From Synechococcus sp. SynAce01 (GTDB lineage: Bacteria > Cyanobacteriota > Cyanobacteriia > PCC-6307 > Cyanobiaceae), in assembly GCF_001885215.1 (NCBI RefSeq), contig NZ_CP018091.1, positions 1 through 64,000 of the forward strand: 64,000 bases of DNA, in the 5' to 3' direction. The notes below the pieces were generated by a model. The model was not told where the DNA came from. It saw only the letters and a program-made list of their open reading frames with translations, and did not search any database. Of the stretch, positions 1 through 64,000 are shown one piece after another (within the stretch, counting starts at the first letter, position 1; every line of letters begins with the position of its first letter). Made by a program: the position numbers and the translations under genes.

Positions 1-1425
1 TCAGCGGCGGCGGCGGCAGTCGATCTGAAGCAGATCGCGCACCTGTTGCAACTGGCGGGCCAGGGATGGATCGATCGCCAGCTTCTTCTCGATCTGCTCA
101 ACGGCATACATCACCGTGCTGTGGTCCTTGCCGCCGAAGGCATCACCAATACGGGGCAGGCTCAGATCGGTGCTCTGGCGCATCAGGTACATGCCCATCT
201 GCCGCGCCTGGCTGACAGCCCGTTTGCGGCTGCTGCTGCGCATCTCTTCAACGCCGATGCCGAAGACCTCGGCCACCTTCTCGATCACCTGCTGGGGGGT
301 CACCACGACCTCATTGCCGACAGGATCGAGCATCGGCGCCACCGATTCCACCGTCATCGGCAGTCCGGTGATCGAGGCGAAGGCGACGGCCCGGGTGAGG
401 GCACCCTCCAGTTCACGGATGTTGGAGGTGAAACGACCCGCCAGGTATTGGATGAGATCGCGGGGCAACGACATCCGCTCCTGCTCAGCTTTCTTGTGGA
501 GGATCGCCATGCGGGTCTCCAGATCGGGGGCCTGGATGTCAGCGATCAGGCCCATCGAAAACCGCGAGATCAGCCGCTCCTGCAAGCGCGGAATCTGGCT
601 GGGGGGGCGATCGCTGGCGATCACGATCTGACGGCCCGCCTCATGCAGGGCATTGAAGGTGTGGAAGAACTCCTCCTGGGTGTACTCCTTGCCTTCGATG
701 AACTGGATGTCATCGACCAGGATCAGATCGGCGGCCCGGTAGCGGTCGCGGAATTTCTGCATGCCGTCCTTGCGGATCGCCTGGATCAGGTCGTTGGTGA
801 ACGACTCGGTGGAGACGTAAAACACCCGGGCGTCGGGATCGATCTCGACGCGGTAGTGGCCGATCGCCTGCATCAGGTGGGTTTTACCCAGGCCCACACC
901 ACCACAGAGGAAGAGGGGATTGAACTCGCGGCCGGGTGCTTCGGCCACCGCCAGCGAGGCGGCGTGGGCCATGCGGCTGTTCGGCCCCACCACAAAGCGG
1001 TTGAACACGTAGCGGGGGTTCAGGCCAGGAGCGGGACGGCGGGGCGTTTCCCCCCGCGGTGCTGGGCCGGCGTGCATGGAAGCCGGAGCGGACCCACCAG
1101 CAGCATGCAGGGAGGTTGCCTCCACAACTCCAGCGCCACCGCCAGCGCCGCCGTCGAGGCCCAGATCCGCGGCGGGACCCACGGCTGTCTGGACCTCCAC
1201 CCGCAGATGCTGGCCGGCCAACTCGGAGGCCACCGCCTCGATCGTGGTCAGATAATTCTTGCGCAGCCAGCCACAGGCAAAGCTGTTGGGAGCCTCGAGA
1301 AGCAGGCGTCCATCACTGAATCCGGAGCAACGGGCCGGCCGGATCCAGGTTTCGAAGGTGGGCTTGCTGAGATTGGCCTGGAGTGCTTCCTGTACCTGGC
1401 GCCACAGCTCCTGACCCTCCTGCAC
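1..1425 (-). CDS. dnaA: Chromosomal replication initiator DnaA
   Basis: A complete 474-residue DnaA, the AAA+ ATPase that binds DnaA boxes and opens the replication origin. Domain I (about residues 1-85) is followed by a low-complexity Gly/Ala/Pro linker (about 90-130). The AAA+ core has Walker [11 protein letters not shown] and Walker [10 protein letters not shown]. The C-terminal DNA-binding domain carries the family signature around [15 protein letters not shown] and ends in an Arg-rich tail. The length is normal for cyanobacteria. The gene diverges from the HtrA gene with about 94 bases between the two starts, so both promoters must lie there. I see no cluster of canonical DnaA boxes in that gap, so it is not obviously the origin. 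Confidence 0.98.
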
Positions 1426-1519
1426 CTCCCCCTCGTCACACAGTGGCCGAATATAGGCAGATCACCAGCGAACGACCGCCCTCCACCCGGCGGTTTTCAG
1501 CCTGGCCCCCCCCTCCGCC

Positions 1520-2671
1520 ATGACCTCTGCCCAGCCCACCGTCAAGGCCGTTTTTCTCCGTGGCTTGCTGGCGGCCGGCAGCACCGGTTTTCTGCTGGCA
1601 GGCTGCAACCTGCAACTCCCCAGCCTTGTCAGGGAGAGGGTTGAGCCTTCCGAGCCAGCCAAGGTGAGCGATGCGCCGGCGTCGGCCCCGCTGCAGCTCG
1701 GCAATCGCTTCATCGTTGATGCCGTCGACAAGGTGGGTCCGGCGGTCGTGCGCATCGACACGGTCAAACGGGTGATCAATCCCATCGGCGGCCTCTTCGG
1801 CAGTAGCCCATCGATCCGGCAGCAGCAGGGCCAGGGCTCCGGTTTCATCACCCGCTCCGATGGCGTGATCATCACCAATGCCCACGTGGTCGAAGGCACC
1901 AACGAGGTGTCCATCACCCTGCCGGATGGGCGCAATTTCAACGGCAAGGTGCTGGGCAGTGATCCGCTCACCGACATCGCTGTGGTCAAGGTGGTGGCGA
2001 CGGGCCTGCCGGTGGCGCCCCTGGGCGATTCCTCCAAGGTGCGGCCGGGGGAATGGGCGATCGCGATCGGCAACCCCCTCGGACTCGACAACACGGTGAC
2101 GGCCGGGATCATCAGCGCGACCGACCGCACCAATGCGATTGGCGAAGGTCAGCGGGTGCCCTACATCCAGACCGATGCCGCCGTTAATCCCGGCAACAGT
2201 GGCGGTCCCCTGATCAATGCCGGCGGCCAGGTGATCGGTGTCAACACCGCCATTCGGCAAGCGCCCGGCGCCGGCCTCAGTTTCGCCATCCCGGTGAATC
2301 TGGCTCGCCAGATCGCCGCCCAGATCCTCGAGACAGGACGGGTCTCACACCCCTACATCGGTGTGCGCCTGCAGGCGCTCACCCCCCAGCTGGCCCGGGA
2401 GATCAACGCCACCGCCTCCAAGTGCCGCTTGCCGGAAATCAATGGCGTCGTGATCGTCGAAGTGCTGGAGGGGAGCCCTGCCGAGAAGGGCGGACTTGAG
2501 CCCTGCGACCTGATCGAACAGTTGGACGGCAAGCAGGTCGGCAACCCCACCGAGGTACAGCTCGCCGTGGACAGGGGCAAGGTCGGCAAGGATTTGCTGG
2601 TGCGGGTGCGCCGCGGTGATCAGAGCCTCAATCTCACCGTGCGGCCGGCAGAGCTGAGCCGCGACAGTTGA
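1520..2671 (+). CDS. HtrA/DegP-type trypsin-like serine protease with PDZ domain
   Basis: A 383-residue envelope serine protease for degrading misfolded proteins. The N-terminus has a hydrophobic stretch ending in the lipobox-like LLAGC, which suggests a lipoprotein anchored at the periplasmic face. The catalytic triad is visible: His in NAHVVEG, Asp in DIAVVKV and Ser in GNSGGPL. A single PDZ domain follows (about residues 285-380), with the GSPAEKGGL and DLIEQLDGK pattern. The size fits cyanobacterial HtrA/HhoA/HhoB proteins, and I cannot say which paralog it is. Its stop overlaps the start of the next gene, so the two are probably translationally coupled. Confidence 0.93.
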   Translation: MTSAQPTVKAVFLRGLLAAGSTGFLLAGCNLQLPSLVRERVEPSEPAKVSDAPASAPLQLGNRFIVDAVDKVGPAVVRIDTVKRVINPIGGLFGSSPSIRQQQGQGSGFITRSDGVIITNAHVVEGTNEVSITLPDGRNFNGKVLGSDPLTDIAVVKVVATGLPVAPLGDSSKVRPGEWAIAIGNPLGLDNTVTAGIISATDRTNAIGEGQRVPYIQTDAAVNPGNSGGPLINAGGQVIGVNTAIRQAPGAGLSFAIPVNLARQIAAQILETGRVSHPYIGVRLQALTPQLAREINATASKCRLPEINGVVIVEVLEGSPAEKGGLEPCDLIEQLDGKQVGNPTEVQLAVDRGKVGKDLLVRVRRGDQSLNLTVRPAELSRDS

Positions 2672-3315
2672 CGCGCCGATCAGCTCCAGCCAGCGGCCCC
2701 AGGCGCTTGGTGGTGATGAGCCGCTGGCCAGCCCCCGGTCGCTGCAAGCGGCGCCTGGCCGCCAGCCTTGGGGCGCCGATGGCGGCCCGGATCCAGCAAC
2801 GCCTCACTGGCCACACCCTGGCGGTCGCCCGGCGCTGCGCGACGGCCGCAGCCCCGATCGAAACCCTGCTGGCCGTCGCTGGACTGGGCCCGAGGGCCGC
2901 AAAGCGCTGGGCAGCCGCGCTCGGAGCCGATCGGTTCAACCTCCAGGGTGAGGGCAGCCTCGGCCTGCGCATGGCGCGTCAGACCAGCCGCGCCTTCCGG
3001 GAGGGCGCCCGGCAGGTGGTGCTGATCGGCACCGACCTTCCCGGGCTGGAGTGGCGGGATCTGCAGGGCGCGTTTACGGCCTTAGAGCGGGCACCGCTGG
3101 TGCTGGGGCCTGCCCTCGACGGGGGCTACTGGTTGATCGGCATGAACCGCTTCCATCCCGCCCTGTTCTGCGGCATCGCCTGGGGCGGACAGGCCGTGCG
3201 GCACCAGACCCTGGAGGTGGCTGCCGGCCTGGCCCTGGAGACGGCCCTGCTGCCGCTGGCGGCCGACCTCGATCGTGCCGGGGATCTGGGCCCCTGGCAG
3301 GGCCCGACCGTTTAA
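2668..3315 (+). CDS. TIGR04282-type glycosyltransferase (DUF2064)
   Basis: A 215-residue GT-A-fold nucleotidyl/glycosyltransferase of the TIGR04282 family. The N-terminal nucleotide-binding motif MSRWPAPGRCKRRL corresponds to the family motif K.P.PG..KTRL. A GTDLPGL motif and the acidic PALDGGYWLIG segment are the metal- and sugar-nucleotide-binding parts of the family. The likely start is a TTG overlapping the TGA of the protease gene, because the next in-frame ATG (2716) would cut into the first beta strand. The family is often linked to arsenosugar-type chemistry, but nothing here identifies the substrate. Confidence 0.8.
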   Translation: MTRRSAPASGPRRLVVMSRWPAPGRCKRRLAASLGAPMAARIQQRLTGHTLAVARRCATAAAPIETLLAVAGLGPRAAKRWAAALGADRFNLQGEGSLGLRMARQTSRAFREGARQVVLIGTDLPGLEWRDLQGAFTALERAPLVLGPALDGGYWLIGMNRFHPALFCGIAWGGQAVRHQTLEVAAGLALETALLPLAADLDRAGDLGPWQGPTV

Positions 3316-3326
3316 AGCCAGGCCGT

Positions 3327-3833
3327 TCAAGGGGAGTACCAGAAGGCGCAGCGTCGTTGACGGGGCTCCAGCTGCCAACCCTGCAGCTGGTAGAAGCCGA
3401 TCACGTCGGGGTCAGCGAACAGGGTGACGCGCTCCACCTCCATCTGCCGCAGCTGCTCGAGCACAAAAGCCATCAGCTCCTTGCCCAGCCCCGCCCCCTG
3501 GTAGGTGGGATGGACCGCCACATCCCAGACCGTGGCCTCCAACACACCGTCGCCGGTGCAGCGGGCAAAGCCCACCAGCTTCGGCAGGCGTGGATCGTGC
3601 CGCCAGAGCCCCACCCGCAGCAAGCTGTGCTCAAGCGCCTTGCGCACGCGGCGCAGGGGCCGGCGGCTCCAACCGACGGCATCGCAGAGCCTCTCGAGTT
3701 CGAGCAGATCAATCTCCCTCTCCAGGCTCAAGACGAGCTGAAGCTTCGGATTGGGCGTGGGGCAGACCCGGAACTGGGAGCCGTAGGCACTGGCCAGGAA
3801 GTCGGTGGAATCCAAACCAGAGGGGCGCGGCAA
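3327..3833 (-). CDS. GNAT family N-acetyltransferase
   Basis: A protein of about 168 residues with the GNAT acetyl-CoA-binding core: VWDVAVHPTYQGAGLGKELM (strand beta4 and the pyrophosphate loop Q-x-x-G-x-G) and a C-terminal DVIGFYQLQGW segment. The open frame extends further upstream but loses homology-like composition. I chose a TTG start just before PRPSGLDSTDF, and an ATT two codons earlier is also possible. It diverges from the hydrolase gene at 3903 with about 70 bases between them. The acetyl acceptor is unknown. The pattern resembles a GNAT conserved in picocyanobacteria. Confidence 0.8.
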   Translation of the reverse strand: MPRPSGLDSTDFLASAYGSQFRVCPTPNPKLQLVLSLEREIDLLELERLCDAVGWSRRPLRRVRKALEHSLLRVGLWRHDPRLPKLVGFARCTGDGVLEATVWDVAVHPTYQGAGLGKELMAFVLEQLRQMEVERVTLFADPDVIGFYQLQGWQLEPRQRRCAFWYSP

Positions 3834-3902
3834 CGCAATGGCACGATCCTGCCCGATCCTCGGCGCGCCGTTGCAGGCTGGAAGGCAACCAACGCTGAAG
3901 GG

Positions 3903-4700
3903 ATGCCAGCACGCAACACCGGCGACCCCCTGTTGATCTGCCTGCATGGCTGGCTGCTCTCCGGCCAGCTTTGGCATCCCCTGCTGGAGGAACTGGCACC
4001 CCGCTGGCGGGTGGAGGCGCCCGATCTGCCGGGGTTCGGTCAGCGGCCCCGACCCCGGGGCCTGCAGCCAAGCCTGGCCAGCTACGGCCGCTGGGTGGCC
4101 CAGCACAGCCTGGAACAGGCCGGCAACAGACCGATCGTGCTGGTGGGCCATTCACTCGGTGGCAGCCTGGCGCTGCATGCCGCTCCCCTGCTCGGTGACC
4201 ACTTGCTTGGGGTGATCCAGATCGGCGTCGGCGGAGGGGTCTACCAGCCACGGGCCTTCGCCCGGCTGCGGCAGGGGGGCGCCGCCCTGTTGCGCTTCCG
4301 GCCAGGCTGGCTGGCCGGCTGGCCGGGAACCGCCTCGATCCGCAGTCCCCTGATCGCTGATCGCCGTGCCGCCCTGGGGCTGCTGGCCTGCAGCACCAGC
4401 CGGGCGGCCGTACGCGAGATTCCAGGCCTCACCGCCGCCCTTCAGGTGCCGAGCCTCTGGATTGCCGGCAGCCGTGACCAGGTGATGGAGCCCCGCTACG
4501 TGCGCCACCTGGCCGGCTATAGCGACCAGCATGAGCTGGCGGTCCTCGACGGTTGCGGCCATCTGCCGATGCGCGAGAGCCCCCGCCAGCTGGCCGCCCT
4601 GATCGACGCCTGGCTGGAAAAACGGATCGCTGGCAGCGGCAGAACCAGGGATGGCCAGGGCTTCCCCAGCGCTCAGAGCCTGACCAATCCCCGCTCCTGA
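3903..4700 (+). CDS. Alpha/beta-fold hydrolase
   Basis: A 265-residue alpha/beta hydrolase. It shows the oxyanion segment LICLHGWLLSG near the N-terminus, a nucleophile elbow GHSLGGS, an acidic residue after LWIAGSRDQV, and the catalytic His in CGHLPM near the C-terminus. The size and layout resemble BioH/MhpC-type esterases, but no biotin genes are adjacent, so the substrate is open. The frame is open for 850 bases upstream, but that part lies antisense to the GNAT gene. The ATG at 3903 is the first Met before the fold begins. The 3' end overlaps the convergent ABC transporter gene by 28 bases. Confidence 0.85.
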   Translation: MPARNTGDPLLICLHGWLLSGQLWHPLLEELAPRWRVEAPDLPGFGQRPRPRGLQPSLASYGRWVAQHSLEQAGNRPIVLVGHSLGGSLALHAAPLLGDHLLGVIQIGVGGGVYQPRAFARLRQGGAALLRFRPGWLAGWPGTASIRSPLIADRRAALGLLACSTSRAAVREIPGLTAALQVPSLWIAGSRDQVMEPRYVRHLAGYSDQHELAVLDGCGHLPMRESPRQLAALIDAWLEKRIAGSGRTRDGQGFPSAQSLTNPRS

Positions 4701-6472
4701 AGTTCCGCCAACTGGGCATAAAGGCCACCCTGCCGGCGTAGTTGCTGGTGGGTGCCCTGCTCAATCAGCCGGCCCTTGCGCAGCACCAGGATGCGATCAG
4801 CCGCCTCCACAGTGGCCAGGCGGTGGGCAATCACGATCGCCGTGCGGGCCTTGAGCAGCCTGTCGAGGTCGCGCTGCAGGGTGGCCTCGGTGGAGGGATC
4901 GAGAAAGGCGGTGGCCTCATCCATCACCAGCACCGAGGGATTGCGGATGGCGACCCGGGCCACCGACAGCAGCTGCCGTTCTCCGGAGGAAAGATTGCCG
5001 CCGCGCTCCCGCAGTTCCGTGGCCAGGCCATCGGGGAGCCGGCGCAGCAGCGCCTCAAGGCCCAGGTCGCGACAAAGCGCCAGCATGGCCTGGTCGTCGA
5101 TGGCGGCATCGAGGCGCAGGTTGTCGGCCACATTGCCGCTGAACAGAAAGGTGTCCTGCAGAACCACACCAAGGCGCTGGCGCAGGGTGGCAATCGGCAA
5201 CTGGCGGATGTCGATGCCATCGAGCAGGATCCGCCCCTGTTGCGGCTCGTACAGGCGGCAGAGCAGGCGGATCACGGTGGTTTTACCAGCGCCGGTGGGG
5301 CCGACTAAGGCCACATGCTCACCAGGCGCGATCTGGAAACTCAGGTCGCTCAGGATCGGATCATCGGGGCGGTAGGCAAACGAGACGTTGTCGAAGATCA
5401 CCTCGCCGGCGCTGGAGCGCTCCAGGCCGGAATGGACGGCAGCAAGGCTGCGCTGGGACTCGGCCAGGTCGCTGATCTCAATCGGTTCTTCGAGGAGCTC
5501 GCCGATCCGCTCGACGGCCGTGAGACCGCCCTGGATCTGGGTGAAGCGTTCCGCCAACTGGCGCAGCGGATCAAACAGCCGCTGGGAGAACAGGATGAAG
5601 GTGGTGAGGGTGCCCAACCCCATCGCCCCCGTGGTAACCATCCAGCCACCGAGAGCCAGCACCACGGCCACGGCCGTCAGGGACACCCATTCCAGGAAGG
5701 CCGAAATGGAGCTGTCGTAGAAAATCGTGCCTCCCACCGCCTTGCGGTAGGCATCGGTGGTGACGGAGAAGCGCTGGGCATTGGTGCTCTCCCGCCGGAA
5801 CATCTGCACCACCTCCAGACCCTGGAGGTTTTCCTGCAGGTCGGCGTTGAGCTGGCTGAGCTCCTCCCGCACGCGGTAGTTGGCCTTGCGGTAGCGGCCC
5901 TGCAGCCAAAGAATCGACAACACCACGGGGATCTGGATCACCAGCAGCAAGGCCCCGAGCCGAGCCTCGATCGTGAGCATGGTGATGGCGATCACCAACA
6001 GGGTGACCAGATCGGCCAACACCCCGACCGCACCGCTGCCGAAGACTTCAGCAAGGGCATCGACATCACTGGTGAGGCGGGTGAGCAGCTTGCCCACGGG
6101 GGTTCGGTCGTGGAAGCGGAGCGAGAGCTCCATGGCGTGGCGAAACAGGTCGTTGCGGATCCGGGCCGTCAGCCGCTGTCCCACCGCCTGCACGCTGTAG
6201 CTCTGGACCCCCTGGAGAGCGAGCCGAAACAACACGGCCCCAAGCAGCAGGAACACCAGCAGACGCATCGCCTCGGGGACCGCCAGACCCGTAAGCCAAC
6301 CGAGGGTGGGTTCCCGGCGCAACACCGAGATCGCCTGACCCACCAGCAGGGGCTGAATGGCGGAGGACAAGGCCACCGGAATCAGCAGCAGCAGGGTGAG
6401 CAGCAGGCGGCGACGGTCGCGACCCAGGTAGGGCAGCAGCCGCTGCAGGCGGACCCGATCAAGCCTGGCCAT
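4673..6472 (-). CDS. ABC exporter, fused membrane and ATPase domains (MsbA/MdlB type)
   Basis: A 599-residue half-transporter. The N-terminal 330 residues hold six hydrophobic segments of the type I exporter fold, and the remainder is the nucleotide-binding domain. Visible motifs are Walker A GPTGAGKTTV, Q-loop VLQDTFLFSG, signature LSSGERQLLSVAR, Walker B SVLVMDEATAFLD and switch His in AHRLATV. It likely works as a homodimer exporting lipids or small hydrophobic compounds. Its ATG shares one base with the hisG stop (TGATG), so it is translated together with hisG even though the functions are unrelated. Confidence 0.93.
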   Translation of the reverse strand: MARLDRVRLQRLLPYLGRDRRRLLLTLLLLIPVALSSAIQPLLVGQAISVLRREPTLGWLTGLAVPEAMRLLVFLLLGAVLFRLALQGVQSYSVQAVGQRLTARIRNDLFRHAMELSLRFHDRTPVGKLLTRLTSDVDALAEVFGSGAVGVLADLVTLLVIAITMLTIEARLGALLLVIQIPVVLSILWLQGRYRKANYRVREELSQLNADLQENLQGLEVVQMFRRESTNAQRFSVTTDAYRKAVGGTIFYDSSISAFLEWVSLTAVAVVLALGGWMVTTGAMGLGTLTTFILFSQRLFDPLRQLAERFTQIQGGLTAVERIGELLEEPIEISDLAESQRSLAAVHSGLERSSAGEVIFDNVSFAYRPDDPILSDLSFQIAPGEHVALVGPTGAGKTTVIRLLCRLYEPQQGRILLDGIDIRQLPIATLRQRLGVVLQDTFLFSGNVADNLRLDAAIDDQAMLALCRDLGLEALLRRLPDGLATELRERGGNLSSGERQLLSVARVAIRNPSVLVMDEATAFLDPSTEATLQRDLDRLLKARTAIVIAHRLATVEAADRILVLRKGRLIEQGTHQQLRRQGGLYAQLAELQERGLVRL

Positions 6473-7131
6473 CAGGCCACCCCCGCAGGGCTGGCCAGCC
6501 TTGAGGTGGCAGCAATCCGCTCCACAATCGACTGCAGCTCCCCTTGATCGAGGCGCAGGGCGATCGGGTGACCGATCAGGCGGGCCGTGCTGGTGAACAG
6601 GTCTTCGATCGCCACCAGGCCGTTGTCACGCAGGGTGCGGCCTGTGGCCACAAGATCGACGATCGCCTCGGACATGCCGGTGATCGGACCGAGTTCCACC
6701 GATCCGGTGAGCTGAATCAGCTCCACCGGCAGATCGAGCTGGTCAAAGAAAACTTCGGCGCAGCGCACAAATTTGCTGGCCACCCGGCAGTGGGCCGGCA
6801 GATCGGCGGCGCGGCGGTAGCCACTGCTGGCCCTGACGGCCACCGCCATGCGACAACCACCGAAACCGAGGTCGAGCAGGGGCGCCACGGGCAACTGGTG
6901 CTCACGCAGCACATCGTCACCGACGATGCCGAGCTGGGCCTGGCCGTAGGCCACATACACGGGCACATCGGCATTGCGCACCAGCAGGGCCCGGGCCTTG
7001 CCGCAGGGACTGGGCACCATCAGTTGGCGATTGTCGTCATCAAGCAGGGTGCTGAAATCCAGACCGGCAGCAGCAAAGCGCCGCACCGAATCCTTGAGCA
7101 GGGCCCCCTTGGCCAGAGCGACGGTGATCAT
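6472..7131 (-). CDS. hisG: ATP phosphoribosyltransferase, short form
   Basis: The first enzyme of histidine synthesis, joining ATP and PRPP. The 219-residue length marks the short form, which lacks the C-terminal regulatory domain and needs HisZ for activity. Typical segments are [14 protein letters not shown] at the start, the phosphate-binding run around [15 protein letters not shown] and the [11 protein letters not shown]-like segment. I start at the Met before ITVALAKG because the preceding 13 residues are not conserved-looking. It is the upstream member of a pair with the ABC exporter and diverges from the glyoxalase II gene at 7161. Confidence 0.95.
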
Positions 7132-7160
7132 GGAACTACACCGCAATCTGGACTTTAACG

Positions 7161-7961
7161 ATGGGCCCAACCGGAAGCGAGCGGGCCGCTGATGTGGCGG
7201 TGGACGTGGCGGTGGATGTGGCCCTGATTCCTGTGCTCAGCGACAACTACGTGTTCGTGCTGCACAACAGCCGTCGGGCGGTGGTGGTGGATCCGGCGGT
7301 GGCGCCGGCGGTGATCCGCTGGCTGCGGCAGCGCGGGCTGGAACTCGAAGCGGTGCTGCAGACCCATCACCACAGCGATCACATCGGCGGCACCCCGGGG
7401 CTGCTGGCCGAATGGCCTGGCGCCCAGGTGATCGCCGCCGCCGCCGACCGCGAGCGCATCCCCTTCCAGACCCGATCGCTCAACGGCGGTGAGGAGCTCA
7501 CCTTGCTCGGTCGCACCATCAAGGTGCTGGCAGTGCCCGGCCACACCCGCTCTCACCTGGCCTATGTCCTGCCGGCCGTGCCCGGCGGTAGCGGCGAACT
7601 GTTCTGCGGCGACACGCTGTTCGCCGGTGGCTGCGGGCGCTTGTTTGAAGGCAGTGCCGAGCAGATGCAGCGCTCGTTGCAGAGCCTTGCTGCCCTGCCC
7701 GCCGACACCCGGGTCTGGTGCGCCCACGAGTACACGCTCGCCAACCTGCGCTGGGCCGCCAGCGTCGCCACAGCTGGCGCGCTGGCCAGCAGGGCGGCGA
7801 TCGAGGCACGGCTGCTGGAGGTGATCACCAAGCGCCGGGCCGGCGCCTCGACCATTCCCAGCACGATCGCCTTGGAGCGCGCCACCAACCTGTTTCTGCA
7901 GGCGCAGAACCCAGCCGAGCTGGCCGAGCGGCGGCGCCAGAAGGAAAGCTGGGCAGGCTGA
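7161..7961 (+). CDS. gloB: Hydroxyacylglutathione hydrolase (glyoxalase II)
   Basis: A 266-residue metallo-beta-lactamase-fold thiolesterase that hydrolyses S-lactoylglutathione in methylglyoxal detoxification. The dinuclear metal site is clear: [30 protein letters not shown] and AHEYTLAN. The C-terminal region has the arginine-containing substrate-binding segment. The first 20 residues include three near-identical V-D-V-A units encoded by tandem 12-base repeats. The family normally starts close to LIPVLSDNY, so a start a few codons later, at one of the GTG codons inside the repeat, is possible. Confidence 0.93.
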
Positions 7962-7983
7962 AGCTATGGGGCAGATTGAGGCC

Positions 7984-9177
7984 CTAGGCAAATTGCGGCT
8001 CAGTTGGTTGCGGATCGCCTGCAACGGGCAGGACGGTGAGTCCCTGGGGAAAGAGCAGGGCAGGCTGGCCGGGGCGCAGCCGCAGCCGGCAGCGCTGGCC
8101 GTGGCTGAACTCCTGATCCAGCGGCAGCCGCAGCCGCAACTGGATCGGCGCTTGACCCGGATGGCTGAGTTGCACCTGAAGTAACCATTCGCGACCAAGG
8201 AATTCCCGGCCCGTCACCCAGGCATCGCCTTGGGGATCGTCACTTAACTCCAGCCCAGTGGGATCGAGCAACACCTCCAGATCGCTGGATTCAGCCATCT
8301 GCCCGTTGCCGGCCTGGGAGTGGGCCGGCTCCAGCCAGCCCAGCGGGGTGAGCAGCCGCTCGCCCTGCCAACGGGCCGGCAGCAGGTTGCGTTGCAGAAC
8401 GAAGCGCCCAACAAAAGCACTGGCCGGTTCAGTCACCAACTCAAGCGGGCTGGCGCACTGATGGATGCGACCCGCCTCCATCACCGCCACCCGATCACAG
8501 ATCGCCAGGGCCTCTTCGGGATCGTGGGTCACGATCACACCGCTGGCCCCGCAGCGGCTCAGCACACCGTGGAGCTCGCCGCGCAGGCGCAGGCGCACAT
8601 CCACATCGAGGTTGGAGAAGGGCTCATCGAGCAACAACAGCGCAGGCCCTGGCGCCAGGGCACGGGCCAGGGCCAACCGCTGTCGCTGGCCTCCTGAGAG
8701 CTCGTGCGGAAAGCGATGCTCCAGGCCCTTGAGTCCGAGCAGCTCCAGCAGCCAGCTCGCCCGGCTGCGGTCCTGGCGTGGCCGCAGGCCGAAACAGGTG
8801 TTGCGCCAGGCGTCGAGATGGGGGAAGAGGGCGTAATCCTGGAAGACCATGCCAACGCCGCGCCGCTCCGGCTCGACCCAGCGCTGGCTCCCGGCCACTT
8901 CCTGGCCCTGAATCAGGATTCGGCCACGGCTGGGGCACTCAAAACCGGCGATCAGGCGGAGCAGGGTGGTTTTGCCGCAGCCCGATGGCCCCAGCAGGCC
9001 AACCAGTTCGCCCGGGCGCAGGTTGAAGTGAATGCCTTTGAGGATCCAGTCGTCCCCAGCAGGCGATTGCCCGTAGCGATGCCAGACGTCTTCCAGACGC
9101 GCCGGGTCGCGATGAGGCGCTTCACTCCAGCCGGAATCACTGGAGGAAATCGGGCTGGCAATCGGGGAAGAATTCAA
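7984..9177 (-). CDS. ABC transporter ATPase, iron(III)/polyamine (FbpC/PotA) type
   Basis: An ATPase subunit of about 397 residues for a binding-protein-dependent importer. It has Walker A GPSGCGKTTLL, Q-loop GMVFQDYALFPH, signature LSGGQRQRLALARAL, Walker B LLLLDEPFSNLD and switch His IVTHDPEEAL. A C-terminal TOBE-like regulatory region follows (about residues 290-397). The pattern fits FutC/FbpC ferric-iron importers, but no permease or binding protein lies nearby, so the substrate is inferred. The frame is open into ridA. I chose the TTG before NSSPIASP because it leaves a 64-base divergent promoter gap with ridA. An ATG at 9243 is less likely because it would overlap ridA. Confidence 0.85.
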   Translation of the reverse strand: MNSSPIASPISSSDSGWSEAPHRDPARLEDVWHRYGQSPAGDDWILKGIHFNLRPGELVGLLGPSGCGKTTLLRLIAGFECPSRGRILIQGQEVAGSQRWVEPERRGVGMVFQDYALFPHLDAWRNTCFGLRPRQDRSRASWLLELLGLKGLEHRFPHELSGGQRQRLALARALAPGPALLLLDEPFSNLDVDVRLRLRGELHGVLSRCGASGVIVTHDPEEALAICDRVAVMEAGRIHQCASPLELVTEPASAFVGRFVLQRNLLPARWQGERLLTPLGWLEPAHSQAGNGQMAESSDLEVLLDPTGLELSDDPQGDAWVTGREFLGREWLLQVQLSHPGQAPIQLRLRLPLDQEFSHGQRCRLRLRPGQPALLFPQGLTVLPVAGDPQPTEPQFA

Positions 9178-9241
9178 GGGCGATGTCGCGGTCGGTCTGC
9201 AGCCGAACACCCGTAGGCTCGTGATCCCATCATCCCTTGCC

Positions 9242-9643
9242 ATGCCCTTGGCTTCTGTCCCTGAGGCGATCAACACGGCAGCGGCCCCTGCTCCGGTCGG
9301 TCCTTACAACCAGGCGGTGAAGGCAGGAGCGCTGCTGTTCTGCTCCGGTCAGATCGCGCTGGACCCGGCGACGGGGGGCATGGTTGGGGACGGAGATGTG
9401 GAAGCTGAAACCCGGCAAGTACTGGCCAACCTCGCAGCGGTGCTGGCGGCCGCAGGCTGCAGCGCCCAGCAGGTGGTGCGCACCACGGTGTTTCTGGCGG
9501 ATCTGGCCGATTTCGCCGCGGTGAACAAGATCTATGCCGAAAGCTTCGGAGCCGGGGTCTCGCCGGCACGGGCCTGCGTTCAGGTAGCGGCCCTGCCGAA
9601 GGGCGCCCGTGTCGAAATCGACTGCATCGCTGTGTTGACGTAA
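9242..9643 (+). CDS. ridA: RidA family enamine/imine deaminase
   Basis: A 133-residue RidA/YjgF/UK114 protein that hydrolyses reactive enamine or imine intermediates formed by PLP enzymes. The trimeric fold signatures are present: GPYNQAVKAG near the N-terminus, FCSGQIALDP, the QVLANLAAVL helix, and the Arg-containing ARACVQVAALPKGARVEIDCIA segment, where the conserved arginine binds the carboxylate. The length is typical. The ATG at 9242 is preferred over an upstream frame extension that would run into the ABC ATPase promoter. Confidence 0.95.
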   Translation: MPLASVPEAINTAAAPAPVGPYNQAVKAGALLFCSGQIALDPATGGMVGDGDVEAETRQVLANLAAVLAAAGCSAQQVVRTTVFLADLADFAAVNKIYAESFGAGVSPARACVQVAALPKGARVEIDCIAVLT

Positions 9644-9739
9644 CGCGGGGTTGAGGTAACGAACAACACCGTCGGTAATCAAGGTGACAGTCAGCAGCTG
9701 GCACAGTCACCACAATGGGGAAATGCTTCAGCTCACCCC

Positions 9740-10009
9740 ATGGCGTCCTCTTCTTTCAGCGTCAGGTCTGTTTTGAACGAAAGCTCCCGCCGCCTCTACC
9801 GACTGGTGGATCAGCAATGCTCGCCCCACCCCGTGCTTGATGACCATTTCGAATCGATGGAAGCCGCCTGGGAAGCAGCCCTTAATTGGTGGCAAGACCA
9901 GGTAGGTGCTGTGGAGCAGCCAATCGGCATAGGCGTCGAGGTGAGCACCCCCAGAGGTGACTGGCGCACCTTGCGTTATCCCGGCACCTGGCCGGGGCTG
10001 ATGCACTGA
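9740..10009 (+). CDS. Conserved cyanobacterial small protein, unknown function
   Basis: An 89-residue soluble protein with no signal peptide or membrane segment. It has an acidic, Trp-rich middle (EAAWEAALNWWQDQVG) and ends GTWPGLMH. I recognise the general look of a small protein conserved among Synechococcus-type genomes but cannot assign a function. The stop lies 17 bases before the GTG start of the FAD protein, so the two are likely co-transcribed. Confidence 0.65.
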   Translation: MASSSFSVRSVLNESSRRLYRLVDQQCSPHPVLDDHFESMEAAWEAALNWWQDQVGAVEQPIGIGVEVSTPRGDWRTLRYPGTWPGLMH

Positions 10010-10026
10010 TCAACAGGTCGGACCAT

Positions 10027-11118
10027 GTGGCGGTGATTGGTGCGGGTGTCTCCGGTTGCGCATTGGCATCCGGCCTCCGCCACAACGGCTTCGACGGGGA
10101 GATCAGCCTCTGGGAAGCGGGGCGTGGCCCCGGTGGCCGCTGCGCAACCCGCCGCAGCCGCGTTGATCCGAGTTGGCGGCTTGACCATGGCGCCCCCTTG
10201 TTTAACATCAGCGGCCTCGAGCCGCTGCCGCTGCTTGAGACCCTGGAAACTGGCGGCTGGATTGAGCCCTGGACCGGAACGATCGGCCGCCTCGATAGCC
10301 AAGGAAATTTTCAGCTCAAAGTCAGCGCCCCCCTGACAGAGGGCTTTCTCTATCGAGGCTGCGGCGGCAGCGATGGCCTCTGCCGCGGGCTACTGGCCAC
10401 GGCCCGCGGCCTGATCGACAGCCATTACGGTGTTTTGGTGCGTCGCCTGGAGCGCACAGCCGATGGACAGTGGCAGCTGTTTGGCGCCCTCGGTGAGCAA
10501 CTCGCTGTTGTCAATTGGTTGCTGCTCAGCGGCACCCTTCTGGCCCATCCCCGCAGCGTCGCTGTGATGGGCTGGAGCGACATCCCCCTGCGCCAGGCTG
10601 CCGACGCCGATCCTGCCCTGGGTCAGGCGCTTGAGGCGATCGCCACACTCAGCTACGTGCCCCGCAGCAATCTGCTGCTGCGCTTCGAGGCCGAAGCCGC
10701 CCTGGCCTGGCGGGCGCTGCCATTTCAGCTGTTGCAGTTCGCTGATTCCCCCCAGCGGCACTGGGGTTGGCAGCGCCTGTCGATTCAGCCACTGCCTGAC
10801 GGCCGCTGTGGCGTGGTGCTCCACACCGACGCCACGGTGAGCGATGGGCAGGACCAGGCCTGGATCCAGCAGCAGTACCACCGCCTGATGGAAACCTTGG
10901 CAATTTGGCTCGGCCCCGCCCCGCTACCAGCCGCTGATCGGTCGCTGATGCGCTGGCGGGCTGCCTTCCCGCTGCCGCCAGGACTGGACATCGCAACCAT
11001 GCTCTGCCCCTCCAGCCAGATTGCCTTCTGCGGCGATGGTGTGGCCGGTCCTGGCCAGGGCCGCGTCGAGGGAGCGCTGCGCAGCGGCCTGGCCCTCTGC
11101 GAGCAATTGCTTGGCTAG
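10027..11118 (+). CDS. FAD/NAD(P)-binding oxidoreductase, renalase-like
   Basis: A 363-residue flavoprotein. The N-terminal Rossmann motif VIGAGVSGCALASGL is followed by an acidic residue at the end of strand 2 (LWEAG) and a GGRCATRR segment, typical of renalase-like amine oxidase-fold proteins. The C-terminal FAD motif is FCGDGVAGPGQGRVEGALRSG. The start is taken as GTG at 10027, because the Rossmann strand begins immediately after it. The substrate is unknown. It is the last host gene before tRNA-Pro. Confidence 0.85.
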   Translation: MAVIGAGVSGCALASGLRHNGFDGEISLWEAGRGPGGRCATRRSRVDPSWRLDHGAPLFNISGLEPLPLLETLETGGWIEPWTGTIGRLDSQGNFQLKVSAPLTEGFLYRGCGGSDGLCRGLLATARGLIDSHYGVLVRRLERTADGQWQLFGALGEQLAVVNWLLLSGTLLAHPRSVAVMGWSDIPLRQAADADPALGQALEAIATLSYVPRSNLLLRFEAEAALAWRALPFQLLQFADSPQRHWGWQRLSIQPLPDGRCGVVLHTDATVSDGQDQAWIQQQYHRLMETLAIWLGPAPLPAADRSLMRWRAAFPLPPGLDIATMLCPSSQIAFCGDGVAGPGQGRVEGALRSGLALCEQLLG

Positions 11119-11140
11119 GCGCCAGGTAAGCTCAGAAAAC

Positions 11141-11214
11141 CGGGGCGTGGCGCAGCTTGGTAGCGCGGGTGCTTTGGGAGCACTAGGTCGCAGGTTCGAA
11201 TCCTGTCGCCCCGA
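11141..11214 (+). tRNA. tRNA-Pro (UGG)
   Basis: A 74-base cloverleaf. The acceptor stem is CGGGGCG/CGCCCCG, the D-arm has GGTA, the anticodon stem is GGTGC/GCACT (one G-T pair) with loop TTTGGGA placing TGG at 11175-11177, and the T-arm is GCAGG-TTCGAAT-CCTGT. No CCA is encoded. It marks the end of collinear host genes, and phage-type genes begin within 130 bases, so it is a likely integration target. I do not find a second copy of its 3' half inside the window. Confidence 0.97.
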
Positions 11215-11220
11215 TCCAAT

Positions 11221-11300
11221 CATACCAAGGGATCTCAAGGAATCTCAGCACTTGAGAAAGCCCTGATTCGGACCGTTTGTACGCAAAAAGTACGCAAACC
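11221..11300 (+). repeat. Short direct repeats next to tRNA-Pro
   Basis: Immediately past the tRNA lie two kinds of short repeats: two copies of GTACGCAAA with an 11-base period (11279 and 11290), and two related ATCTCAAGG/ATCTCAGCA units at about 11231-11250. Such repeats beside a tRNA often mark integrase arm-binding sites or an old attachment junction. That reading is inference; no integrase gene is visible. Confidence 0.4.
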
Positions 11301-11342
11301 AACGGAGAGGTCTCAGATCAGCGACCGATTGAAGGCCCAGCC

Positions 11343-11435
11343 TTAGCTCCGGTACCAGCCCTCGATCTGCTCCGCCAGATCAGGCTCACCAGCCTGCTGG
11401 CCGGCCATCTGCAGATCCTGATCCTGCGGGTCCAT
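11343..11435 (-). CDS. 30-residue protein ending the phage tail operon
   Basis: A 30-codon reading frame whose ATG shares one base with the TGA of the upstream fibre gene (TGATG). This is the same coupling seen at other junctions of the operon. The product is Gln/Asp/Glu-rich (begins MDPQDQDLQMAG, ends GWYRS). It has no recognisable domain. The overlap is the main argument that it is translated. Confidence 0.45.
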   Translation of the reverse strand: MDPQDQDLQMAGQQAGEPDLAEQIEGWYRS

Positions 11436-12712
11436 CAACCCACCCGGCGGGGCCACAGCAGCCCGCTGCTCGGCCGCGGCGAACCCGTGCCAGCGCCTGA
11501 GCCATCACCACCACCGGGCTCGACCTCCTCGCCCTGCAGCTTCAACAGCTCAATCGCCGCCTCTCGCATCAGCGCGTTCTGCCACAGCGCCGTCAGCGGC
11601 GTGTAGGCCTGAGCGCGCGGATCGCCCTGATCAGCCAACACCACGCTGCTGACGGGCATCAAATAGAGCATCAGCGCAGAGCTGCGCTCACGCCAGCTGA
11701 AATCAGCGAACGAGGTCCAGCCCGGCGCCGTGGTCGGCAGGCTTCCCGCCGGCACACTCAGCCACCAATCCACACTGAAGCCACGGCCGAGCTGCAGCAA
11801 GCTCTGGCCACCAGCCAGCTCGATCCGGCCGTTGACATGCATCGCCCGCTCTGGATACAACGCTGGATCGCTGTTCACCGGACCGATCCAGAGCGGCGCC
11901 GGCAAGCTCAGCAAAAAGGCATCCGGCACGTCCTGATAAACCAGCTGCCCGAAGGACAGCACCTGAATGCGTGCTTCCGGTTGCAGCGCCACCCGGCTCA
12001 CCAGCCGCTGCTGCAGCGCACTGAGTGCAGAGAGCTGCACAGCAGGGCGCGCCAGCACAATCTTGCCCATCCGCCCCAGGCTGTTGGGCGCCATGCCCTG
12101 CAACTGCCGCAGGCAGACACTCCACAGGCCGCTGGGGGCATGACGGGCCAGCAGGAACGTCCAGGGGTTCGGGTTCAAGTGGGTCTGCATCGGTGCCGCC
12201 GCCGCATCACCGCTGAACAGGAACCATTCCGCCCCAAGCGTTGTGTCCTGCGCGAACAGCAGCAGCGACGCTCCAGGCTGCGCCTGCATCGCATCGCACT
12301 GCAAGGCCGGATCAGAGCTCGGGCCACGCAGATCCCAGCGTGACCATTCGCCACTGAACGGATCACTCAGTGAGCCGTAGCCGTCGTTGTTGCTGCCGTC
12401 GTTGTAGAGCGAGCTGTGGCCGCCGTGATTGACGACCGACCAGTAGTCCTCAGCCGTGGTCGATTGCGTCCAGTACCAGATCCAGTTCTGCTCAGGCCCA
12501 CCCAGTTGCAGCACCAGGCCGCGGCGCACGCCAGCAAGTGAGCTGCTCGGTTGCCGCAGGATCGCCAGCGGCGAGGCCGCGTTCGCTGGGGCCGCATTCA
12601 CCACGGCGATGAAGGCGGCAAGCCGCTCGATCAGCAGCGGAAACGGGTCAGTCGCTGCCAGGCCGCGCCAGTTCAGCGATGGGAGCAGTTGGATCCCGCC
12701 AGCCCTGCTCAT
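11435..12712 (-). CDS. Phage tail/fibre family protein, intact copy
   Basis: A 425-residue protein with no recognised domain, in the phage structural operon. It begins with a helical stretch (RLAAFIAVVNAAP), continues with Trp/Gly/Ser-rich beta-type sequence (GAEWFLFSGD, PWTFLLARH), and ends in a Gly-rich linker and WPRRVG. Two upstream neighbours share its N-terminal half and its C-terminal third segment by segment, so it is one member of a tandem family. It overlaps the upstream gene by 4 bases (ATGA). A structural role in the tail or adhesion device is inferred from the operon. Confidence 0.6.
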   Translation of the reverse strand: MSRAGGIQLLPSLNWRGLAATDPFPLLIERLAAFIAVVNAAPANAASPLAILRQPSSSLAGVRRGLVLQLGGPEQNWIWYWTQSTTAEDYWSVVNHGGHSSLYNDGSNNDGYGSLSDPFSGEWSRWDLRGPSSDPALQCDAMQAQPGASLLLFAQDTTLGAEWFLFSGDAAAAPMQTHLNPNPWTFLLARHAPSGLWSVCLRQLQGMAPNSLGRMGKIVLARPAVQLSALSALQQRLVSRVALQPEARIQVLSFGQLVYQDVPDAFLLSLPAPLWIGPVNSDPALYPERAMHVNGRIELAGGQSLLQLGRGFSVDWWLSVPAGSLPTTAPGWTSFADFSWRERSSALMLYLMPVSSVVLADQGDPRAQAYTPLTALWQNALMREAAIELLKLQGEEVEPGGGDGSGAGTGSPRPSSGLLWPRRVG

Positions 12713-13933
12713 GTCCCCACCGTCCGGGGCCAGAGCACCCCTGCCTCTGGCCGGCTGCTGCCTCCAGGGCCACCGCCATCAGGGGGGTCCTGCAGTAGCT
12801 CCAGCATCCAAGCGCGCTGCAGCGGATGGGCCATCGCCAATGCCGCTGGCACGTAAGACGCTTGGTTCGTGCCATTGAGCGGCAGAGGCGGGGCGTCATC
12901 GAACGCCGGCAGATTTGGCACCAGCAGCAGGTCCGTCATCCCAGCCACCCAGCCGCCGTAGGCCGCAAACGTCGTCCAGCCCGCAACCGCTGGCATCAGC
13001 GCCAGCTCAGCAAGGCCGATCTGCAGCCAGGTCATCTGGAACCAGGCCCGGCCGATCTGGAACAAACGCACGCCCTCAAGGTCGAGGGTGCGGAACTGCT
13101 GTTCCAGCCGCTGGGGGTAGGCCCATTCACCACCAGAAACCCGGCCCATCCAGAAGCGCAGCGGCAGCGGCTGCAGCCTGTGGGCTCTCGCTCACCGCAC
13201 CGGTGCTGCTGCGCGTGTTGCTGGTCACAGCCACGCCGCGGGCCGCGTAACGGGCCAGGCCGGAGAAGCCCGCGAGCGACTGCGTGCTCGAGCGCAGCGT
13301 CTCGTACTGCTGCTGCAGGTTGAGCAGGCAGCCCGATGGATTCTGGGCCGGAAACATCACGCACCAGCCGGCAGTGCCGGCCTGGCGGAAGAGCAGAAAG
13401 GTCCAGGGCCGCCCGTTCGCCGCGCCGTTGGGATCGAACGGCACCACGCTCGAATCGGCATGGAACAGCCACCACTCCGCCCCGGGCGTTGTGTCCTGCG
13501 CCCAGAGCAACACGCCAGGGGAGCAAGTGCTGGGGATCATCACGTTGCTGCCGCCGTTGCGGCAATCCACCGCCGGATCAAGGGCGCTCACGTTCAGCAA
13601 GCTGCCGTAGCCGCCGTTGCCGCCGTCATCAAGCCAGTTGCGGGCACGACCCACCCGCAGCAGCGGTGTTTCCAGATCGCTGACCGGATGCACCCACTGC
13701 AGCACCCAGTCCTCGGTGGGGGTCTGCAGCCGCAGCACCATGCCTCGTTGGCTGCCTGTCGCATCGGTGTTGCGCTTGAGCACCGTCAGCTGGGCGTTCT
13801 CATTGCCCGGCGTGGCGTTCACCGTGGCAATGAAGGCCAGCAGCCGCGAGAAGAACTGGGAGTACGGCGCGGTGCCGCCTGCGCTCTGCCAATCCAGCAG
13901 GGGCGAGGTGCGCAGGCCACCACTGAGCGTCAT
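12709..13933 (-). pseudogene. Phage tail/fibre family protein, frameshifted copy
   Basis: Two frames that together rebuild a protein like the 425-residue neighbour. The first runs from an ATG at 13933 (MTLSGGLRTSP), overlapping the previous stop as ATGA, to about 13190. The second carries LPLRFWMGRV and runs to 12709. LPLRFWMG lines up with LPAPLWIG, and LEQQF onward lines up with the C-terminal third of the neighbour, ending WPRTVGT against WPRRVG. The join needs a single +1 step in a GC-rich run near 13150-13200. No stop codon interrupts either half, so the break looks recent, or it could be a programmed shift. Confidence 0.6.
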
Positions 13934-14839
13934 GGCGGTGGGATGCGCACGGCCAGGTTGCCGCCGACTGTGACAACAAACTGGCCCGGCGGAGCCGTGT
14001 CCACCTGGGATGTCCACAAGGGGGTCAGCAGGGCGCGGCAGAGAAAGTCAGCCGGCAGCACCAGGGCCGGCTCGATGATCACCGGCCCCTGGTAAAACGC
14101 ATAGCTCGTCGAGTTCACCACCACCGGCCAGGCGAACGAGGTGCCGAGCATCGGCTGCCACAGCCACTGGGAGCCCAGGCGGATCAGTTGACGGAAACCC
14201 GGAGCTGCTGAGCGATCGGCGATCATCGTGCAGCCGTTCTGCAGATAGCTCATCACCAGCCATTGCCCCTCGCTCACCTCACGGGTGATCAAAAACAGCA
14301 GGTTCGATTGCGAGCTGCTGGCGCTGGCCATCGACAGGCCGAAATACTCCTGGCCTTCTGTCTCACCAGAGAAGACAAAGTAGTCCTGCAAATGTGGAGG
14401 ATTTGGCCCAGCTGTTGGGCTCAGCCTGTTACTGGCCAAGCTCGTATTACTGGTGATCAAGGCTGTAGCGCCAAAACCATCGGTCGCTACGGCGGTGTCC
14501 ACCACACCATGCACACCTCGCGAGCTATCGAGCGGGTCGTAATCGGCCAGCAGGCCGAACCAGACATCAAAACGGTTCTGCCGGTCGGGCACCGGACACA
14601 ACGGCCCGCCGGCCAACATCTGGGCCACCAAGGCGCCGTGCTTGCTCTCGATCTGCAGCGTCCAGCCGCACCAAGCCGCGTCATCCGCCGGGCCATGCAG
14701 CACCGTGATCTGATGCTGTGGGTAACGGCCCGTTCACCAGCGCCAGCCAGGCCTCCAGCTGCGCAGCAGCGCGGCGGGCCAGATCGGGCCAGTCGAGCGT
14801 CGCGCCAGCCGGTGGCAGGTAGGAGAGGGTTGCGGCCAT
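13930..14839 (-). pseudogene. Phage tail/fibre family protein, shorter frameshifted copy
   Basis: A third family member. It starts at an ATG sharing one base with the previous stop (14839) and encodes MAATLSYLPPAGATLDW and EAWLALVNG, matching the helical start of the other copies. It must step +1 near 14735 to continue as ITVLHGPADD through DYFVFSGE and LLTPLW. It ends after the equivalent of the LWIG segment, so it lacks the C-terminal third present in the other two. Unshifted translation stops after WPGG. No function is assigned beyond phage structural context. Confidence 0.55.
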
Positions 14840-15256
14840 CAATCGGTGAGCACCACGGCCTCGATGGCCAGCAGCGGGGTTGAGCGAACCGCTCTCCTCG
14901 ATCCGCAGCCGCGCCAGTAAGCGCCTCTGCAGCGGCTGCTCGGCGTTGGAGTAACTGGTGCCTGGCGCCAGCAGCAATGCACCACCGCCCAGCGACGGGA
15001 AGCGCAGGTCGGCCACCACACCGCTACCAGGCTCTGGATCCTGGTTAAGAGGCCGCAGCAGGTCTGCCTGGAAGGCCGCCTCAGAGTTGTAGAGCGTGAT
15101 CCAGCTCGCCAGATTCACGTTCACGCGCCGGATCAGAGCATCAGAGCCCAGACCGTCGAAGGCAACCGTCGTGGTCGCTGGGCCGACCAGCAGCGGCACG
15201 ATCACCTCCTGCAGCTCACGGCGGGGCGTGTCGATCCGGGCGATCCAGGTGGGCAT
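14839..15256 (-). pseudogene. Small phage structural protein, frameshifted
   Basis: Begins MPTWIARIDTPRRELQEV at an ATG sharing its A with the stop of the collagen-like gene. The straight frame runs on into the next gene. A +1 step near 14880 instead gives TPLLAIEAVVLTD and a stop that shares one base with the next ATG (14839). That restores the operon's habitual TGATG junction, so I read it as a protein of about 138 residues with one inserted base. Function unknown; probably part of the tail or fibre attachment region. Confidence 0.5.
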
Positions 15257-16515
15257 CAGGGGATCACCGCAATCTTGCGGATCGCCCGCGTCTGCTGGGC
15301 GAAGGTCTTGCTGTTGCTGAACCAGTTGCCGTAATACCAGTCCTGCAGAATCACTTCTGTTGCTGAACTCTGCGTCGAGGTATTCATCTGCCCATCGAAG
15401 AAAGCCTCAGCACCGCCTAGCTCGAAAGGTATGAAAGCTGTGCGGCCAGGGCTTGAAATGGTGTAATTCGTCGATGGCGGCACGGCATAAGCATTGGTGC
15501 CGAACTGATCATTGTTGCCTTCATCACTGGTCGGCTTGAAACGCCGATAGAGAATCTCCAGCTCATAGAGAGCCGGCACATACCAATCGTCAAATCCTGC
15601 GATCGTCAGTCCCCGCGCCCATTCGTTGGCCGGATGACTCGCATCCTTGGCCGCCTCGCTGTTGGCAAAGCCATCGAAGCTGTTGTCGGCTCCGCTGCTC
15701 GCCGTGTTCGAGGTCTTGGTCTGCTGGCTGCTCATCCCCGCCGCCTTTGGCGCAATGATCAGCGCATGGGTGGCCACGCCGTTGGCGCTCTGGGAGATCA
15801 GGCCGCCGTAATAGCCACCCTGATAGGAAGAGCCAATCGAGGGAAGATCACCTATAGGAACACCCGCAGGGCCAGCACCAAGCTGATACACCTCGCCCGT
15901 GAAGGTGTCGAGATACAGATCACCAGGGATCGAGCCCGCAATTTGAGCCAGCGGCGGGCCTGTGCCCACAAACCAGCCCGTGCCGCGGCTGCCAGCGCTG
16001 CCAGCGGCGCCAGGCACTCCCGGCACGCCCTGGATGCCCTGCTGGCCAGCAGCGCCAGCTGGGCCAACGACGCCAACACCCTCAGGCCCCGTCGGGCCGG
16101 CAGGGCCTTGCGGGCCAGCAGGGCCTGCCGGCCCCTGGATCTCGCCGGCATCCACCCAGCCCGGCTGCGCCGCATCCCAGACGTAGAGCTTGTCGTTCTC
16201 AGCTGAAACCACATAGGCATCGCCCTGCTGCTGGCCAGTACTGGGCAGATCGCCAAAGGTGGCCACCGAACCCCTGAGGTTGATGCCGGTGCCCGCCGGT
16301 CCCTGGGGGCCAGGGCCACCGGCAGGGCCAGAAGGTCCAGCAGGCCCCGCCGGGCCTGCCCCGCCAGGGCTGCCTGGGCTGCCCTCAACTCCGGCAACAC
16401 CCTGCTCTCCAGCCGGACCAGCCGCGCCTGGGCTTCCGGCCGGGCCGGGGCTTCCCGCAGGCCCCGGTACACCCTGCGGGCCGCGGATCGAGCCGGTGTT
16501 CGTCCAGGCCATCAA
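15256..16515 (-). CDS. Collagen-like fibre protein with Lcl/DUF1566-type C-terminus
   Basis: A 419-residue protein. Residues 10-75 and 130-180 are Gly-X-Y triplets rich in Pro and Ala. Between them lies a short domain with the AYVVSAENDKLYVWDA pattern common in phage fibres. The C-terminal 200 residues have the DUF1566/Lcl arrangement (YVPALYELEILYRRF, later QQTRAIRKIAVIP), a C-type-lectin-like fold that binds ligands. A GDLYLDTFTGEVYQL module recurs in the protein at 17502-18308. It probably forms a trimeric receptor-binding fibre. It is intact, unlike its neighbours. A shorter start (second Met, 16512) is equally possible. Confidence 0.8.
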   Translation of the reverse strand: MMAWTNTGSIRGPQGVPGPAGSPGPAGSPGAAGPAGEQGVAGVEGSPGSPGGAGPAGPAGPSGPAGGPGPQGPAGTGINLRGSVATFGDLPSTGQQQGDAYVVSAENDKLYVWDAAQPGWVDAGEIQGPAGPAGPQGPAGPTGPEGVGVVGPAGAAGQQGIQGVPGVPGAAGSAGSRGTGWFVGTGPPLAQIAGSIPGDLYLDTFTGEVYQLGAGPAGVPIGDLPSIGSSYQGGYYGGLISQSANGVATHALIIAPKAAGMSSQQTKTSNTASSGADNSFDGFANSEAAKDASHPANEWARGLTIAGFDDWYVPALYELEILYRRFKPTSDEGNNDQFGTNAYAVPPSTNYTISSPGRTAFIPFELGGAEAFFDGQMNTSTQSSATEVILQDWYYGNWFSNSKTFAQQTRAIRKIAVIP

Positions 16516-16556
16516 GCGAGAAGCGGTCTGCCTCCTATTGCCAGACGCTCACGCAC

Positions 16557-17498
16557 TCAGCGGTCGCTCTCGCAATACAGCCGCTGCACGCGAATGTGGC
16601 GAGACGCAGGATTGATCGTCTGCATCTGGAAGCCAGCACGCATGTAAACCGTGCCAGCAGGAAGGCTCAAGGTCTGGGAACCTTCCGCCAGCTGCTCGGT
16701 CGTCAGATCAGTGATCGACCAGAACACCTCGCTCGCGTGGGGTGGGGCAAACACCCTGAAATCAAAGGCGCGTTCAGGCAGAAATGGCAGTCCCGTGTCC
16801 TGCAGTTGCAACGTGACGTTGTTCTTGGTGGCGAACTGCCAGTTGGCGTCTTGAGCACCGTCATCTGAATGGCAGCGAAAGAAGCCGCAGTAGTGCCCAG
16901 CCGGATTGTCAGAAGCAACAGAAGACGACATGGTCTGACTGGTCAGGCCGCAGAACAGCCGTGTGCCGGTATCAGGGCCGTCGCTGTCGTAACTGTCAGC
17001 AGGAAAGCCAAGCCGCGCCGCATAGAAAAAGCCAGCGGCACCAGAGCCGTTGCCGCGCGTCCAGATCACGTCACGGTTGCCGGTGCCTGCCGTGATCCCG
17101 GCCAAAGCATTGGTGTTGAAATTCGCCATCCGGCCGCAGGCAGGGCTCGGCGCCGGGTGGGAGATCGTGCCCACGGAGGTCAGTCCGCCACCGAGCGCCG
17201 ACAGGGAGCTGGTCTGGTTCGGTGACACCAGCCAGAGATTGTTCTCAAAGAGCGCCGGCTGCAGCACCGTGCGCAAGCCCGATGCCCCCCGCTGGTTGAG
17301 CAGCATCCGGCCGGCGAGCTTGGCGCTATAAGCACGCAGGACGCCATCAGCTGGTGCAGACGGCTCGCTGACTTGATCGTTGAAATCGACCCACTGCAAC
17401 GGCTCGTTGCCCGTGCCACCGCCTGGGCCAGGTGGCCCTTGTGGCCCGGCAGGCCCTTGTGGCCCCTGAATCGATTCGCCCGTCGGGTTCCAACTCAT
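16557..17498 (-). CDS. Collagen-like receptor-binding protein with beta-rich head
   Basis: A 313-residue protein with five GPX triplets (about residues 10-30), then a beta-rich domain of about 280 residues containing many Ser/Thr/Asn and aromatic residues (GFFYAARLGFP, GHYCGFFRCHSDD, FDFRVFAPPH). This resembles the carbohydrate-binding heads of cyanophage and siphophage fibres; I do not recognise a specific family. The start MSWNPTGESIQGPQG resembles MAWTNTGSIRGPQG of the next gene, so the two fibres share an attachment leader. The ORF is intact. Confidence 0.7.
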   Translation of the reverse strand: MSWNPTGESIQGPQGPAGPQGPPGPGGGTGNEPLQWVDFNDQVSEPSAPADGVLRAYSAKLAGRMLLNQRGASGLRTVLQPALFENNLWLVSPNQTSSLSALGGGLTSVGTISHPAPSPACGRMANFNTNALAGITAGTGNRDVIWTRGNGSGAAGFFYAARLGFPADSYDSDGPDTGTRLFCGLTSQTMSSSVASDNPAGHYCGFFRCHSDDGAQDANWQFATKNNVTLQLQDTGLPFLPERAFDFRVFAPPHASEVFWSITDLTTEQLAEGSQTLSLPAGTVYMRAGFQMQTINPASRHIRVQRLYCESDR

Positions 17499-17501
17499 CG
17501 C

Positions 17502-18308
17502 TCAGGCCACCAGCTCATAGACCAGGCCCGTCACCCGGTCCAGATAGAAATCACCCGGCGCCGGTGGGGGCTGGATCACATCCATCCACGCCTGAGTCGG
17601 TGGCCCGTCACCGGAGTACCAGCGACTGCCACGGCTGGCGGCGCCGCTGCCGTACATCACCGCCAGGGCTGGCTTGCCATCCACCGGGCTCGGCAGCAGA
17701 GCCAGTCCGCCATCGGGGTGTAGCCGGAGCCGCCACTGCTCCGTGGCGCTGCCGTTGTACGGCTGGCCATCGAGGCCATCACCCGGCACCAGGGCCTCCA
17801 CGCCAGAGAGGCCGGCGCCGCCTCCTGCCTGGCCAACGGTTTGGCCCATCATCCCGAACACCACAGCCGGCGGCAGCGGGCAGCCCAGCAGCGACACCGG
17901 CAGCGAGGCCACATACAGCCCCATGGCGATGGTCACCACCAGGTCGGAACGCTCGCTGTAGACGTGCCGCAGCTTCGGGACATCAGGCCGTCCGATCGTC
18001 CACGGCACCAGCTCGCCTGTGCCATCTCCCCAGTCCACCTGGAGGTCCTGCATCGGCACACCACGTGGATCGATGCTCAGCTCGATCGCGGCCGTGCCCA
18101 GCTCCTCATTACAGCGCCGGGCTGATGGCAACCACCACAGTTCCAGCGTTGCCGCTGGCACCGGCCCGAGGCGAAAACCGATCTCCAGCCAGCGCTGCAC
18201 CTGATGACGCAAGACCCACTCCTCGCCGCCAGGGCAACCCACGGGCGGCAGCAGGCGCAAGCGACCGTCATCGCGCTCCGTCGTGCCAGTCAGCGGATAG
18301 GGGGGCAT
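17502..18308 (-). CDS. Phage tail-region protein with PKD-like segment
   Basis: A 268-residue protein. Residues 85-135 contain DLQVDWGDGTGEL followed by LRHVYSERSDLVVTIAM, the layout of a PKD-type beta sandwich. The C-terminus carries GDFYLDRVTGLVYEL, a module also found inside the collagen-like fibre. Its stop lies 4 bases before the start of the next gene, which places it in the same operon. It is probably a tail or fibre adaptor, though that is context only. Confidence 0.55.
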   Translation of the reverse strand: MPPYPLTGTTERDDGRLRLLPPVGCPGGEEWVLRHQVQRWLEIGFRLGPVPAATLELWWLPSARRCNEELGTAAIELSIDPRGVPMQDLQVDWGDGTGELVPWTIGRPDVPKLRHVYSERSDLVVTIAMGLYVASLPVSLLGCPLPPAVVFGMMGQTVGQAGGGAGLSGVEALVPGDGLDGQPYNGSATEQWRLRLHPDGGLALLPSPVDGKPALAVMYGSGAASRGSRWYSGDGPPTQAWMDVIQPPPAPGDFYLDRVTGLVYELVA

Positions 18309-18406
18309 GGCAGACAGCCAGCGGCAGGGGAGCTACCACCCTTTGCCAGCTCAACAAAAAGCCCGCCGTCAGCAACACCGGGTAGGTGTCTCTCCCCAAG
18401 CGGGGA

Positions 18407-19525
18407 TTAACCCAGCAGATCGCTGGGGACATCTCCCAGGCCATCACCAGCAGGGGGATCGGGCATGGTGGCCACTTCAAGCTGCAGCCGCTCGGCCTCA
18501 GACAACATTTCGGCTTTGGTCATCGATTGATCCAGGTGGATCCCGAAGTCCTGCAGGCAGTGATCGGTGATCTCAGCCTTCGTCATCGAAGCAAAATCGA
18601 CAGGTTTCGCTTCCGGCTTCCCTTCAAGCTTGGCTTCCGCCTCCTGCTCCAGGCGCTCGGCCTCAGCCACCATCTCCTTCTTGGTCATCGATTGATCCAG
18701 GGCGACGCCGTAGACCTCCAGGCAGTGAGATGTCATCTCGTCCCTGGTCATCGCGGTGAAACCAGAGAAATAGGGCTCTGGCTCGGGTTCACCCTCGATC
18801 TTGGAATCAACGGGAGCAGGATCATCTTGGGTGGGGAGGACCTCAAGCATCGCCGGATCACTCTGACCCGCGCTATTGACAAGAATCACCGGCAATTTAA
18901 TTGGCCGTCTGATCGCGCTTGAATCAAAGATAAAACTGCACTCTGTGTCGCTTGTATAGGTGTAATTAGAATCAGCAGATTGCAAGGCTCCATTCACGAG
19001 AAGATCACCTGTTGCCTCGATGCCGGTGCCGACCACTGACACGTTCACAGGCTTGCCCCTCACCTCCAGAGGCTCCTCGGGATTGAGCTCAACGATCACC
19101 GGCAGCACCGGACCAGGGTCCGGGGGGTCAACGGGATCGGTCGGGTCCGTGGGGTCGGTGCCGCCATCGCCCACTGCGTCTGTCGAGATCGGCAACACCG
19201 CCTGCCACTCCAGCTTCAACCAGCCCTCCAGGTGGCAGGGATGAACGAAGCGATCCACCTCGCCTGGCTTGCGGATGCGCAGCATCCCCTCCGGCGTCTC
19301 CAGATAGGGCGCGCTCGCCAGGACCGGCTCGCGCACGGTCGGATCCACAGGTTCGATCCGGTCGCTGATCAGGTGTTCAAGGTCATCAGAAGGCGGCGCC
19401 AGCAGGTCCGGGCGGGCCGACACCTCAGCAGCCTGCGGCGGCGCCCACGGCTCGCCAGGCCTCGACGGGATCACGCGCATCGTGCCCTCTTGAGCCTGTA
19501 GAAACGGTTCCAGTTTCGGCATCAC
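18407..19525 (-). CDS. Phage structural protein with two HeH/LEM-like repeats
   Basis: A 372-residue protein in three parts. The N-terminal 125 residues are of unknown fold. An acidic Pro/Asp/Thr linker (DPTDPTDPVDPPDPG) follows, then an IPT/TIG-like beta segment (about 140-225). Two copies of a 35-residue HeH/LEM-like helical unit lie at about 257-292 and 312-347; both contain LDQSMTK and E-x-ERL. HeH units occur in phage proteins that contact nucleic acid or other particle proteins. A 98-base gap separates it from the next gene. The ORF is intact. Confidence 0.6.
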   Translation of the reverse strand: MMPKLEPFLQAQEGTMRVIPSRPGEPWAPPQAAEVSARPDLLAPPSDDLEHLISDRIEPVDPTVREPVLASAPYLETPEGMLRIRKPGEVDRFVHPCHLEGWLKLEWQAVLPISTDAVGDGGTDPTDPTDPVDPPDPGPVLPVIVELNPEEPLEVRGKPVNVSVVGTGIEATGDLLVNGALQSADSNYTYTSDTECSFIFDSSAIRRPIKLPVILVNSAGQSDPAMLEVLPTQDDPAPVDSKIEGEPEPEPYFSGFTAMTRDEMTSHCLEVYGVALDQSMTKKEMVAEAERLEQEAEAKLEGKPEAKPVDFASMTKAEITDHCLQDFGIHLDQSMTKAEMLSEAERLQLEVATMPDPPAGDGLGDVPSDLLG

Positions 19526-19530
19526 AGCAC

Positions 19531-19956
19531 TCAGGCGTGGGTGAGACCGGCGTAGGCGCCAGCAGGGGTGCTCGGAGTCAGCGTGCAGCGGGCATACACA
19601 AAGGCGTGCTCCTTCACGTTCGCCGCATCAGCAGGGGCCATCAGCAGGGCACCGCCGCTGATCGTTGCTTCCACCTGGCCGCCGGCAGCCGGCACCGCCA
19701 CCGACGCTGCCGTGACCCAGGTGCCGATCGTGCCGTCCTTCAGTTCAGGCGCCAGCTCCAGCAAAAATGTCACCGCAGCAGCAGCGCCCGGGTGCTGAGC
19801 AAGAAAGGTGAAGTGACCCGCTGCATCCAGCGGCGTGCTGATCTTCACCACCTCAGCGCTGGCTCTGACCCGCTCAAACGGATCGGTGGCGCTGTGGTTG
19901 ATCCAGCCCACCAACGTCGTAACTGCATCAATCAGTTTGTTGGCCATTGCAGCCAT
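19531..19956 (-). CDS. Small phage head protein (decoration/stabilising type)
   Basis: A 141-residue Ala/Thr-rich beta protein directly downstream of the capsid gene. No motif identifies it, but position, size and composition suit a head decoration or stabilising protein. A minor tail protein is the alternative. The start at MAAMANKLID has a second Met three codons in. A short A-rich stretch (about 19990-19996) separates it from the capsid gene. Confidence 0.5.
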   Translation of the reverse strand: MAAMANKLIDAVTTLVGWINHSATDPFERVRASAEVVKISTPLDAAGHFTFLAQHPGAAAAVTFLLELAPELKDGTIGTWVTAASVAVPAAGGQVEATISGGALLMAPADAANVKEHAFVYARCTLTPSTPAGAYAGLTHA

Positions 19957-20026
19957 GGTCGTGTCCTCTCAATCAAAGGTGGATAGATCTAAAAAAGGAG
20001 TGGGCTTAGGTGAGCAGATCGAGCAA

Positions 20027-20928
20027 TCAGGTCACGACAGGACTGACGTCATACAGCCGAGCAATCGCCCGGCTGTTGCACACCGCAAAGCCCACGTACC
20101 AATCCACCCGGGTGCGAAACACCGGGGCGTCCTGCACTTCGCCGAAGTCCCGCACCGAGAGGCCGTAGCGGCCCTCGAACGGTCCCTGCAGGCCGGTCAT
20201 CAGCTCATCACCCAGGGCGCAGCAGTAGAAGCTGGTGGTGCCGCCGGCTTCATCGAAGCCCAGCACCTGGTTGCCGCTGGCGTCCTCATCCACCACGAGG
20301 ATTTCGACGTCCTCAAACCAGTGCCGGCCATCCACCACCTGGTAGAGATCAGCGCTGAGCACCTGGCGGCTGGCGGTGCTGATCTGGCGGCGACCAGCCT
20401 TGCTGGTGATCAGCACCTTCTCGCCACCGTTGGCGTTCACCGAATCCACCAGCGATTCGAGCTTGGTGAGCTTCACCGAGCCGCCTTCGTTATCGATGGT
20501 CTGGGGAGCAGCAGGGGGGAGACGCTTGCTCAGCCCGTTGAAGGCACGTGGATCAAAGGTGGCATCGCCGTTGATGATCGCCGCCTCCAGGGTGAGGCGC
20601 ATCGAGCGCACCTTCTGCTCGGTCTGGCTGGCGCGGGACTCGGGGCCATTGAGGTCAACGATCGAGCGATCCACGTCGAGATCGCCACCGAAGAGGTGCA
20701 CGAACTCCGAATCGTTCTCGACGGCGCCGTAATCCCTGCGGTAGCCCTCATTGACAGCGCGGAAGCCAACGCGAGGCAGCTTCACCTCTTTGGCGAATTG
20801 CAAGGCACCACCAGCAAGGTTGCGCCAAGTCATGCGGCGAAGCAGTTCACCTTCAACGAAGGTCTTGGTGACCGCCAGGCGGTCAACCCTCGTCTCATGC
20901 TTCATCGCCTCGATAAGGTGAGGCCCAT
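20027..20928 (-). pseudogene. Phage major capsid protein with a frameshift at the fifth codon
   Basis: The main frame encodes about 290 residues typical of an HK97-fold capsid family: LIEAMKHETRVDRLA, ELLRRMTWRNLAGGALQFAKEVKLP, GFRAVNEGY, GGDLDVDR, SRASQTEQK, IINGDATFDPRAFNGL. Family members usually begin M-x-L-T-L-x-E-A. An ATG at 20928 with a well-placed GGAG five bases upstream encodes MGLTL in another frame, and one missing base joins it to IEAMK. The uninterrupted frame starts only at a GTG (20965) without a Shine-Dalgarno sequence. I therefore read the gene as recently broken at its start. Confidence 0.65.
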
Positions 20929-21053
20929 GGTCACTCCGGGGGTCTGGCCCCAGCAACGTCACCACCTATTGCCAGCACCACCGCAGCTGATGGGATATGG
21001 GGGGCTGACGGGCTCTTGTGGCCTGAGGCGGCGGCGGCGGGGTTCGTCACGAT

Positions 21054-21124
21054 CCACGGCGGCGCAAGGGCGGCGCAAGTCCGCGAGGCCGCTGCGCGGT
21101 CGCGGCCCCTTGCCCTCGCCGTGG
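21054..21124 (+). repeat. Leader inverted repeat, copy 1
   Basis: Left arm CCACGGCGGCGCAAGGG and right arm CCCTTGCCCTCGCCGTGG can pair, with an inner GGCCGC/GCGGCC stem. The right arm ends 31 bases before the ATG at 21156. One of six related elements with CAAGGG on the left and CCCTTG on the right, all in front of plus-strand genes. The conserved spacing at copies 1 to 3 points to a cis-acting leader rather than a random palindrome. Confidence 0.65.
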
Positions 21125-21155
21125 TTTCGCTCGAAGTCCCTCCGGCCTTCCTGCC

Positions 21156-21690
21156 ATGGCACCGCAAATCCTGCTCATCCAGCGCCGCTCTCAGCTCAGT
21201 GGCTACAGCGCCTATTGCTCAATCAAGCGCCAGATCGCCCACGATGAATCGCTCACGCCCCGCGTCCTCGCCTGGCTGGTGCAATGCCCGCTGCAGGCAC
21301 TCTCGGCCTGGCGGTCGGCCGATCTGGTTGGCCCATGGCGGCGAGTGGGCCGAGCGCCACGAGCTGGAAAGCTTCCGCTGGGAGCTCAAAGGCAGCACGA
21401 TCATCCACGGCAAGGCGGTGAGCGTCATGCCCGATGAGATCACCGGCGGCTGGCGGGCACTCACTGAAGGAGAAGCCGAGCATGCCCACAAAGATCTCTG
21501 GGGCTTGATGGGGGCCATCACCCAGGCCAAAATGCCGCTCGATTTCAACTTCAAGTTGAGGCTCAGCCCCCAGGAGCTGAAGGCCTATGAAGCGGCCGAT
21601 GAAGCCGGCAGGCTTGAAATGCGCCATCGGGTCTCTGGGCTGGTCAAAGAGCGCCGCAAACAGGCAGCTGCCATCGGCTGGGCGGCCTGA
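21156..21690 (+). pseudogene. Phage-type hypothetical protein, frameshifted
   Basis: Starts at ATG 21156 behind a leader inverted repeat and encodes MAPQILLIQRRSQLSGYSA. The frame is lost near 21325, where a +1 step gives LAHGGEWAERHELESFRWELKG and a hydrophilic C-terminus ending KQAAAIGWAA. The two parts have matching codon use and no internal stops. No domain is recognised. The C-terminal part (LTEGEAEHAHKDLWGLM, MPLDFNFKLRLSPQELKAYEAADEAGR) is helical and charged. Confidence 0.4.
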
Positions 21691-21844
21691 GGCCCAAGGC
21701 CCACCGGGAGCCTCAATCCCGGCACCAAAACACCGTGTGGCGGGCGGCCAGGGCGGAGGGGATCAGCAAGCAAGTCAGTAGAGAACACGGTGACGGCGGG
21801 CGCCGTCGCTTGGATGTGGGCTGCGCACAGGCCCCTTCATGGTC

Positions 21845-21954
21845 GGTGGGCGCCTCAAGGGCTGCGCAAGGCCGGCTTGGTTGCGCCGCTGCGCGGCTGT
21901 GGGGCTGCGCAGGCGCTCCGCACGGACGCTGGCCGGCCCCTTGACCCGCCCACC
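21845..21954 (+). repeat. Leader inverted repeat, copy 2
   Basis: Left arm GGTGGGCGCCTCAAGGG pairs with right arm CCCCTTGACCCGCCCACC across a 75-base GC-rich loop that has its own short stems. The right arm ends 31 bases before the ATG at 21986, the same spacing as copy 1. Confidence 0.6.
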
Positions 21955-21985
21955 GCCTGCTTCTGGGTCCTGCGCTGCGCCACCA

Positions 21986-22188
21986 ATGGCCACCACGCAC
22001 CGCTCCACCCGCTCCCGCTTCAGTGCCTTGAGCTCCAGCCGCCTAGAGGATCTGCAATGGATCGCCTCAGGTCAGCCGCGCCATGCCGCCGTGTCGCGGA
22101 GCTGGCCGGGCAGATCCTCTTTGAGCGCCAGCTCGCCACTCCGGCCCGCTGCCCGGTGGGGGTAGGGCTGCAGGAGCTGCCCTTCTAA
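21986..22188 (+). pseudogene. Small protein behind a leader hairpin, possibly frameshifted
   Basis: From ATG 21986 the frame gives MATTHRSTRSRFSALSS and RLEDLQWIASG and would stop at 22165. A different frame in the second half reads AELAGQILFERQLAT and LQELPF to 22188 and looks more protein-like. I suspect one indel near 22080. No function is recognised; the gene is called because of its leader repeat and spacing. Confidence 0.3.
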
Positions 22189-22296
22189 GGCGGCCAGGGG
22201 CCGAGGCATTCAGCGGCGGGGCTTCTGCCCGCCTTTCTGCTGACACCTGGCGGCTAGGCCGCTGGCAAGAGGAGGAGAACGTCGCCCAACACGGCA

Positions 22297-23022
22297 ATGC
22301 CCACCCCCATGACCGTGGCGCGGTTGATGGACCGCTTCCAGTACTTCGAGAGCAAACAGCAGCAGCAAGACGCCGTGGCGATGCTGCACGACGCGATCGG
22401 GCGGATCGAGCAGCAGCAGGGCCAGGCCGAAATCCTGCTGGAAGAGGCGCCATGGGCTCTGCGTTTCAGCGAGTCACCGCCAGCACCGCCGGCACCAGCC
22501 TTCGCCAACCCGCTGGTGGTGCCCTACTTCTCCCAGAACGACAACGCCAGCGGCACCGGCTACCGCGAGTGCTTCTCCTCGAGCTGCGCCATGCTCGCCG
22601 CCTACTGGGGCAAGGTCAGCAGCGATGACGCCTACAACGTCATTCGCGCCCAGTACGGCGACAGCACCGAGGCCCAGGCCCAGCTCTCAGCCCTGCGTTC
22701 GCTCGGGCTGGAGGCCAACTTTTTCACCAATGGCGTCACCGCCGATCTGATCAAAGAGATCGACGCCGGCCGGCCCGTCGCCACCGGCTGGCTGCACAAA
22801 GGCCCCAGCTCCAGCCCATCGGGCAGCGGCCACTGGACCGTGGTGACCGGCTACGAAGCGAGCGGCTGGATTCACAACGATCCCAACGGTGAGGCCAATC
22901 TCGTCGGTGGTGGGTACACCAGCAACCTCAACGGCAAGGGCCAGCACTACAGCGCCAAGAACTGGGATCCCCGCTGGAGGCCAGGCGGCAGCGGCGGCTG
23001 GTTCCTGGTTTGTAAGGGCTGA
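22297..23022 (+). CDS. C39-like cysteine peptidase, phage-associated
   Basis: A 241-residue protein with an N-terminal coiled-coil-like, Gln-rich stretch (about 10-50) and a papain-like C39_2 peptidase domain (about 70-240). The catalytic Cys lies in RECFSSSCAMLAAYWG, the His in GSGHWTVVTGYE, and the Asp/Asn in HNDPNGEANLVGG. Such proteins sit in cyanobacterial prophage lysis regions and may cut peptide cross-links or process a phage protein. No signal peptide is visible. It is followed after 8 bases by the broken lysin gene, so the two probably form a lysis cassette. Confidence 0.8.
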   Translation: MPTPMTVARLMDRFQYFESKQQQQDAVAMLHDAIGRIEQQQGQAEILLEEAPWALRFSESPPAPPAPAFANPLVVPYFSQNDNASGTGYRECFSSSCAMLAAYWGKVSSDDAYNVIRAQYGDSTEAQAQLSALRSLGLEANFFTNGVTADLIKEIDAGRPVATGWLHKGPSSSPSGSGHWTVVTGYEASGWIHNDPNGEANLVGGGYTSNLNGKGQHYSAKNWDPRWRPGGSGGWFLVCKG

Positions 23023-23030
23023 GCAGAACC

Positions 23031-23540
23031 ATGGCCGACCTCAGCAACCTGCAGCACTGGCTGTCCTTCTTCTGCACCAGCACCGTCACCCGGGCCAGCC
23101 TGGGTGCCATTGCGCCACTGAGCCCGCAGGAAGCCGCCGGGTTCATCGGCTGCATGATCGTGGAGACAGGCTCCACTGATCTCTCTGATCTCGATGTGAT
23201 CGAGGCGGGCAGCGGCGCCGGCCGCGGGGCCATGCAGTACACCGGCCTGCGCCGACCGCCCTACGACGCCGCCAGGGAGCAAGCACTGAGCGAGGGGATC
23301 GATCCCAACAGCAATGAGTGGCAGGAGATCTACTTCGCCCAGGAGTACGCCGGCCTGCACGATCCAGCCGAAGGTTCCCTGATCGGCTGGTGCTGCGTCT
23401 TTGAGACCGCCCGCTGGCCTGGATCCAGCTGCTGCTGCCGCCTACTGGACCGGTCAGCCGAAGCGGTGAGGGCTACTTCAGGCCCGGCACACCCCACAGC
23501 GAACGTCGTCAGGCAGAAGCGCTGCACGTCTGGGACTGAT
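23031..23540 (+). pseudogene. Phage lysin (muramidase/GH19-like), frameshifted twice
   Basis: Begins MADLSNLQHWLSFFCTS and carries a lysozyme-like core with GAGRGAMQYTGL (the G-R-G-x-x-Q pattern of GH19/muramidase enzymes) and NEWQEIYFAQEYAGL. Near 23410 the frame must step +1 to give PPAGLDPAAAAAYWTG, then again near 23455 to give EGYFRPGTPHSERRQAEALHVWD and the stop. Both repaired segments fit a cell-wall hydrolase and no stop interrupts them, so the inactivation looks recent. The catalytic Glu cannot be assigned with confidence. Confidence 0.55.
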
Positions 23541-23691
23541 CGAAACCGGAGACCTGCTCATCCCCAGCGAGCCAGACCATGGACGGACGATCTGAGCCAC
23601 CACACAGCAGAGCTCACCACCAGCAGCCGGGGGGCTGCCGGTAAAACCACCGTTCGACCGCGAACGCTTCCTCTTTGTCCTGCTCGCAGCG

Positions 23692-23886
23692 GTGATCATC
23701 AGCGAGTTCTCGATCTATCTTCTCGCTGGGACGGTGTGCGCCTGGCGTCTGGTCTTCCTCGATGCCAAAGCCTGCCCAGAGTTTCTGATGCGGCTGCATA
23801 CAGCCACTGAGTCCGCCCTCAACTTGATCCTCGCCCTGCTCGGTGGTGCCGCCATCGGCAGCAGCGTCAGCAGGGGCAAGCCGTAA
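23692..23886 (+). CDS. Small membrane protein, holin-like
   Basis: At least 64 residues with two hydrophobic segments (IISEFSIYLLAGTVCAW and LNLILALLGGAAIGSS) and a short basic tail (SRGKP). The position right after the lysin suggests a holin. The open frame continues upstream as PPFDRERFLFVLLAAV, which would give a better first membrane helix, but only non-ATG starts are available there. The true start may therefore be near 23640. Confidence 0.45.
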   Translation: MIISEFSIYLLAGTVCAWRLVFLDAKACPEFLMRLHTATESALNLILALLGGAAIGSSVSRGKP

Positions 23887-23980
23887 ATGGCAGGAACGAT
23901 CCGGGCAAGCAGCTGCCGTGATCAAGGGTCCGTGGTGGCCGCCACTCATCCGCTCCCAGCTTGCCCTTCTCTGCGTTTCG

Positions 23981-24012
23981 GGCTGGTGGTGCGCGTTTTT
24001 CGCACACCAGCC
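23981..24012 (+). promoter_or_regulatory. Hairpin abutting the sigma-factor start codon
   Basis: GGCTGGTGGTGCG and CGCACACCAGCC form a 12-base-pair stem with one bulge around a T-rich loop, ending directly before the ATG at 24013. It would hide any ribosome-binding site, so translation of the sigma gene may need this hairpin to open. The alternative is an operator for a dimeric repressor. Confidence 0.5.
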
Positions 24013-24571
24013 ATGCCCCGTCCCCTCTCCGCACGCGATGCCCTGATCCTGGAGTTCCTGCCACTCGCCGATGCCAGCGGCGGCGGCTTCTCTCGCCAAT
24101 TCGCCGGCCTGATCGAGCGAGAAGATGCGATCCAGGTCGCCAGATTGGCCCTCACCACAGCAGTGAGCCGGCTCAGCAAGCGCAGCACAGCCCAGCCTTC
24201 TCAGGGCCACCATCGCGGCGCACTGCGTCACCATCTCCGCGATCGCGTCCGCCTGGTGCGGGTGTCACGCCGTGAGCATGAGAAAGGCACCACCCGTTCC
24301 GGCACGAAAGCTTGGATCAGCCGCAGCCCAAAACCGGTTTCTGCCTGCTGGATTTGATCCCTGCTGAGGCCAGCGCAGAGCAGAGCGAAGAGTCAGGCAA
24401 GCTCGAAGCATGCTGGATCAACTTCCGGCCAATCAGGCCGCCGTGCTCAGGCTGCACATCCTCGAGGGCCTCTCGATTCGCCAGGCGGCAGAAGCCATGG
24501 GGGTGAGCCACACCACAGCCCACCGGCTGGAGCGCAAGGCACTGGCCAGCCTCAGGGCGGAGCTGGCCTGA
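24013..24571 (+). pseudogene. Phage-type sigma-70-like factor, frameshifted
   Basis: Three frames together give a sigma factor of about 185 residues. The first part holds ARDALILEFLPLADA and LIEREDAIQVARLALTTAVSRL, resembling sigma region 2, then LRHHLRDRVRLVRVSRREHE like region 3. After a shift near 24295 comes PFRHESLDQPQ and LLDLIPAEASAEQSEE. After another near 24410 comes the region 4 helix-turn-helix LSIRQAAEAMGVSHTTAHRLERKAL. Both shifts need a -1 correction. It resembles the small sigma factors of cyanobacterial mobile elements and probably once switched on phage genes. Confidence 0.55.
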
Positions 24572-24600
24572 GGGCCATGGCCCTGCATCACACCTACGAG

Positions 24601-24810
24601 TCAGACCAGCTCCAGCGCCGTGTTGCGGCGCAGGTAGGTCTCCAGCTCAAGCTTGCGGATCACCCGCGACTCGTGGTTGTTGCTGATCTGAACCTTCTGG
24701 CCGCTCATTGAAGCCGTCACCCGCCAGGGGCCAGGGCTCGCGGGTCGAGCATCTAAGGCCGCCGGCGACTCACCCAGCAGGGCCGCCAATTCATCCCGTT
24801 CTCCAGCCAT
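24601..24810 (-). CDS. Small hypothetical protein
   Basis: A 69-residue basic protein (MAGERDELAALLGESP at the start, LELETYLRRNTALELV at the end) with no recognised domain. It is convergent with the sigma gene. The copy of CTGGCAATAG at 24833-24842 lies 22 bases upstream of its ATG, as in front of two phage structural genes. Coding status is moderately likely. Confidence 0.4.
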   Translation of the reverse strand: MAGERDELAALLGESPAALDARPASPGPWRVTASMSGQKVQISNNHESRVIRKLELETYLRRNTALELV

Positions 24811-24969
24811 TCAGCACAAGGCCACTCATCAGCTATTGCCAGAGGGGCGGTTGCAAAAGCCAGTGAACACATCACCCTCAGCCGTCAGCAATGAGGAAGT
24901 GCGGGCGCTGGAAAACGTCAAGAAACGCCTCTGACCAGAGGGTTGAGTCGCGCAGGTTTCCTCATGGTC

Positions 24970-25024
24970 TGCGGCGGCGCAAGGGCTGACGCGAGCGGCT
25001 GGCGCCGCCCTTGCCCTCGCCGCA
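24970..25024 (+). repeat. Leader inverted repeat, copy 3
   Basis: Left arm TGCGGCGGCGCAAGGGC and right arm GCCCTTGCCCTCGCCGCA, very close in sequence to copy 1. The right arm ends 32 bases before the ATG of the ArdC gene (25057). This is the clearest member of the family because the downstream gene is intact and recognisable. Confidence 0.7.
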
Positions 25025-25056
25025 AGTGCCATTCGGGGCACTGCGCAATCCTGTCC

Positions 25057-25971
25057 ATGGCCACCAAAACCCGCTCACGCCGAGGCCGTAAAGCCTCAGA
25101 GGGTCCATCGCCCGCAGAAGCGATCGTGGCCGATCTCATCAGCCTGCTGGAAGCGGGCACCACGCCTTGGCGCAAGCCCTGGGAAGCCAGTGGCGGCGGT
25201 CACCACGTCAATCTGCTCTCCGGTCACCGCTACAGCGGCGCCAATCCGATCCTGCTCACCCTCGGCATGCACCTGCGGGGTTCCGCCCTGCCCTTCTGGT
25301 GCGGCTTTGCCGAAGCCAAGAAGCTCGGAATCTTCCCCAAGAAGGGCTCCAAAGCCGTTCGCATCCTGCGGCCCCAGCTGCACAGCCGCGAAGAGGAGGG
25401 CGAAGGCGGTGAAATCTCCCTGAAGAGCTGGGCCAGCTTCCGCCCCGTAGCCATCTTCAATTCCAGCGATCTGCAAGGCGAGGCGCTAGAAGGCCTGATC
25501 GCCAGCCGCAAGGCGATCGAAGAGCCTCAGGTGCGGCCAGAGCCTGAGCGCCACGCCGCTGCAGAAGCCACCCTCTCCGCCTGGTGTGTGCCAATCAGTC
25601 GCGCTGGGGATCGGGCTTTCTACATGCCAGAGCTCGATCGCATCCAGCTGCCGGAGCGCCATGCTTTCACCAGCAGCACCGGCCACTACGCCACCTGGGC
25701 GCACGAGGTCATCCACTCCACAGGGCACAACAGCCGGCTCAAGCGGAATCTTTCCGGCGCCATGGGCTCCCACAGCTACGCCCGCGAGGAGCTGGTCGCT
25801 GAGCTGGGCGCGGTGCTGCTGGGGGATCGGCTGGAGATCGGGGCTGCGCTGGAAGGCCATGCCGCTTATATGGGCCACTGGATCGAGATGCTCAAGGCTG
25901 AGCAGAGGGTGCTCTTTCAGGTGCTCAGCGAGGCGCGGCAGGCGGCGGATTTGATCTGCCCGAATAGTTGA
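25057..25971 (+). CDS. ardC: ArdC-type antirestriction protein (zincin)
   Basis: A 304-residue ArdC-like protein. The N-terminal half is the single-stranded-DNA-binding domain (TTPWRKPWEASGGGHHVNLLSG, RYSGANPILL, KKGSKAV). The C-terminal half is a zinc metallopeptidase-like domain with HEVIHSTGH, the HExxH site, and a downstream ARELVAELGAVLL-type Glu helix. ArdC proteins travel on plasmids and phages and protect incoming DNA from restriction. The gene is intact. It sits behind leader repeat copy 3 and faces the end of the large defence operon. Confidence 0.85.
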   Translation: MATKTRSRRGRKASEGPSPAEAIVADLISLLEAGTTPWRKPWEASGGGHHVNLLSGHRYSGANPILLTLGMHLRGSALPFWCGFAEAKKLGIFPKKGSKAVRILRPQLHSREEEGEGGEISLKSWASFRPVAIFNSSDLQGEALEGLIASRKAIEEPQVRPEPERHAAAEATLSAWCVPISRAGDRAFYMPELDRIQLPERHAFTSSTGHYATWAHEVIHSTGHNSRLKRNLSGAMGSHSYAREELVAELGAVLLGDRLEIGAALEGHAAYMGHWIEMLKAEQRVLFQVLSEARQAADLICPNS

Positions 25972-26124
25972 TCACGACGAGGGTTTAGCGGCTGCAAGCT
26001 GATGGCAGCATGGGCATCGAGGCCCTTCAGCGGCACGACATCCGAGATAGTTGCCGCCGATTCTTGGCCCTCAATCACCAGATTGATCAGTCAGAGCGCC
26101 TTGGCGAATGCACGTAGAAGGTAG

Positions 26125-28347
26125 TCATTCCACACTCAGATACGGCGAACCCTGGCCAGTGAAAGTAACCACTACCCGTTTTTTGGCGCGAGTGGCTGCA
26201 ACGTGCAGGAGGGAGCGTTCCTGTTGCTCGAATTGCTCCCGTGAGATCTGGTCAGGTCGGCGATTGAGTATGTAGCGGTAGGGCATCTGGTCGCTATCGA
26301 GCCCTGGGATGAACATCTGATCGAACTCCAGGCCTTTGACCCGGTGCATGGTTGCTAGGCGCAGGGCTGGATCACTCGGGTCATCGGATTCGCTGGCCTT
26401 GATCACACGGGTGGCGAAGCCTTCCCGTTCCAGCAGGCCGTTGAGCTTCTCGACCGCTTTCTGAGTGCGAGCGGTCACGCAGGTGCCCGACAGGCTGCCC
26501 TGCTCCTGCTGGATCTGACGCAGTTTTTCGACAAGGAAGCGCTGCTCGTCGGCCGGATCCTCAAAGCCCTGCACGAGCGGGTGTTCGCCGTGAAGCAGCG
26601 ATCGGTAGTCACTGGCGGGGTCGCTGCCGCCGTCGAGATCGTCGAAGTCGAGCCCCTGGAGCACGGCCGTGGCCCAGGCGCGCGTTTCCTCGGTGGTGCG
26701 GTAGTTGATGCGCAGCTTGCGGGAGCGGCCACGGATCTCGACACCGCAGCGGCTGAGCACCACAGGTTTGCCATAAATGCGCTGGTGGGGATCGCCGACG
26801 ATGAACAGGTCGTCTGCGTGCTGCTCACCGGCCAGGGCACGAATGAGGCGGAATGAGGCAACATCGAGATCCTGCGCCTCATCCACCACCACTGCGGTGA
26901 ACAAGGGGGCTTGGGCGGCGTTGGACAACAGGTCAGCCGCGGCCTGTTTGGCCTCCTCGGGCTCCCACAGCCCGCGCTGGCGGAACTCAGCCCGCAGGGC
27001 ATCGAACACTGGCCAGATCTGGGCGCGGTTTTGCCGCGTGAGGCGAGTGCCGCGGCCGACACGGCGTGCCATCAGGTAGTCATCGCGGGTGCGGCAGCCA
27101 TTGGCCAACACCACTTCCTGCCACTCCTCGCTGTAGAAGTTCTCATCAAGCCCGAGGGTGGTGTCGGCGACATCCATGGCCAGGCTCCAGCACGAGTCGC
27201 GGGCCTGATCGTCAAACACCCGAACCTGCAGGCCCTGGTTCTTGAGGAAGTTCATCACCCAGCCATCGAGATGAATCACCTCGATGCGCTGCAGGGCCTC
27301 GGTGCTGCAGATCTTGGTGAGGTTGCTGCGGATGTCGGTGGCGAGGTTGCGCGTGAAGGTGGTGAACAGCACCCGGCCAGGCTCACCGGCATCGGCAAGC
27401 CGCTGGGCCAGCCAGGCGGTGCGATGCATGGCCACAACGGTTTTGCCAGTACCGGCACCACCCAGCACCCTCACCGGACCGTTCCAGTGTCGATCCACCA
27501 ACTTGCGCTGGCTGGGGTGCAGAAACACCCTCCACTGCTCCAGCGGCGCCGAGAGCATGGCTTCGAGCACTTCGTCGTCGGTGATCACGAGGAAGTGGGC
27601 CTGGCTCTCGGGGGTCTGCAGAGCTGTGGCCACATCGCTGGGGTCGATGTGGGCCGGCCTTTGCCGCTCGAGCTCCTCAATCACCGCCTCGATCGGCTTG
27701 CCATCGGCCAGGAGAATGAGGCCATCGACGCAGTCCTGGGGGAGCCACTCGATCAGCCGTGCCAGGGCCTCGTCATTTCCAACGGCCCGTACGGCTGGCA
27801 GGAGAGCTTCTGGCACACCGAGCACCATCAAGTCGTCGTTGCTGCAGGCTGAGAAGAGGCCCGTCTGCCCGTTGCTGTCTCCGCGAGCTGTGGCTGGCGT
27901 CATTGGCAGCTCTGGGGCCGGTGCCGTTGTGGGTTCAGAGCTTGGGAGGGAAGCTGGCGCTGGACTGCCAGCGTTTGTTTCGCCCACCGCCGTTTCGGCT
28001 GCCTCCACATCCACCACCTGCAGAGCACCGGAGACGCGGTTGACGTGACAGGTTCGGCGACGGGCCCACTGGTAGGCGTCGTCGTGCTTATCGATCCAGA
28101 GCAAGACATAGGTGTTGCCTTGCTCCGGTGCGCTGACGATGCAGCGGATGTCCTGATCAACACGCAGGGAGCGGATCATCGGATCCTTGCCACCTTCGAT
28201 GCGCTCGTAGTTCAAGCCCGGACTGCGGGGATTGTTGCGGAACTTGGAGATGAAGGTGGCAGCCTTACTGCGCCCTTTCTCGGGCAGCTTGTTGAGCGCC
28301 TTGAGGAAGTCGCTGGAGATGGCAACGGTGAGGCGGGTGTCGCTCAT
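26125..28347 (-). CDS. RelE/ParE-like domain fused to UvrD-type superfamily 1 helicase
   Basis: A 740-residue fusion. Residues 1-110 have a RelE/ParE toxin fold pattern (FLKALNKLPEKGRSKAATFI, SLRVDQDIRCIVS, YVLLWIDKHDDAY). A variable linker follows (about 115-260), then a UvrD-like helicase: Walker A GGAGTGKTVVAMHRTAW near 299, motif II VVVDEAQDLD near 490, motif V LATMHRVKGLEFD, and motif VI SLLHVAATRAKKRV near the C-terminus. It overlaps the 2199-residue helicase gene by 4 bases (ATGA), so the two are translated together. A role as a DNA-processing partner in anti-phage defence is inferred. Confidence 0.85.
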   Translation of the reverse strand: MSDTRLTVAISSDFLKALNKLPEKGRSKAATFISKFRNNPRSPGLNYERIEGGKDPMIRSLRVDQDIRCIVSAPEQGNTYVLLWIDKHDDAYQWARRRTCHVNRVSGALQVVDVEAAETAVGETNAGSPAPASLPSSEPTTAPAPELPMTPATARGDSNGQTGLFSACSNDDLMVLGVPEALLPAVRAVGNDEALARLIEWLPQDCVDGLILLADGKPIEAVIEELERQRPAHIDPSDVATALQTPESQAHFLVITDDEVLEAMLSAPLEQWRVFLHPSQRKLVDRHWNGPVRVLGGAGTGKTVVAMHRTAWLAQRLADAGEPGRVLFTTFTRNLATDIRSNLTKICSTEALQRIEVIHLDGWVMNFLKNQGLQVRVFDDQARDSCWSLAMDVADTTLGLDENFYSEEWQEVVLANGCRTRDDYLMARRVGRGTRLTRQNRAQIWPVFDALRAEFRQRGLWEPEEAKQAAADLLSNAAQAPLFTAVVVDEAQDLDVASFRLIRALAGEQHADDLFIVGDPHQRIYGKPVVLSRCGVEIRGRSRKLRINYRTTEETRAWATAVLQGLDFDDLDGGSDPASDYRSLLHGEHPLVQGFEDPADEQRFLVEKLRQIQQEQGSLSGTCVTARTQKAVEKLNGLLEREGFATRVIKASESDDPSDPALRLATMHRVKGLEFDQMFIPGLDSDQMPYRYILNRRPDQISREQFEQQERSLLHVAATRAKKRVVVTFTGQGSPYLSVE

Positions 28348-31300
28348 GGGGCTGCTGGGGTGTGGAGGTCAGTAGCAGTCGTGGACGGAAGAGCGAGCGC
28401 GATCGCTTCAGCGGTGCTTTCGGGTGGATCATCTGTGCACCAGCAGCACCAACCGGCGTTCTCAAAGGCTGCTCGGTCGTCTGGCTCAGCAATGAGCGCC
28501 AGCTGGTGATCGGGCCAGGCCAGCTCGGCTTGGGCCAGCACCTCACCTTTGCTGCCTTCCAGTTCAAAGCCCGCCATTGGCAGTGGGATGGGCGGCTCGG
28601 ATGCGTCGGACCTGGAGGCCAACTGGCGTAGGACTTGGAGCACGGTCTGCACGCTGGGGATCGCCAGCTGCTCGAGCTCCTTCCAGGCGGCCTCGTCGGC
28701 TGCACCCGGGGTTGCGCCGGCTGACAGAGCGCGTTGGCCGCCGTCCACCCACACCTGATAAGGGTCGATGGCGGCTGCCTGCTCGGCACCGCCCCAGCCT
28801 GGGGTGGAGAGCAGCAGATGGGGCAGGAACTGGAAGAGATTGGCTTGCCGCAGCCATTCCCGCCAGGCGGCCTGCTGCTGCTGGTCGGTGGCAGCAGGCT
28901 CGGGCTGGAAGTGGATGGCGCGGAAGCTGGCGGCAGGGTGGTGCTGCTGGTGAAGATCCAGATCCGCGAGGTTGAGGGCCTCAAGGCCTGGAGCGATCGG
29001 AAGCCGCTGGCCCATGGCCTGCCCAGCCGCTGATTGTTGCCACTCGTCCACATGGGCCCTGAGCTGGAGCGCCTCAATGGCCGTGCTGAGCTCCGGTGCG
29101 TGAAGCGGGGTGCGGGCGAGCTGGGCCTGGACAAATTGGTGGGCCAGGCCCTGCCACCAGCGCTCTGAGGGGTTGAGCAGGTAGGCCATCAGCAGCTGCA
29201 GGCTGCTGGCCGTCTGGGCCTGGCGGGCGCTGTCGAAGGGAAAGCAGTCGGGGAGCTTGAGCTGTTGGAGCAGAGGCTTCGGCCACCAGTGCAGATAGAG
29301 CTCCGGTTTGGTAGTGAAGGTGGGGTGAACTCCGAGGGCCAGGCCGTTGGGCTCCAGCTGGTCTTGGCCGCTGGGGAGCTTCTCGACCACGTCAGCCCAG
29401 CTGAGGCCCCAGAACATGTAACGCCCGCTGCGTTGCAGCGCCATGCGCTGCCCGGCATCGGTGGCCAGTCGGCCGCGGTGGTACTCCCAGCCATCGGTGT
29501 AGATGGCGATCGGCTTACCGCCGGCGGTGGGAGTGAGCAGGAAGTCGGCCCGGGAGTAGACATCCACCCCTTCGCTGGGGGAGAGGGGCACTTGCTGCTC
29601 CAGCTTCCAGCTCACCACGTGGGTACCGGCGCTGAGGCTGAGAAGGAAGCCCTTGCGACCATGAATCAGGTCGTCCTGGAGCCGCACGGTCACCCCCTCG
29701 GGTGCTCCCTTGCCCTCGCGCAACTTGTCGATGAACCGCAGCTCGAGTTCGCTTTCGGCGCGGGTGTTGATCACCACCTCCGAGAGGCTGCGCTGGCTGG
29801 GCTGGAGATCGCCCCAGCGTTTGAGGATGGCCTGGAGCTGCTCGATGGCGCGGCGTTTACTCGTGCGCAGCCGATCGAAGCGCTGGCGGTAGAGAAAGAT
29901 GCAGCGATAGCAGCCATCACTGCAGGGGCAGGCCTGGAGCGATTGCAGTGATCCTGCGAAGACCGCTTTGAGGTCTTGGCCGCCGGCCTCCATCAGCTGG
30001 CGCACGTAACCGGTACCGCCGGGCACCGAATCAAACAGGTAGAGGAAGGTTTTGCGTTGCTGGCTGCCGGGTTGGGGCTCCTCTGCCACCGCCGACTGCA
30101 GGTGATCCACCTTGCCGCCAAAGCGGTGGCGCAGGCCCAAGTGCAGGGCCCCCACGAAGGAGGGCTGTCCGGCCTCATCCCAGAAGTTGGCGCCGGGTAG
30201 GAGAAAACGCAGCGCCTCTGAGTTGAACTCCCTGTACATGAACAGTTGCTGATTCACCTGAGCGGCGGCGGGCTTGTCGCGGTAGCGGCAGCCCCAGGTG
30301 TGGTTGCTGGCCTTGGCAGGGCCGCGCTGCACCTTGCCGCAGCTGCTGCAGAGCTCGAAGCCCCGCACCTTGAGGCCCTTGCCGGCGATGGTGTGGGTCT
30401 GGCCGACGGGGGTGGGCTCGCCGAAGTTGATCTCGCGGAAGCTGCTGCTGGCCAGGTATTCCGCGCCGAAGGGAAAGTCCTCGTCCTCAATCGCCAGGGA
30501 GATTTCCCGCCGGCTTAGGTCGGGAAGGATCAGCAGCTGGCGGGTGAAGAACTGGGGGTTGCGCTCATCGCTGTCGTCGCCGAAGCGGCTGCGGGCATCT
30601 TCTGTGGTGGCCTGCACCTGACGGAGGCGGGCCATCTCCTTGACCTGGCCCTGATCGGCATAGCCACTGTGGCCGCAGCGTGGGCACTCCTTGCGGCCGA
30701 AGTCGTCGTCGGTTCCGCGGCAGGCGAAGGAGCAGGAGGGGCAGAAACGCCAGCGCTCGGGCCTGTTGAGGCTGGGGTCGACTTGATCGACCTTCACCCG
30801 CCGGCCCTGGGCATAAAACTGACCATCGGGCACCAGCTCGCGGATGGCGACAGCGGCAGGCCGTTCGTAGCTCAGTGTTGGCAGTTCCTCGCTGCTGCGG
30901 CCATCGGCTGAGCCACCCGAGCGGCTGGGCAGCCGTCGCCAGAGCACGGATTTGAGGGTGACGCCGGCCTCTGGGAAGGCGTAGTTGGGCAGGAAGCCCT
31001 CATCGGTGAGCATGGCCAGCAGGGGCCGGTTCTCCAGGTCTTTGCGGAGCTGGTTGAAGGCCTTGAGCTCTCGGTAGATCTCCGTTTTCGCCTCTCGTTC
31101 GGCCTCGGTGAGGGAGGCGTCGTCGCGGCCCGAGAGCTTCTTGAGCCTTTCGCGCAACTTTCGCGCCTCAGCGCCAAGACGTTTGCGCTCGGCGATCAAT
31201 TCCTCAAAGCGCTGGATCAGCTCGCTGGCGTAGGGAGCGCTCAACGGCGCTTCTCCCTGGGAGCGAATGATGCGCTGCAGCTCCTGTTGGGTGGAGTCAG

Positions 31301-34300
31301 CCAGCTGGTCGGGGAAGAGCTGCAAAAAGCGCTCCAACAACTCGCCCTGATGGGCCTGGCACCACTGCAGCCAGGTGTAAGGGAAGGTGTCTGGAAGTCC
31401 TGCGTTGCCCGCCTTCTCGACCGCATCGAGGGCGGGTTTGAGCTGGCGAGGCAGGGCCTGGGCATCGATGCCGCTCTGCACCCAGCGATCCAGGGTGAAG
31501 GCGAGCAGCTGGCGCCGCAGGATGGCGGCAGCATCGAGATAGCAGCCCGGTGGGCTGACGCGGCCGCGCAGCATCGCCTCCGGCTCCGCGAAGAAGTAGA
31601 GGTCGTGGGGGGTGCCGGTGACGATGGTGCCGACCAGGGCATTGCCATCCCGGCGGCCGGCGCGGCCGATCCGCTGCAGGTAGTTGGCGGGCTCGGGCGG
31701 CACCGAGGCGAGCAGCACGGTGGAGAGATCGCCAATGTTGATGCCCATCTCCAGGGTAGAGGTGGCCGAGAGAAGGTTGGGATCGCTGCGGTATTGGCCG
31801 CGGATGAACTGGGTTTCGAGGCGCTCGCGATCCGGCCGTGGCAACAGGCCGGTGTGCTCACGGGCGACGATGCGATACACGTCGCCGCGGCCATAGAGGC
31901 GGCGGTAGAGGGGCAGGCCGCCGCGGGGATCGGTGCGGTAATGGCCTGAGCAATGGCGTACCTCACAGGCCATCCCATCCCAGAGCGGCAGCTGCTGAGC
32001 CAGCACGCTCTGGCCATCACCGCAGCAGGTGCAGCGCAGCAGCTGAGGGGTGGCGCTGACCTGAACTGCGGGCGGTGGAATAGCCCAGATGCGCTCAGCG
32101 CCGCCGCGGGTTTCCTGCAGCAGGCCCGCGTCCAGCAGGGCCGCCACCACCGCGAGCAACACCTCTTTCTGCTGCTCGCTGTTGAGGCTCTGGCTGGGCT
32201 GCAGGGTGCGGCTGAGCCAGTGCTGGGCCCAGGTGGGGCGGCCCCCATCGCGCACCAGCTGCTCGAAGCCGCCCTTGCCGCGGTAGCTGGTGGGGAAGGT
32301 GGGGCGCGGGGCCGAAAACCCGAAGCGCGGCGTGTAGGGGATGCGGTTGAAGGGGTAGGTGTTGGTGCCGCCGGAGTGGAGGTATTCGCTGCCCTGGCCG
32401 CTGCGGCCGAAGAGCTCAGGAACGACGAGGGCACCGCGCTGGCGCCAGTGGTGCAACAGCCCCACGATCAGCTGCTCGAGCTGGTTGCTGCGGGCCTGGC
32501 GGAGAGGCTCGATTTCGTTCTGCAGGCGGGTGAGCAGCGCCGGCAGCAGCGCGTTGATGGCGGCGGGATCCACCGCCGCGGCCAGGGCACCGGCCTGCTC
32601 CACCGAAGAGCCCAGGCGTGAGCGGTAGCCGAATTCGGCGGCCACCTCCCAGCGCAGACGATCGCGCACCCAGCCCAGAAGACTGCCTTTGGGATTCAGC
32701 GACGGGATGTCCTGCTGCTGCAGGGCGTCCCACTCGCGCAGCCACTCCAGATCAGGGGGCAAGAAGGTGGCGGCGAAGTCGACTTCTTTGGGGAAGAGCT
32801 GCTGACCATCGGCGATCAGCTGCTCCTGCAACTGATCCAGACGCATCGCACTGCCAAAGTTGGTGCTGTGCTGTTGAACAGTGCGGGTCAGGGCAGTGCG
32901 CAGGGTGGTGCGATAGCCGCGGGCGGCGATGAACCCAGCCCGGTGGGCGGCGTTCTGTACCGAATCGCAGAAGGCCAGCAGCTTCTTATCTCCGTTGAAC
33001 GAGGAGGCGAACAGAGCGGCGCTCCAAGTGCTGGTGAGGCTGGCGGCGGAGGAACCGATCAGCAGCAGGCCCTGCTTGGCACTGCAGTAGGGGCAGTCGC
33101 GGCTGACGCGGGGGTGGTTGTGGTCATCGGTGGTTTTGCAGTCAGGCATCTCCACGGGCAGCAGCTCGGGGCTCTGGCAGTTTGGGCAGACCCCCTGGCC
33201 GCTGTCCGCTGGGGTGCTGCTGCTCTGGCTAGCCGTGGGGATGTCCTGCGCCCGATGGACCGACAGGCAGCTGGCGCAGAGCCGGTGCTCGCCTTGGCCC
33301 GTTGCCTGCGGAAAGAGATAGCGCAGTTCCGGGGCGCCGGAGAAGTAGGCCTTGTAGAAGGCCTTGAGGTTGGTGGCGCGATCGAGGCGGTTGCTGCCCT
33401 GGTGCAGGAGGGTGGAGGTCCAGCCCGTGGCGCCGCAGTCGCGGCAGTGCACCACCGGCAGGTGGGGGCTGCTGTCACCACCGGAGAGATCGTCGGAATG
33501 ACAGAGCTGGGGCTCGGCCTCCACCGAGGCCACCATGCGCTTGAGCTCCCGCAGCCACAGCTGCAGGCGCAGGTTGAGCCAGGGCACCACCACCTCGCGG
33601 CCATCGAGGAGAGTGGTGGTGCGGCGGGCGTGGGCCACCAGGGCGAGCAGGCTTTCCAGCAGCAGCACGCGGTAGCCACGCGGGAACTGATCACCCAGGC
33701 CCAGCTGGCGGGAGAAGCGCTCGAGCAGGGTTTCGATGGAGCAGGTGCCGGCGGCCTGGCGCACCAGGTTGTGGATGGCCGGGAGGGTGCCGAGCCTCTG
33801 GCCCAGGGCCAGGCGCCAGCTCTCAGCCTGGACATCACCGCCGGGCGTGGGCAGCAGGGTGTCTGCCAGCCAGAGCTGCGCCTGCTGGGCCAGGTAGGTC
33901 TGCGGGTTGGTGGCGTTGGCTGGATCGAGCTGCTGGATGGCCTCGACGCCGGGCAAGGGCAGGGCGAACAGGCCGCCGCTGTCCTCATCCCCGTAGGCGG
34001 TGTGGGCGGAAAAGAACTCCTCGGGCGTGAGCCGCTCCTCCTCGATCAGCGCCGCCGCCTCGAAGCTGCTCGAGAAGATCTGGCCGGCGTAGTGGAGCAT
34101 CGCCTCGCGGGATTCGGGGCCACCGAGGGTGGCGGAGGTGCCGACGCACACCAACGCATCGCCGGGGCAGTGGAGGCGATCACGCAGGCGGCGGATCAGA
34201 CAGGCCAGATCGGTGCCCTGGGCGCCATCGAAGGTGTGGAACTCATCCACCACCAGATAGCGCAGGGTGCTGGTGCCATCGGCAATGGGATGGTTGTGGG

Positions 34301-34943
34301 CCCAGAGGCCCTGCACATGGGGCTGGATGAGGAGGTAGTCGAGCTGCTTGTAATTGGTGAGCAGGATGTCGGGCGGCGCCTTGTGCAGGGCGTTCTTGTC
34401 GGTGATGACGCTGGTGGCGGTCATCGCCGCGGTGGGGCTTTCATCGGCAGCCCCGATGTAGAGACCTGCGCGCAGACCGGCCAGGGACGGGATGGAGTGG
34501 ATGAGATCGGCGATGCGCCGGGCCTGGTCGGTGGCCAGGGCATTCATCGGGTAGATGAGGATCGCCTTGATCCCCTTGCGGCCCTGGCTGTGCTGCTGGC
34601 GGCAGTGCTCGAGGATCGGCAGCAGGAAGCACTCGGTTTTGCCGGAGCCGGTGCCGGTGGCCACCAGGGTGTTGCGGGGTGTGCCGGGCAGCAGCCGATC
34701 GAAGGCCTTCTCCTGGTGGCGGTAGGGCGGAAAGGGCAGGGGGATGTGGGGAAACCAGTTGCGGCCGGAGCCTTCGTGGAAGGGCAGCGCGACGGAGATG
34801 TAGGGACCCTTGAGCAACCGCTCACGCTCGGCAAGGAAACGCTCGATCAGCCCTGTGAAGCCTGGAGTTGTGGGGTGAAAGGCCGTGCGGATGGCATCGG
34901 AAGCTACCTGCTCCAGCTCGCTAGCAACGACTGAGGGGAGCAA
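28344..34943 (-). CDS. Giant DUF1998 helicase with C-terminal Vsr-like nuclease, DruE-like
   Basis: An intact 2199-residue protein. The superfamily 2 helicase core has Walker A VATGTGSGKTE (about 95-103), DEFH box (233-236), LSATSTLEMGIN (about 1066) and QRIGRAGRR (about 1094). Cys-rich zinc sites follow near 1400 (CPSC...CPRC) and near 1545. The DUF1998 domain has DSVPGGTGYV and CPCSDGCYRC (about 1674). Near 1814, ADFLLTP and IYTDGWEYHRGR match the Vsr/DUF559-type nuclease fold. This layout is that of DruE, the common protein of Druantia systems; a fused DrmA-DrmB of DISARM is the alternative. It is the lead gene of the second half of the defence locus. Confidence 0.85.
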   Translation of the reverse strand: MLPSVVASELEQVASDAIRTAFHPTTPGFTGLIERFLAERERLLKGPYISVALPFHEGSGRNWFPHIPLPFPPYRHQEKAFDRLLPGTPRNTLVATGTGSGKTECFLLPILEHCRQQHSQGRKGIKAILIYPMNALATDQARRIADLIHSIPSLAGLRAGLYIGAADESPTAAMTATSVITDKNALHKAPPDILLTNYKQLDYLLIQPHVQGLWAHNHPIADGTSTLRYLVVDEFHTFDGAQGTDLACLIRRLRDRLHCPGDALVCVGTSATLGGPESREAMLHYAGQIFSSSFEAAALIEEERLTPEEFFSAHTAYGDEDSGGLFALPLPGVEAIQQLDPANATNPQTYLAQQAQLWLADTLLPTPGGDVQAESWRLALGQRLGTLPAIHNLVRQAAGTCSIETLLERFSRQLGLGDQFPRGYRVLLLESLLALVAHARRTTTLLDGREVVVPWLNLRLQLWLRELKRMVASVEAEPQLCHSDDLSGGDSSPHLPVVHCRDCGATGWTSTLLHQGSNRLDRATNLKAFYKAYFSGAPELRYLFPQATGQGEHRLCASCLSVHRAQDIPTASQSSSTPADSGQGVCPNCQSPELLPVEMPDCKTTDDHNHPRVSRDCPYCSAKQGLLLIGSSAASLTSTWSAALFASSFNGDKKLLAFCDSVQNAAHRAGFIAARGYRTTLRTALTRTVQQHSTNFGSAMRLDQLQEQLIADGQQLFPKEVDFAATFLPPDLEWLREWDALQQQDIPSLNPKGSLLGWVRDRLRWEVAAEFGYRSRLGSSVEQAGALAAAVDPAAINALLPALLTRLQNEIEPLRQARSNQLEQLIVGLLHHWRQRGALVVPELFGRSGQGSEYLHSGGTNTYPFNRIPYTPRFGFSAPRPTFPTSYRGKGGFEQLVRDGGRPTWAQHWLSRTLQPSQSLNSEQQKEVLLAVVAALLDAGLLQETRGGAERIWAIPPPAVQVSATPQLLRCTCCGDGQSVLAQQLPLWDGMACEVRHCSGHYRTDPRGGLPLYRRLYGRGDVYRIVAREHTGLLPRPDRERLETQFIRGQYRSDPNLLSATSTLEMGINIGDLSTVLLASVPPEPANYLQRIGRAGRRDGNALVGTIVTGTPHDLYFFAEPEAMLRGRVSPPGCYLDAAAILRRQLLAFTLDRWVQSGIDAQALPRQLKPALDAVEKAGNAGLPDTFPYTWLQWCQAHQGELLERFLQLFPDQLADSTQQELQRIIRSQGEAPLSAPYASELIQRFEELIAERKRLGAEARKLRERLKKLSGRDDASLTEAEREAKTEIYRELKAFNQLRKDLENRPLLAMLTDEGFLPNYAFPEAGVTLKSVLWRRLPSRSGGSADGRSSEELPTLSYERPAAVAIRELVPDGQFYAQGRRVKVDQVDPSLNRPERWRFCPSCSFACRGTDDDFGRKECPRCGHSGYADQGQVKEMARLRQVQATTEDARSRFGDDSDERNPQFFTRQLLILPDLSRREISLAIEDEDFPFGAEYLASSSFREINFGEPTPVGQTHTIAGKGLKVRGFELCSSCGKVQRGPAKASNHTWGCRYRDKPAAAQVNQQLFMYREFNSEALRFLLPGANFWDEAGQPSFVGALHLGLRHRFGGKVDHLQSAVAEEPQPGSQQRKTFLYLFDSVPGGTGYVRQLMEAGGQDLKAVFAGSLQSLQACPCSDGCYRCIFLYRQRFDRLRTSKRRAIEQLQAILKRWGDLQPSQRSLSEVVINTRAESELELRFIDKLREGKGAPEGVTVRLQDDLIHGRKGFLLSLSAGTHVVSWKLEQQVPLSPSEGVDVYSRADFLLTPTAGGKPIAIYTDGWEYHRGRLATDAGQRMALQRSGRYMFWGLSWADVVEKLPSGQDQLEPNGLALGVHPTFTTKPELYLHWWPKPLLQQLKLPDCFPFDSARQAQTASSLQLLMAYLLNPSERWWQGLAHQFVQAQLARTPLHAPELSTAIEALQLRAHVDEWQQSAAGQAMGQRLPIAPGLEALNLADLDLHQQHHPAASFRAIHFQPEPAATDQQQQAAWREWLRQANLFQFLPHLLLSTPGWGGAEQAAAIDPYQVWVDGGQRALSAGATPGAADEAAWKELEQLAIPSVQTVLQVLRQLASRSDASEPPIPLPMAGFELEGSKGEVLAQAELAWPDHQLALIAEPDDRAAFENAGWCCWCTDDPPESTAEAIALALPSTTATDLHTPAAP

Positions 34944-34944
34944 A

Positions 34945-35018
34945 GTGTGCTGCCGATTAAGAGATCATGTTAGCCGAGATCGTTGTTCTGCCAAAGGTTA
35001 TGAATAGATGCAGCACAC
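34945..35018 (-). promoter_or_regulatory. Promoter of the DruE-like operon, bracketed by an inverted repeat
   Basis: On the minus strand a -35 TTGGCA (34994-34989) and a -10 TAACAT (34972-34967) are separated by 16 bases, upstream of the ATG at 34943. The whole promoter lies between GTGTGCTGC (34945-34953) and its exact inverse GCAGCACAC (35010-35018). A repressor binding both arms could control the two-gene operon; the neighbouring Xre protein is a candidate. The assignment is by eye. Confidence 0.45.
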
Positions 35019-35037
35019 GTTTGAACCTGAAGAGTGA

Positions 35038-35790
35038 TCAGCAAGCAGCATTTGGTAGTTGTCCATTGATCAGAAACCGCGCACGCGGGTAGCGATGCAG
35101 CACGTTGTCGTCGTGGCACAGAAATGAAGTGTGGTCTGCTGTTACTTCAGCGGTGATGTCCACCTGATCAAAGGGGGTGGACTGAAACACCGATGGGGTG
35201 AAGACGCCTACCTGCACAAGTGCTTCGCTGGAACGGGCACTGAGGTACTCAAAGACCTCGACTCCCCGATCTCGAATCCATCCCCCCAGAAGCTGCGTGG
35301 ACTCGTAGTGAATCGGATCGCGGAGGGCGGCCTGGATGGCCACATCCGCAATGGCCTGCAGCTGCAATCCGCGGCGAGTCTGAATCACAACTGAAAACAG
35401 CGTCTGCCGCCGGAGAATCGGTGCCCTCGGAGGGTCGATCAACCCTTCCCAGAACAGCAGGGCGTAGTAGGCGCCTTCCACAAGTGAACCGCTGCGGCAG
35501 CGTGAGCCGTAGAACATCCCCCTCGTTTGGCGACTGCCGAAGCGCGAGCCATGCCGAAGCGGGGGATAGCGAAATGGCGTGGACAGGAGCGGATGGCTGG
35601 GAGCATCGGACCCGGAGGGTTGGAGCCGGGGCTTGCTGGTTTCCACCAATGCTTCCAGGCGTGCCAGCTGCTCGAGGTCATCAACCAACGGGCCAAGGCT
35701 ATCGATACCCTGCTGTTGCACCAGCCGCAGCACCGTTCCCTGCAGAGAAACCTCAGGTGCTGAAACTGCGATGGCGCGCAGACCCTCCAC
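35038..35790 (-). CDS. RES-domain toxin
   Basis: A 250-residue protein with a RES domain in its C-terminal 180 residues: FRYPPLRHGSRFGSRQTRGMFYGS, GSLVEGAYYALLFWEG, and a C-terminal YPRARFLING. Conserved Arg and Glu residues of these segments form the ADP-ribosyltransferase-like active site. RES toxins degrade NAD+ and stop growth. The N-terminal 70 residues are an extra helical part. It directly follows its antitoxin gene, with the ATG immediately after the antitoxin stop. Its place within a defence locus suggests an abortive-infection arm or a stabilising module. Confidence 0.85.
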   Translation of the reverse strand: MEGLRAIAVSAPEVSLQGTVLRLVQQQGIDSLGPLVDDLEQLARLEALVETSKPRLQPSGSDAPSHPLLSTPFRYPPLRHGSRFGSRQTRGMFYGSRCRSGSLVEGAYYALLFWEGLIDPPRAPILRRQTLFSVVIQTRRGLQLQAIADVAIQAALRDPIHYESTQLLGGWIRDRGVEVFEYLSARSSEALVQVGVFTPSVFQSTPFDQVDITAEVTADHTSFLCHDDNVLHRYPRARFLINGQLPNAAC

Positions 35791-36177
35791 TTAGATGGGA
35801 GCACGCATGGCGTCTAGGTACTGCGCGATCTCGACAAGCCCTTCGGTGCGCTGTACTTGCTCGGCCGGCACACCACCGGTGTGTCGGTTGGCGGTGTGAA
35901 ACCAGTGACGCAGATGCTCGCGGTCGTTACCGACAAGGACCGACAGGCTGCGGTACAGACGGATCAGCAGCAGCGCCAGTTCACCGGTTTTGGACGCTGG
36001 GTCAATGCCCTTGGCACGAGTGAGCGTGGAACGATCTTTCCCCAGCACCCTGGCCAGGTCCGTGCGGCTCAGATCCAGCTGGTCGGCCGTGCGGAGCACT
36101 GCCTGCTGCAGCAACTGGGCATCGGATAGCGAGGCCGCTACTGGGGGAGCGGGTGGGGCGCGATCAACGACGGGCAT
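35791..36177 (-). CDS. Xre/MbcA/ParS-type antitoxin (DUF2384)
   Basis: A 128-residue antitoxin partner of the RES toxin. The N-terminal helix-turn-helix contains LDLSRTDLARVLGKDRSTLTR. The C-terminal part has the DUF2384 toxin-binding pattern (LLIRLYRSLSVLVGNDREHLRHWFHTAN, then TEGLVEIAQYLDAMRAPI). It probably represses its own promoter through the inverted repeat just upstream. Antitoxin-before-toxin order is normal for this family. Confidence 0.88.
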   Translation of the reverse strand: MPVVDRAPPAPPVAASLSDAQLLQQAVLRTADQLDLSRTDLARVLGKDRSTLTRAKGIDPASKTGELALLLIRLYRSLSVLVGNDREHLRHWFHTANRHTGGVPAEQVQRTEGLVEIAQYLDAMRAPI

Positions 36178-36190
36178 GGCTCTGTTGCTT

Positions 36191-36219
36191 TTGCGTCAAT
36201 CCTAGCCCTTGAAGCGCAA
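36191..36219 (-). promoter_or_regulatory. Operator-like inverted repeat upstream of the antitoxin gene
   Basis: TTGCGTCAA and TTGAAGCGCAA form an imperfect inverted repeat 14-42 bases upstream of the antitoxin ATG. It overlaps a possible minus-strand promoter (-35 TTGATG, -10 TAGGAT, 18-base spacer). Most likely the autoregulatory site of the Xre antitoxin. Confidence 0.45.
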
Positions 36220-36360
36220 ATGCATCAAGCGGGCTTCTGCATGGCTCAGTCGTTCACCACATCGCGCAGATAAGGCTGGGAATGGCCCCCATACATGGAA
36301 TCTCAAGATTGCGGACTGTCTTCCATGACGCCTTGTCCCTCAAATCAAAGAGAAAGTCAA

Positions 36361-36618
36361 TCAACCTGAAAAGATCTGCTGCCATTCTTCCTCCGACAGC
36401 TTGTCACGCAATTCCCGCTTCAGATCATTATACAGAGTCTTGTCCTGCTGAGCAACTGAGCGCACCATGATTTTGGCCATGGCAAGATCATTGTTCGCAA
36501 CACAAACAATGATCTTGTCGCGGATGATCTTTGGGGCTCCGTGATTACCGGACAAGATATCCTTCAGCACGACTCTACCTAGGATTTGGCCGACGACGAC
36601 AAGATTGATCCCCCACAT
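36361..36618 (-). CDS. Small hypothetical protein in the defence locus
   Basis: An 85-residue mixed hydrophobic/charged protein: INLVVVGQILGRVVLKDIL at the start, a basic middle, and RELRDKLSEEEWQQIFSG at the end. No known domain. It is the last gene of the group led by the SNF2-type helicase, 8 bases after its neighbour. A 183-base gap, the longest in the locus, separates it from the antitoxin gene. A role as an accessory or immunity protein to the TerB-like protein is conceivable but unproven. Confidence 0.6.
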   Translation of the reverse strand: MWGINLVVVGQILGRVVLKDILSGNHGAPKIIRDKIIVCVANNDLAMAKIMVRSVAQQDKTLYNDLKRELRDKLSEEEWQQIFSG

Positions 36619-36626
36619 GCTGTGAC

Positions 36627-36974
36627 TCAGGAATTCATGAAATCGGAAAAAGCACTGGAGTCCCGGGAGCGCAAGGCGAACAGGTCAAACAGACTGCGGA
36701 TCATATCTCGATACATGGCTTTTGTTTCTTCATCAGCCCCCTCATTCTTGGAAAGTTCGGTCAGGCCCTGAACTAGGGTGCTGAAGTTCTGGCTATTGAT
36801 CTGCAGCTCTGCACAGCGAGCCTGAAGCGCCTCTCGGAAGGCATCTTCTTTGGCTCGCAGAGCATAGATGGACTTAAAGCCGTCGATGATTACTGGCAGG
36901 TTCTCGACCAAGCCTTTGGCAATTATGGCGCTAGTTGCCATCGACTCATTAGGTGTGATTGACGAATCTGTCAT
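36627..36974 (-). CDS. Small helical hypothetical protein in the defence locus
   Basis: A 115-residue, largely helical soluble protein (GLVENLPVIIDGFKSIYALRAKEDAFREAL; NFSTLVQGLTELSKNEGADEETKAMYRDMI). No known domain recognised. It lies 36 bases after the TerB-like gene, and the group TerB-like/115/85 shares lower GC than the large helicase genes. That suggests the three arrived together as one insert in the defence locus. Confidence 0.6.
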   Translation of the reverse strand: MTDSSITPNESMATSAIIAKGLVENLPVIIDGFKSIYALRAKEDAFREALQARCAELQINSQNFSTLVQGLTELSKNEGADEETKAMYRDMIRSLFDLFALRSRDSSAFSDFMNS

Positions 36975-37010
36975 GGCACTTGGTGCTTAGTGATGAGGAG
37001 TGTCGGTGCT

Positions 37011-37700
37011 TCAGTCCTTCTTGAGGACAAGGTCCACAAGTGCTTTCACGCCCCAGATGGAACCTGCGGCAATGGCCGGGACGACCAAAACTGTGCCAGC
37101 CAACATGCCGCCGCCGACCAAGGCGCCCAAGGCGGCTAGCCCAGAGGTGATGCCAGCAGCGCTGAGGCCGAAAACTGAGCCCGAGGCGGCGATAGCAGCA
37201 ATGGGAACACCAGCACCAGCAAGGCTAGAAGCGCTTTCCTTGATAAGTCTGTTAAAGGAGTCTGAGTCGCTTGGCGTATTCCTGATCTGCCATAGGTTGA
37301 ACTGCACCTGCTTGATCGCCTCGATTTGTTCATCCCCGACCTCCAGCTGTCGGCCGAGAATAAGAACGTACTCTTGCTCTTCAACAGAGATGGAACCGTT
37401 AGCAAGGGCCATCAGGAATAAATCAGCAATCAGCGTGAAACGCAGATCCGAGTCGGAAAGGGCTTGGATGCCAGCAATGATGGCGTCACGATGGGAGTCC
37501 TTCAAATCATAGACAGCGGCGTATACCCGAGCTTTGCCCTGATCGGTGATTTGCAGCTGCTCCATCTGCTCATCGAGTAGCTTGCGCTCATGCTCGTCGA
37601 AGTGACGATCTACGTAGCACAGCTCTCCCAGCAGAGAGACGTAAGCGATCCTAGCCTCTTCAGGATAGGCGACTAACGGATGGGAAGTTTGATCTGTCAT
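37011..37700 (-). CDS. TerB-like domain protein with glycine-rich membrane tail
   Basis: A 229-residue protein. Residues 10-135 look like a TerB/DjlA-type helical domain (EARIAYVSLLGELCYVDRHFDEHERKLLDEQ and a second acidic helix pair ANGSISVEEQEYV, typical of TerB metal-binding repeats). Residues 160-225 are two long hydrophobic stretches rich in Gly, Ala and Ser (SLAGAGVPIAAIAASG; GGGMLAGTVLVVPAIAAGS) ending in a basic VLKKD. TerB domains act in stress and phage-response systems. Together with a membrane tail, this suggests a membrane-acting effector of the locus; that is inference. Confidence 0.6.
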   Translation of the reverse strand: MTDQTSHPLVAYPEEARIAYVSLLGELCYVDRHFDEHERKLLDEQMEQLQITDQGKARVYAAVYDLKDSHRDAIIAGIQALSDSDLRFTLIADLFLMALANGSISVEEQEYVLILGRQLEVGDEQIEAIKQVQFNLWQIRNTPSDSDSFNRLIKESASSLAGAGVPIAAIAASGSVFGLSAAGITSGLAALGALVGGGMLAGTVLVVPAIAAGSIWGVKALVDLVLKKD

Positions 37701-37760
37701 GGGTCTGATCGAGTAGATGGCTGTGATGAATCCAGACGGTCTTGCAGAGGTGCAGCAGAG

Positions 37761-39446
37761 CTATCCGTCAGGTGGATAGATCAGGCCTCCAACTCTGCTG
37801 ATTGCTGAGGCAATGAGCTCCAGCCGCTGCTGCAGGAATCGCTTGTAGTCGTCGTTCCACAGCCCTGACTCCGGTCCATGGGGAATCAAATGGCTGCTGA
37901 GCACGGCCCGCATAGGGAAGCCGGGTTCGTCGCGCAGTTCTGCCATGTAGGTGGAAGGGGCACTGCAGCTGATGCGCTGGTTGGTGGCACTGTCGATTAA
38001 GCAGCGGTTGAGCACGCAGTCGCGATGGCGAGAGTCGATGCCACGGTCATCTAGGAACTTGGCAGGGAAGATGTGGTGGTCGTCGATGCCGTTGCTGGCG
38101 AGCAGCTGATCGTTGAGCACGGCACGGCTGTGAAAGTCGAGTGGGCGATCGCCACTGGCGAGGATCAGGCAGATCGTGGCACGGTAGAGAGAGCGCTGGC
38201 GGGGAGTCACATCCCTGAGCTGGTCGGGGTTGAATCGGAAGCTGCGTACGTTCTCTGGCGCTGGCGCAGTTGGCTTACTTAGCCAGGGGATCAGCTCACT
38301 CACGTCGCGGCCGCTCTGGGTGTTTGGTGAGCTCTCGTAGGCCTGACTGAACACCGAGCACCAGAACCAGCGCTTGATCTGCTCGCGCTGGGCACCCACA
38401 GCTACGCCCTTGCCGGCACCGGCACGAGCGAGGGCAGCAGCCATCGGCGCGAGCATGGTGTTGTAGGGGAGCCACTTGGGCTGGAGCACCCAGCAGTCGT
38501 CGTGGAGGATCGTGAGCGAGAGCGCCAGGGCACGGGTCACGGGCTCCCACCAGGTGGTGACCTGCTCGGCACTGAGGTTGAGCACGTCGCCGCGTTTGCA
38601 GCTGGGGGTTTTGCCGCCAGCCAGGGCGATGGCCATCAGCACGTAGTAAGGGTCGACATCGAACTGAGCGATCAAGGGGTGATCGCTGTGGGCCTGCTCC
38701 CAAAGCTCGCGCAGCTTGAGGTCTCGGCTCCAGAAGCGGGCAGTGAGCAGCTCAAACACGCTGAGCTTCACGCCGGTGCGGTTCAGCGTTTCGAAGATCG
38801 TGCAGAGGGCCGCGGGCTCGGTCTCTGCGGAAAGGGTGACGACTGGGAAGACGTATTGGTCAATGCGGTTGATCCACTGAGCTTCCAGATCCTGAAGCTG
38901 ATCCTCCAATTGGTCGCGCTCTTCACCTTGGCGGGTACGGGCCACCTGAATGCCCCACTTGGAAAAACCTGTGCTGCCCTTATTGAGTAGGGAGAGTGGA
39001 AGCAGGAGCTGCTCGGCCTGCAGCTCGAACGCCTCTCGCTTGGCTACGGCTTTTCTGTTGTGGCGCAGATAGCCAATGGCGTCTTCGAAATCGGCACCGT
39101 CGATCAGGGCGCGGATGTCGAGGTAGTAGCGGTGATCGCCAACCCCATAGAAAGCCTGGTAGAGGGAGGTGAGTCGCTGCTGGCCATCGAGCACTAAGAA
39201 CGTGTGCTCGGTGTTGGCTGCAGGAGCTCCTTCAAACTCGCGGCTGGAGAAAGCTCTCTGACGATCACGCACGCGCAGGATACTGCCGGCGGGGTAGTTG
39301 TTGGCGATCGAGACGATCAGCGCCTGGGTAGCACTGGGCTCCCAGACGAAATCGCGCTGGAAATCGGGCAACACCATATCGCCGGTGTGGACCCGATCCA
39401 ATAGATCGAGCAGGGGCTTGGAGTTGGTGTCTTCATAGATGGTCAT
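37761..39446 (-). CDS. GmrSD-like DUF262/HNH nuclease
   Basis: A 561-residue protein with an N-terminal DUF262 domain (VLPDFQRDFVWEPSATQALIVSI, LVLDGQQRLTSLY near residue 87, FETLNRTGVKLS) and a C-terminal DUF1524-type HNH domain (DDHHIFPAKFLDD near 457). The arrangement is that of GmrSD type IV restriction enzymes, which use NTP hydrolysis to cut modified DNA; fused or shortened forms are common in DISARM, BREX and other islands. It overlaps the methylase gene by 4 bases, so it is translated with it. Active-site residues look intact. Confidence 0.88.
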   Translation of the reverse strand: MTIYEDTNSKPLLDLLDRVHTGDMVLPDFQRDFVWEPSATQALIVSIANNYPAGSILRVRDRQRAFSSREFEGAPAANTEHTFLVLDGQQRLTSLYQAFYGVGDHRYYLDIRALIDGADFEDAIGYLRHNRKAVAKREAFELQAEQLLLPLSLLNKGSTGFSKWGIQVARTRQGEERDQLEDQLQDLEAQWINRIDQYVFPVVTLSAETEPAALCTIFETLNRTGVKLSVFELLTARFWSRDLKLRELWEQAHSDHPLIAQFDVDPYYVLMAIALAGGKTPSCKRGDVLNLSAEQVTTWWEPVTRALALSLTILHDDCWVLQPKWLPYNTMLAPMAAALARAGAGKGVAVGAQREQIKRWFWCSVFSQAYESSPNTQSGRDVSELIPWLSKPTAPAPENVRSFRFNPDQLRDVTPRQRSLYRATICLILASGDRPLDFHSRAVLNDQLLASNGIDDHHIFPAKFLDDRGIDSRHRDCVLNRCLIDSATNQRISCSAPSTYMAELRDEPGFPMRAVLSSHLIPHGPESGLWNDDYKRFLQQRLELIASAISRVGGLIYPPDG

Positions 39447-42400
39447 GAGCCCACGCGGTGCTGCTCAAAAAAAACCCAAGCCACCCGGTAATCCCCCACC
39501 CGATCGCACCGATCAAACGGGGCTTCATAGGTAATCGTGCGCTCCACCGGCCCACCGGGCAGCGTGTCATCGATGATCGTGCGTGACACTGTGCCGGAGG
39601 TCATTTCACTAATGTCTTCCCAGCCGGTGGTTTTGTTGGCGCCGCGGCCTGAGCCCTTGCGTGGGAAGCCAACGCCTGTGAGCCCCTTGCTGGCAGTGAA
39701 GACGATGCGGCCGTTCTGGTCGTACCAGGTGTCGCGTTCGTATTGCTGCATCACCGGGAATTGCACCCGGTAGATCGTGATGAGTTCATCGAGGGTGAGG
39801 CCGAGGGCCTGGGCCACGAGCACGTCGATTTCCACCAGCGCTTGGCGGCGCATGTAATCGGTGCGCAGGGCGCAATCGCGTTGCCAGGTGGGGGTGAGGT
39901 TGGTGAAGAAGCTGTTAGACAGGCGGGGATCGTTTTTTGCCCAGCGTTGCTGACGGAAGGCATCATCCCAGCACTCGCTCCAGAGATCGGCGTAGTGGGT
40001 GGTGAGGCAGTTGAGGGAGAGGGTTCGTAGACGCAGCTTGTTTCGATTACTTGTGGCCTGAAGAGGAAATAACTGCATGTCGCCAGCTGTCAGATCCGAC
40101 TTCCCTGTTGATTTCAAATAGAAGTCAAGAGGAATTGACTGCAGCAGTGCACAGAAGTCAATAGCCTTGATCTGCTCGGCAAAGACAGTGGTCACCACGC
40201 TGATCACGTGGCCAGTCTTGGGAGGAGCAATCGACGGGATAAGAGTTCTTTCGCCTGACTGACTAAGGCGTTTGCGATGGGCCACCCGGTAAAACTCCGT
40301 CACCGGATACTTCTCCCCCCACGGCACCCGTGGCGTGCGAGCACGGTATTCAGCAGGCGACACATCCGGCCGGTAGTTGGTGCGGGGCAGGTAGTCATCG
40401 GGCAGGGTAGTGAGATCGAGGCAGTCGTAAGCTCTGTTTGTATTGCAGATCGCTTTTGGGGTTTGATAGAGAGGGTTGGCTACATTGAATAGGGGACCAG
40501 AAAGGATCAGCTCTGATGGATCTGGCGGAAAGCTGGTTTCGCGGCGGATTGTGCCGTCTTTCTGGGCGTTGGTTTCATGCCACATCTCTAAGGCAATGTA
40601 CTCACCCTGCAAATCGCCCAGCCGTTTCGGTGCAGCGGCGAACTTCTCCAGCACATTCAGAAGTTGCTGAGAATGGAGTGCCGGCAAACGGGCCTGATTG
40701 GCGGGGGTCCCTGGTTCGTCATAGAGGCGGGCGAAAAGCCGAAGGGTTTGCTCATCAACGGAAATCACTCTTTGTGGATGGCCTTTAAGCTCCCAGCGGC
40801 TCTTTGTGTCCTTGATGCCTGGGACTAGACCACCACCTTCAGAGTTAAAGCATTCAGAGAGAGATGAAGCCGCAAAGAGATTGGCAAGAGAAACAAATCT
40901 GATCTGGGTTTGATCTGCTGCTTGCTTTTGATACACGTTGATGCTGTATTTAACGGTGTTATGAATCTCGGCAAAGAGTTTGTACTCATTCTCGAATTGG
41001 AAGTGTCCACGCAGCCATCGATAAAGCACCTCCCGCAACTCACCGCCCTTCGGGTCGTCATAGACCCCTTCCGGATGCAGGAACCCCTGCACCCCCTGAT
41101 CTGAAGCCACTCGCCAGGCTTGGGGTAGGAAGCACTTGTAGAGGTTGGTCTGGCTGCCCTTAAGTAGCGGATAGTTGCCCACCGCATTGAGAAACGCCTG
41201 GCTGCCGTTCTGCCCCTCAAACTCCTCCAGGTAGGCCGCCCGCAGATCTGGGTGCACAGCCACTGCCTCCCCCCGCCGCTTGGCCAGCTCGCTGGCGCTC
41301 ACCTTGCGGATCAGCACCATCGGGTCGGCATCGCCGATTACGCCCTTCTCTTCCCACTCCACCTTTAGCCAGGGCGGGTTGCCCACGATCAGATCAAAGC
41401 CACCGCCCGCCAGTAGGTCGGCGAACTCCAGATCCCAATGCAGTGGCCGGATGCGGGCCGTCACTGCCTCCACCTGCCGCAGCCGTTCGAACTCTTCTTT
41501 GAGCTTCTGCACGTCCACGAAGCCGTGGCGGTCGGAAAAATCCACCGCCAGCTGCACCGGTTGCGTGTCGGCAAACAGATTTCCCTGGCCAGGTTCTGGC
41601 GATACGCCCTGCTCCAGATCGCCCAGGATCATGCTCAGCTCCAGCAGCCAGCTATCCCGGCTCGGCAATGAAACCGCCTGCTTGATCGGCCAAAACCAGA
41701 GCGCACACCAGTAGTCCATCGCCCACTTCAGCCGTAACCGTGCATTGGTGTTGGCCACGTCACGGCCCAGCACCTCCTGCTCCTGGATGCGGTCTTTCAG
41801 CTGCAGCGGGATCCAGGCGGCATCGGCTGCTCCGCTGGGCTCCTGAACTCCTGGCTCCTCCCACACCGGCAGCGGGTCGGTGGTGCGCTGGCGCAGCTGG
41901 GCCAGTTGCTGGGCCCAGTCCTGCATCAGTGAGTCCGTCAGCTTGCTGAGCCGCAGCAGGTGGGAAATCTGCGCTTCGGTGAACACCTCGCCCACAAACG
42001 CCTTGTTCCAGCGTTTGCAGCGCTCGATAGCCTCTGGTTCCAGCTCCTTGATCACCTTGTCGCCATAGGCGGCCATGCCTGGATCGGGCAGCAGGAAGTG
42101 GAAGATCCCATCCGCTGGTAGCTCTGCATCCCAGGCCAGTTCCTCCGGGGCGTGCTCGTGCCAGAGCCTGCGGGGCCTGGCGCTGCGAGTGGTGCTGGTG
42201 GGCAGCTGGCTCAGCCGATAGATCTGACGTCGGGCACCGATCAGGGAGTTGCCGCACACCAGTTGTTGGCTGAACCAGGGGATGAACGCCCGGCCATTTT
42301 CGGGCGTGAAGATGCTGTTGAGCCAGAGGCTCACCTCCGCCAGCTCCACCGCCACCGGGTTGAGGTCCACGCCGAACACGTTCTGGTCGGCCAGGCGCAT

Positions 42401-44362
42401 CTTCACCTTCTGCAGCTCGGTGGCGTACTGCTCATGGGGGATGCTCTTGCCGGTTTCCTGCTGGCGCCGTTCCAGGTAGGCCTGGGCCAGCTGGTTCACC
42501 ACCTCATTGAGGAACGCGGCTGAACCCATGGCGGGTTCGCAGATCCGCAGCTTGAGGATCTGGGCTGCCGTGAGCCCCGCCAGCAACTCCTTGAGCGCGT
42601 ACTTCACCAGGCAGCGGGTGAGGTCTTCTGGGGTGTAAAAGCTGGCGCTCTTCTGCCGGTCACGCCCCGCCAGGCGGTAGATGAAGCTGCCCTTTGGGTA
42701 ACACTTCGGCGTGCCGGTGGCTGGATCGGGCACGATCTCTTCGCGCCTGTAGGCCTTGAGCTGCTCAGCGCTCACGAAGTGACCCACCTCCAACTCGTCG
42801 TGCCCCTGGCCTGTGGCCTGGCCGCTGGCGCGGTTGTCGTCGCCATCGCTTTCGTTCTCTTCGGCGGCTTCATCGCCCTCGGCCGCAGGCCTACCGCCTT
42901 TCTTGGGTGGGGGCTGCACCTCGAAGAGGTCTTCTTCTGCGAAGAATCCCCGGAAGCTCAGCAGGGCCTCGTACACCGCACCCAGTTGGTTGATGCCCAG
43001 CTGCGCATAGCTCACCCGGCCCCGCCGCTTGCCGCTCTTCTCCCGCGTCAGCGACATCAGTTCGATTACCTCCCGCAGCACCACGTTGCGGAAGCGCACC
43101 CGCGTGAGGCTGGGCATGCGCTCGGGGTCGAACAAGTGCGCCTTCAGGGGCGTGAGCCGGAAGCTGTTGTGGAAGGGGTCGTCGGTATCAGCCAGGGGCA
43201 GCTGGGCTGTGGCGTCGTCGCGCTTGGGGAAGCCCTCCCAGATCAGCTGGAACAGCCGGTTCAGCGAGTCGCTGATGTAGGTGCCCTCCTGATCTTCCTC
43301 GCTGGAGAGCTCAGCAGTGTCCATCTCCCGCAGACTTTCGAGGCTGTAGCCCAGGCGATACACATCGCTGCCCATCGGCGCATAGCCCAGATCTGGCCGG
43401 CTCTCGATATAAAAGAGGAACAGCAGCCGGTACATGTAACGCAGGCATTCGCGCGTGAGTTGCTCGGCGTCGGTTTTGCCCTTGAACACGCCCTCATTGC
43501 GGCTGCGGCGCCAGTGGATCGCCTCGTTGCCGAGCAGCTCGATAGAGCGGCGCAGGGCGTATTTGAGATCGCCGCTCACCTCATAGGCGTGCTTGTGGCT
43601 GTTCTCATCGAGTTCATCGAGCAGCGGCGTGCCGCCCCCTTGCGGGCAGGTGTGCTCGCGGTGCAGCAGGGTGGCCGCCGCCAAAAGCGCATCGGGGTTG
43701 TTCTCGCCCAGCAGGGTGACGAGCTCAAAACGCAGCAGCCTGGAGGCGGCCCACTTCTGCCGGTCGATCAGCAGCAGCTGATCACGGCTCACCGCCAGCA
43801 CCCAGCGCGGCGGCAGTTCCTGGCCAAACACCCGTTCGCTGATCAGCGCCTCCCAGGCTTCGCCCGGCAGCACCAGTCCCAGCGTCGGGTCGAGGATCTG
43901 CCGCCCGTGGATGGTGAGATCGAGCGGATCGGTGGGCTCATCGCTGGGGTTGAAGCACTCCACAACCCACAGCCAGGGTTCGCCCTTGGCGTTGCGCACC
44001 TCAGCCAGCAGGGGCAGCTGGTAGGCCTCACCGCCGATCAGTACGGCTTCTGGCTTGGGGGCGTAGGGGTAGTTCAGGGCCTCCAGCAGCGGCTGGAAGA
44101 ACAGCTCCCGCTGCAGCCGCAACCGCTCGGCCGGATCGTTGGTGATGCCAAGTTCGGCCTCGCGCAGCTTCTGCCAGGGTTTGCGCAGTGCTTTGAACTG
44201 GGCCTCCGGGGTGCTCACCTCCGCTGTCGGATCCGCTTCCAGCTCGGCCTTGGCCTGCTCCGCCCAGCGCTCACGCACCTTCTTGATGTCGCCTGTCAGC
44301 ACGCTCTCGAGGTAGTGCGCCGAATAGAACTCGTTGGCGTTGCTGATGCCCGGTAACGCCAT
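39443..44362 (-). CDS. Large N6-adenine DNA methyltransferase, DrmMI/PglX-like
   Basis: A 1639-residue Eco57I-type methylase, intact over 4.9 kb. The SAM-binding motif ICEPAMGSAAFL lies near residue 611, followed by VFGVDLNPVAVELAEVSLWLN. The catalytic motif DLIVGNPPWLK lies near 994. The N-terminal 450 residues resemble the restriction-like N-terminal extension of these proteins, and the C-terminal 550 residues are a target-recognition region. It lies 4 bases behind the SNF2-type helicase. The DrmD plus DrmMI pair defines class 1 DISARM, where the methylase marks self DNA. PglX of BREX is a close relative, but no other BREX genes are present. Confidence 0.9.
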   Translation of the reverse strand: MALPGISNANEFYSAHYLESVLTGDIKKVRERWAEQAKAELEADPTAEVSTPEAQFKALRKPWQKLREAELGITNDPAERLRLQRELFFQPLLEALNYPYAPKPEAVLIGGEAYQLPLLAEVRNAKGEPWLWVVECFNPSDEPTDPLDLTIHGRQILDPTLGLVLPGEAWEALISERVFGQELPPRWVLAVSRDQLLLIDRQKWAASRLLRFELVTLLGENNPDALLAAATLLHREHTCPQGGGTPLLDELDENSHKHAYEVSGDLKYALRRSIELLGNEAIHWRRSRNEGVFKGKTDAEQLTRECLRYMYRLLFLFYIESRPDLGYAPMGSDVYRLGYSLESLREMDTAELSSEEDQEGTYISDSLNRLFQLIWEGFPKRDDATAQLPLADTDDPFHNSFRLTPLKAHLFDPERMPSLTRVRFRNVVLREVIELMSLTREKSGKRRGRVSYAQLGINQLGAVYEALLSFRGFFAEEDLFEVQPPPKKGGRPAAEGDEAAEENESDGDDNRASGQATGQGHDELEVGHFVSAEQLKAYRREEIVPDPATGTPKCYPKGSFIYRLAGRDRQKSASFYTPEDLTRCLVKYALKELLAGLTAAQILKLRICEPAMGSAAFLNEVVNQLAQAYLERRQQETGKSIPHEQYATELQKVKMRLADQNVFGVDLNPVAVELAEVSLWLNSIFTPENGRAFIPWFSQQLVCGNSLIGARRQIYRLSQLPTSTTRSARPRRLWHEHAPEELAWDAELPADGIFHFLLPDPGMAAYGDKVIKELEPEAIERCKRWNKAFVGEVFTEAQISHLLRLSKLTDSLMQDWAQQLAQLRQRTTDPLPVWEEPGVQEPSGAADAAWIPLQLKDRIQEQEVLGRDVANTNARLRLKWAMDYWCALWFWPIKQAVSLPSRDSWLLELSMILGDLEQGVSPEPGQGNLFADTQPVQLAVDFSDRHGFVDVQKLKEEFERLRQVEAVTARIRPLHWDLEFADLLAGGGFDLIVGNPPWLKVEWEEKGVIGDADPMVLIRKVSASELAKRRGEAVAVHPDLRAAYLEEFEGQNGSQAFLNAVGNYPLLKGSQTNLYKCFLPQAWRVASDQGVQGFLHPEGVYDDPKGGELREVLYRWLRGHFQFENEYKLFAEIHNTVKYSINVYQKQAADQTQIRFVSLANLFAASSLSECFNSEGGGLVPGIKDTKSRWELKGHPQRVISVDEQTLRLFARLYDEPGTPANQARLPALHSQQLLNVLEKFAAAPKRLGDLQGEYIALEMWHETNAQKDGTIRRETSFPPDPSELILSGPLFNVANPLYQTPKAICNTNRAYDCLDLTTLPDDYLPRTNYRPDVSPAEYRARTPRVPWGEKYPVTEFYRVAHRKRLSQSGERTLIPSIAPPKTGHVISVVTTVFAEQIKAIDFCALLQSIPLDFYLKSTGKSDLTAGDMQLFPLQATSNRNKLRLRTLSLNCLTTHYADLWSECWDDAFRQQRWAKNDPRLSNSFFTNLTPTWQRDCALRTDYMRRQALVEIDVLVAQALGLTLDELITIYRVQFPVMQQYERDTWYDQNGRIVFTASKGLTGVGFPRKGSGRGANKTTGWEDISEMTSGTVSRTIIDDTLPGGPVERTITYEAPFDRCDRVGDYRVAWVFFEQHRVGS

Positions 44363-44365
44363 TGC

Positions 44366-47281
44366 TCAGGCCTCCCGGTGCAGCACGGCCACCAGCTTCA
44401 GGTAGGGGGCCGGTTCGATCGTCATCACATCGCTCACGAAGCGCTCGTGGTCTTGGAAGCGCACGTTGATCGCCCGTTGGTTGATCTGGCGCTGCTTTTC
44501 CTTGATCTGTTGAGGCCGTTGGTCGGCATTAAAGGTGAGCGCGAGCTGCTCCTCCTGCCGCCCGCGCAGCCGCCTCAACCGTTCGCGCTGGGCGTCCAGC
44601 GCCGGCCCCATCTGCGCACTCCAGCGCTCACGGCAATCGAGCAGGAACTGATAGGCCGCCTCCACCGCCACCCGGCGCTGCTGCTTGATGGACGGCGGGA
44701 TCTCGGCTTTGGGGTTGGCGTAGGGCTTCTGGCCCAGCTCCAGTCGCTCGGCCAGCGCCTGGAACGGCTCCACCGCCTCCACCTTCAGGCCCGAGCCGCT
44801 GAAGCGCACCGCCACCCATTCCTGCACCACCGGCATGCCCTTGCGGTTGGGAATCGTGCCCTGCAGCACCATCTCCACCTCAGCGGGTTTGAGTCCCTCG
44901 CTGAGTTGGAGTACGGGGGCGCAATGGCGGGAGAAGGTGATCTGGCCGCAGTCGGCCAACCAGTCGACCAGCGGATGCAGATCCCAGAGGTATTCCAGTT
45001 CAGGCCTGGTGCTGTCTTGCCGGCGGGCTTGTTCCAGGGCCCTCTGCAAGGCCGCCACGTCGGTGGAGAGGGCCAGACGCTGGCCCCGTGGTGGTTGCAG
45101 TTCGCGCGGGTAGCGGTCGTAGCGGCGCTGCAGGTCTGGCGGCGGTGTGATCTCCAGCCGTTCCTGCTCGGCAAAGGCGCGCAGGTCAAGTTTCTCGCCT
45201 CGGCGTTCCAACGCCTCAGCTGCGGCCTCCAGGGCCCGATCCACGTAGGTCCACAGGCTTGGGAACAGGCTGAACGGTTTGCGCTGCTCCACCTCAAGGC
45301 CCGTCGCTACTGGGCTGGCGGTGTCTGCCTCGTCTAGCTCTGCGCTGCCGAACATCTCCTCGAAGAGATTCAGGTCGCTGCTCTGCTCCAGAAATGGCCG
45401 GGCATTGGCATCCATGCGCTGCTCCAGCTCATCGGCTGCACCGGCCTCAATCGCTTTGCCGATCTCCTCCTCCTCAATGGCGGCATCGAACACCCGCAGG
45501 AACACAGAGGGATCACCGATGTTCTTCTGGGCCTGGTCGTCCTTGCGGATCAGCACCCGCAGGATCTTCTCGGCATCACCCATCCCCTCGCTGCGCGACT
45601 GGGTGAGCATGTAGCGGATCTGCGGTTGTTGGCTCTGGCCGTAGCGGTCGATGCGGCCATTGCGTTGCTGCAGGGTCATCAACGACCAGGGGATATCGAA
45701 ATGCACCAGCCGGTGGCTGAGGTAGTGCAGGTTCAGGCCTTCGGAGGCCACCTCGGTGGCCACCAGGATCCGCACCGCCTCTTTCTCCTGGGCGAATTGC
45801 TCCACCACCCGCGTCTGCTCCACATCCGGCATGGCGCCATCGAGCTGCACCACGGCTCCCTCCGCTAGCCCCAGATCTGCTGCCAGGTGCTGCACCAAAA
45901 AGCGCTGGGTTTCACGCCGCCCCGTGAAGATCACGATCCGGTCGTTGGGGGCACGGCCTTTCCAGGCCCAGTCGCTTCGGATCAGGCTGAGCAGCCGCTG
46001 GTACTTCGAGAAGTCGCCGGCACCGATCACCTCCAGATTGGGTTCCAGATCCTCAAGCGCGGCGATGTCAGCGGGAGCTGGGGTGGCAGCAACATGAAGC
46101 CGCTTGAGGCGGTTACGCACTGTTTCCAGCGCTGCCATGGGGCTGGAGAGCAGGCTCTTGGCCAGCGTCGTCTTAAACAGCTGGCCCGCCTTGGCTTTGG
46201 CGTCGCTGTCGGGCAGCTTGAGCTCTTTCAGCAGGGCGAACACGCGTTCCTCAGGTTCACTGGCCTGGGCCTCCACATGCCGTGTCTCCCGCTCCTGGAC
46301 GCTGCTGCGCAGATCGGCGATCACGTCCTTGCGGAAACGCCGCACATACAGGTCCTTGATGTCGTCCTTGGTGTAGGCGCTGGGGTTGGCAATCGCCGTT
46401 GGATCGAGCATGTTCATGAGGCTTGCGAAGCTCTCCGGCTTGCCGTCATGCGGTGTGGCTGAGAGCAGGATCAACGTCTCTGATCGCGTCGCCAGGCGCT
46501 CTGCCAGCCGCGCCCGTTGGCTTTTCTGGGTGCCACGGGCCCGCTCCGCCACGTTCTGGCACTCATCGATCACGATGATGTCCCAACTGGCGTTGTCGAG
46601 GTAGAAGCGGTAATCACGGTCGTTTTTGAGCGTGTCAACCGAGACGATGGCCTTGTCGTAGTAGTGAAACGGGTTCTGGTTGGTGGGAATGTGCTCGCGG
46701 ATGCGCTGAATGCCCAGCGAATCCAGCCGCACCAGCGGGATGGAGAAGCGGGTCCAGAACTCCTTCTGGAACTGCACCAGCATGCTTTTGGTGGTGACCA
46801 CCAGGATCCGCTTGCCCCGGCCGCGGCGGATCAGCTCGCTGCAGAGGATGCCGCACTCGAGCGTCTTGCCCAGACCCACCGCATCGGCGATCAGCAGCCG
46901 CTGGCGCGGCATGGCCAGGGCCTTGGCGGCAGGCTGGAGCTGAAACGGCAGCGGGTCCATGGCCGCGGTGTGCCCCACCACCAGCGCTGAATCGGTGGGC
47001 ACCGTGCGGCGCAGGTGCGCCTCAATGAACAGCAGGCTGTCGCGGTATAGGGGCGAAGGATCACTCACCAGCTCGGTGTCTTCCGGCTGCAGCACCTTGA
47101 AGCTGCCGGCCGCCTGCTCCACCTCCACCAAGAAGCGGGCTTCCTTCTCCCGCAGGAACGGCGAGACGCCCACCACATCCACCACCTGTTGGCCCTCGGA
47201 GCTGCGGCCCAGGCTGCGCACCAACCACTCGGCGCTGCGGCATTCGATGCGGGCCCCGGGGGCGAGAACGGCTTCAGGCAT
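44366..47281 (-). CDS. SNF2-family helicase, DrmD-like
   Basis: A 971-residue superfamily 2 helicase. Motifs visible are Walker A ADAVGLGKTLECGIL (near 134), motif II IVIDECQNV (near 239), motif III LLSATPHDG (near 279), and the C-terminal helicase lobe EVASEGLNLHYLSHRLVHFD with LQQRNGRIDRYGQ (507-547). The C-terminal third is charged and helical. It is the first gene of the co-directional defence locus and is followed by the methylase at a 3-base gap, as in class 1 DISARM. The usual drmA, drmB and drmC genes are not found as separate genes here. Confidence 0.88.
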   Translation of the reverse strand: MPEAVLAPGARIECRSAEWLVRSLGRSSEGQQVVDVVGVSPFLREKEARFLVEVEQAAGSFKVLQPEDTELVSDPSPLYRDSLLFIEAHLRRTVPTDSALVVGHTAAMDPLPFQLQPAAKALAMPRQRLLIADAVGLGKTLECGILCSELIRRGRGKRILVVTTKSMLVQFQKEFWTRFSIPLVRLDSLGIQRIREHIPTNQNPFHYYDKAIVSVDTLKNDRDYRFYLDNASWDIIVIDECQNVAERARGTQKSQRARLAERLATRSETLILLSATPHDGKPESFASLMNMLDPTAIANPSAYTKDDIKDLYVRRFRKDVIADLRSSVQERETRHVEAQASEPEERVFALLKELKLPDSDAKAKAGQLFKTTLAKSLLSSPMAALETVRNRLKRLHVAATPAPADIAALEDLEPNLEVIGAGDFSKYQRLLSLIRSDWAWKGRAPNDRIVIFTGRRETQRFLVQHLAADLGLAEGAVVQLDGAMPDVEQTRVVEQFAQEKEAVRILVATEVASEGLNLHYLSHRLVHFDIPWSLMTLQQRNGRIDRYGQSQQPQIRYMLTQSRSEGMGDAEKILRVLIRKDDQAQKNIGDPSVFLRVFDAAIEEEEIGKAIEAGAADELEQRMDANARPFLEQSSDLNLFEEMFGSAELDEADTASPVATGLEVEQRKPFSLFPSLWTYVDRALEAAAEALERRGEKLDLRAFAEQERLEITPPPDLQRRYDRYPRELQPPRGQRLALSTDVAALQRALEQARRQDSTRPELEYLWDLHPLVDWLADCGQITFSRHCAPVLQLSEGLKPAEVEMVLQGTIPNRKGMPVVQEWVAVRFSGSGLKVEAVEPFQALAERLELGQKPYANPKAEIPPSIKQQRRVAVEAAYQFLLDCRERWSAQMGPALDAQRERLRRLRGRQEEQLALTFNADQRPQQIKEKQRQINQRAINVRFQDHERFVSDVMTIEPAPYLKLVAVLHREA

Positions 47282-47562
47282 GGTGTAACCCGTTCACCGG
47301 AGCGCCGGGCTTGAGGTCTGTAAGACAGGCGCCCATGCAATCACCAGCTCCGGCCAGTCGATCCTGCAGCCCTGATGGGTAGGGGCTGCCATCAGCAGTA
47401 TTGGCACAACTGACGGGTAGTTTGCCCAGGTCTGAGCCCCGGTAGGGCCAACACACGCAAATCCGGGGGAATTTCTCTGGCAGAAGCAGTATCCAAAACG
47501 CTCCGGTGGGTTGCGCCAGGGAAGTATTTCTGAGGCCAAGCTGGTTGGCGCCTCGTAACTCC

Positions 47563-48129
47563 ATGCCCTTCCGCTTCCGCCGCAGCTGCCGCCTGGGCCC
47601 GTTGCGCTTCAACTTCGCCAAGAGCGGCCTGAGCTCGATCTCAATCGGGGGCCGTGGGGCGTCGTTCAACATCCCAGTGGCACGCTCCGGCAGTGCCCGC
47701 ACCACGCTGGGGCTGCCAGGCACTGGCCTGAGCTGGAGCGTCGAGCCCAGCGGTGGGCCAAACCGCCCACCAGCAGCCATCCCAGCTGGTCCTGCAAAAG
47801 GTCTGCCCAACAGCCGTCGCCTCAAGGCCGGCCAGCTCGATGCGCTCAAGCAGAGCTGCCTGTCAGTGCTGCGCAAGAAGCTCATCCAGCCCGGCAGCAG
47901 CACCCAGCAGCTCTGGGAGTTGGGCCTGGTGAGCCGCCTTCTGGCGGATCCGTCGATCGGCGCCCGCACCACCGGCTTGCTGGCTGTGATCGAAACCCCA
48001 GAAGCGATGGAGGCCTACCTGCTGCGGGCCCAGGGCCAGAACGACCTCAAACGGCGGGCTAAGCGCTGCATCGATGCCACCGAAGAAGCTTTGCGGCTGG
48101 CAGGGGAGCGGGGCTGGTTGAGGCCATGA
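47563..48129 (+). CDS. DUF4236 domain protein
   Basis: A 188-residue protein with an N-terminal DUF4236 domain (MPFRFRRSCRLGPLRFNFAKSGLSSISIGGRGASFN, then ARTTLGLPGTGLSWS). The rest is a basic, helical region with KQSCLSVLRKKLI and EAYLLRAQGQNDLKRRAK. Function of the family is unknown; it is frequent near mobile elements. It diverges from the DrmD-like gene with 281 bases between them, a space that must hold both promoters. I see no clear sigma-type boxes there. Confidence 0.8.
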   Translation: MPFRFRRSCRLGPLRFNFAKSGLSSISIGGRGASFNIPVARSGSARTTLGLPGTGLSWSVEPSGGPNRPPAAIPAGPAKGLPNSRRLKAGQLDALKQSCLSVLRKKLIQPGSSTQQLWELGLVSRLLADPSIGARTTGLLAVIETPEAMEAYLLRAQGQNDLKRRAKRCIDATEEALRLAGERGWLRP

Positions 48130-48176
48130 GCAAACTGCGATGCAACGGTGTTGGCGGCGGCCCTTCCCATCGTCCG

Positions 48177-48229
48177 CCCCGCGGCAAGGGCGGTGCGAGT
48201 CGGCCTGGCGGCCGACCCTTGCCATGCGG
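48177..48229 (+). repeat. Leader inverted repeat, copy 4
   Basis: Left arm CCGCGGCAAGGGC and right arm ACCCTTGCCATGCGG, with a perfect inner stem GTCGGCC/GGCCGAC. Ends about 49 bases before the ATG at 48279, further than copies 1-3. Confidence 0.55.
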
Positions 48230-48278
48230 TGCGGCGGTGGGGGCGTCCCGCCTGCGCGCCCATAAGGCGCCTGCTGCC

Positions 48279-48554
48279 ATGCCCCGTCCCATCACCAGCG
48301 GCACCGATCCCGTGCTGCTCCTGCTCAGCTGCCGCGAGGCCATCCGCGCCGTTCTCTTAGCGGCCGAGGCCACACGGGCCCATGGAGCTCCCTTTTCAAC
48401 CAGTGAACGGCACTTCCTGCGGCAAGTGGCGCTGCCGGTGATCGAGCAATTCCTCAGCCGCATCCAGCAGATCCGCAGCGAGCAGGAACAGCAGCAGTGG
48501 GAGCGCTTTGCGGCAGGCCCGGGTGAGGCGGCCGGGCCCTCCAGCGGTAGCTGA
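48279..48554 (+). CDS. Small helical hypothetical protein
   Basis: A 91-residue protein with two long helices (DPVLLLLSCREAIRAVLLAAEATRAHG and VALPVIEQFLSRIQQIRSEQEQQQWERF) and an Ala/Gly/Ser tail. No domain recognised. The ATG lies 49 bases behind leader repeat copy 4, which is why I prefer it over an upstream in-frame ATG at 48126 that would place the repeat inside the coding region. Confidence 0.5.
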   Translation: MPRPITSGTDPVLLLLSCREAIRAVLLAAEATRAHGAPFSTSERHFLRQVALPVIEQFLSRIQQIRSEQEQQQWERFAAGPGEAAGPSSGS

Positions 48555-48621
48555 GCCGTAGCCCACTGCCCATTGGGCCTACGGGTCGATGATCAGCGAT
48601 TGACGCGGTGCTGGCAGCCGC

Positions 48622-49250
48622 TCAAGCAGCAGCTCCAACTTGCGGTCCTGTTCCTGCAGCACTCCCAGAAATTGCAGCGGACACGCCCAGCACGGCAAGC
48701 CAGGCCAGGGAGGTCAACAGAACAGCCCGCAGAACTCCAGACCAGCTACTGCAGCCGGAGCAACAACCGTTTGGCTTGCCTTCTCTGCAGTTGTCCTCCA
48801 CTTGCAGATTGAGGACGAGCTTCAGCACCGCTTCCGGCGTCACCGGGACGATGGCGGAACCCGGTGTTGGTGATCGCGTGGTCTCCAGCAGTTCCTGCCG
48901 GCAGCGATGCAGTCCGCCGCCTGCCCAAACAGCCCCCAGGCTTTGGTGTTGCGTTGCAGCACCACCCAACGCTTTGGTCTGGCGTCGTTACGCGCCAGCT
49001 GGCAGGCTTTGACCAGCGACCAGCTCCGGCCAGCCGCCACCGAGGGATCGGCCTCCAGCAGCAACCTGCCGTGGGGATCACAGGTGAAACCGGTCACCAC
49101 TTTCAGCGCAAAGACGTCGACGATCTGGCATTGGACAGATCGCTGAGCCTCGCTCCACTCCGGTGCCACGAACAACAAGGCGCCACCGTGCCGTCGCAGG
49201 CAGTTTTGACGAGCTGGTTTTCCTGCACCGTGACCCTGCACCAGTGGCAA
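48622..49250 (-). pseudogene. Hypothetical protein, apparently frameshifted
   Basis: The first frame gives ALLFVAPEWSEAQRS, VFALKVVTGFTCDPHGRLLLEADPS and RWVVLQRNTKAWGLFGQAADCIAAGRN. A second frame in the 3' half gives LLETTRSPTPGSAIVPVTPEAVLKLVLNLQVEDN and a C-terminal hydrophobic helix (SGVLRAVLLTSLAWLAVLGVSAAISG). One indel near 48895 would join them into a membrane-anchored protein of about 200 residues. No family recognised, so both the gene and the break are tentative. Confidence 0.3.
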
Positions 49251-49329
49251 TCACGCTAGGGAAAGTTGTTCGTCGCACCAACCGCAGTGGAGGCCTTGAC
49301 GTCAGCCGTAACAGAGCTGCACGCTCGCC

Positions 49330-49701
49330 TCATTCTTCGTCGTCGACCGCACCAGCAGGAATCAGCCGGATCTGCTTCTTACCCAGCTTGATCTCGAATT
49401 CATCGCCAGGCTTGAGGTCAAGTAGGGCTGTGTAGGCCTTGCCCACCAGCAAATTTCCGTTGAACTGGATTTTGGCGGTGTAGCTCAAGCTGCGCCCACC
49501 ACTGCCGCGTCCTTTGCTAGTGCCATCACCAAAGCTGAGGCCTTTGGCCTCCAACAGGGCCTCGTAGAAGGCCGTGAAGTTCAGGCGCTCACTGCCATCT
49601 TTCTTGGTGCTCACGTAGCCGGCAGCTCGCACCAGATCAGATTTGGAGCCATCTCCAAGTTCTTTGACTTTGGCGAGCAGTTCAGATCCGGTGAGGGCCA
49701 T
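49330..49701 (-). CDS. AbrB-like transcriptional regulator (cyAbrB type)
   Basis: A 123-residue member of the cyanobacterial AbrB family. An N-terminal helical part (MALTGSELLAKVKELGDGSKSDLVRAAGY) is followed by the C-terminal AbrB-type DNA-binding strands (YTAKIQFNGNLLVGKAYTALLDLKPGDEFEIKLGKKQIRL). cyAbrB proteins control carbon/nitrogen balance genes in nearly all cyanobacteria, which supports the host assignment. The start at MALTGS is the family start; the longer frame is antisense noise. Confidence 0.92.
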   Translation of the reverse strand: MALTGSELLAKVKELGDGSKSDLVRAAGYVSTKKDGSERLNFTAFYEALLEAKGLSFGDGTSKGRGSGGRSLSYTAKIQFNGNLLVGKAYTALLDLKPGDEFEIKLGKKQIRLIPAGAVDDEE

Positions 49702-49778
49702 CGATGTAGAGCAAGAATGGAACCAACATAGCAAAGTGGAAGAAGATTCCGGTGCCAATGGTGCGGCCAACCGTCATC

Positions 49779-50372
49779 TCAAGGGCGCAGCAGTTCCTGG
49801 GCGCGGGCATAGGAGCCGATCTCACTGCAGCGATAGCGGCGGCCAGCAGGAACGGATCTGGAATCAGCAGCAGATCGCGATGATCTTCTGCTGCGTCGAA
49901 AGTCCCAGGGCCTGGTGATTCCGCCAGGCACCTGCCACACGCCATAGCGGCGCCGGCTGGCCCTGAATTCGGCATCGAGATAGGCCTTCTCGTCGCATTG
50001 GCCGAGGTACTTCAGGTACGCAAAGGCCATCCCGTCTTCCACCATCGCCAAGTTCAAGTTGACCTCCCCGATCACTTCGGCCACGGTGCGGCCATAGCGA
50101 TCCACGGTCTGAGAAAGGAGGTTCACCTTGCTGCCGATCTTCAACCGGCTCTGCAGATAGCTGCGGGCCTGTTCGCCATAGGGAGCCTGGGCCAGCTCCG
50201 GGGCGTCAATGCAGGCCAGGCGCACCGTGATCCGCTTGCCGCCTTCGATCACCCGGATGGTGTCGCCATCACCGATGGAGACGACAGTGGCAGTGGCGCG
50301 GCCATCGGGGCCGGCGAGCGCAGCCGGCAGCAACGAAAGGGCCAGCAAGGTTGTCAGCAACACCTCTCTCAT
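49779..50372 (-). CDS. Secreted staphylococcal-nuclease-like thermonuclease
   Basis: A 197-residue protein with a signal peptide (MREVLLTTLLALSLLPAALAG) and an SNase domain. Conserved catalytic residues appear in GDGDTIRV (Asp), VRLACIDAPEL (Arg, Asp) and QTVDRYGRTVAEV (Arg region). The C-terminus has YRCSEIGSYARAQELL, the first half of an Excalibur-type calcium-binding motif, but it stops before the usual DRDGDG end. Likely degrades extracellular or periplasmic DNA/RNA. Confidence 0.85.
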   Translation of the reverse strand: MREVLLTTLLALSLLPAALAGPDGRATATVVSIGDGDTIRVIEGGKRITVRLACIDAPELAQAPYGEQARSYLQSRLKIGSKVNLLSQTVDRYGRTVAEVIGEVNLNLAMVEDGMAFAYLKYLGQCDEKAYLDAEFRASRRRYGVWQVPGGITRPWDFRRSRRSSRSAADSRSVPAGRRYRCSEIGSYARAQELLRP

Positions 50373-50390
50373 GCAGCCTTCATGCAGCTC

Positions 50391-50906
50391 TCATGCAGCT
50401 GGACTCTCCAAGAGGCTCTGGACCATCACATAGGCATCCACGTAACCGAGTTGCCTGTGGCGAAAAGCCCCAGGCAGGGTGCCGATGGTGCGAAATCCAT
50501 TGCGCTTCCAGCAACGGATCCCGGCGGTGTTGGTACTCACCACCAGGTTGAACTGCATGGATCGAAACCCCAGCCGCCGGGACGCCTCAAGCGAGTGCTG
50601 GCAGAGGAGGCTGCCGAGGCCTTCACCCCGGCAGTGCCCTGCCACCACATAACCGGCATTGGCCACATGGGCGCCAAGGCACAAGGCATTGGGCTTGAGG
50701 TAGTAGCTGCCCACCACCGCTCCATCGCCATTGAGTGCCACCATTACCGCCTGGCTCTGCTCCACCCACAGAACTCTCGCCTCGGCCTCGGTAATCGCCG
50801 GGTCGTGGGGGAAGCTTTCGCCGGCGCGGAAGACAGGCTCCAGCAGCCGCCACACCCCAGGCCAGTCGGCCGGCTCACATGGGCGGATCTGCAGGGGAGA
50901 GGCCAT
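50391..50906 (-). CDS. GNAT family N-acetyltransferase
   Basis: A 171-residue GNAT enzyme. The acetyl-CoA loop is in AGHCRGEGLGSLLCQHSLE (R-x-x-G-x-G), with the preceding beta4 strand AGYVVAG, and the C-terminal NTAGIRCWKRNGFRTIGTLP segment completes the fold. The EAEARVLWVEQ start region matches a common bacterial subgroup annotated for phosphinothricin-like or unknown acceptors. It lies 18 bases upstream of the nuclease gene on the same strand, so the two may be co-transcribed. Confidence 0.85.
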   Translation of the reverse strand: MASPLQIRPCEPADWPGVWRLLEPVFRAGESFPHDPAITEAEARVLWVEQSQAVMVALNGDGAVVGSYYLKPNALCLGAHVANAGYVVAGHCRGEGLGSLLCQHSLEASRRLGFRSMQFNLVVSTNTAGIRCWKRNGFRTIGTLPGAFRHRQLGYVDAYVMVQSLLESPAA

Positions 50907-50962
50907 TAGTGCCAGGAATGCCGATCATCAGATCTGAGATTGTCTCGCCCCCTGTTGCCGCC

Positions 50963-51370
50963 ATGCGTGAGTTGCTGCACTTCGCCAGCCATCGGAACCA
51001 GCAGCTGGTGGACATCACCGAGGCCGTGACTGCCGTGGTTCGTCGCAGTGGTGCGTCCGATGGTCTGGTGCACGTCTATGCCCAAGGCGCGACAGCGGCC
51101 GTGATGATCCAGGAGAACTGGGATGAGAGCGTGCAGGAGGACGTGATCGATTTTCTGAGCCAGCAGATCCCCAAGGGGGTGTGGAAGCACGATGCGCAGG
51201 ACGGCAATGGTGATGCCCACCTCAAAGCCGGCCTGGTGGGTCCATCGGAAACGATTCCGTTGATCGATGGGAAGCTGGGCCTCTCGCGCTGGCAGAACAT
51301 CTTCTTCTGCGAGTTCGACGGGCCACGCGAGTCGCGCAGCGTGGTGGTGACGGTGCTGGCCGACCGCTGA
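50963..51370 (+). CDS. YjbQ/UPF0047 family protein
   Basis: A 135-residue protein of the YjbQ family (secondary thiamine-phosphate synthase activity reported for E. coli YjbQ). Family landmarks are QQLVDITEAVTAVVRRSGASDGLVHVY, the GATAAVMIQENWDESV segment, GDAHLKAGLVGPSETIPLIDGKLGLSRWQNIFFCEFDGPR and the terminal VVVTVL. In most members the strand reads HTTAA; here it is GATAA, so the usual active-site His is replaced. The ATG at 50963 fits the family start; a second ATG at 50918 is possible. Confidence 0.88.
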   Translation: MRELLHFASHRNQQLVDITEAVTAVVRRSGASDGLVHVYAQGATAAVMIQENWDESVQEDVIDFLSQQIPKGVWKHDAQDGNGDAHLKAGLVGPSETIPLIDGKLGLSRWQNIFFCEFDGPRESRSVVVTVLADR

Positions 51371-51530
51371 TTTTGTTTGCGGCCGCTGCCTGGCGGATCT
51401 GAACCACGAAGCCCAAGGGGTCCCGATCCAGGGATGGGGTCTGGGAATCGCCGATGACAGGCCTGTCGGCAGCAGGCAAAAAGAAATCCACCTCTGGAAG
51501 ACTGGAATCAGGCGTTGATCGGAGGGCTGT

Positions 51531-51833
51531 GTGGGGAGGCCAGAGTCCGATCTCCCTGTTGAAGGCCCACAGGGCCTGGATCTGCCCGCCGGCCGCTCCT
51601 ACCTCTGCAGCTGCGGCCGCTCCCGCCAGGGCTGGTTTTGCGATGGTGCCCACCTCGGCAGCGGACTGATTGCTCGTGAGGTGGTGCTGGCGGAGCCAGG
51701 CACCGTGCAGGTGTGCCGCTGCGGCCGCTCTCGCCGCTATCCCCTTTGCGATGGAAGCCATGGGCGAGCGGCCAGGAAGCCCTGGTGGAAGTGGTGGCAA
51801 AGAACAACCCCAACCGTGAAGACGCCTTCATGA
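51531..51833 (+). CDS. Double CDGSH iron-sulfur protein
   Basis: A 100-residue protein with two CDGSH-type 2Fe-2S motifs: CSCGRSRQGWFCDGAH (about 26-41) and CRCGRSRRYPLCDGSH (about 62-77), each with the C-x-C and C-D-G-[AS]-H ligands. Starts at a GTG (51531); a basic Trp-rich tail follows. Such proteins carry redox-active clusters of unknown partner. No operon partner is visible. Confidence 0.85.
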   Translation: MGRPESDLPVEGPQGLDLPAGRSYLCSCGRSRQGWFCDGAHLGSGLIAREVVLAEPGTVQVCRCGRSRRYPLCDGSHGRAARKPWWKWWQRTTPTVKTPS

Positions 51834-52191
51834 AGAGCCGTTGCCCCCGGTGAAGTCCGATGTCGATCGCGCCACAGACCTTGCCGTCTCCGGTGGGCCG
51901 TCCGATTGTTCACTTATCGGTTTCGGAGGCCCAGCGATGGATGACACTCCCCCGGGTCAGGTGCCAGGAGCGCGCTGACGATCCGGTCCCTGCTCCAACA
52001 TTCTCGACGGATTACTGACTTCCCAGGCGTGTGACGTTGTCGCCGTCCACTGCACCGTTAAAGGCCTCGCCTCAGGTGCCCCGGACCCAAAGGGAGGTCC
52101 CACTTGTCAACTGGCCCCAGGCGCCAGCGTCAGCAGCTCCGCCCCCACAATCAAACTGCTCAAAGCCCGGTGGCCTTGTCACTGGGCTTTG
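51834..52191. other. Intergenic, no gene seen
   Basis: About 360 bases between the CDGSH gene and the convergent flavin reductase gene. Small open frames are present on both strands, but none has protein-like composition or a recognisable start. GC-rich terminator-like pairing is possible near 52155-52200 (AAGCCCGG... and ACTGGGCTTT), without a clear T-run. Confidence 0.4.
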
Positions 52192-52824
52192 TCATGACTG
52201 CCCCAGCCTGGGGCGCACCAGCTTGAACACCTCCCCCAGGCGCGTGTAGTCATTCAAGGCCAACTTGCCCACCGGTCGGAGAGCTTCCGTTGAAGCCGTA
52301 CCCGAGGGGCCCAGGCAACGCTCCTGCACGTGCACCATGACCACCTGGCCCAACGCCATGGTGAACGTGGTGCCAGGCACGGGGATCAGCTCGAGCAGCT
52401 CACATTCCAGGCAGGCGGCGGCATCCTGCACACGCGGGGCCGCGATCCGGCTGCAGGGGACGGAGATGAGTCCAGCGGCCTCAAATTCATTGGTGCCGGG
52501 TGGGTAATCGGTGGCGGTGATGTTCATCGCCCGGGCGAGCCGGTCATCCACCACATGCACCGCAAAGCAGCGGGTCTGGCGGATATTCCGCAGGGTGTCC
52601 TTCTCCCGATCGCGCCGGGCACCGATCGACACCATTAACACCGCCGGCTGATCACTCACGGCATTGAAGAAACTGAACGGCGCCAGGTTGGCTTGCCCCT
52701 CGCTGTTGATCGTGCTCACCCAGGCAATCGGCCGAGGCACCACCAGGCTGGTGCACAGCCGGTAGAGCGCCGCGCCATCAAGGGTGCCTGGGTCGATGGA
52801 GCGAATCGGCTCGGGTCCGGGCAT
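52192..52824 (-). CDS. Flavin reductase-like domain protein
   Basis: A 210-residue FMN-binding split-barrel protein of the flavin-reductase-like family. It has LVVPRPIAWVSTINSEGQANLAPFSFFNAVS (the P-R-P-I-A-W and N-L-A-P-F-S-F motifs), then DREKDTLRNIRQT and CFAVHVVDD. It probably binds FMN and reduces flavin or a small substrate. I start at MPGPEPIRSID; the frame is open 16 codons further. A truncated hydrolase gene lies 91 bases upstream on the same strand. Confidence 0.85.
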   Translation of the reverse strand: MPGPEPIRSIDPGTLDGAALYRLCTSLVVPRPIAWVSTINSEGQANLAPFSFFNAVSDQPAVLMVSIGARRDREKDTLRNIRQTRCFAVHVVDDRLARAMNITATDYPPGTNEFEAAGLISVPCSRIAAPRVQDAAACLECELLELIPVPGTTFTMALGQVVMVHVQERCLGPSGTASTEALRPVGKLALNDYTRLGEVFKLVRPRLGQS

Positions 52825-52914
52825 CGACGAGCCGAGATCAAGGGGCACTTCATGCTGCAGCAACACCGCCAACTGGCCCTTCCTGGCGATGACCTTCTTC
52901 TGGGAAGCCAGGGC

Positions 52915-53436
52915 TCAGCCGCTGAGCAGCTGCCGGAGGAACTGATCGCTTAGCGCCACCGCCGTGGCCCAGTTCTCCGCCTCGCTGAGCCCGGAGCTGC
53001 GGGTGGGCTTGAAGCTGTGGTCACCGCTGGGGATCCAGCGCAGCTGCACCTGCGGCGAGAGGCTGTAGGTCTCCACCTCCTCGCGGCGACCGAACGTGTC
53101 CCGTTCCCCCTGCAGGATCAGGGTGGACGTCTGCAAGGCGCTCAGGTGTTCGGTGCGCAGCTGCAGCGGTTTGCCGGGCGGGTGGAAGGGATAGCCCAGA
53201 CAGAGGCAGCCGCGCACCCCATCGCTGGCGGTCAGCTCATCGGCCAGCAGGCTGGCCGCCCGGCCGCCCATCGACTTGCCGCCGATGAACAGTGGCCGGT
53301 CCGGGTGCTCCGTCTGCTCAAGCCGTGCCTGCTGGCGGAATGCCTCCTGCAGCACCGGCATCCGATTGGGTACCTGACACCTGCCCAGGATTCGCTGCCG
53401 GGCCATGTACGGAAACTCGATGCTTCGCAACCGCAA
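52915..53436 (-). pseudogene. Alpha/beta hydrolase (KANL3/Tex30-like), 5'-truncated
   Basis: The retained 173 residues carry RSIEFPYMARQR, the nucleophile elbow GGKSMGGRAASLLADEL, GCLCLGYPFHPPGKP, TLILQGERDTFG and the His in SGDHSFKP. Family members have about 50 more N-terminal residues with a G-A-G-A oxyanion segment. Here the frame meets a TAG just upstream of G-L-R-L-R and only a TTG could start translation. The upstream DNA is unrelated, so the gene was cut, probably when the 53.5-57.6 kb segment arrived. Confidence 0.65.
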
Positions 53437-53997
53437 ACCCGACTCCTATTTTGCTCGGCCGCTGCTGACCTCCAGGGACCGGATCAACCGGCACAGCGGA
53501 GAGGCACCGCCGATCCGAGGTCTGATCCTGCTCCATCCGGCCTTGGAGCGGATCCCCGGTGACTACGCCAACGGGATGGCCTTCAGTGAGATCGAGGCCC
53601 AGCAGCTCTAGAGCAACTACCCATGGCGGGAAGCAAAGCATCAGCGACCTACTGGATTTTCAGAGCCAAAGCATCAGGGACTGCAGCCAGATTGGAAATA
53701 ACTTGTTCGGCCGTTTTCTTCCTTAGCTGATTCGTCGCGCCCCCTTCTTGGAGCAGCTTCGATTCGCATCTGTATCCAAGTGAACACTCGGTTTGCGGGT
53801 CCGCATAAGATCAGGACGTAAAGGGGAGTTGCCTCGCCAAACCGTTGCCAGCCAAAGGGTGCTGACCCTTGGCACGAACAGGACAGTCGTGTTCTGCGGC
53901 CGGAGGGGCACCTCAGCGGGTGGATATCAGACCCGCCTAAATACTATTGATTAGACCGGGTTCTTAAGATTGTACTGGGTGTGTAGGATATTTCTGC
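53437..53997. other. Non-coding stretch with a near-perfect palindrome
   Basis: About 560 bases in which I find no convincing gene. A plus-strand frame of 68 codons (53405-53611) has no recognisable features. At about 53855-53877 the sequence GCCAAAGGGTGCTGACCCTTGGC is a 9-base-pair stem with one bulged A and a 4-base loop, without a following T-run, so an operator or recombination remnant rather than a normal terminator. Composition shifts to lower GC towards 54 kb. Confidence 0.4.
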
Positions 53998-54094
53998 GGC
54001 TAAGCCAATCGCTGGAGCCGACACTGCCTGCTAGCCGAACGACGTTCGGTAGAACTGCGGTGCGGCTCAGCTCCTAGCTAGGCGTCACAATCAC
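53998..54094 (+). repeat. attC-like recombination site, degenerate
   Basis: The left part CGCTGGAGCCGACACTGC and right part GCGGTGCGGCTCAGCTCC are imperfect inverses separated by about 38 bases. The right end continues CTAGGCGTC, one or two changes from the GTTAGGC core that closes integron attC sites. The wording of both arms resembles long attC sites of proteobacterial integrons. It lies just before the cassette-like gene at 54115. Identification by eye; moderate. Confidence 0.45.
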
Positions 54095-54114
54095 CGTCCA
54101 CACCAAAGGGGCAC

Positions 54115-54615
54115 ATGTCCAAATTCAGCGAACTTTGCCAAGCGTATACAGATTCACGTGCGTCATACTTTGACTATCGCGATAAAAGCTATTCGTTTGC
54201 GATGGACATGATTAATCGTTATGTGAAATTCTTGGATATTCCCACAGAGAACACTCGCTTTGTACCTCTTGACATAGAGCCAACAGCGAACACCACGTAC
54301 ACATTGCACGGCGCAATGCATTTAAATGAAGACACCTTCTGGCACCTTGGCTTCCAGATGATTCTGTACTCTGCTCCGAACGTATTTCCTCATCAAGCCG
54401 TACTGCTAGCATTCAAGTTCAAGAGATCGGAGGATGCATTTCAAGTAAAAATATCTGCCGATGATAGTGGACACAAAGTTCGACTTGGAAACGCCGCAGA
54501 TTTCGATGCGTTATTTGTTTTTCTTCAATCTCAGATAGAAAAGCATTTCCGAAATGATCTCCAAACATTTCTTGAGAGTTCAGCCTCGACTCGCCAGATT
54601 GGCTTCATTCAGTAA
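54115..54615 (+). CDS. Cassette-like hypothetical protein
   Basis: A 166-residue soluble protein with no recognised domain (FSELCQAYTDSRASYFDYRD at the start, LFVFLQSQIEKHFRNDLQTFL near the end). The coding region is clearly AT-richer than the host genes, starting 20 bases after an attC-like site, and a GTCTAAC heptamer follows the stop at 54620-54626. These are the hallmarks of an integron gene cassette. Product unknown. Confidence 0.65.
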   Translation: MSKFSELCQAYTDSRASYFDYRDKSYSFAMDMINRYVKFLDIPTENTRFVPLDIEPTANTTYTLHGAMHLNEDTFWHLGFQMILYSAPNVFPHQAVLLAFKFKRSEDAFQVKISADDSGHKVRLGNAADFDALFVFLQSQIEKHFRNDLQTFLESSASTRQIGFIQ

Positions 54616-54631
54616 GGACGTCTAACAGAAC

Positions 54632-55539
54632 TTGTATTTCTGGCGCAGTTTCATCGAGGACGGCAGCACCGCGACCGCATTTGAGAACACCCGGAAGTTT
54701 GCCAAGGTTTATCGGCTGGCCGCCGCCAAGAACCCGCCGCCGATGCAGTTCATCAATGTGTCGGTAAGTTCTTCAATACCATTGGCAGGAACGACTACAG
54801 TTTTTTTCACTGACATCGATGAAATCGTCCAAGCCCAGCCGAACGAGGCCTCCAGCGCAGAAATCCTGGGCATGCTGGCCACCATTTGCATCGAGAAGGG
54901 CAAGGCCTTCAATCCGGACGCCAAGCTCAAGAAGATGCTGAGCGAAGTCGTGGCTGTGGGCAATGCCACCGCCCGCACCATCGCCTACAAGCCGCGAATG
55001 AAGGAGGCTTTCCTGAATCCGGGCAGCGCATGGTTCTTCCCATTCGTGGGCGGGAGCTACCAGTTCCTCTCGCAACCGGGCTGCGCAACCTGGCATCACG
55101 TGTCCTGTACTCCTACAACTACACCGGTGTCACTCCGGCGATGGCGTTCGAAATGGTGGGCGTCGGCTCGCAGTACGTGATGGCGACCAGCGGCGCCAAG
55201 GGCATGCCGCTGGAAGGTGCCAAGACCTACAAAATTCAGCTGCCACCGAAAATCCCGGCCAAAGACTTCTGGTCCTTCGTCGCTTATGACAACCAGATCC
55301 GCTCAATGCTGCAGACCGACCAGCATTTTCCGAGCATCGGCAGCAAGGATAAGGACATCGTCATCAATGGCGACGGTTCGGTTAATGTCTGGTTTGGACC
55401 CACGGTCCCCAAGGTGCATGAAAACAATTGGGTTAAGACCGCTTCCGGCAGGGGCCGGTGCGTGCTGCTGCGCCTGTATGGGCCCGAGAAGAGCTGGTTC
55501 GACAAGACTTGGAAGCTGAGTGAGTTAGAATTTCAATAG
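54632..55539 (+). pseudogene. DUF1254/DUF1214 protein fragment with a frameshift
   Basis: The frame reads YFWRSFIEDGSTATAFENTRKFAKVYRLA, AEILGMLATICIEKGKAFNPDAKLKKML and AVGNATARTIAYKPR, as in the C-terminal half of DUF1254 proteins. It loses frame near 55085 and continues in another frame as GVTPAMAFEMVGVGSQYVMAT, DFWSFVAYDNQIRSMLQTDQHFPS and LRLYGPEKSWFDKTWK. The normal N-terminal half and signal peptide are missing, so this is a decayed, 5'-truncated import. GC is higher than in the adjacent cassettes, suggesting a different donor. Confidence 0.7.
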
Positions 55540-55549
55540 GAATAAAGTC

Positions 55550-55620
55550 GGGCATCCCTCACTCCTCACTGCCGGAACTGGATGCCCGAGTGGCCAGACG
55601 CCGAGCAAAGCCGTGAACCG
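55550..55620 (+). terminator. Terminator-like hairpin after the DUF1254 fragment
   Basis: GGGCATCC and GGATGCCC (about 55551-55608) can form a strong stem around a 30-base loop. No T-run follows, so it may instead be a cassette-end structure. Weak support. Confidence 0.3.
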
Positions 55621-55778
55621 GAGCGGCAACGTTGAGCAGATTCAAGTCGACAATCTTCTGTCACCCCAGGTTATGGCAAGCGATGGGGGGGGCAGGCAAC
55701 AGCTCTTCGCTATCATAATGCGTGGATAGATTCGCATAGCCTTGTCATTTGTACTTAACTCTTGCGCCCATACACAGC

Positions 55779-56834
55779 ATGTCTACCACAGAACTTGACC
55801 ACGCACTGACCGAGGCCAGAAACACGCTCACAGCGGATCGTTTAGATATGAGTTTCGGCGAGCTTATCAATATGTATGACTCAGGTGAGTTAATAATCGA
55901 TCCAGAGTTTCAGAGGTATTTTAGATGGGGTGTAGAGCAAAGAACTCGATTCATTGAATCAATCTTGTGTGGCATTCCGGTCCCATCCTTATTCATGGCA
56001 GAAGATCAGGATGGCAAGTGGGAAGTGGTTGACGGCCTTCAGAGACTCAGCACTGTTCTTTCCTTCTTTGGCAAGCTGCAAGGCCACAAGTCAAGTGAGA
56101 ATCACTGGCAGATGGGGGCAGGAGATATTGTTCAGGAGCTTGATGGCAAAAGTGTAGACGATCTCCCCCTGAAGTTTCAGCTCAACATCAAGAGAAGCCC
56201 TGTAAGAATTGAAGTTGTAAAGTGGGATTCTAAGTATGACATGCGGTATGAACTCTTCAATCGCTTGAACACTGGTGGCTCACCATTAACCGATCAAGAA
56301 GTGCGCAATTGCATTTTTCGGGGAACAGGTAATGATTTGTCAAATGAGATTCACGGGCTCGCGTCCAACGAACTGCTCGTGGAATTGGTGGCGCCGAGCG
56401 ATCGCAAAAAGGCAGGATTATATCTAGATGAGTTGGTCCTGAGATTTTACGCATTGCTCTGGTCGCAAGCACCACGAAATAATCTTGGCGAGCACTTGAC
56501 CGAATACATGAGGGCTGCATCTGAAAGGCATGAGTTGTATCAAGGCATGAAAGAATTATTTTTAAGAACTCTTGATGCGCTATCTAAAGCAGGCATTGAG
56601 AAGGTTTTCCAAGGGGCAAACTATCAGTTCTCCCCATCAAAATACGATGGGATTATGATTGGCATCGCAGAGAATATCGAGCACTGCGAAGGTGATTCAT
56701 CATTCGTTGCTGTGCGGATTAACAGGCTTAATGCAGACAGTGAATTTAAATCTGCGACGGGTGTGGGGTCAAACTACAAGGAAAGAGTCAAGAAGAGAAT
56801 TGAACGCGCAAAATCTGTATTTAGCAATGACTGA
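55779..56834 (+). CDS. DUF262 (GmrS-like) protein
   Basis: A 351-residue DUF262 protein with the ParB/Srx-like N-terminal core: MSFGELINMYDSGELIIDPEFQRYFRWG, ESILCGIPVPSLF and VVDGLQRLSTVLSFF (the D-G-x-Q-R-L motif), then FNRLNTGGSPLT. No HNH domain is attached, so it is GmrS-like only. It overlaps a HEPN-nuclease gene by 8 bases. DUF262 plus MAE_28990-type HEPN is a recurrent two-gene defence or toxin-antitoxin-like module. AT-rich compared with the host. I start at MSTTELDH. Confidence 0.85.
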   Translation: MSTTELDHALTEARNTLTADRLDMSFGELINMYDSGELIIDPEFQRYFRWGVEQRTRFIESILCGIPVPSLFMAEDQDGKWEVVDGLQRLSTVLSFFGKLQGHKSSENHWQMGAGDIVQELDGKSVDDLPLKFQLNIKRSPVRIEVVKWDSKYDMRYELFNRLNTGGSPLTDQEVRNCIFRGTGNDLSNEIHGLASNELLVELVAPSDRKKAGLYLDELVLRFYALLWSQAPRNNLGEHLTEYMRAASERHELYQGMKELFLRTLDALSKAGIEKVFQGANYQFSPSKYDGIMIGIAENIEHCEGDSSFVAVRINRLNADSEFKSATGVGSNYKERVKKRIERAKSVFSND

Positions 56835-57447
56835 TCTACGCGAGGAGTTATTTGAAGTGATTGACCGCCGTCAATCAGATATAGCGCTTGCCAAGAGATC
56901 CATATGCCTTGCCCGAACCGAGGCCCAAAGGAGTTTACTTTTCAGAGCATGTACTCTATTGATATATGCGGCTCTTGAGGGTGGCTGCAAGGAAATGACT
57001 AGCTGCTTGCTTTCAAGGGTTGCCAAGACTCGACCAAATATCTCTGACTTGGCTACGCCTTTCCTGTTTTTAGCCATCAAAAGATCTTGCCGCATAGGCG
57101 AAGCTGTTCTTGACTTACAAAAGAGGCACAAGCTTGCCGAAGAGGTGAGAGAGGCGGTTTCTGGGCCGGTCAAGATGCCAGGCTCTATCAATATAGAGTC
57201 TAACCTGACCCCGAAGACATTGATGAGAATGTGCCAGTCGCTGATGATTAAATATCCACTGGATAACGCTGGCGAACAGGAATTAAACCTGCTACTTCGC
57301 TACCGTAATAACATCGCTCATGGTGATCAGAATATGCCAATTGACATGATGCGGATCGATCAGTTCAGTCATATTGCTCAGTTCATACTCGTAGAAGTAG
57401 CTAGTGAAGTAAGTGACTGCAGTGTCAACGCTTATTGGAGGCGATGA
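56827..57447 (+). CDS. HEPN-fold RNase, MAE_28990/MAE_18760-like
   Basis: A 206-residue all-helical protein. The N-terminal MTDLREELFEVIDRRQSDIALAK and LLIYAALEGGCKEMTSCLL segments match the MAE_28990 family (Y-A-x-x-E-G). The C-terminal LLLRYRNNIAHGDQ (about 154-167) contains the HEPN R-x4-6-H catalytic motif. HEPN proteins of this sort cut RNA and are held in check or targeted by their partner, here the overlapping DUF262 protein. The pair is followed by an attC-like site, so it may be mobile as a two-gene cassette. Confidence 0.75.
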   Translation: MTDLREELFEVIDRRQSDIALAKRSICLARTEAQRSLLFRACTLLIYAALEGGCKEMTSCLLSRVAKTRPNISDLATPFLFLAIKRSCRIGEAVLDLQKRHKLAEEVREAVSGPVKMPGSINIESNLTPKTLMRMCQSLMIKYPLDNAGEQELNLLLRYRNNIAHGDQNMPIDMMRIDQFSHIAQFILVEVASEVSDCSVNAYWRR

Positions 57448-57465
57448 GGCGCTGTCTCTTTGCCC

Positions 57466-57556
57466 ACCAATAAGCCCCTCAAGTGGACAGGCCGCCGCCA
57501 TCTTCTGTTTCGCCACCTCAGGCTCCTTGCCTGCAACTCAGGGGCAACGTTAATTG
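57466..57556 (+). repeat. attC-like recombination site, degenerate ends
   Basis: The left arm AAGCCCCTCAAGTGGACAGG pairs imperfectly with the right arm CCTGCAACTCAGGGGCAACG, which runs into GTTAATT. The same arm wording, CAGCCCCTCGAGTGGACAGG, is found in the attC site at 60650, so the two belong to one family. The outer heptamers (ACCAATA and GTTAATT) have drifted from the RYYYAAC/GTTRRRY consensus. Confidence 0.6.
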
Positions 57557-57783
57557 CTCTCAGCATCCCTAGCGAACGTCCTTTATAGGCGGTCTAGTTT
57601 CTACACGTCCCTCAGTAACTTATTCAGCCATTTGGATTTTATGTCTAACGCTAGGGCACTTTCAAGAATCCGATAACTCAACCGAGACTGCGATTCTGAT
57701 TCCAGTCACAGCAATGGGTCTCAACTGACTGGAAGATCAAGAACAGTGATTTATCGAGGTGCCCTTAAGATTGGCTGTTTTTT
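57557..57783. other. Intergenic spacer, no gene seen
   Basis: About 230 bases between the attC-like site and the 3' end of msrA. A GTCTAACGC string occurs near 57641 and may be the left end of another eroded attC site, but I could not find its right partner. Confidence 0.3.
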
Positions 57784-58485
57784 CTACTGCCGTAACTCCG
57801 GGAACGTGCTTCGGAACGTCGCCAGTTTTGGCAGATCGTGCACCACCACATAGGGATGCAGTGGATTGCGCTTCACAAAGTCTTGGTGGTAGGCCTCGGC
57901 TGGGAAGAAGCGGTCGCTGCTCTCCACCACGGTGGCAATTGGCTTCTCGAAGCTGCCGGCCTGGTTGAGCTGCTCGATGTACTGCCGCGCCAGCTTCTGC
58001 AGCATGGGATCGGCCGTAAAGATCGCCGAGCGGTACTGCTCGCCCACATCGGGGCCCTGGCGATTCAGCTCGGTGGGGTCGTGGGCCACCGCGAAGAACA
58101 CCTTCAGCAGTTCGCCGTAGCTCACCTGGGCGGAGTCGTAGGTGATGCGGATGCCCTCGGCATGGCCCGTGGTGCCGCGGCTCACTTCGGCGTAGCGGGC
58201 TGTGTCCGCTGAGCCGCCGGCGTAGCCGGTTTCGACGCTTTTGACCCCCCGCACTTCCTCGTAGATCGCCTCCATACCCCAGAAGCAGCCTCCCGCGAGC
58301 AGCGCCGTCTGGGTGGGGCCGGGGCTCCGGCCTCGATCAAGGGTGGGGTCGGGTAGGGCCGCGGCGCTGGCGGCACCGAGCCGCATGGGCAACTCCCCGG
58401 TGAACACCAGTGGCAGCAGCAGCACCCCAGCCAGGACAGCGCCGAGGGAGGTGATCAGCGGCCATCCCAACGTGAACCTGGGCAT
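57784..58485 (-). CDS. msrA: Peptide-methionine (S)-S-oxide reductase
   Basis: A 233-residue MsrA that repairs oxidised methionine. The catalytic motif is GGCFWGMEAIYEEV (Cys nucleophile), followed by SVETGYAGG, HAEGIRITYD, HDPTELNRQGPDVGEQYRS and a C-terminal FFPAEAYHQDFVKRNP. An N-terminal hydrophobic segment (about residues 5-28, WPLITSLGAVLAGVLLLPLV) suggests membrane anchoring or export. Starts at MPRF; MSPMPRF at 58494 is equally possible. It is convergent to the cassette region, and normal host GC suggests a resident gene. Confidence 0.92.
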   Translation of the reverse strand: MPRFTLGWPLITSLGAVLAGVLLLPLVFTGELPMRLGAASAAALPDPTLDRGRSPGPTQTALLAGGCFWGMEAIYEEVRGVKSVETGYAGGSADTARYAEVSRGTTGHAEGIRITYDSAQVSYGELLKVFFAVAHDPTELNRQGPDVGEQYRSAIFTADPMLQKLARQYIEQLNQAGSFEKPIATVVESSDRFFPAEAYHQDFVKRNPLHPYVVVHDLPKLATFRSTFPELRQ

Positions 58486-58561
58486 GGGAGACATCCTGAA
58501 CGCTGTCTCTGGTCTACAGCTGGAGCCTGGGTTTGGATTGGGGGCTGCTCGCCGGGCCGCT

Positions 58562-59467
58562 TCAGCCCAGCTCCAGGCAGGCCAGGCCATACACATCCCC
58601 CAGCCCCACGCTTGGCGGCTCGCCCCGATACATCCGCAGCACGCTGCTGAGGGGCTGAAAGCCGAGCTGCACCATCAGCGGGCCCCCATGGGGGTTGGCG
58701 CCGGGCACATCGATCAACACCACGCCTGGATGTCGGGCCAGCATGCCGAGCAGCAGGCGTTCGGCCAGGGCCGGGCTATCGGCCAGCAGCGGCCCGATGC
58801 GCCAGCCGTAGCCCTGGCGCAGCAGGCAAGGCCGGATCCGCCCGAAGCCGTGACACTCCCCCTGGCGATCGATCAGAACCAGCACAGTGCCGGCCCGCTG
58901 GCCCAACCAGTCGGCCAGGAAGTGGGGGCGCGGGCTCGGTTCGCGCTGGGCGTCGTAGGCCTGCACCGCCCGCTGCGGCAAGCGTTGCCCCTGCACCAGC
59001 TCCAGCCCGTCATGGGGATCGATCGGCCGCTCGTCCCCTGTGGCCAGCGCTTGCCAGCGCTGGGTGGGGGAGGCCGCCCTGAAGCCCCAGCGGCTGTAGT
59101 CCTCCACCCGCTCCGGAGCCGCCTCGAGCCCGATGCAGGGCAGCGCGGCCAGGTGGTCCATGGCGGTGCGCCACAAGTCGAGGCCATGGCCCCGGCCGCG
59201 CATCTCAGGTGCCACCAGAAACAGGCCGATGAAGCCGTAACTGGCGTTGTAACGCACGCCGGCGATGCAGCCGATCAGCTGCTGGTTGAGCTCCTTCACC
59301 CACAACCCCTGGCGATCGGTGTCCCGGAAGCAGGCCACATCGCCATCGCCCGGACAAAATCCCTCGGCCCGCGCCCAGGCCACCACCTGGGGGATGTCTT
59401 GAGGGGCAAGGGGTCGGATCAGCCCTCCCGCCCCTCTGGAGCAGTCATGGCCATCGTTCTCAATCAT
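58562..59467 (-). CDS. Two-domain GNAT acetyltransferase
   Basis: A 301-residue protein. The N-terminal GNAT domain has SYGFIGLFLVAPEMRGRGHGLDLWRTAM (acetyl-CoA loop R-G-R-G-x-G). A second, GNAT-like domain (about 165-300) includes RPHFLADWLGQRAGTVLVLIDRQGECHGFGRIRP and GLMVQLGF-type ends, as in the Acetyltransf_18 arrangement. It lies 76 bases upstream of msrA on the same strand. The acceptor is unknown. Confidence 0.85.
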   Translation of the reverse strand: MIENDGHDCSRGAGGLIRPLAPQDIPQVVAWARAEGFCPGDGDVACFRDTDRQGLWVKELNQQLIGCIAGVRYNASYGFIGLFLVAPEMRGRGHGLDLWRTAMDHLAALPCIGLEAAPERVEDYSRWGFRAASPTQRWQALATGDERPIDPHDGLELVQGQRLPQRAVQAYDAQREPSPRPHFLADWLGQRAGTVLVLIDRQGECHGFGRIRPCLLRQGYGWRIGPLLADSPALAERLLLGMLARHPGVVLIDVPGANPHGGPLMVQLGFQPLSSVLRMYRGEPPSVGLGDVYGLACLELG

Positions 59468-59590
59468 GCCTCGACCACAACCCGCGTCCCCGGGGTCTCC
59501 AGCCTGCTCCCGGCTGCCAGCGTGGGGGCAGCTTTGATCCCCGCACCCGCACCCTGGTGCTCGATCTGGTGCTGGCCCTGATCAACGAAG
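59449..59590 (+). pseudogene. Gene fragment cut by an insertion-sequence remnant
   Basis: A plus-strand segment in which one frame reads GSFDPRTRTLVLDLVLALINEDPAHG and stops at 59616, directly where transposase homology begins on the other strand. It may be the start of a host gene truncated by the IS. Weak support; the identity is unknown. Confidence 0.2.
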
Positions 59591-59920
59591 ACCCCGCTCA
59601 CGGCAATACGCACTGAGCTCAGTCGCGTCTAGCCCGGCAGTCTCCAGCACCACCGTGAACTTGTCGGTGGCACCCCAGCCCTCGGGATCTTTCGCCGATG
59701 CCGGCACCACTTCACCCTGCAACCGCCAGGTCTTCCTCCATTTGTAGAGGGTCACCACGTGAATACCCAGTTCCTCAGAAATCCGGGCCACGCTCTGCCT
59801 GTGCGGCGGGCTCATCCGCTTCCTCACGTCAGCCTTGACGGCCTCGCTGTATCCGCGCATTGGTCATGTCCTCAAGCCCCCGGGTGTACTGATGAGAGGG
59901 GTGACATCTTTCCTGAAACT
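59582..59920 (-). mobile_element. IS3-family remnant with truncated transposase OrfA
   Basis: A minus-strand frame of 92 codons (59582-59860) encodes the start of an IS3-type OrfA: MRGYSEAVKADVRKRMSPPHRQSVARI, the helix-turn-helix ARISEELGIHVVTLYKWRKTW, and DKFTVVLETAGLDATELSAYCRERGL. Homology ends abruptly at the RERGL residues (about 59588) and the remainder of OrfA and all of OrfB are absent. An end-like sequence, TGACATCTTTCCTGAAACTG, lies at about 59902-59921, just before the DUF1353 gene. A dead fragment. Confidence 0.75.
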
Positions 59921-59957
59921 GGGGGCAACAGAAGATAACGTTTTTGGGATTCTGTTG

Positions 59958-60599
59958 ATGTCTTCTCTGGCGGAATTGGTAAGGTTCCCCTCGGGTTTGA
60001 CTGCATTTATTGACATGACCCAGAATCATGGATTCTTCTCTGGACGGCCACTAGCTAGATGGCTCACGGGAGACAAGCCAGACAGAAAGATGGTTCTTGA
60101 AGAGGCCTTCATATTTACTGATCCCGAGGGGAAAGTATGGGAAGTTCCTGCTGGCTACTCAATAGATGGTGCTTCAATACCCAAAGCCCTATGGTCGCTT
60201 ATTGGTTCGCCATACACAGGTGACTATAGGAGGGCTAGCATTGTCCACGACAAGGCATGTGACGACGCAAAGAAGGACTTCAATGCTCGCCGTGCTGCAG
60301 ATAGAATGTTCTTCCACGCATGCAGGGCTGGTGGATGCAGTACGGATGAAGCGAAAACTCTTTACTTGGGCGTCAGGATGGGAGCATTAAAAGATCAGAT
60401 TCCACTCTGGTCGGATAGCATTACTGAATCATTTTCTCCAAGACCAAGAGCTTCGATTCCTTTAGGCGACCGTAGAATCGAAACAGACTTTCGGCTTGCT
60501 AGAGAAGTACTGAGACGTGAGGTGGAAACAGATGATCCTTTGGAACTTGAAGAACAGGTTGACAGGGCTCTTGAGCTTGTGGGCGCAGGCACACCATGA
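59958..60599 (+). CDS. DUF1353 family protein
   Basis: A 213-residue protein with a DUF1353 core: EVPAGYSIDGASIPKALWSLIGSPYTGDYRRASIVHDKACDDAKK, typical in the D-G-A-S-I-P and V-H-D motifs. DUF1353 proteins are common on phages and mobile elements; function unknown. The first Met of the good-composition region is 59958; ATG 60015 is an alternative. AT-rich and followed by an attC site, so probably an integron-type cassette. Confidence 0.75.
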   Translation: MSSLAELVRFPSGLTAFIDMTQNHGFFSGRPLARWLTGDKPDRKMVLEEAFIFTDPEGKVWEVPAGYSIDGASIPKALWSLIGSPYTGDYRRASIVHDKACDDAKKDFNARRAADRMFFHACRAGGCSTDEAKTLYLGVRMGALKDQIPLWSDSITESFSPRPRASIPLGDRRIETDFRLAREVLRREVETDDPLELEEQVDRALELVGAGTP

Positions 60600-60649
60600 G
60601 TTCTCTGCATAACTGGCTGAGTCCATAACTTGATTGAATGGGCAGTGGC

Positions 60650-60742
60650 ATCTAACCAGCCCCTCGAGTGGACAGGCCCACCTCAAGCAATCTGCTTCTC
60701 CGCCCTAGGCTCTCTGCCTGCCACCCAGGGGCAGAGTTGGGC
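60650..60742 (+). repeat. attC recombination site
   Basis: A 93-base site bounded by ATCTAAC (fits RYYYAAC) and GTTGGGC (fits GTTRRRY). The inner arms CAGCCCCTCGAGTGGACAGG and CCTGCCACCCAGGGGCAG are inverted partners, like the site at 57466. It lies between the DUF1353 stop and the start of the next small gene, the canonical place for attC. Confidence 0.7.
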
Positions 60743-60758
60743 GCCACAGGAGAGACTT

Positions 60759-61163
60759 ATGGCTCTTGCGATCACTTTTAAGGCATTCGCAGTGTGGCTG
60801 GGCATCTTGGTGCTGGCAATCGCAAATGGTGCGCTCAGAGAAGCCGTCATTATTCCAGCGATTGGCAAATCGTCGGGATTAATCATTAGTGGCATTTTGC
60901 TGTCGGGACTACTTTTGACAGTTACGTATTATGCGATGTCGTGGTTAGGACGAGCGCCAGCCGTAAGTTACGCCGTAATCGGCTTTGGTTGGCTCTGTCT
61001 TACCTTGCTGTTCGAGTTTATATTTGGAAGTATCTTTCAGGGAAAATCTTGGCCGGAACTTCTTGAAGCGTACACTTTCAAGGGTGGCAATATTTGGCCA
61101 ATTGTTCTGCTTGTCACCGCACTAGCTCCATATGTGGCGGCCAGAATCAGGGGTTGGGCGTGA
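60759..61163 (+). CDS. Cassette-encoded membrane protein, unknown function
   Basis: A 134-residue integral membrane protein with four hydrophobic segments (FAVWLGILVLAIANG; GLIISGILLSGLLLTVTYYAM; AVSYAVIGFGWLCLTLLFEFIFG; IWPIVLLVTALAPYVAA). It has a good AGGAGAG Shine-Dalgarno sequence seven bases before the ATG. Flanked by attC sites on both sides, it is the best-defined gene cassette of the window. The protein type is familiar from integron cassettes, with no known function. Confidence 0.8.
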   Translation: MALAITFKAFAVWLGILVLAIANGALREAVIIPAIGKSSGLIISGILLSGLLLTVTYYAMSWLGRAPAVSYAVIGFGWLCLTLLFEFIFGSIFQGKSWPELLEAYTFKGGNIWPIVLLVTALAPYVAARIRGWA

Positions 61164-61173
61164 GGTCGGTGGT

Positions 61174-61230
61174 GCCTAAATATTCATTCGAGGCTGACAA
61201 CTTAGCCGGCGCTAAACTCAAACGTTAGGC
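61174..61230 (+). repeat. attC recombination site, best conserved
   Basis: A 57-base site from GCCTAAA to GTTAGGC (the ends match at 6 of 7 positions as inverses). The next bases TATTCATTCGAGGCTGAC parallel the left half of the classic aadA attC site (ATTCATTCAAGCCGAC), and an inner GGCTGA/TTAGCC pair is present. It follows the cassette stop by 10 bases. Confidence 0.8.
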
Positions 61231-61301
61231 AGCAAGAGCTGGGGCGTTGCGGCCTAGCCACGCCGAGCAGAACCCGGAAGCTGCACTGGCCTGCTCAGTT
61301 C

Positions 61302-61337
61302 GGCAAGGGCTGCGCAAGCCGCTACGCGGCCCCTGCC
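61302..61337 (+). repeat. Leader inverted repeat, copy 5
   Basis: GGCAAGGGCTGCGCAAGCCG with the right arm CCCCTGCC; a shorter, imperfect member of the CAAGGG...CCCTTG family. It ends 49 bases before the ATG at 61387. Confidence 0.45.
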
Positions 61338-61386
61338 TTCCCTGCGCGAGCCGTGCGATGGGATCGGGTTCCTCACCGTATTGGCC

Positions 61387-61602
61387 ATGGCCTCACTGCA
61401 AGCACCCTCCTGCGAAATCCGCCGCGTCATCGTTCACTTTTATCCCGAAGGGATCAAGGGAGGCGCTCACAGCTTTGAGCAGCAGTTCTTCGGGAAGCGC
61501 GGCAAGCCCGTCAAGAAGATGCGCTTCGTGCCTGCCGAGAAGGCCTTCGCAATCGCCCGTTCCTTGCAGGGCACCAAGGGCTGCACCGTCTCGGTGATCT
61601 GA
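61387..61602 (+). CDS. Small hypothetical protein
   Basis: A 71-residue basic protein (RRVIVHFYPEGIKGGAHSFEQQFFGKRGKPVKKMRFVPAEKAFAIARSL) of unknown family, with a beta-beta-alpha look. A leader repeat lies upstream and a strong terminator directly follows, so it is a self-contained transcription unit. A TTG two codons earlier is a less likely start. Confidence 0.65.
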   Translation: MASLQAPSCEIRRVIVHFYPEGIKGGAHSFEQQFFGKRGKPVKKMRFVPAEKAFAIARSLQGTKGCTVSVI

Positions 61603-61609
61603 GCCCTCC

Positions 61610-61632
61610 GGGCCGCTGCGGCGGCCCTTTTC
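61610..61632 (+). terminator. Rho-independent terminator
   Basis: GGGCCGC and GCGGCCC form a perfect 7-base-pair stem with loop TGCG, followed by TTTTCT. It starts 8 bases after the stop of the 71-residue gene. Confidence 0.85.
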
Positions 61633-61873
61633 TCTGCTCCTGCTCGCCACAAGAGCTGAAGCGAACCAACGGTGTGAGGCTTAGGTGCTGCACCAGGCTG
61701 ATAGCGCGGCCTACGACGACGCGGCCTTAGCCGCGCAGGTAGCAACATCAGCAAGACTCGGGCCCACCAGCACCGGCCGCGACTCAGAGGTCGGGCGCAT
61801 CGGAACGGGCGAAACGCAACCCATGGTGCCCTGGGCTGCCAGCAGCCGATCGCTGCGTTCTCGGGCTGGCGCC

Positions 61874-61927
61874 GCCGGCCGCGTCAAGGGCTACGCAAGC
61901 GGCTTCGCCGCCCTTAGCCCATCCGGC
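61874..61927 (+). repeat. Leader inverted repeat, copy 6
   Basis: Left arm GCCGGCCGCGTCAAGGGC and right arm GCCCTTAGCCCATCCGGC; inner AAGCGGC/GCCGC pairing. Ends 42 bases before the ATG at 61970. The inner CAAGGGCTACGCAAGCGGC wording matches copies 2 and 5. Confidence 0.5.
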
Positions 61928-61969
61928 TGAACCACGGGCGTGGGGGCTGGGTTCTTCGCCTCTCCTGCG

Positions 61970-62302
61970 ATGCAAGCCCATACCACCGAGTCCCTGCTGC
62001 GCCCCGTGCTGGCTCACAGCCTCGCCACACTCTTCCTCTGCTGCTCCATCGCCTACGGCGCCGGTTTCGCTCTCGGCAGCGGCATTCATTGGCTCAATGG
62101 CCAGCTCTCCGCTGTCGCGTCGGCACGGCTGGCACCGGCCAATCCACAGCTCATGGCCACCATCGAGGCCTGGCAGGAGGAAGTCAAAGCCGGTCGCTGG
62201 GTTGAGCCACAACCCATCGCCACCGGTTGCTGGCGCGATCTCCAGCCACAAAGCGAGCAGCAGGAGGCCGATCAGGAACTCCCGCTCTCCTGGGTCGTGT
62301 AG
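61970..62302 (+). CDS. Small membrane-anchored hypothetical protein
   Basis: A 110-residue protein with one hydrophobic segment (LATLFLCCSIAYGAGFALGSGI, about 19-40) and a soluble C-terminal part (ANPQLMATIEAWQEEVKAGRWVEPQPI). No family recognised. It follows leader repeat copy 6, and a GGCGGCT/AGCCGCC hairpin lies 11 bases after the stop. Phage accessory gene by context. Confidence 0.55.
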   Translation: MQAHTTESLLRPVLAHSLATLFLCCSIAYGAGFALGSGIHWLNGQLSAVASARLAPANPQLMATIEAWQEEVKAGRWVEPQPIATGCWRDLQPQSEQQEADQELPLSWVV

Positions 62303-62802
62303 CACCGGCCAGGGCGGCTCAAAGCCGCCAAAACTGCCTGCAGATGGCATCTAGAAGCCGCCAGAAGGCATAGGACATCGTCGCCGCTGCGCTGCGCTCT
62401 GCTCCTGGAGGCGGCTGCTCCAGGCCGCTCCACCCGCTCGCTCCCACTCGGAATTCCACTGCCTCGCGCCTGTGCCGCCACACCAAAGCCAGCAGCCGGC
62501 ATCACCACAGCTTCTCTTCTCCTCTCGCGCCTGCTCGGGCTTCGTTACCGCTGTTCGTGTGATGCCTCCTGGTGCGGTGTTTGGTGTTTCCAGATTTTGC
62601 GACATTTCCGATGCAATGTCCGCGCGTTTCTCAGTTCTAGGGATAGTTACCCCTTTTTGGATCTTGGTTTTTTATTTTCGTACACCTCTGCTTATCTTGC
62701 ACCGTCGCGTTTGATTGTCGATCAATTCATTCACAGCAAGATCGACGGCGCCGTTCAACAGCTAATACGAGAACCACACCGGCTTCCTGCCCGTATCTTC
62801 TC
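62303..62802. other. Non-coding stretch between the last accessory gene and the scaffold remnant
   Basis: About 500 bases. A minus-strand frame from 62605 begins MSQNLETPNTAPGGITRTAV but degenerates into low-complexity sequence, so I do not call it. The part from 62630 to 62760 is AT-rich with several T-runs, unlike the surroundings, and could hold promoters. Confidence 0.35.
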
Positions 62803-62836
62803 CAAACAAAAGGCCCGGCACAGATGTGCTCGGGCC
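62803..62836 (-). terminator. Terminator after the phage scaffold gene
   Basis: On the minus strand GGCCCGAGCAC and GTGCCGGGCC form a stem with a short loop, followed by TTTTGTTT. It lies about 50 bases past the stop of the scaffold remnant. Confidence 0.65.
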
Positions 62837-62887
62837 AGCAGATTCAGTCGTTGCCTCTGTCCAGATCAGTAGCCACTGCAGCTGGGA

Positions 62888-63765
62888 TCAGCGCCTGGCC
62901 CCGGCTGGCTTGGGTCCATAGCTGGCCAGGTACAGCTCTGAGGTGGTCATGCTCTGGAGGTTGGTCGTCTGGCCATTGCCATCGAACTCAGCGATCACCG
63001 TGTTCGGGCCAAGGCCGCCGCGCTGGCTGAAGAGAAAACTGAGCACCGGGTGCGTGCGCAACGACTCCACGTGCTCAGAAGCAGCGAGGGTGCCGTCATC
63101 GCCAAGGATCGTGCTGCCCTTGCTGTCGATCGGCTCGAGAATGTCACGGCCATTGGCATCTTTTGTGAGCCTAAACTCAGCGCCAACCTGAGAGCGGAAG
63201 ATCTCAAAGAAGCTGCCACGGTTGTCGCCACCGGTACGCCCCTTGGCATCAATGAACAAGCGCTCCAGCAGCGATCCTTGCGCAGTTCATCCACCTGCTT
63301 GAGGGCCTCATCACGCTCTTTGGCCACCAGCTTCACCTTGCGGGCAGCAGAGGCTTCCAGTTGGCGCTCGCGGGTGGCAATCTCACGTTCCAGCTGTTCC
63401 TTCTGCCGCTCGGCCTCCTGCAGCCGCTCGTACTCATCGGGATTGATCTTGGAGAACTGGGAGAGCTGGCGCTTCAAGGTGCGCAGATCGCGCTCCAGGT
63501 TGTTGGTCTTACGGCGCTCGCCTTGAGGGCCTCGCTGATCTGCGCGCCGCGGGGAGCAGGCTCGGGCTCGGCTCATCGCCAGCAATGTCATCGAGGGGTT
63601 CCTCGTCGTCCTGGTCCTCGTCGAGCGTTCATCCTCCAGGTCGAGGTATCGGCTGCATGGTCATGGTCAGTGTCGCCGGCACCTGGTTGGGCTGGTGCTG
63701 CGCTGATCAAAGGAGACGTAGCGCTGCTGAGCTGCAGCGAGTTGATCAAAGAAGGCTTGAGGCAT
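62888..63765 (-). pseudogene. Phage scaffold-like protein, several frameshifts
   Basis: Reading across frames gives MPQAFFDQLAAAQQRYVSFDQ, an acidic stretch (LDEDQDDEEPLDDIAGDEP), a long coiled coil (RRKTNNLERDLRTLKRQLSQF, ERLQEAERQKEQLEREIATRERQLE), and a C-terminal domain (FIDAKGRTGGDNRGSFFEIFRS, LEPIDSKGSTILGDDGTLAASEHVESLR, ending GPKPAGARR). At least four frame changes are needed (near 63690, 63620, 63535 and 63270). Acidic head, coiled coil and position before a capsid-type operon suggest a scaffolding or head-maturation protein. Confidence 0.55.
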
Positions 63766-63825
63766 GGTCCACCCATCGCGGCTGTGGTTGATGGGAGCAG
63801 CCCGTCCGGGCTCTGCTCCTGCCTG

Positions 63826-64000
63826 CTATTGCCAGCGCTTAAGACGGATCGAAGAGAAACCAACCAGCGGCGAAGTCGGATCGGGATTGGGATCGGGATC
63901 GGGATCGGGCGTGGGCTGCTCTGTCGGGTCCACATCCCAGAGGTCATCGGTCACCGAGACACCGCGCAGTTTCGGTAGACGGATCCATCGCCAGCGGGAA
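63826..64000 (-). CDS. C-terminus of a phage protein, partial
   Basis: The last 57 codons of a gene that continues beyond the window: SRWRWIRLPKLRGVSVTDDLWDVD, then a Pro/Asp repeat from five GGGATC-type hexamers, then LVGFSSIRLKRWQ and stop. By order it would precede the scaffold gene, the usual place of a portal protein, but the fragment is too short to identify. Confidence 0.45.
   Translation of the reverse strand, partial: SRWRWIRLPKLRGVSVTDDLWDVDPTEQPTPDPDPDPNPDPTSPLVGFSSIRLKRWQ

Follow-up and report, generated by a model that had tools for sequence, protein, structure and literature searches.

Did the two overlapping genes at 55779-57447 in the chromosome of Synechococcus sp. SynAce01 arrive as one integron cassette, and do they form an anti-phage module? 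Both lie in the window, which covers the first 64 kb of a 2.75 Mb genome on a single contig that encodes PsaA and PsaB, as befits a cyanobacterium. A first-pass annotation had described in it an AT-rich, overlapping pair of DUF262 and MAE_28990-like HEPN genes that ends just 5' of an attC-like site. That description stands, coordinates and names included. The first gene (55779..56834, plus strand, 351 aa) encodes a DUF262/GmrSD_N protein of the ParB/Srx-fold NTPase type (PF03235, E=3.1e-27), and the second (56827..57447, plus strand, 206 aa) a nuclease-type HEPN protein of the MAE_28990/RiboL-PSP-HEPN type (PF18735, 4.6e-16; PF18737, 8.6e-15). The genes have 8 nt in common, and their GC contents, 45.4% and 46.5%, compare with 63.2% for the window and with 66-70% for the genes downstream of the pair. 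The HEPN stop codon lies 15 nt before an attC at 57462-57560, inside which the end coordinate of the annotation falls. On balance, we lean toward the reading that the pair is a PD-T4-2-like two-gene anti-phage module that was horizontally acquired as an integron cassette and is now a lone one with a partly decayed attC.

A conserved two-gene operon

The DUF262-HEPN pair is a conserved operon and a real unit. Scans of GTDB genomes and IMG/VR, seeded by an eight-sequence DUF262 alignment, confirmed at least 561 and 221 DUF262 relatives, respectively, and we used the best 80 of each. A HEPN frame lies directly 3' of DUF262 at 76/80 of these best GTDB loci and 69/80 of these best viral loci. In the resulting 145 pairs the two genes overlap (87), are 0-30 nt apart (56) or lie further from each other (2), and the HEPN partner carries an RN..xH motif in 64/76 genomic and 58/69 viral cases. 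A HEPN-annotated partner is likewise present in all six plasmid homologues examined. The SynAce01 pair has the makeup of a DUF262-HEPN (PD-T4-2-like) module, that is, a PD-T4-2_A/NsnA-type protein with a HEPN protein bearing Rx4-6H encoded directly downstream; no sigma-70-type promoter was seen upstream of it. The DUF262 protein was found in none of 36 genus and family relatives of the host, which we take as support for horizontal acquisition of the pair, and homologues in 7/23 other members of the class are at most 37% identical to it.

The window also holds, as annotated at first pass, a second and unrelated DUF262 gene of different architecture (37761-39446, minus strand, 561 aa); inspection by eye suggests an HNH-like tail. 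It adjoins a 1639-aa Eco57I-type methylase in a separate defence locus (37761-44362, minus strand). A third DUF262 gene of the genome, at G000:C1:389949-390608 (minus strand), has one TGA within the match.

The attC downstream of the pair

The hairpin at 57462..57560 (plus strand) is a genuine attC. It scores 80.5 bits with a covariance model; because both window sites were used in building the attC model R1, R1 scores for them are circular, and leave-one-out nhmmer provides the independent check, with E=1.5e-14 when this site is left out of the profile and 6.1e-12 when both window sites are. The best match of the attC profile in the reversed window is 0.65. The hairpin resembles other sites in the host genome and has what marks a cassette end, namely a position 3' of a gene, the same orientation as that gene and a covarying imperfect hairpin.

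Its boxes are less well preserved. Canonical integron boxes read RYYYAAC (R'') and GTTRRRY (R'), and both the R''-like CACCAAT (57465-57471) and the R'-like GTTAATT (57549-57555) are degenerate, with mismatches to the consensus in each; the site could therefore be dead. It folds as single-stranded DNA no better than shuffled sequences do (z -0.69), versus z -5.45 for L012:5196-5304. A second attC of the same family (60647..60747, plus strand, 84.2 bits with the covariance model) begins 48 nt downstream of a DUF1353 gene (59835-60599; PF07087, 2.3e-20), and msrA and an acetyltransferase-like gene lie on the other strand between the pair and this site. The DUF1353 gene and its attC (59835-60747, plus strand) look like a second lone-cassette-like unit, with a transposase-like frame at the left (59582-59860, minus strand, by eye).

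A left boundary for the pair was sought in several ways. The attC model finds no attC upstream (best E 0.27, filters off); a seeming decayed hairpin at 55560-55645, which ends in GCAACGTTGAGC, was rejected as attC on its fold (z 0.18) and model score (E 0.27). No box complementary to the R'' of attC 57462-57560 occurs within 250 nt, a 3-kb search returned only chance-like one-mismatch matches inside genes, and the same 3-kb search found no left box for attC 60647 either. GTTGAGC at 55634..55640 (plus strand) is the sole GTTRRRY match within 240 nt upstream of the DUF262 start and a weak candidate for the boundary, with 5/9 mismatches to the box expected from R'' and no support from the attC model. 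Since the relatives searched show no synteny for the flanking genes, and in relatives homology to the DUF1214 gene stops at about 55529, no empty-site junction can be read. This DUF1214 gene (54632-55539, plus strand), the immediate upstream neighbour of the pair, seems to be split between two frames.

Integron components in the host and its family

The covariance model identifies seven attC sites in the host genome, an eighth row being one site read backwards. Among 61 genomes of the host's family, the attC family occurs in 14 and an integron integrase (E<=1e-30) in 11, all of them within the 14 (P=9e-10), a co-occurrence for which genome size is a possible confounder, as both are confined to larger genomes. 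In an alignment of all 54 attC matches, which was fitted to the structure and includes five reverse readings of listed sites, 95.3% of helix cells are paired and 13/17 pairs have two-sided changes, with a covariation score of 0.329 versus 0.073 for shuffles. With 12 matches that score no more than 37 bits set aside (five are reverse readings), 33 of the remaining 42 sites have a co-oriented ORF end beside them, compared with 6/42 on the other side and 243/800 random positions; these sites are not independent, since some cassettes have the same gene. The left-box search covered 23 of these 42 family sites; 12 of the 23 are preceded, at a distance of about 490-1470 nt, by a nine-base box that is the exact complement of R'', about 0.3 being expected by hand arithmetic, and such a box marks the left edge of a cassette.

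The genome encodes an intact intI (G000:C1:183055-183924, minus strand; 400.8 bits, cut-off 265), and an array of diverse attC-like sites lies near it, at about 169-175 kb and about 110 kb from the pair. Sites beyond the 3' end of intI (L012 4465-4554, 5201-5298, 6025-6122, 8380-8467 and 10096-10182, minus strand) are on the intI strand, so that the cassettes run in the direction of intI; cassettes divergent from intI are the usual integron layout. The same order is seen in G078, G008 and G026, each time on one contig. Two broken integron-integrase relics (G000:C1:329126-330033 and 1244822-1245404) and other tyrosine recombinases with identical scores (179613, 182092, 260517) are also present in the host. 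Frames of equal length recur before attC in several genomes, of 102 aa ending 51 nt before the site and of 110 aa ending 4 nt before it (L012 5201, L027 3501, L241 1814 and 6495, L248 1306; L027 2677, L242 1837, L255 1804); they are probably shared cassette cargo.

Taken together, the missing left box and upstream attC, the degenerate boxes, the poor fold and the distance to the array mean that the pair can be no more than an isolated, partly decayed cassette. Its arrival as a mobile gene cassette seems likely, although the cassette reading is incomplete in the window.

The cassette state of homologues

The nearest homologues among the matches listed are from Thiohalobacter thiocyanaticus (59%) and Marinospirillum perlucidum (57%). 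In the Thiohalobacter locus (L072) the pair is preceded by an R' box, GTTATGGGA, and followed by an R'' box, TCCCATAAC, which are exact complements; it is placed after an Mrr_cat cassette gene and an attC, and the genome has an intI (428.6 bits) far from the pair. A repeat splits the downstream attC of L072, and no second copy of the upstream attC occurs in that genome. The proposal of the first-pass annotation that a nuclease-type defence module is linked to integron mobility is thus borne out in part: the attC is real, its family occurs in 11/11 intI genomes, and the closest listed homologue sits between matching boundary boxes in an intI genome, whereas the window offers neither a left boundary nor an intact R''/R' pair.

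A generic scan for R''/R' hairpins at -18 kcal/mol gave real matches not above shuffles in three of five regions, and a stricter scan of the 145 pairs gave 10 matches versus 1 in shuffles. Because the generic scan was too noisy, a boundary-box test was used in its place, on 142 loci with both flanks and with swapped flanks as control. Exact matching boxes occur at 5/142 loci versus 26/4233 swapped flanks (P=0.002), and elsewhere the pair is mostly not a cassette, 137/142 loci being without such boxes. Of the five, L072, L077 and L123 look two-sided, L082 is doubtful, and the boxes of L153 are far from the genes.

In two Bacteroidota loci, L123 (127-2040) and L077 (4934-6780), the pair lies between attC-like hairpins whose boxes are exactly complementary. 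Among 49 pair-bearing genomes searched, drawn from 80 loci and some of them incomplete, seven have an intI at E<=1e-60, six of them over the cut-off; the search found no integron integrase in the genomes of L077, L082 and L123, again with some genomes incomplete, and this weakens the cassette claim for Bacteroidota. We tentatively raise the possibility that the DUF262-HEPN pair recurs as a two-gene integron cassette in different phyla (a cyanobacterium, Gammaproteobacteria and Bacteroidota), with the local attC type in each lineage; such a cassette would carry a GmrSD-like sensor that has parted with its DNA nuclease and acts instead with an RNase in trans, the two being compact enough to travel together. 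In Bacteroidota, the pair may travel between attC-like hairpins with no integron integrase found in the genome (L077, L123).

Could the pair instead have come by another route, through a plasmid, a phage or recombination into a patchy island, the attC being left over from some other cassette, since lost, and lying downstream by chance? The missing left boundary and the degenerate R boxes of attC 57462-57560 would fit, as would the next attC (60647), which is also one-sided and separated by chromosomal genes, and homologues of the pair on plasmids and viral contigs are common. Yet the 15-nt spacing and the orientation of the attC are typical of cassettes, the low GC of the pair extends to the attC, and the closest listed homologue (L072) is a two-sided cassette. 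We judge arrival by another route fairly unlikely.

The two proteins and their proposed function

Above the Pfam cut-offs the DUF262 protein has PF03235 only and the HEPN protein HEPN families only, so that a DUF1524/HNH nuclease domain is absent from both; a PDB sequence search returned no relevant relative for either. Among PADLOC models the DUF262 protein matches NsnA (1.1e-55) slightly better than PD-T4-2_A (4.9e-52); the origin of the name NsnA was not found in the literature. Its DG-L-QR motif occupies codons 85-89 (56031-56045), and D85, G86, Q88 and R89, plus others, are invariant in an alignment of 45 sequences, which took in 44 of 48 homologues and left out near-duplicates and a few others. 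The predicted model (pLDDT 88.2) has BrxU and SspE as its nearest solved structures, followed by ParB and sulfiredoxin.

The HEPN protein carries an RNNIAH motif, R160-H165 (57304-57321), and E51; Y47, E51, R160 and H165 are invariant in an alignment of 42 sequences, which took in 41 of 48 homologues, again leaving out near-duplicates and a few others. No PADLOC family matches the protein at E<=1, PD-T4-2_B included, and PD-T4-2_B matches one of the six plasmid HEPN partners, weakly. The closest structures to its predicted model (pLDDT 93.7) are HEPN toxins of MNT-HEPN pairs, in alignments of about 126 residues (Z about 10, rmsd about 4), a modest score for a helical protein, and Foldseek with the model gave no match under E 0.001. 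An all-helical HEPN fold with the glutamate and RN..xH, as modelled here, points to a HEPN ribonuclease.

SspE is described as activating its nuclease through NTPase activity upon recognition (PMC10952713), and by analogy the DUF262 protein most likely gates the HEPN RNase. We posit that the DUF262 protein, with its GmrSD/BrxU/SspE NTPase-type domain and no HNH nuclease of its own, senses infection through a phage product or through nucleic acid that is modified or foreign, and that NTP binding or hydrolysis then releases or activates the HEPN protein, which would provide the nuclease in trans. A HEPN dimer could cut RNA through the E51/R160/H165 site, halting translation in an abortive response; in the uninfected cell the RNase would probably be held in check by the DUF262 protein. 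The two genes would have been carried as one unit by IntI-type recombination at attC. Relatives of the pair suggest that its role is probably anti-phage.

A plain toxin-antitoxin module, in which a HEPN toxin and a DUF262 antitoxin stabilise the cassette by addiction and play no anti-phage role, is in our view unlikely. It would account for the toxin-like fold, with best matches to HEPN toxins of MNT-HEPN pairs, and for the overlap of the two genes, and the text available of PMC3710099 proposes dormancy induction for HEPN proteins in integron cassettes. Against it, four of the six plasmid homologues lie near restriction-modification or methylase genes, a relative, PD-T4-2, is reported to protect against T4, and DUF262 is better conserved than HEPN (mean column identity 42% versus 30%), which is unusual for an antitoxin. 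Type IV GmrSD-like restriction, in which DUF262 would recognise modified DNA and its partner help DNA cleavage, draws on the DUF262 fold, which matches BrxU and SspE, but we think it very improbable, as a DUF1524/HNH domain is found in neither protein and RNase-type residues mark the HEPN partner. That the pair is decayed, non-functional leftovers, as the broken DUF1214 neighbour and degenerate attC boxes might hint, is most unlikely, given that both reading frames are intact and every invariant residue is kept.

Comparison with known systems

The anti-phage module that we favor has its nearest described counterpart in PD-T4-2, composed of DUF262 and HEPN proteins (PMC10952713), which protects E. 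coli against T4; in ECOR65, T4 plating returns once the system is deleted (Vassallo et al. 2022, PMC9519451). Both systems join a DUF262 to a HEPN (PF18735) protein, and the PD-T4-2_A model recognizes the host DUF262 protein; in contrast, NsnA fits it slightly better, and PD-T4-2_B does not match the host HEPN, which at the sequence level would place the pair outside PD-T4-2 sensu stricto. A cassette setting is proposed here for the host pair, whereas the available text of PMC9519451 gives none for PD-T4-2. With GmrSD, BrxU and SspE the pair has in common a DUF262 NTPase-type domain and the DG-x-QR motif, but it has a separate HEPN protein in place of the DUF1524 nuclease, and judged by its domains it would not be a GmrSD type IV restriction enzyme. 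A MAE_28990 HEPN in an operon with a ParB-type gene was listed already in 2013 (Anantharaman et al., PMC3710099, Table 1), with the same HEPN family and gene neighbourhood as in the host; the text available of that paper gives no integron setting for MAE_28990, and its integron-cassette HEPN (PDB 3jrt) belongs to another family.

Cyanobacteria have an attC covariance model in print (PMC8352920), and Synechococcus has an entry among chromosomal integrons (PMC3108266); in contrast to what is proposed for the present locus, the accessible portions of these two papers report no defence cassette. A DUF262-HEPN cassette was not found in the literature searched, which took in few subscription papers and no primary reports on integron-borne defence. 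Publications already exist on each of the three elements, the pair, defence borne by integrons and attC in cyanobacteria; their combination was not found in that literature. The attC family and the matching boundary boxes can readily serve to inventory cassette cargo, including defence genes, in genomes of the host's family, and the pair would illustrate that a two-protein sensor-RNase system can fit one cassette. Integron-borne anti-phage cassettes (Darracq, Littner et al.; Kieffer et al.; Getz et al.) were reviewed in 2025 (PMC12409362), and the likeness lies in small defence modules carried as attC cassettes; those covered in the available text of that review are from Vibrio or mobile integrons, whereas the SynAce01 pair, as a lone cyanobacterial cassette, would extend the view of integrons as phage-defence stockpiles beyond Vibrio and clinical integrons.
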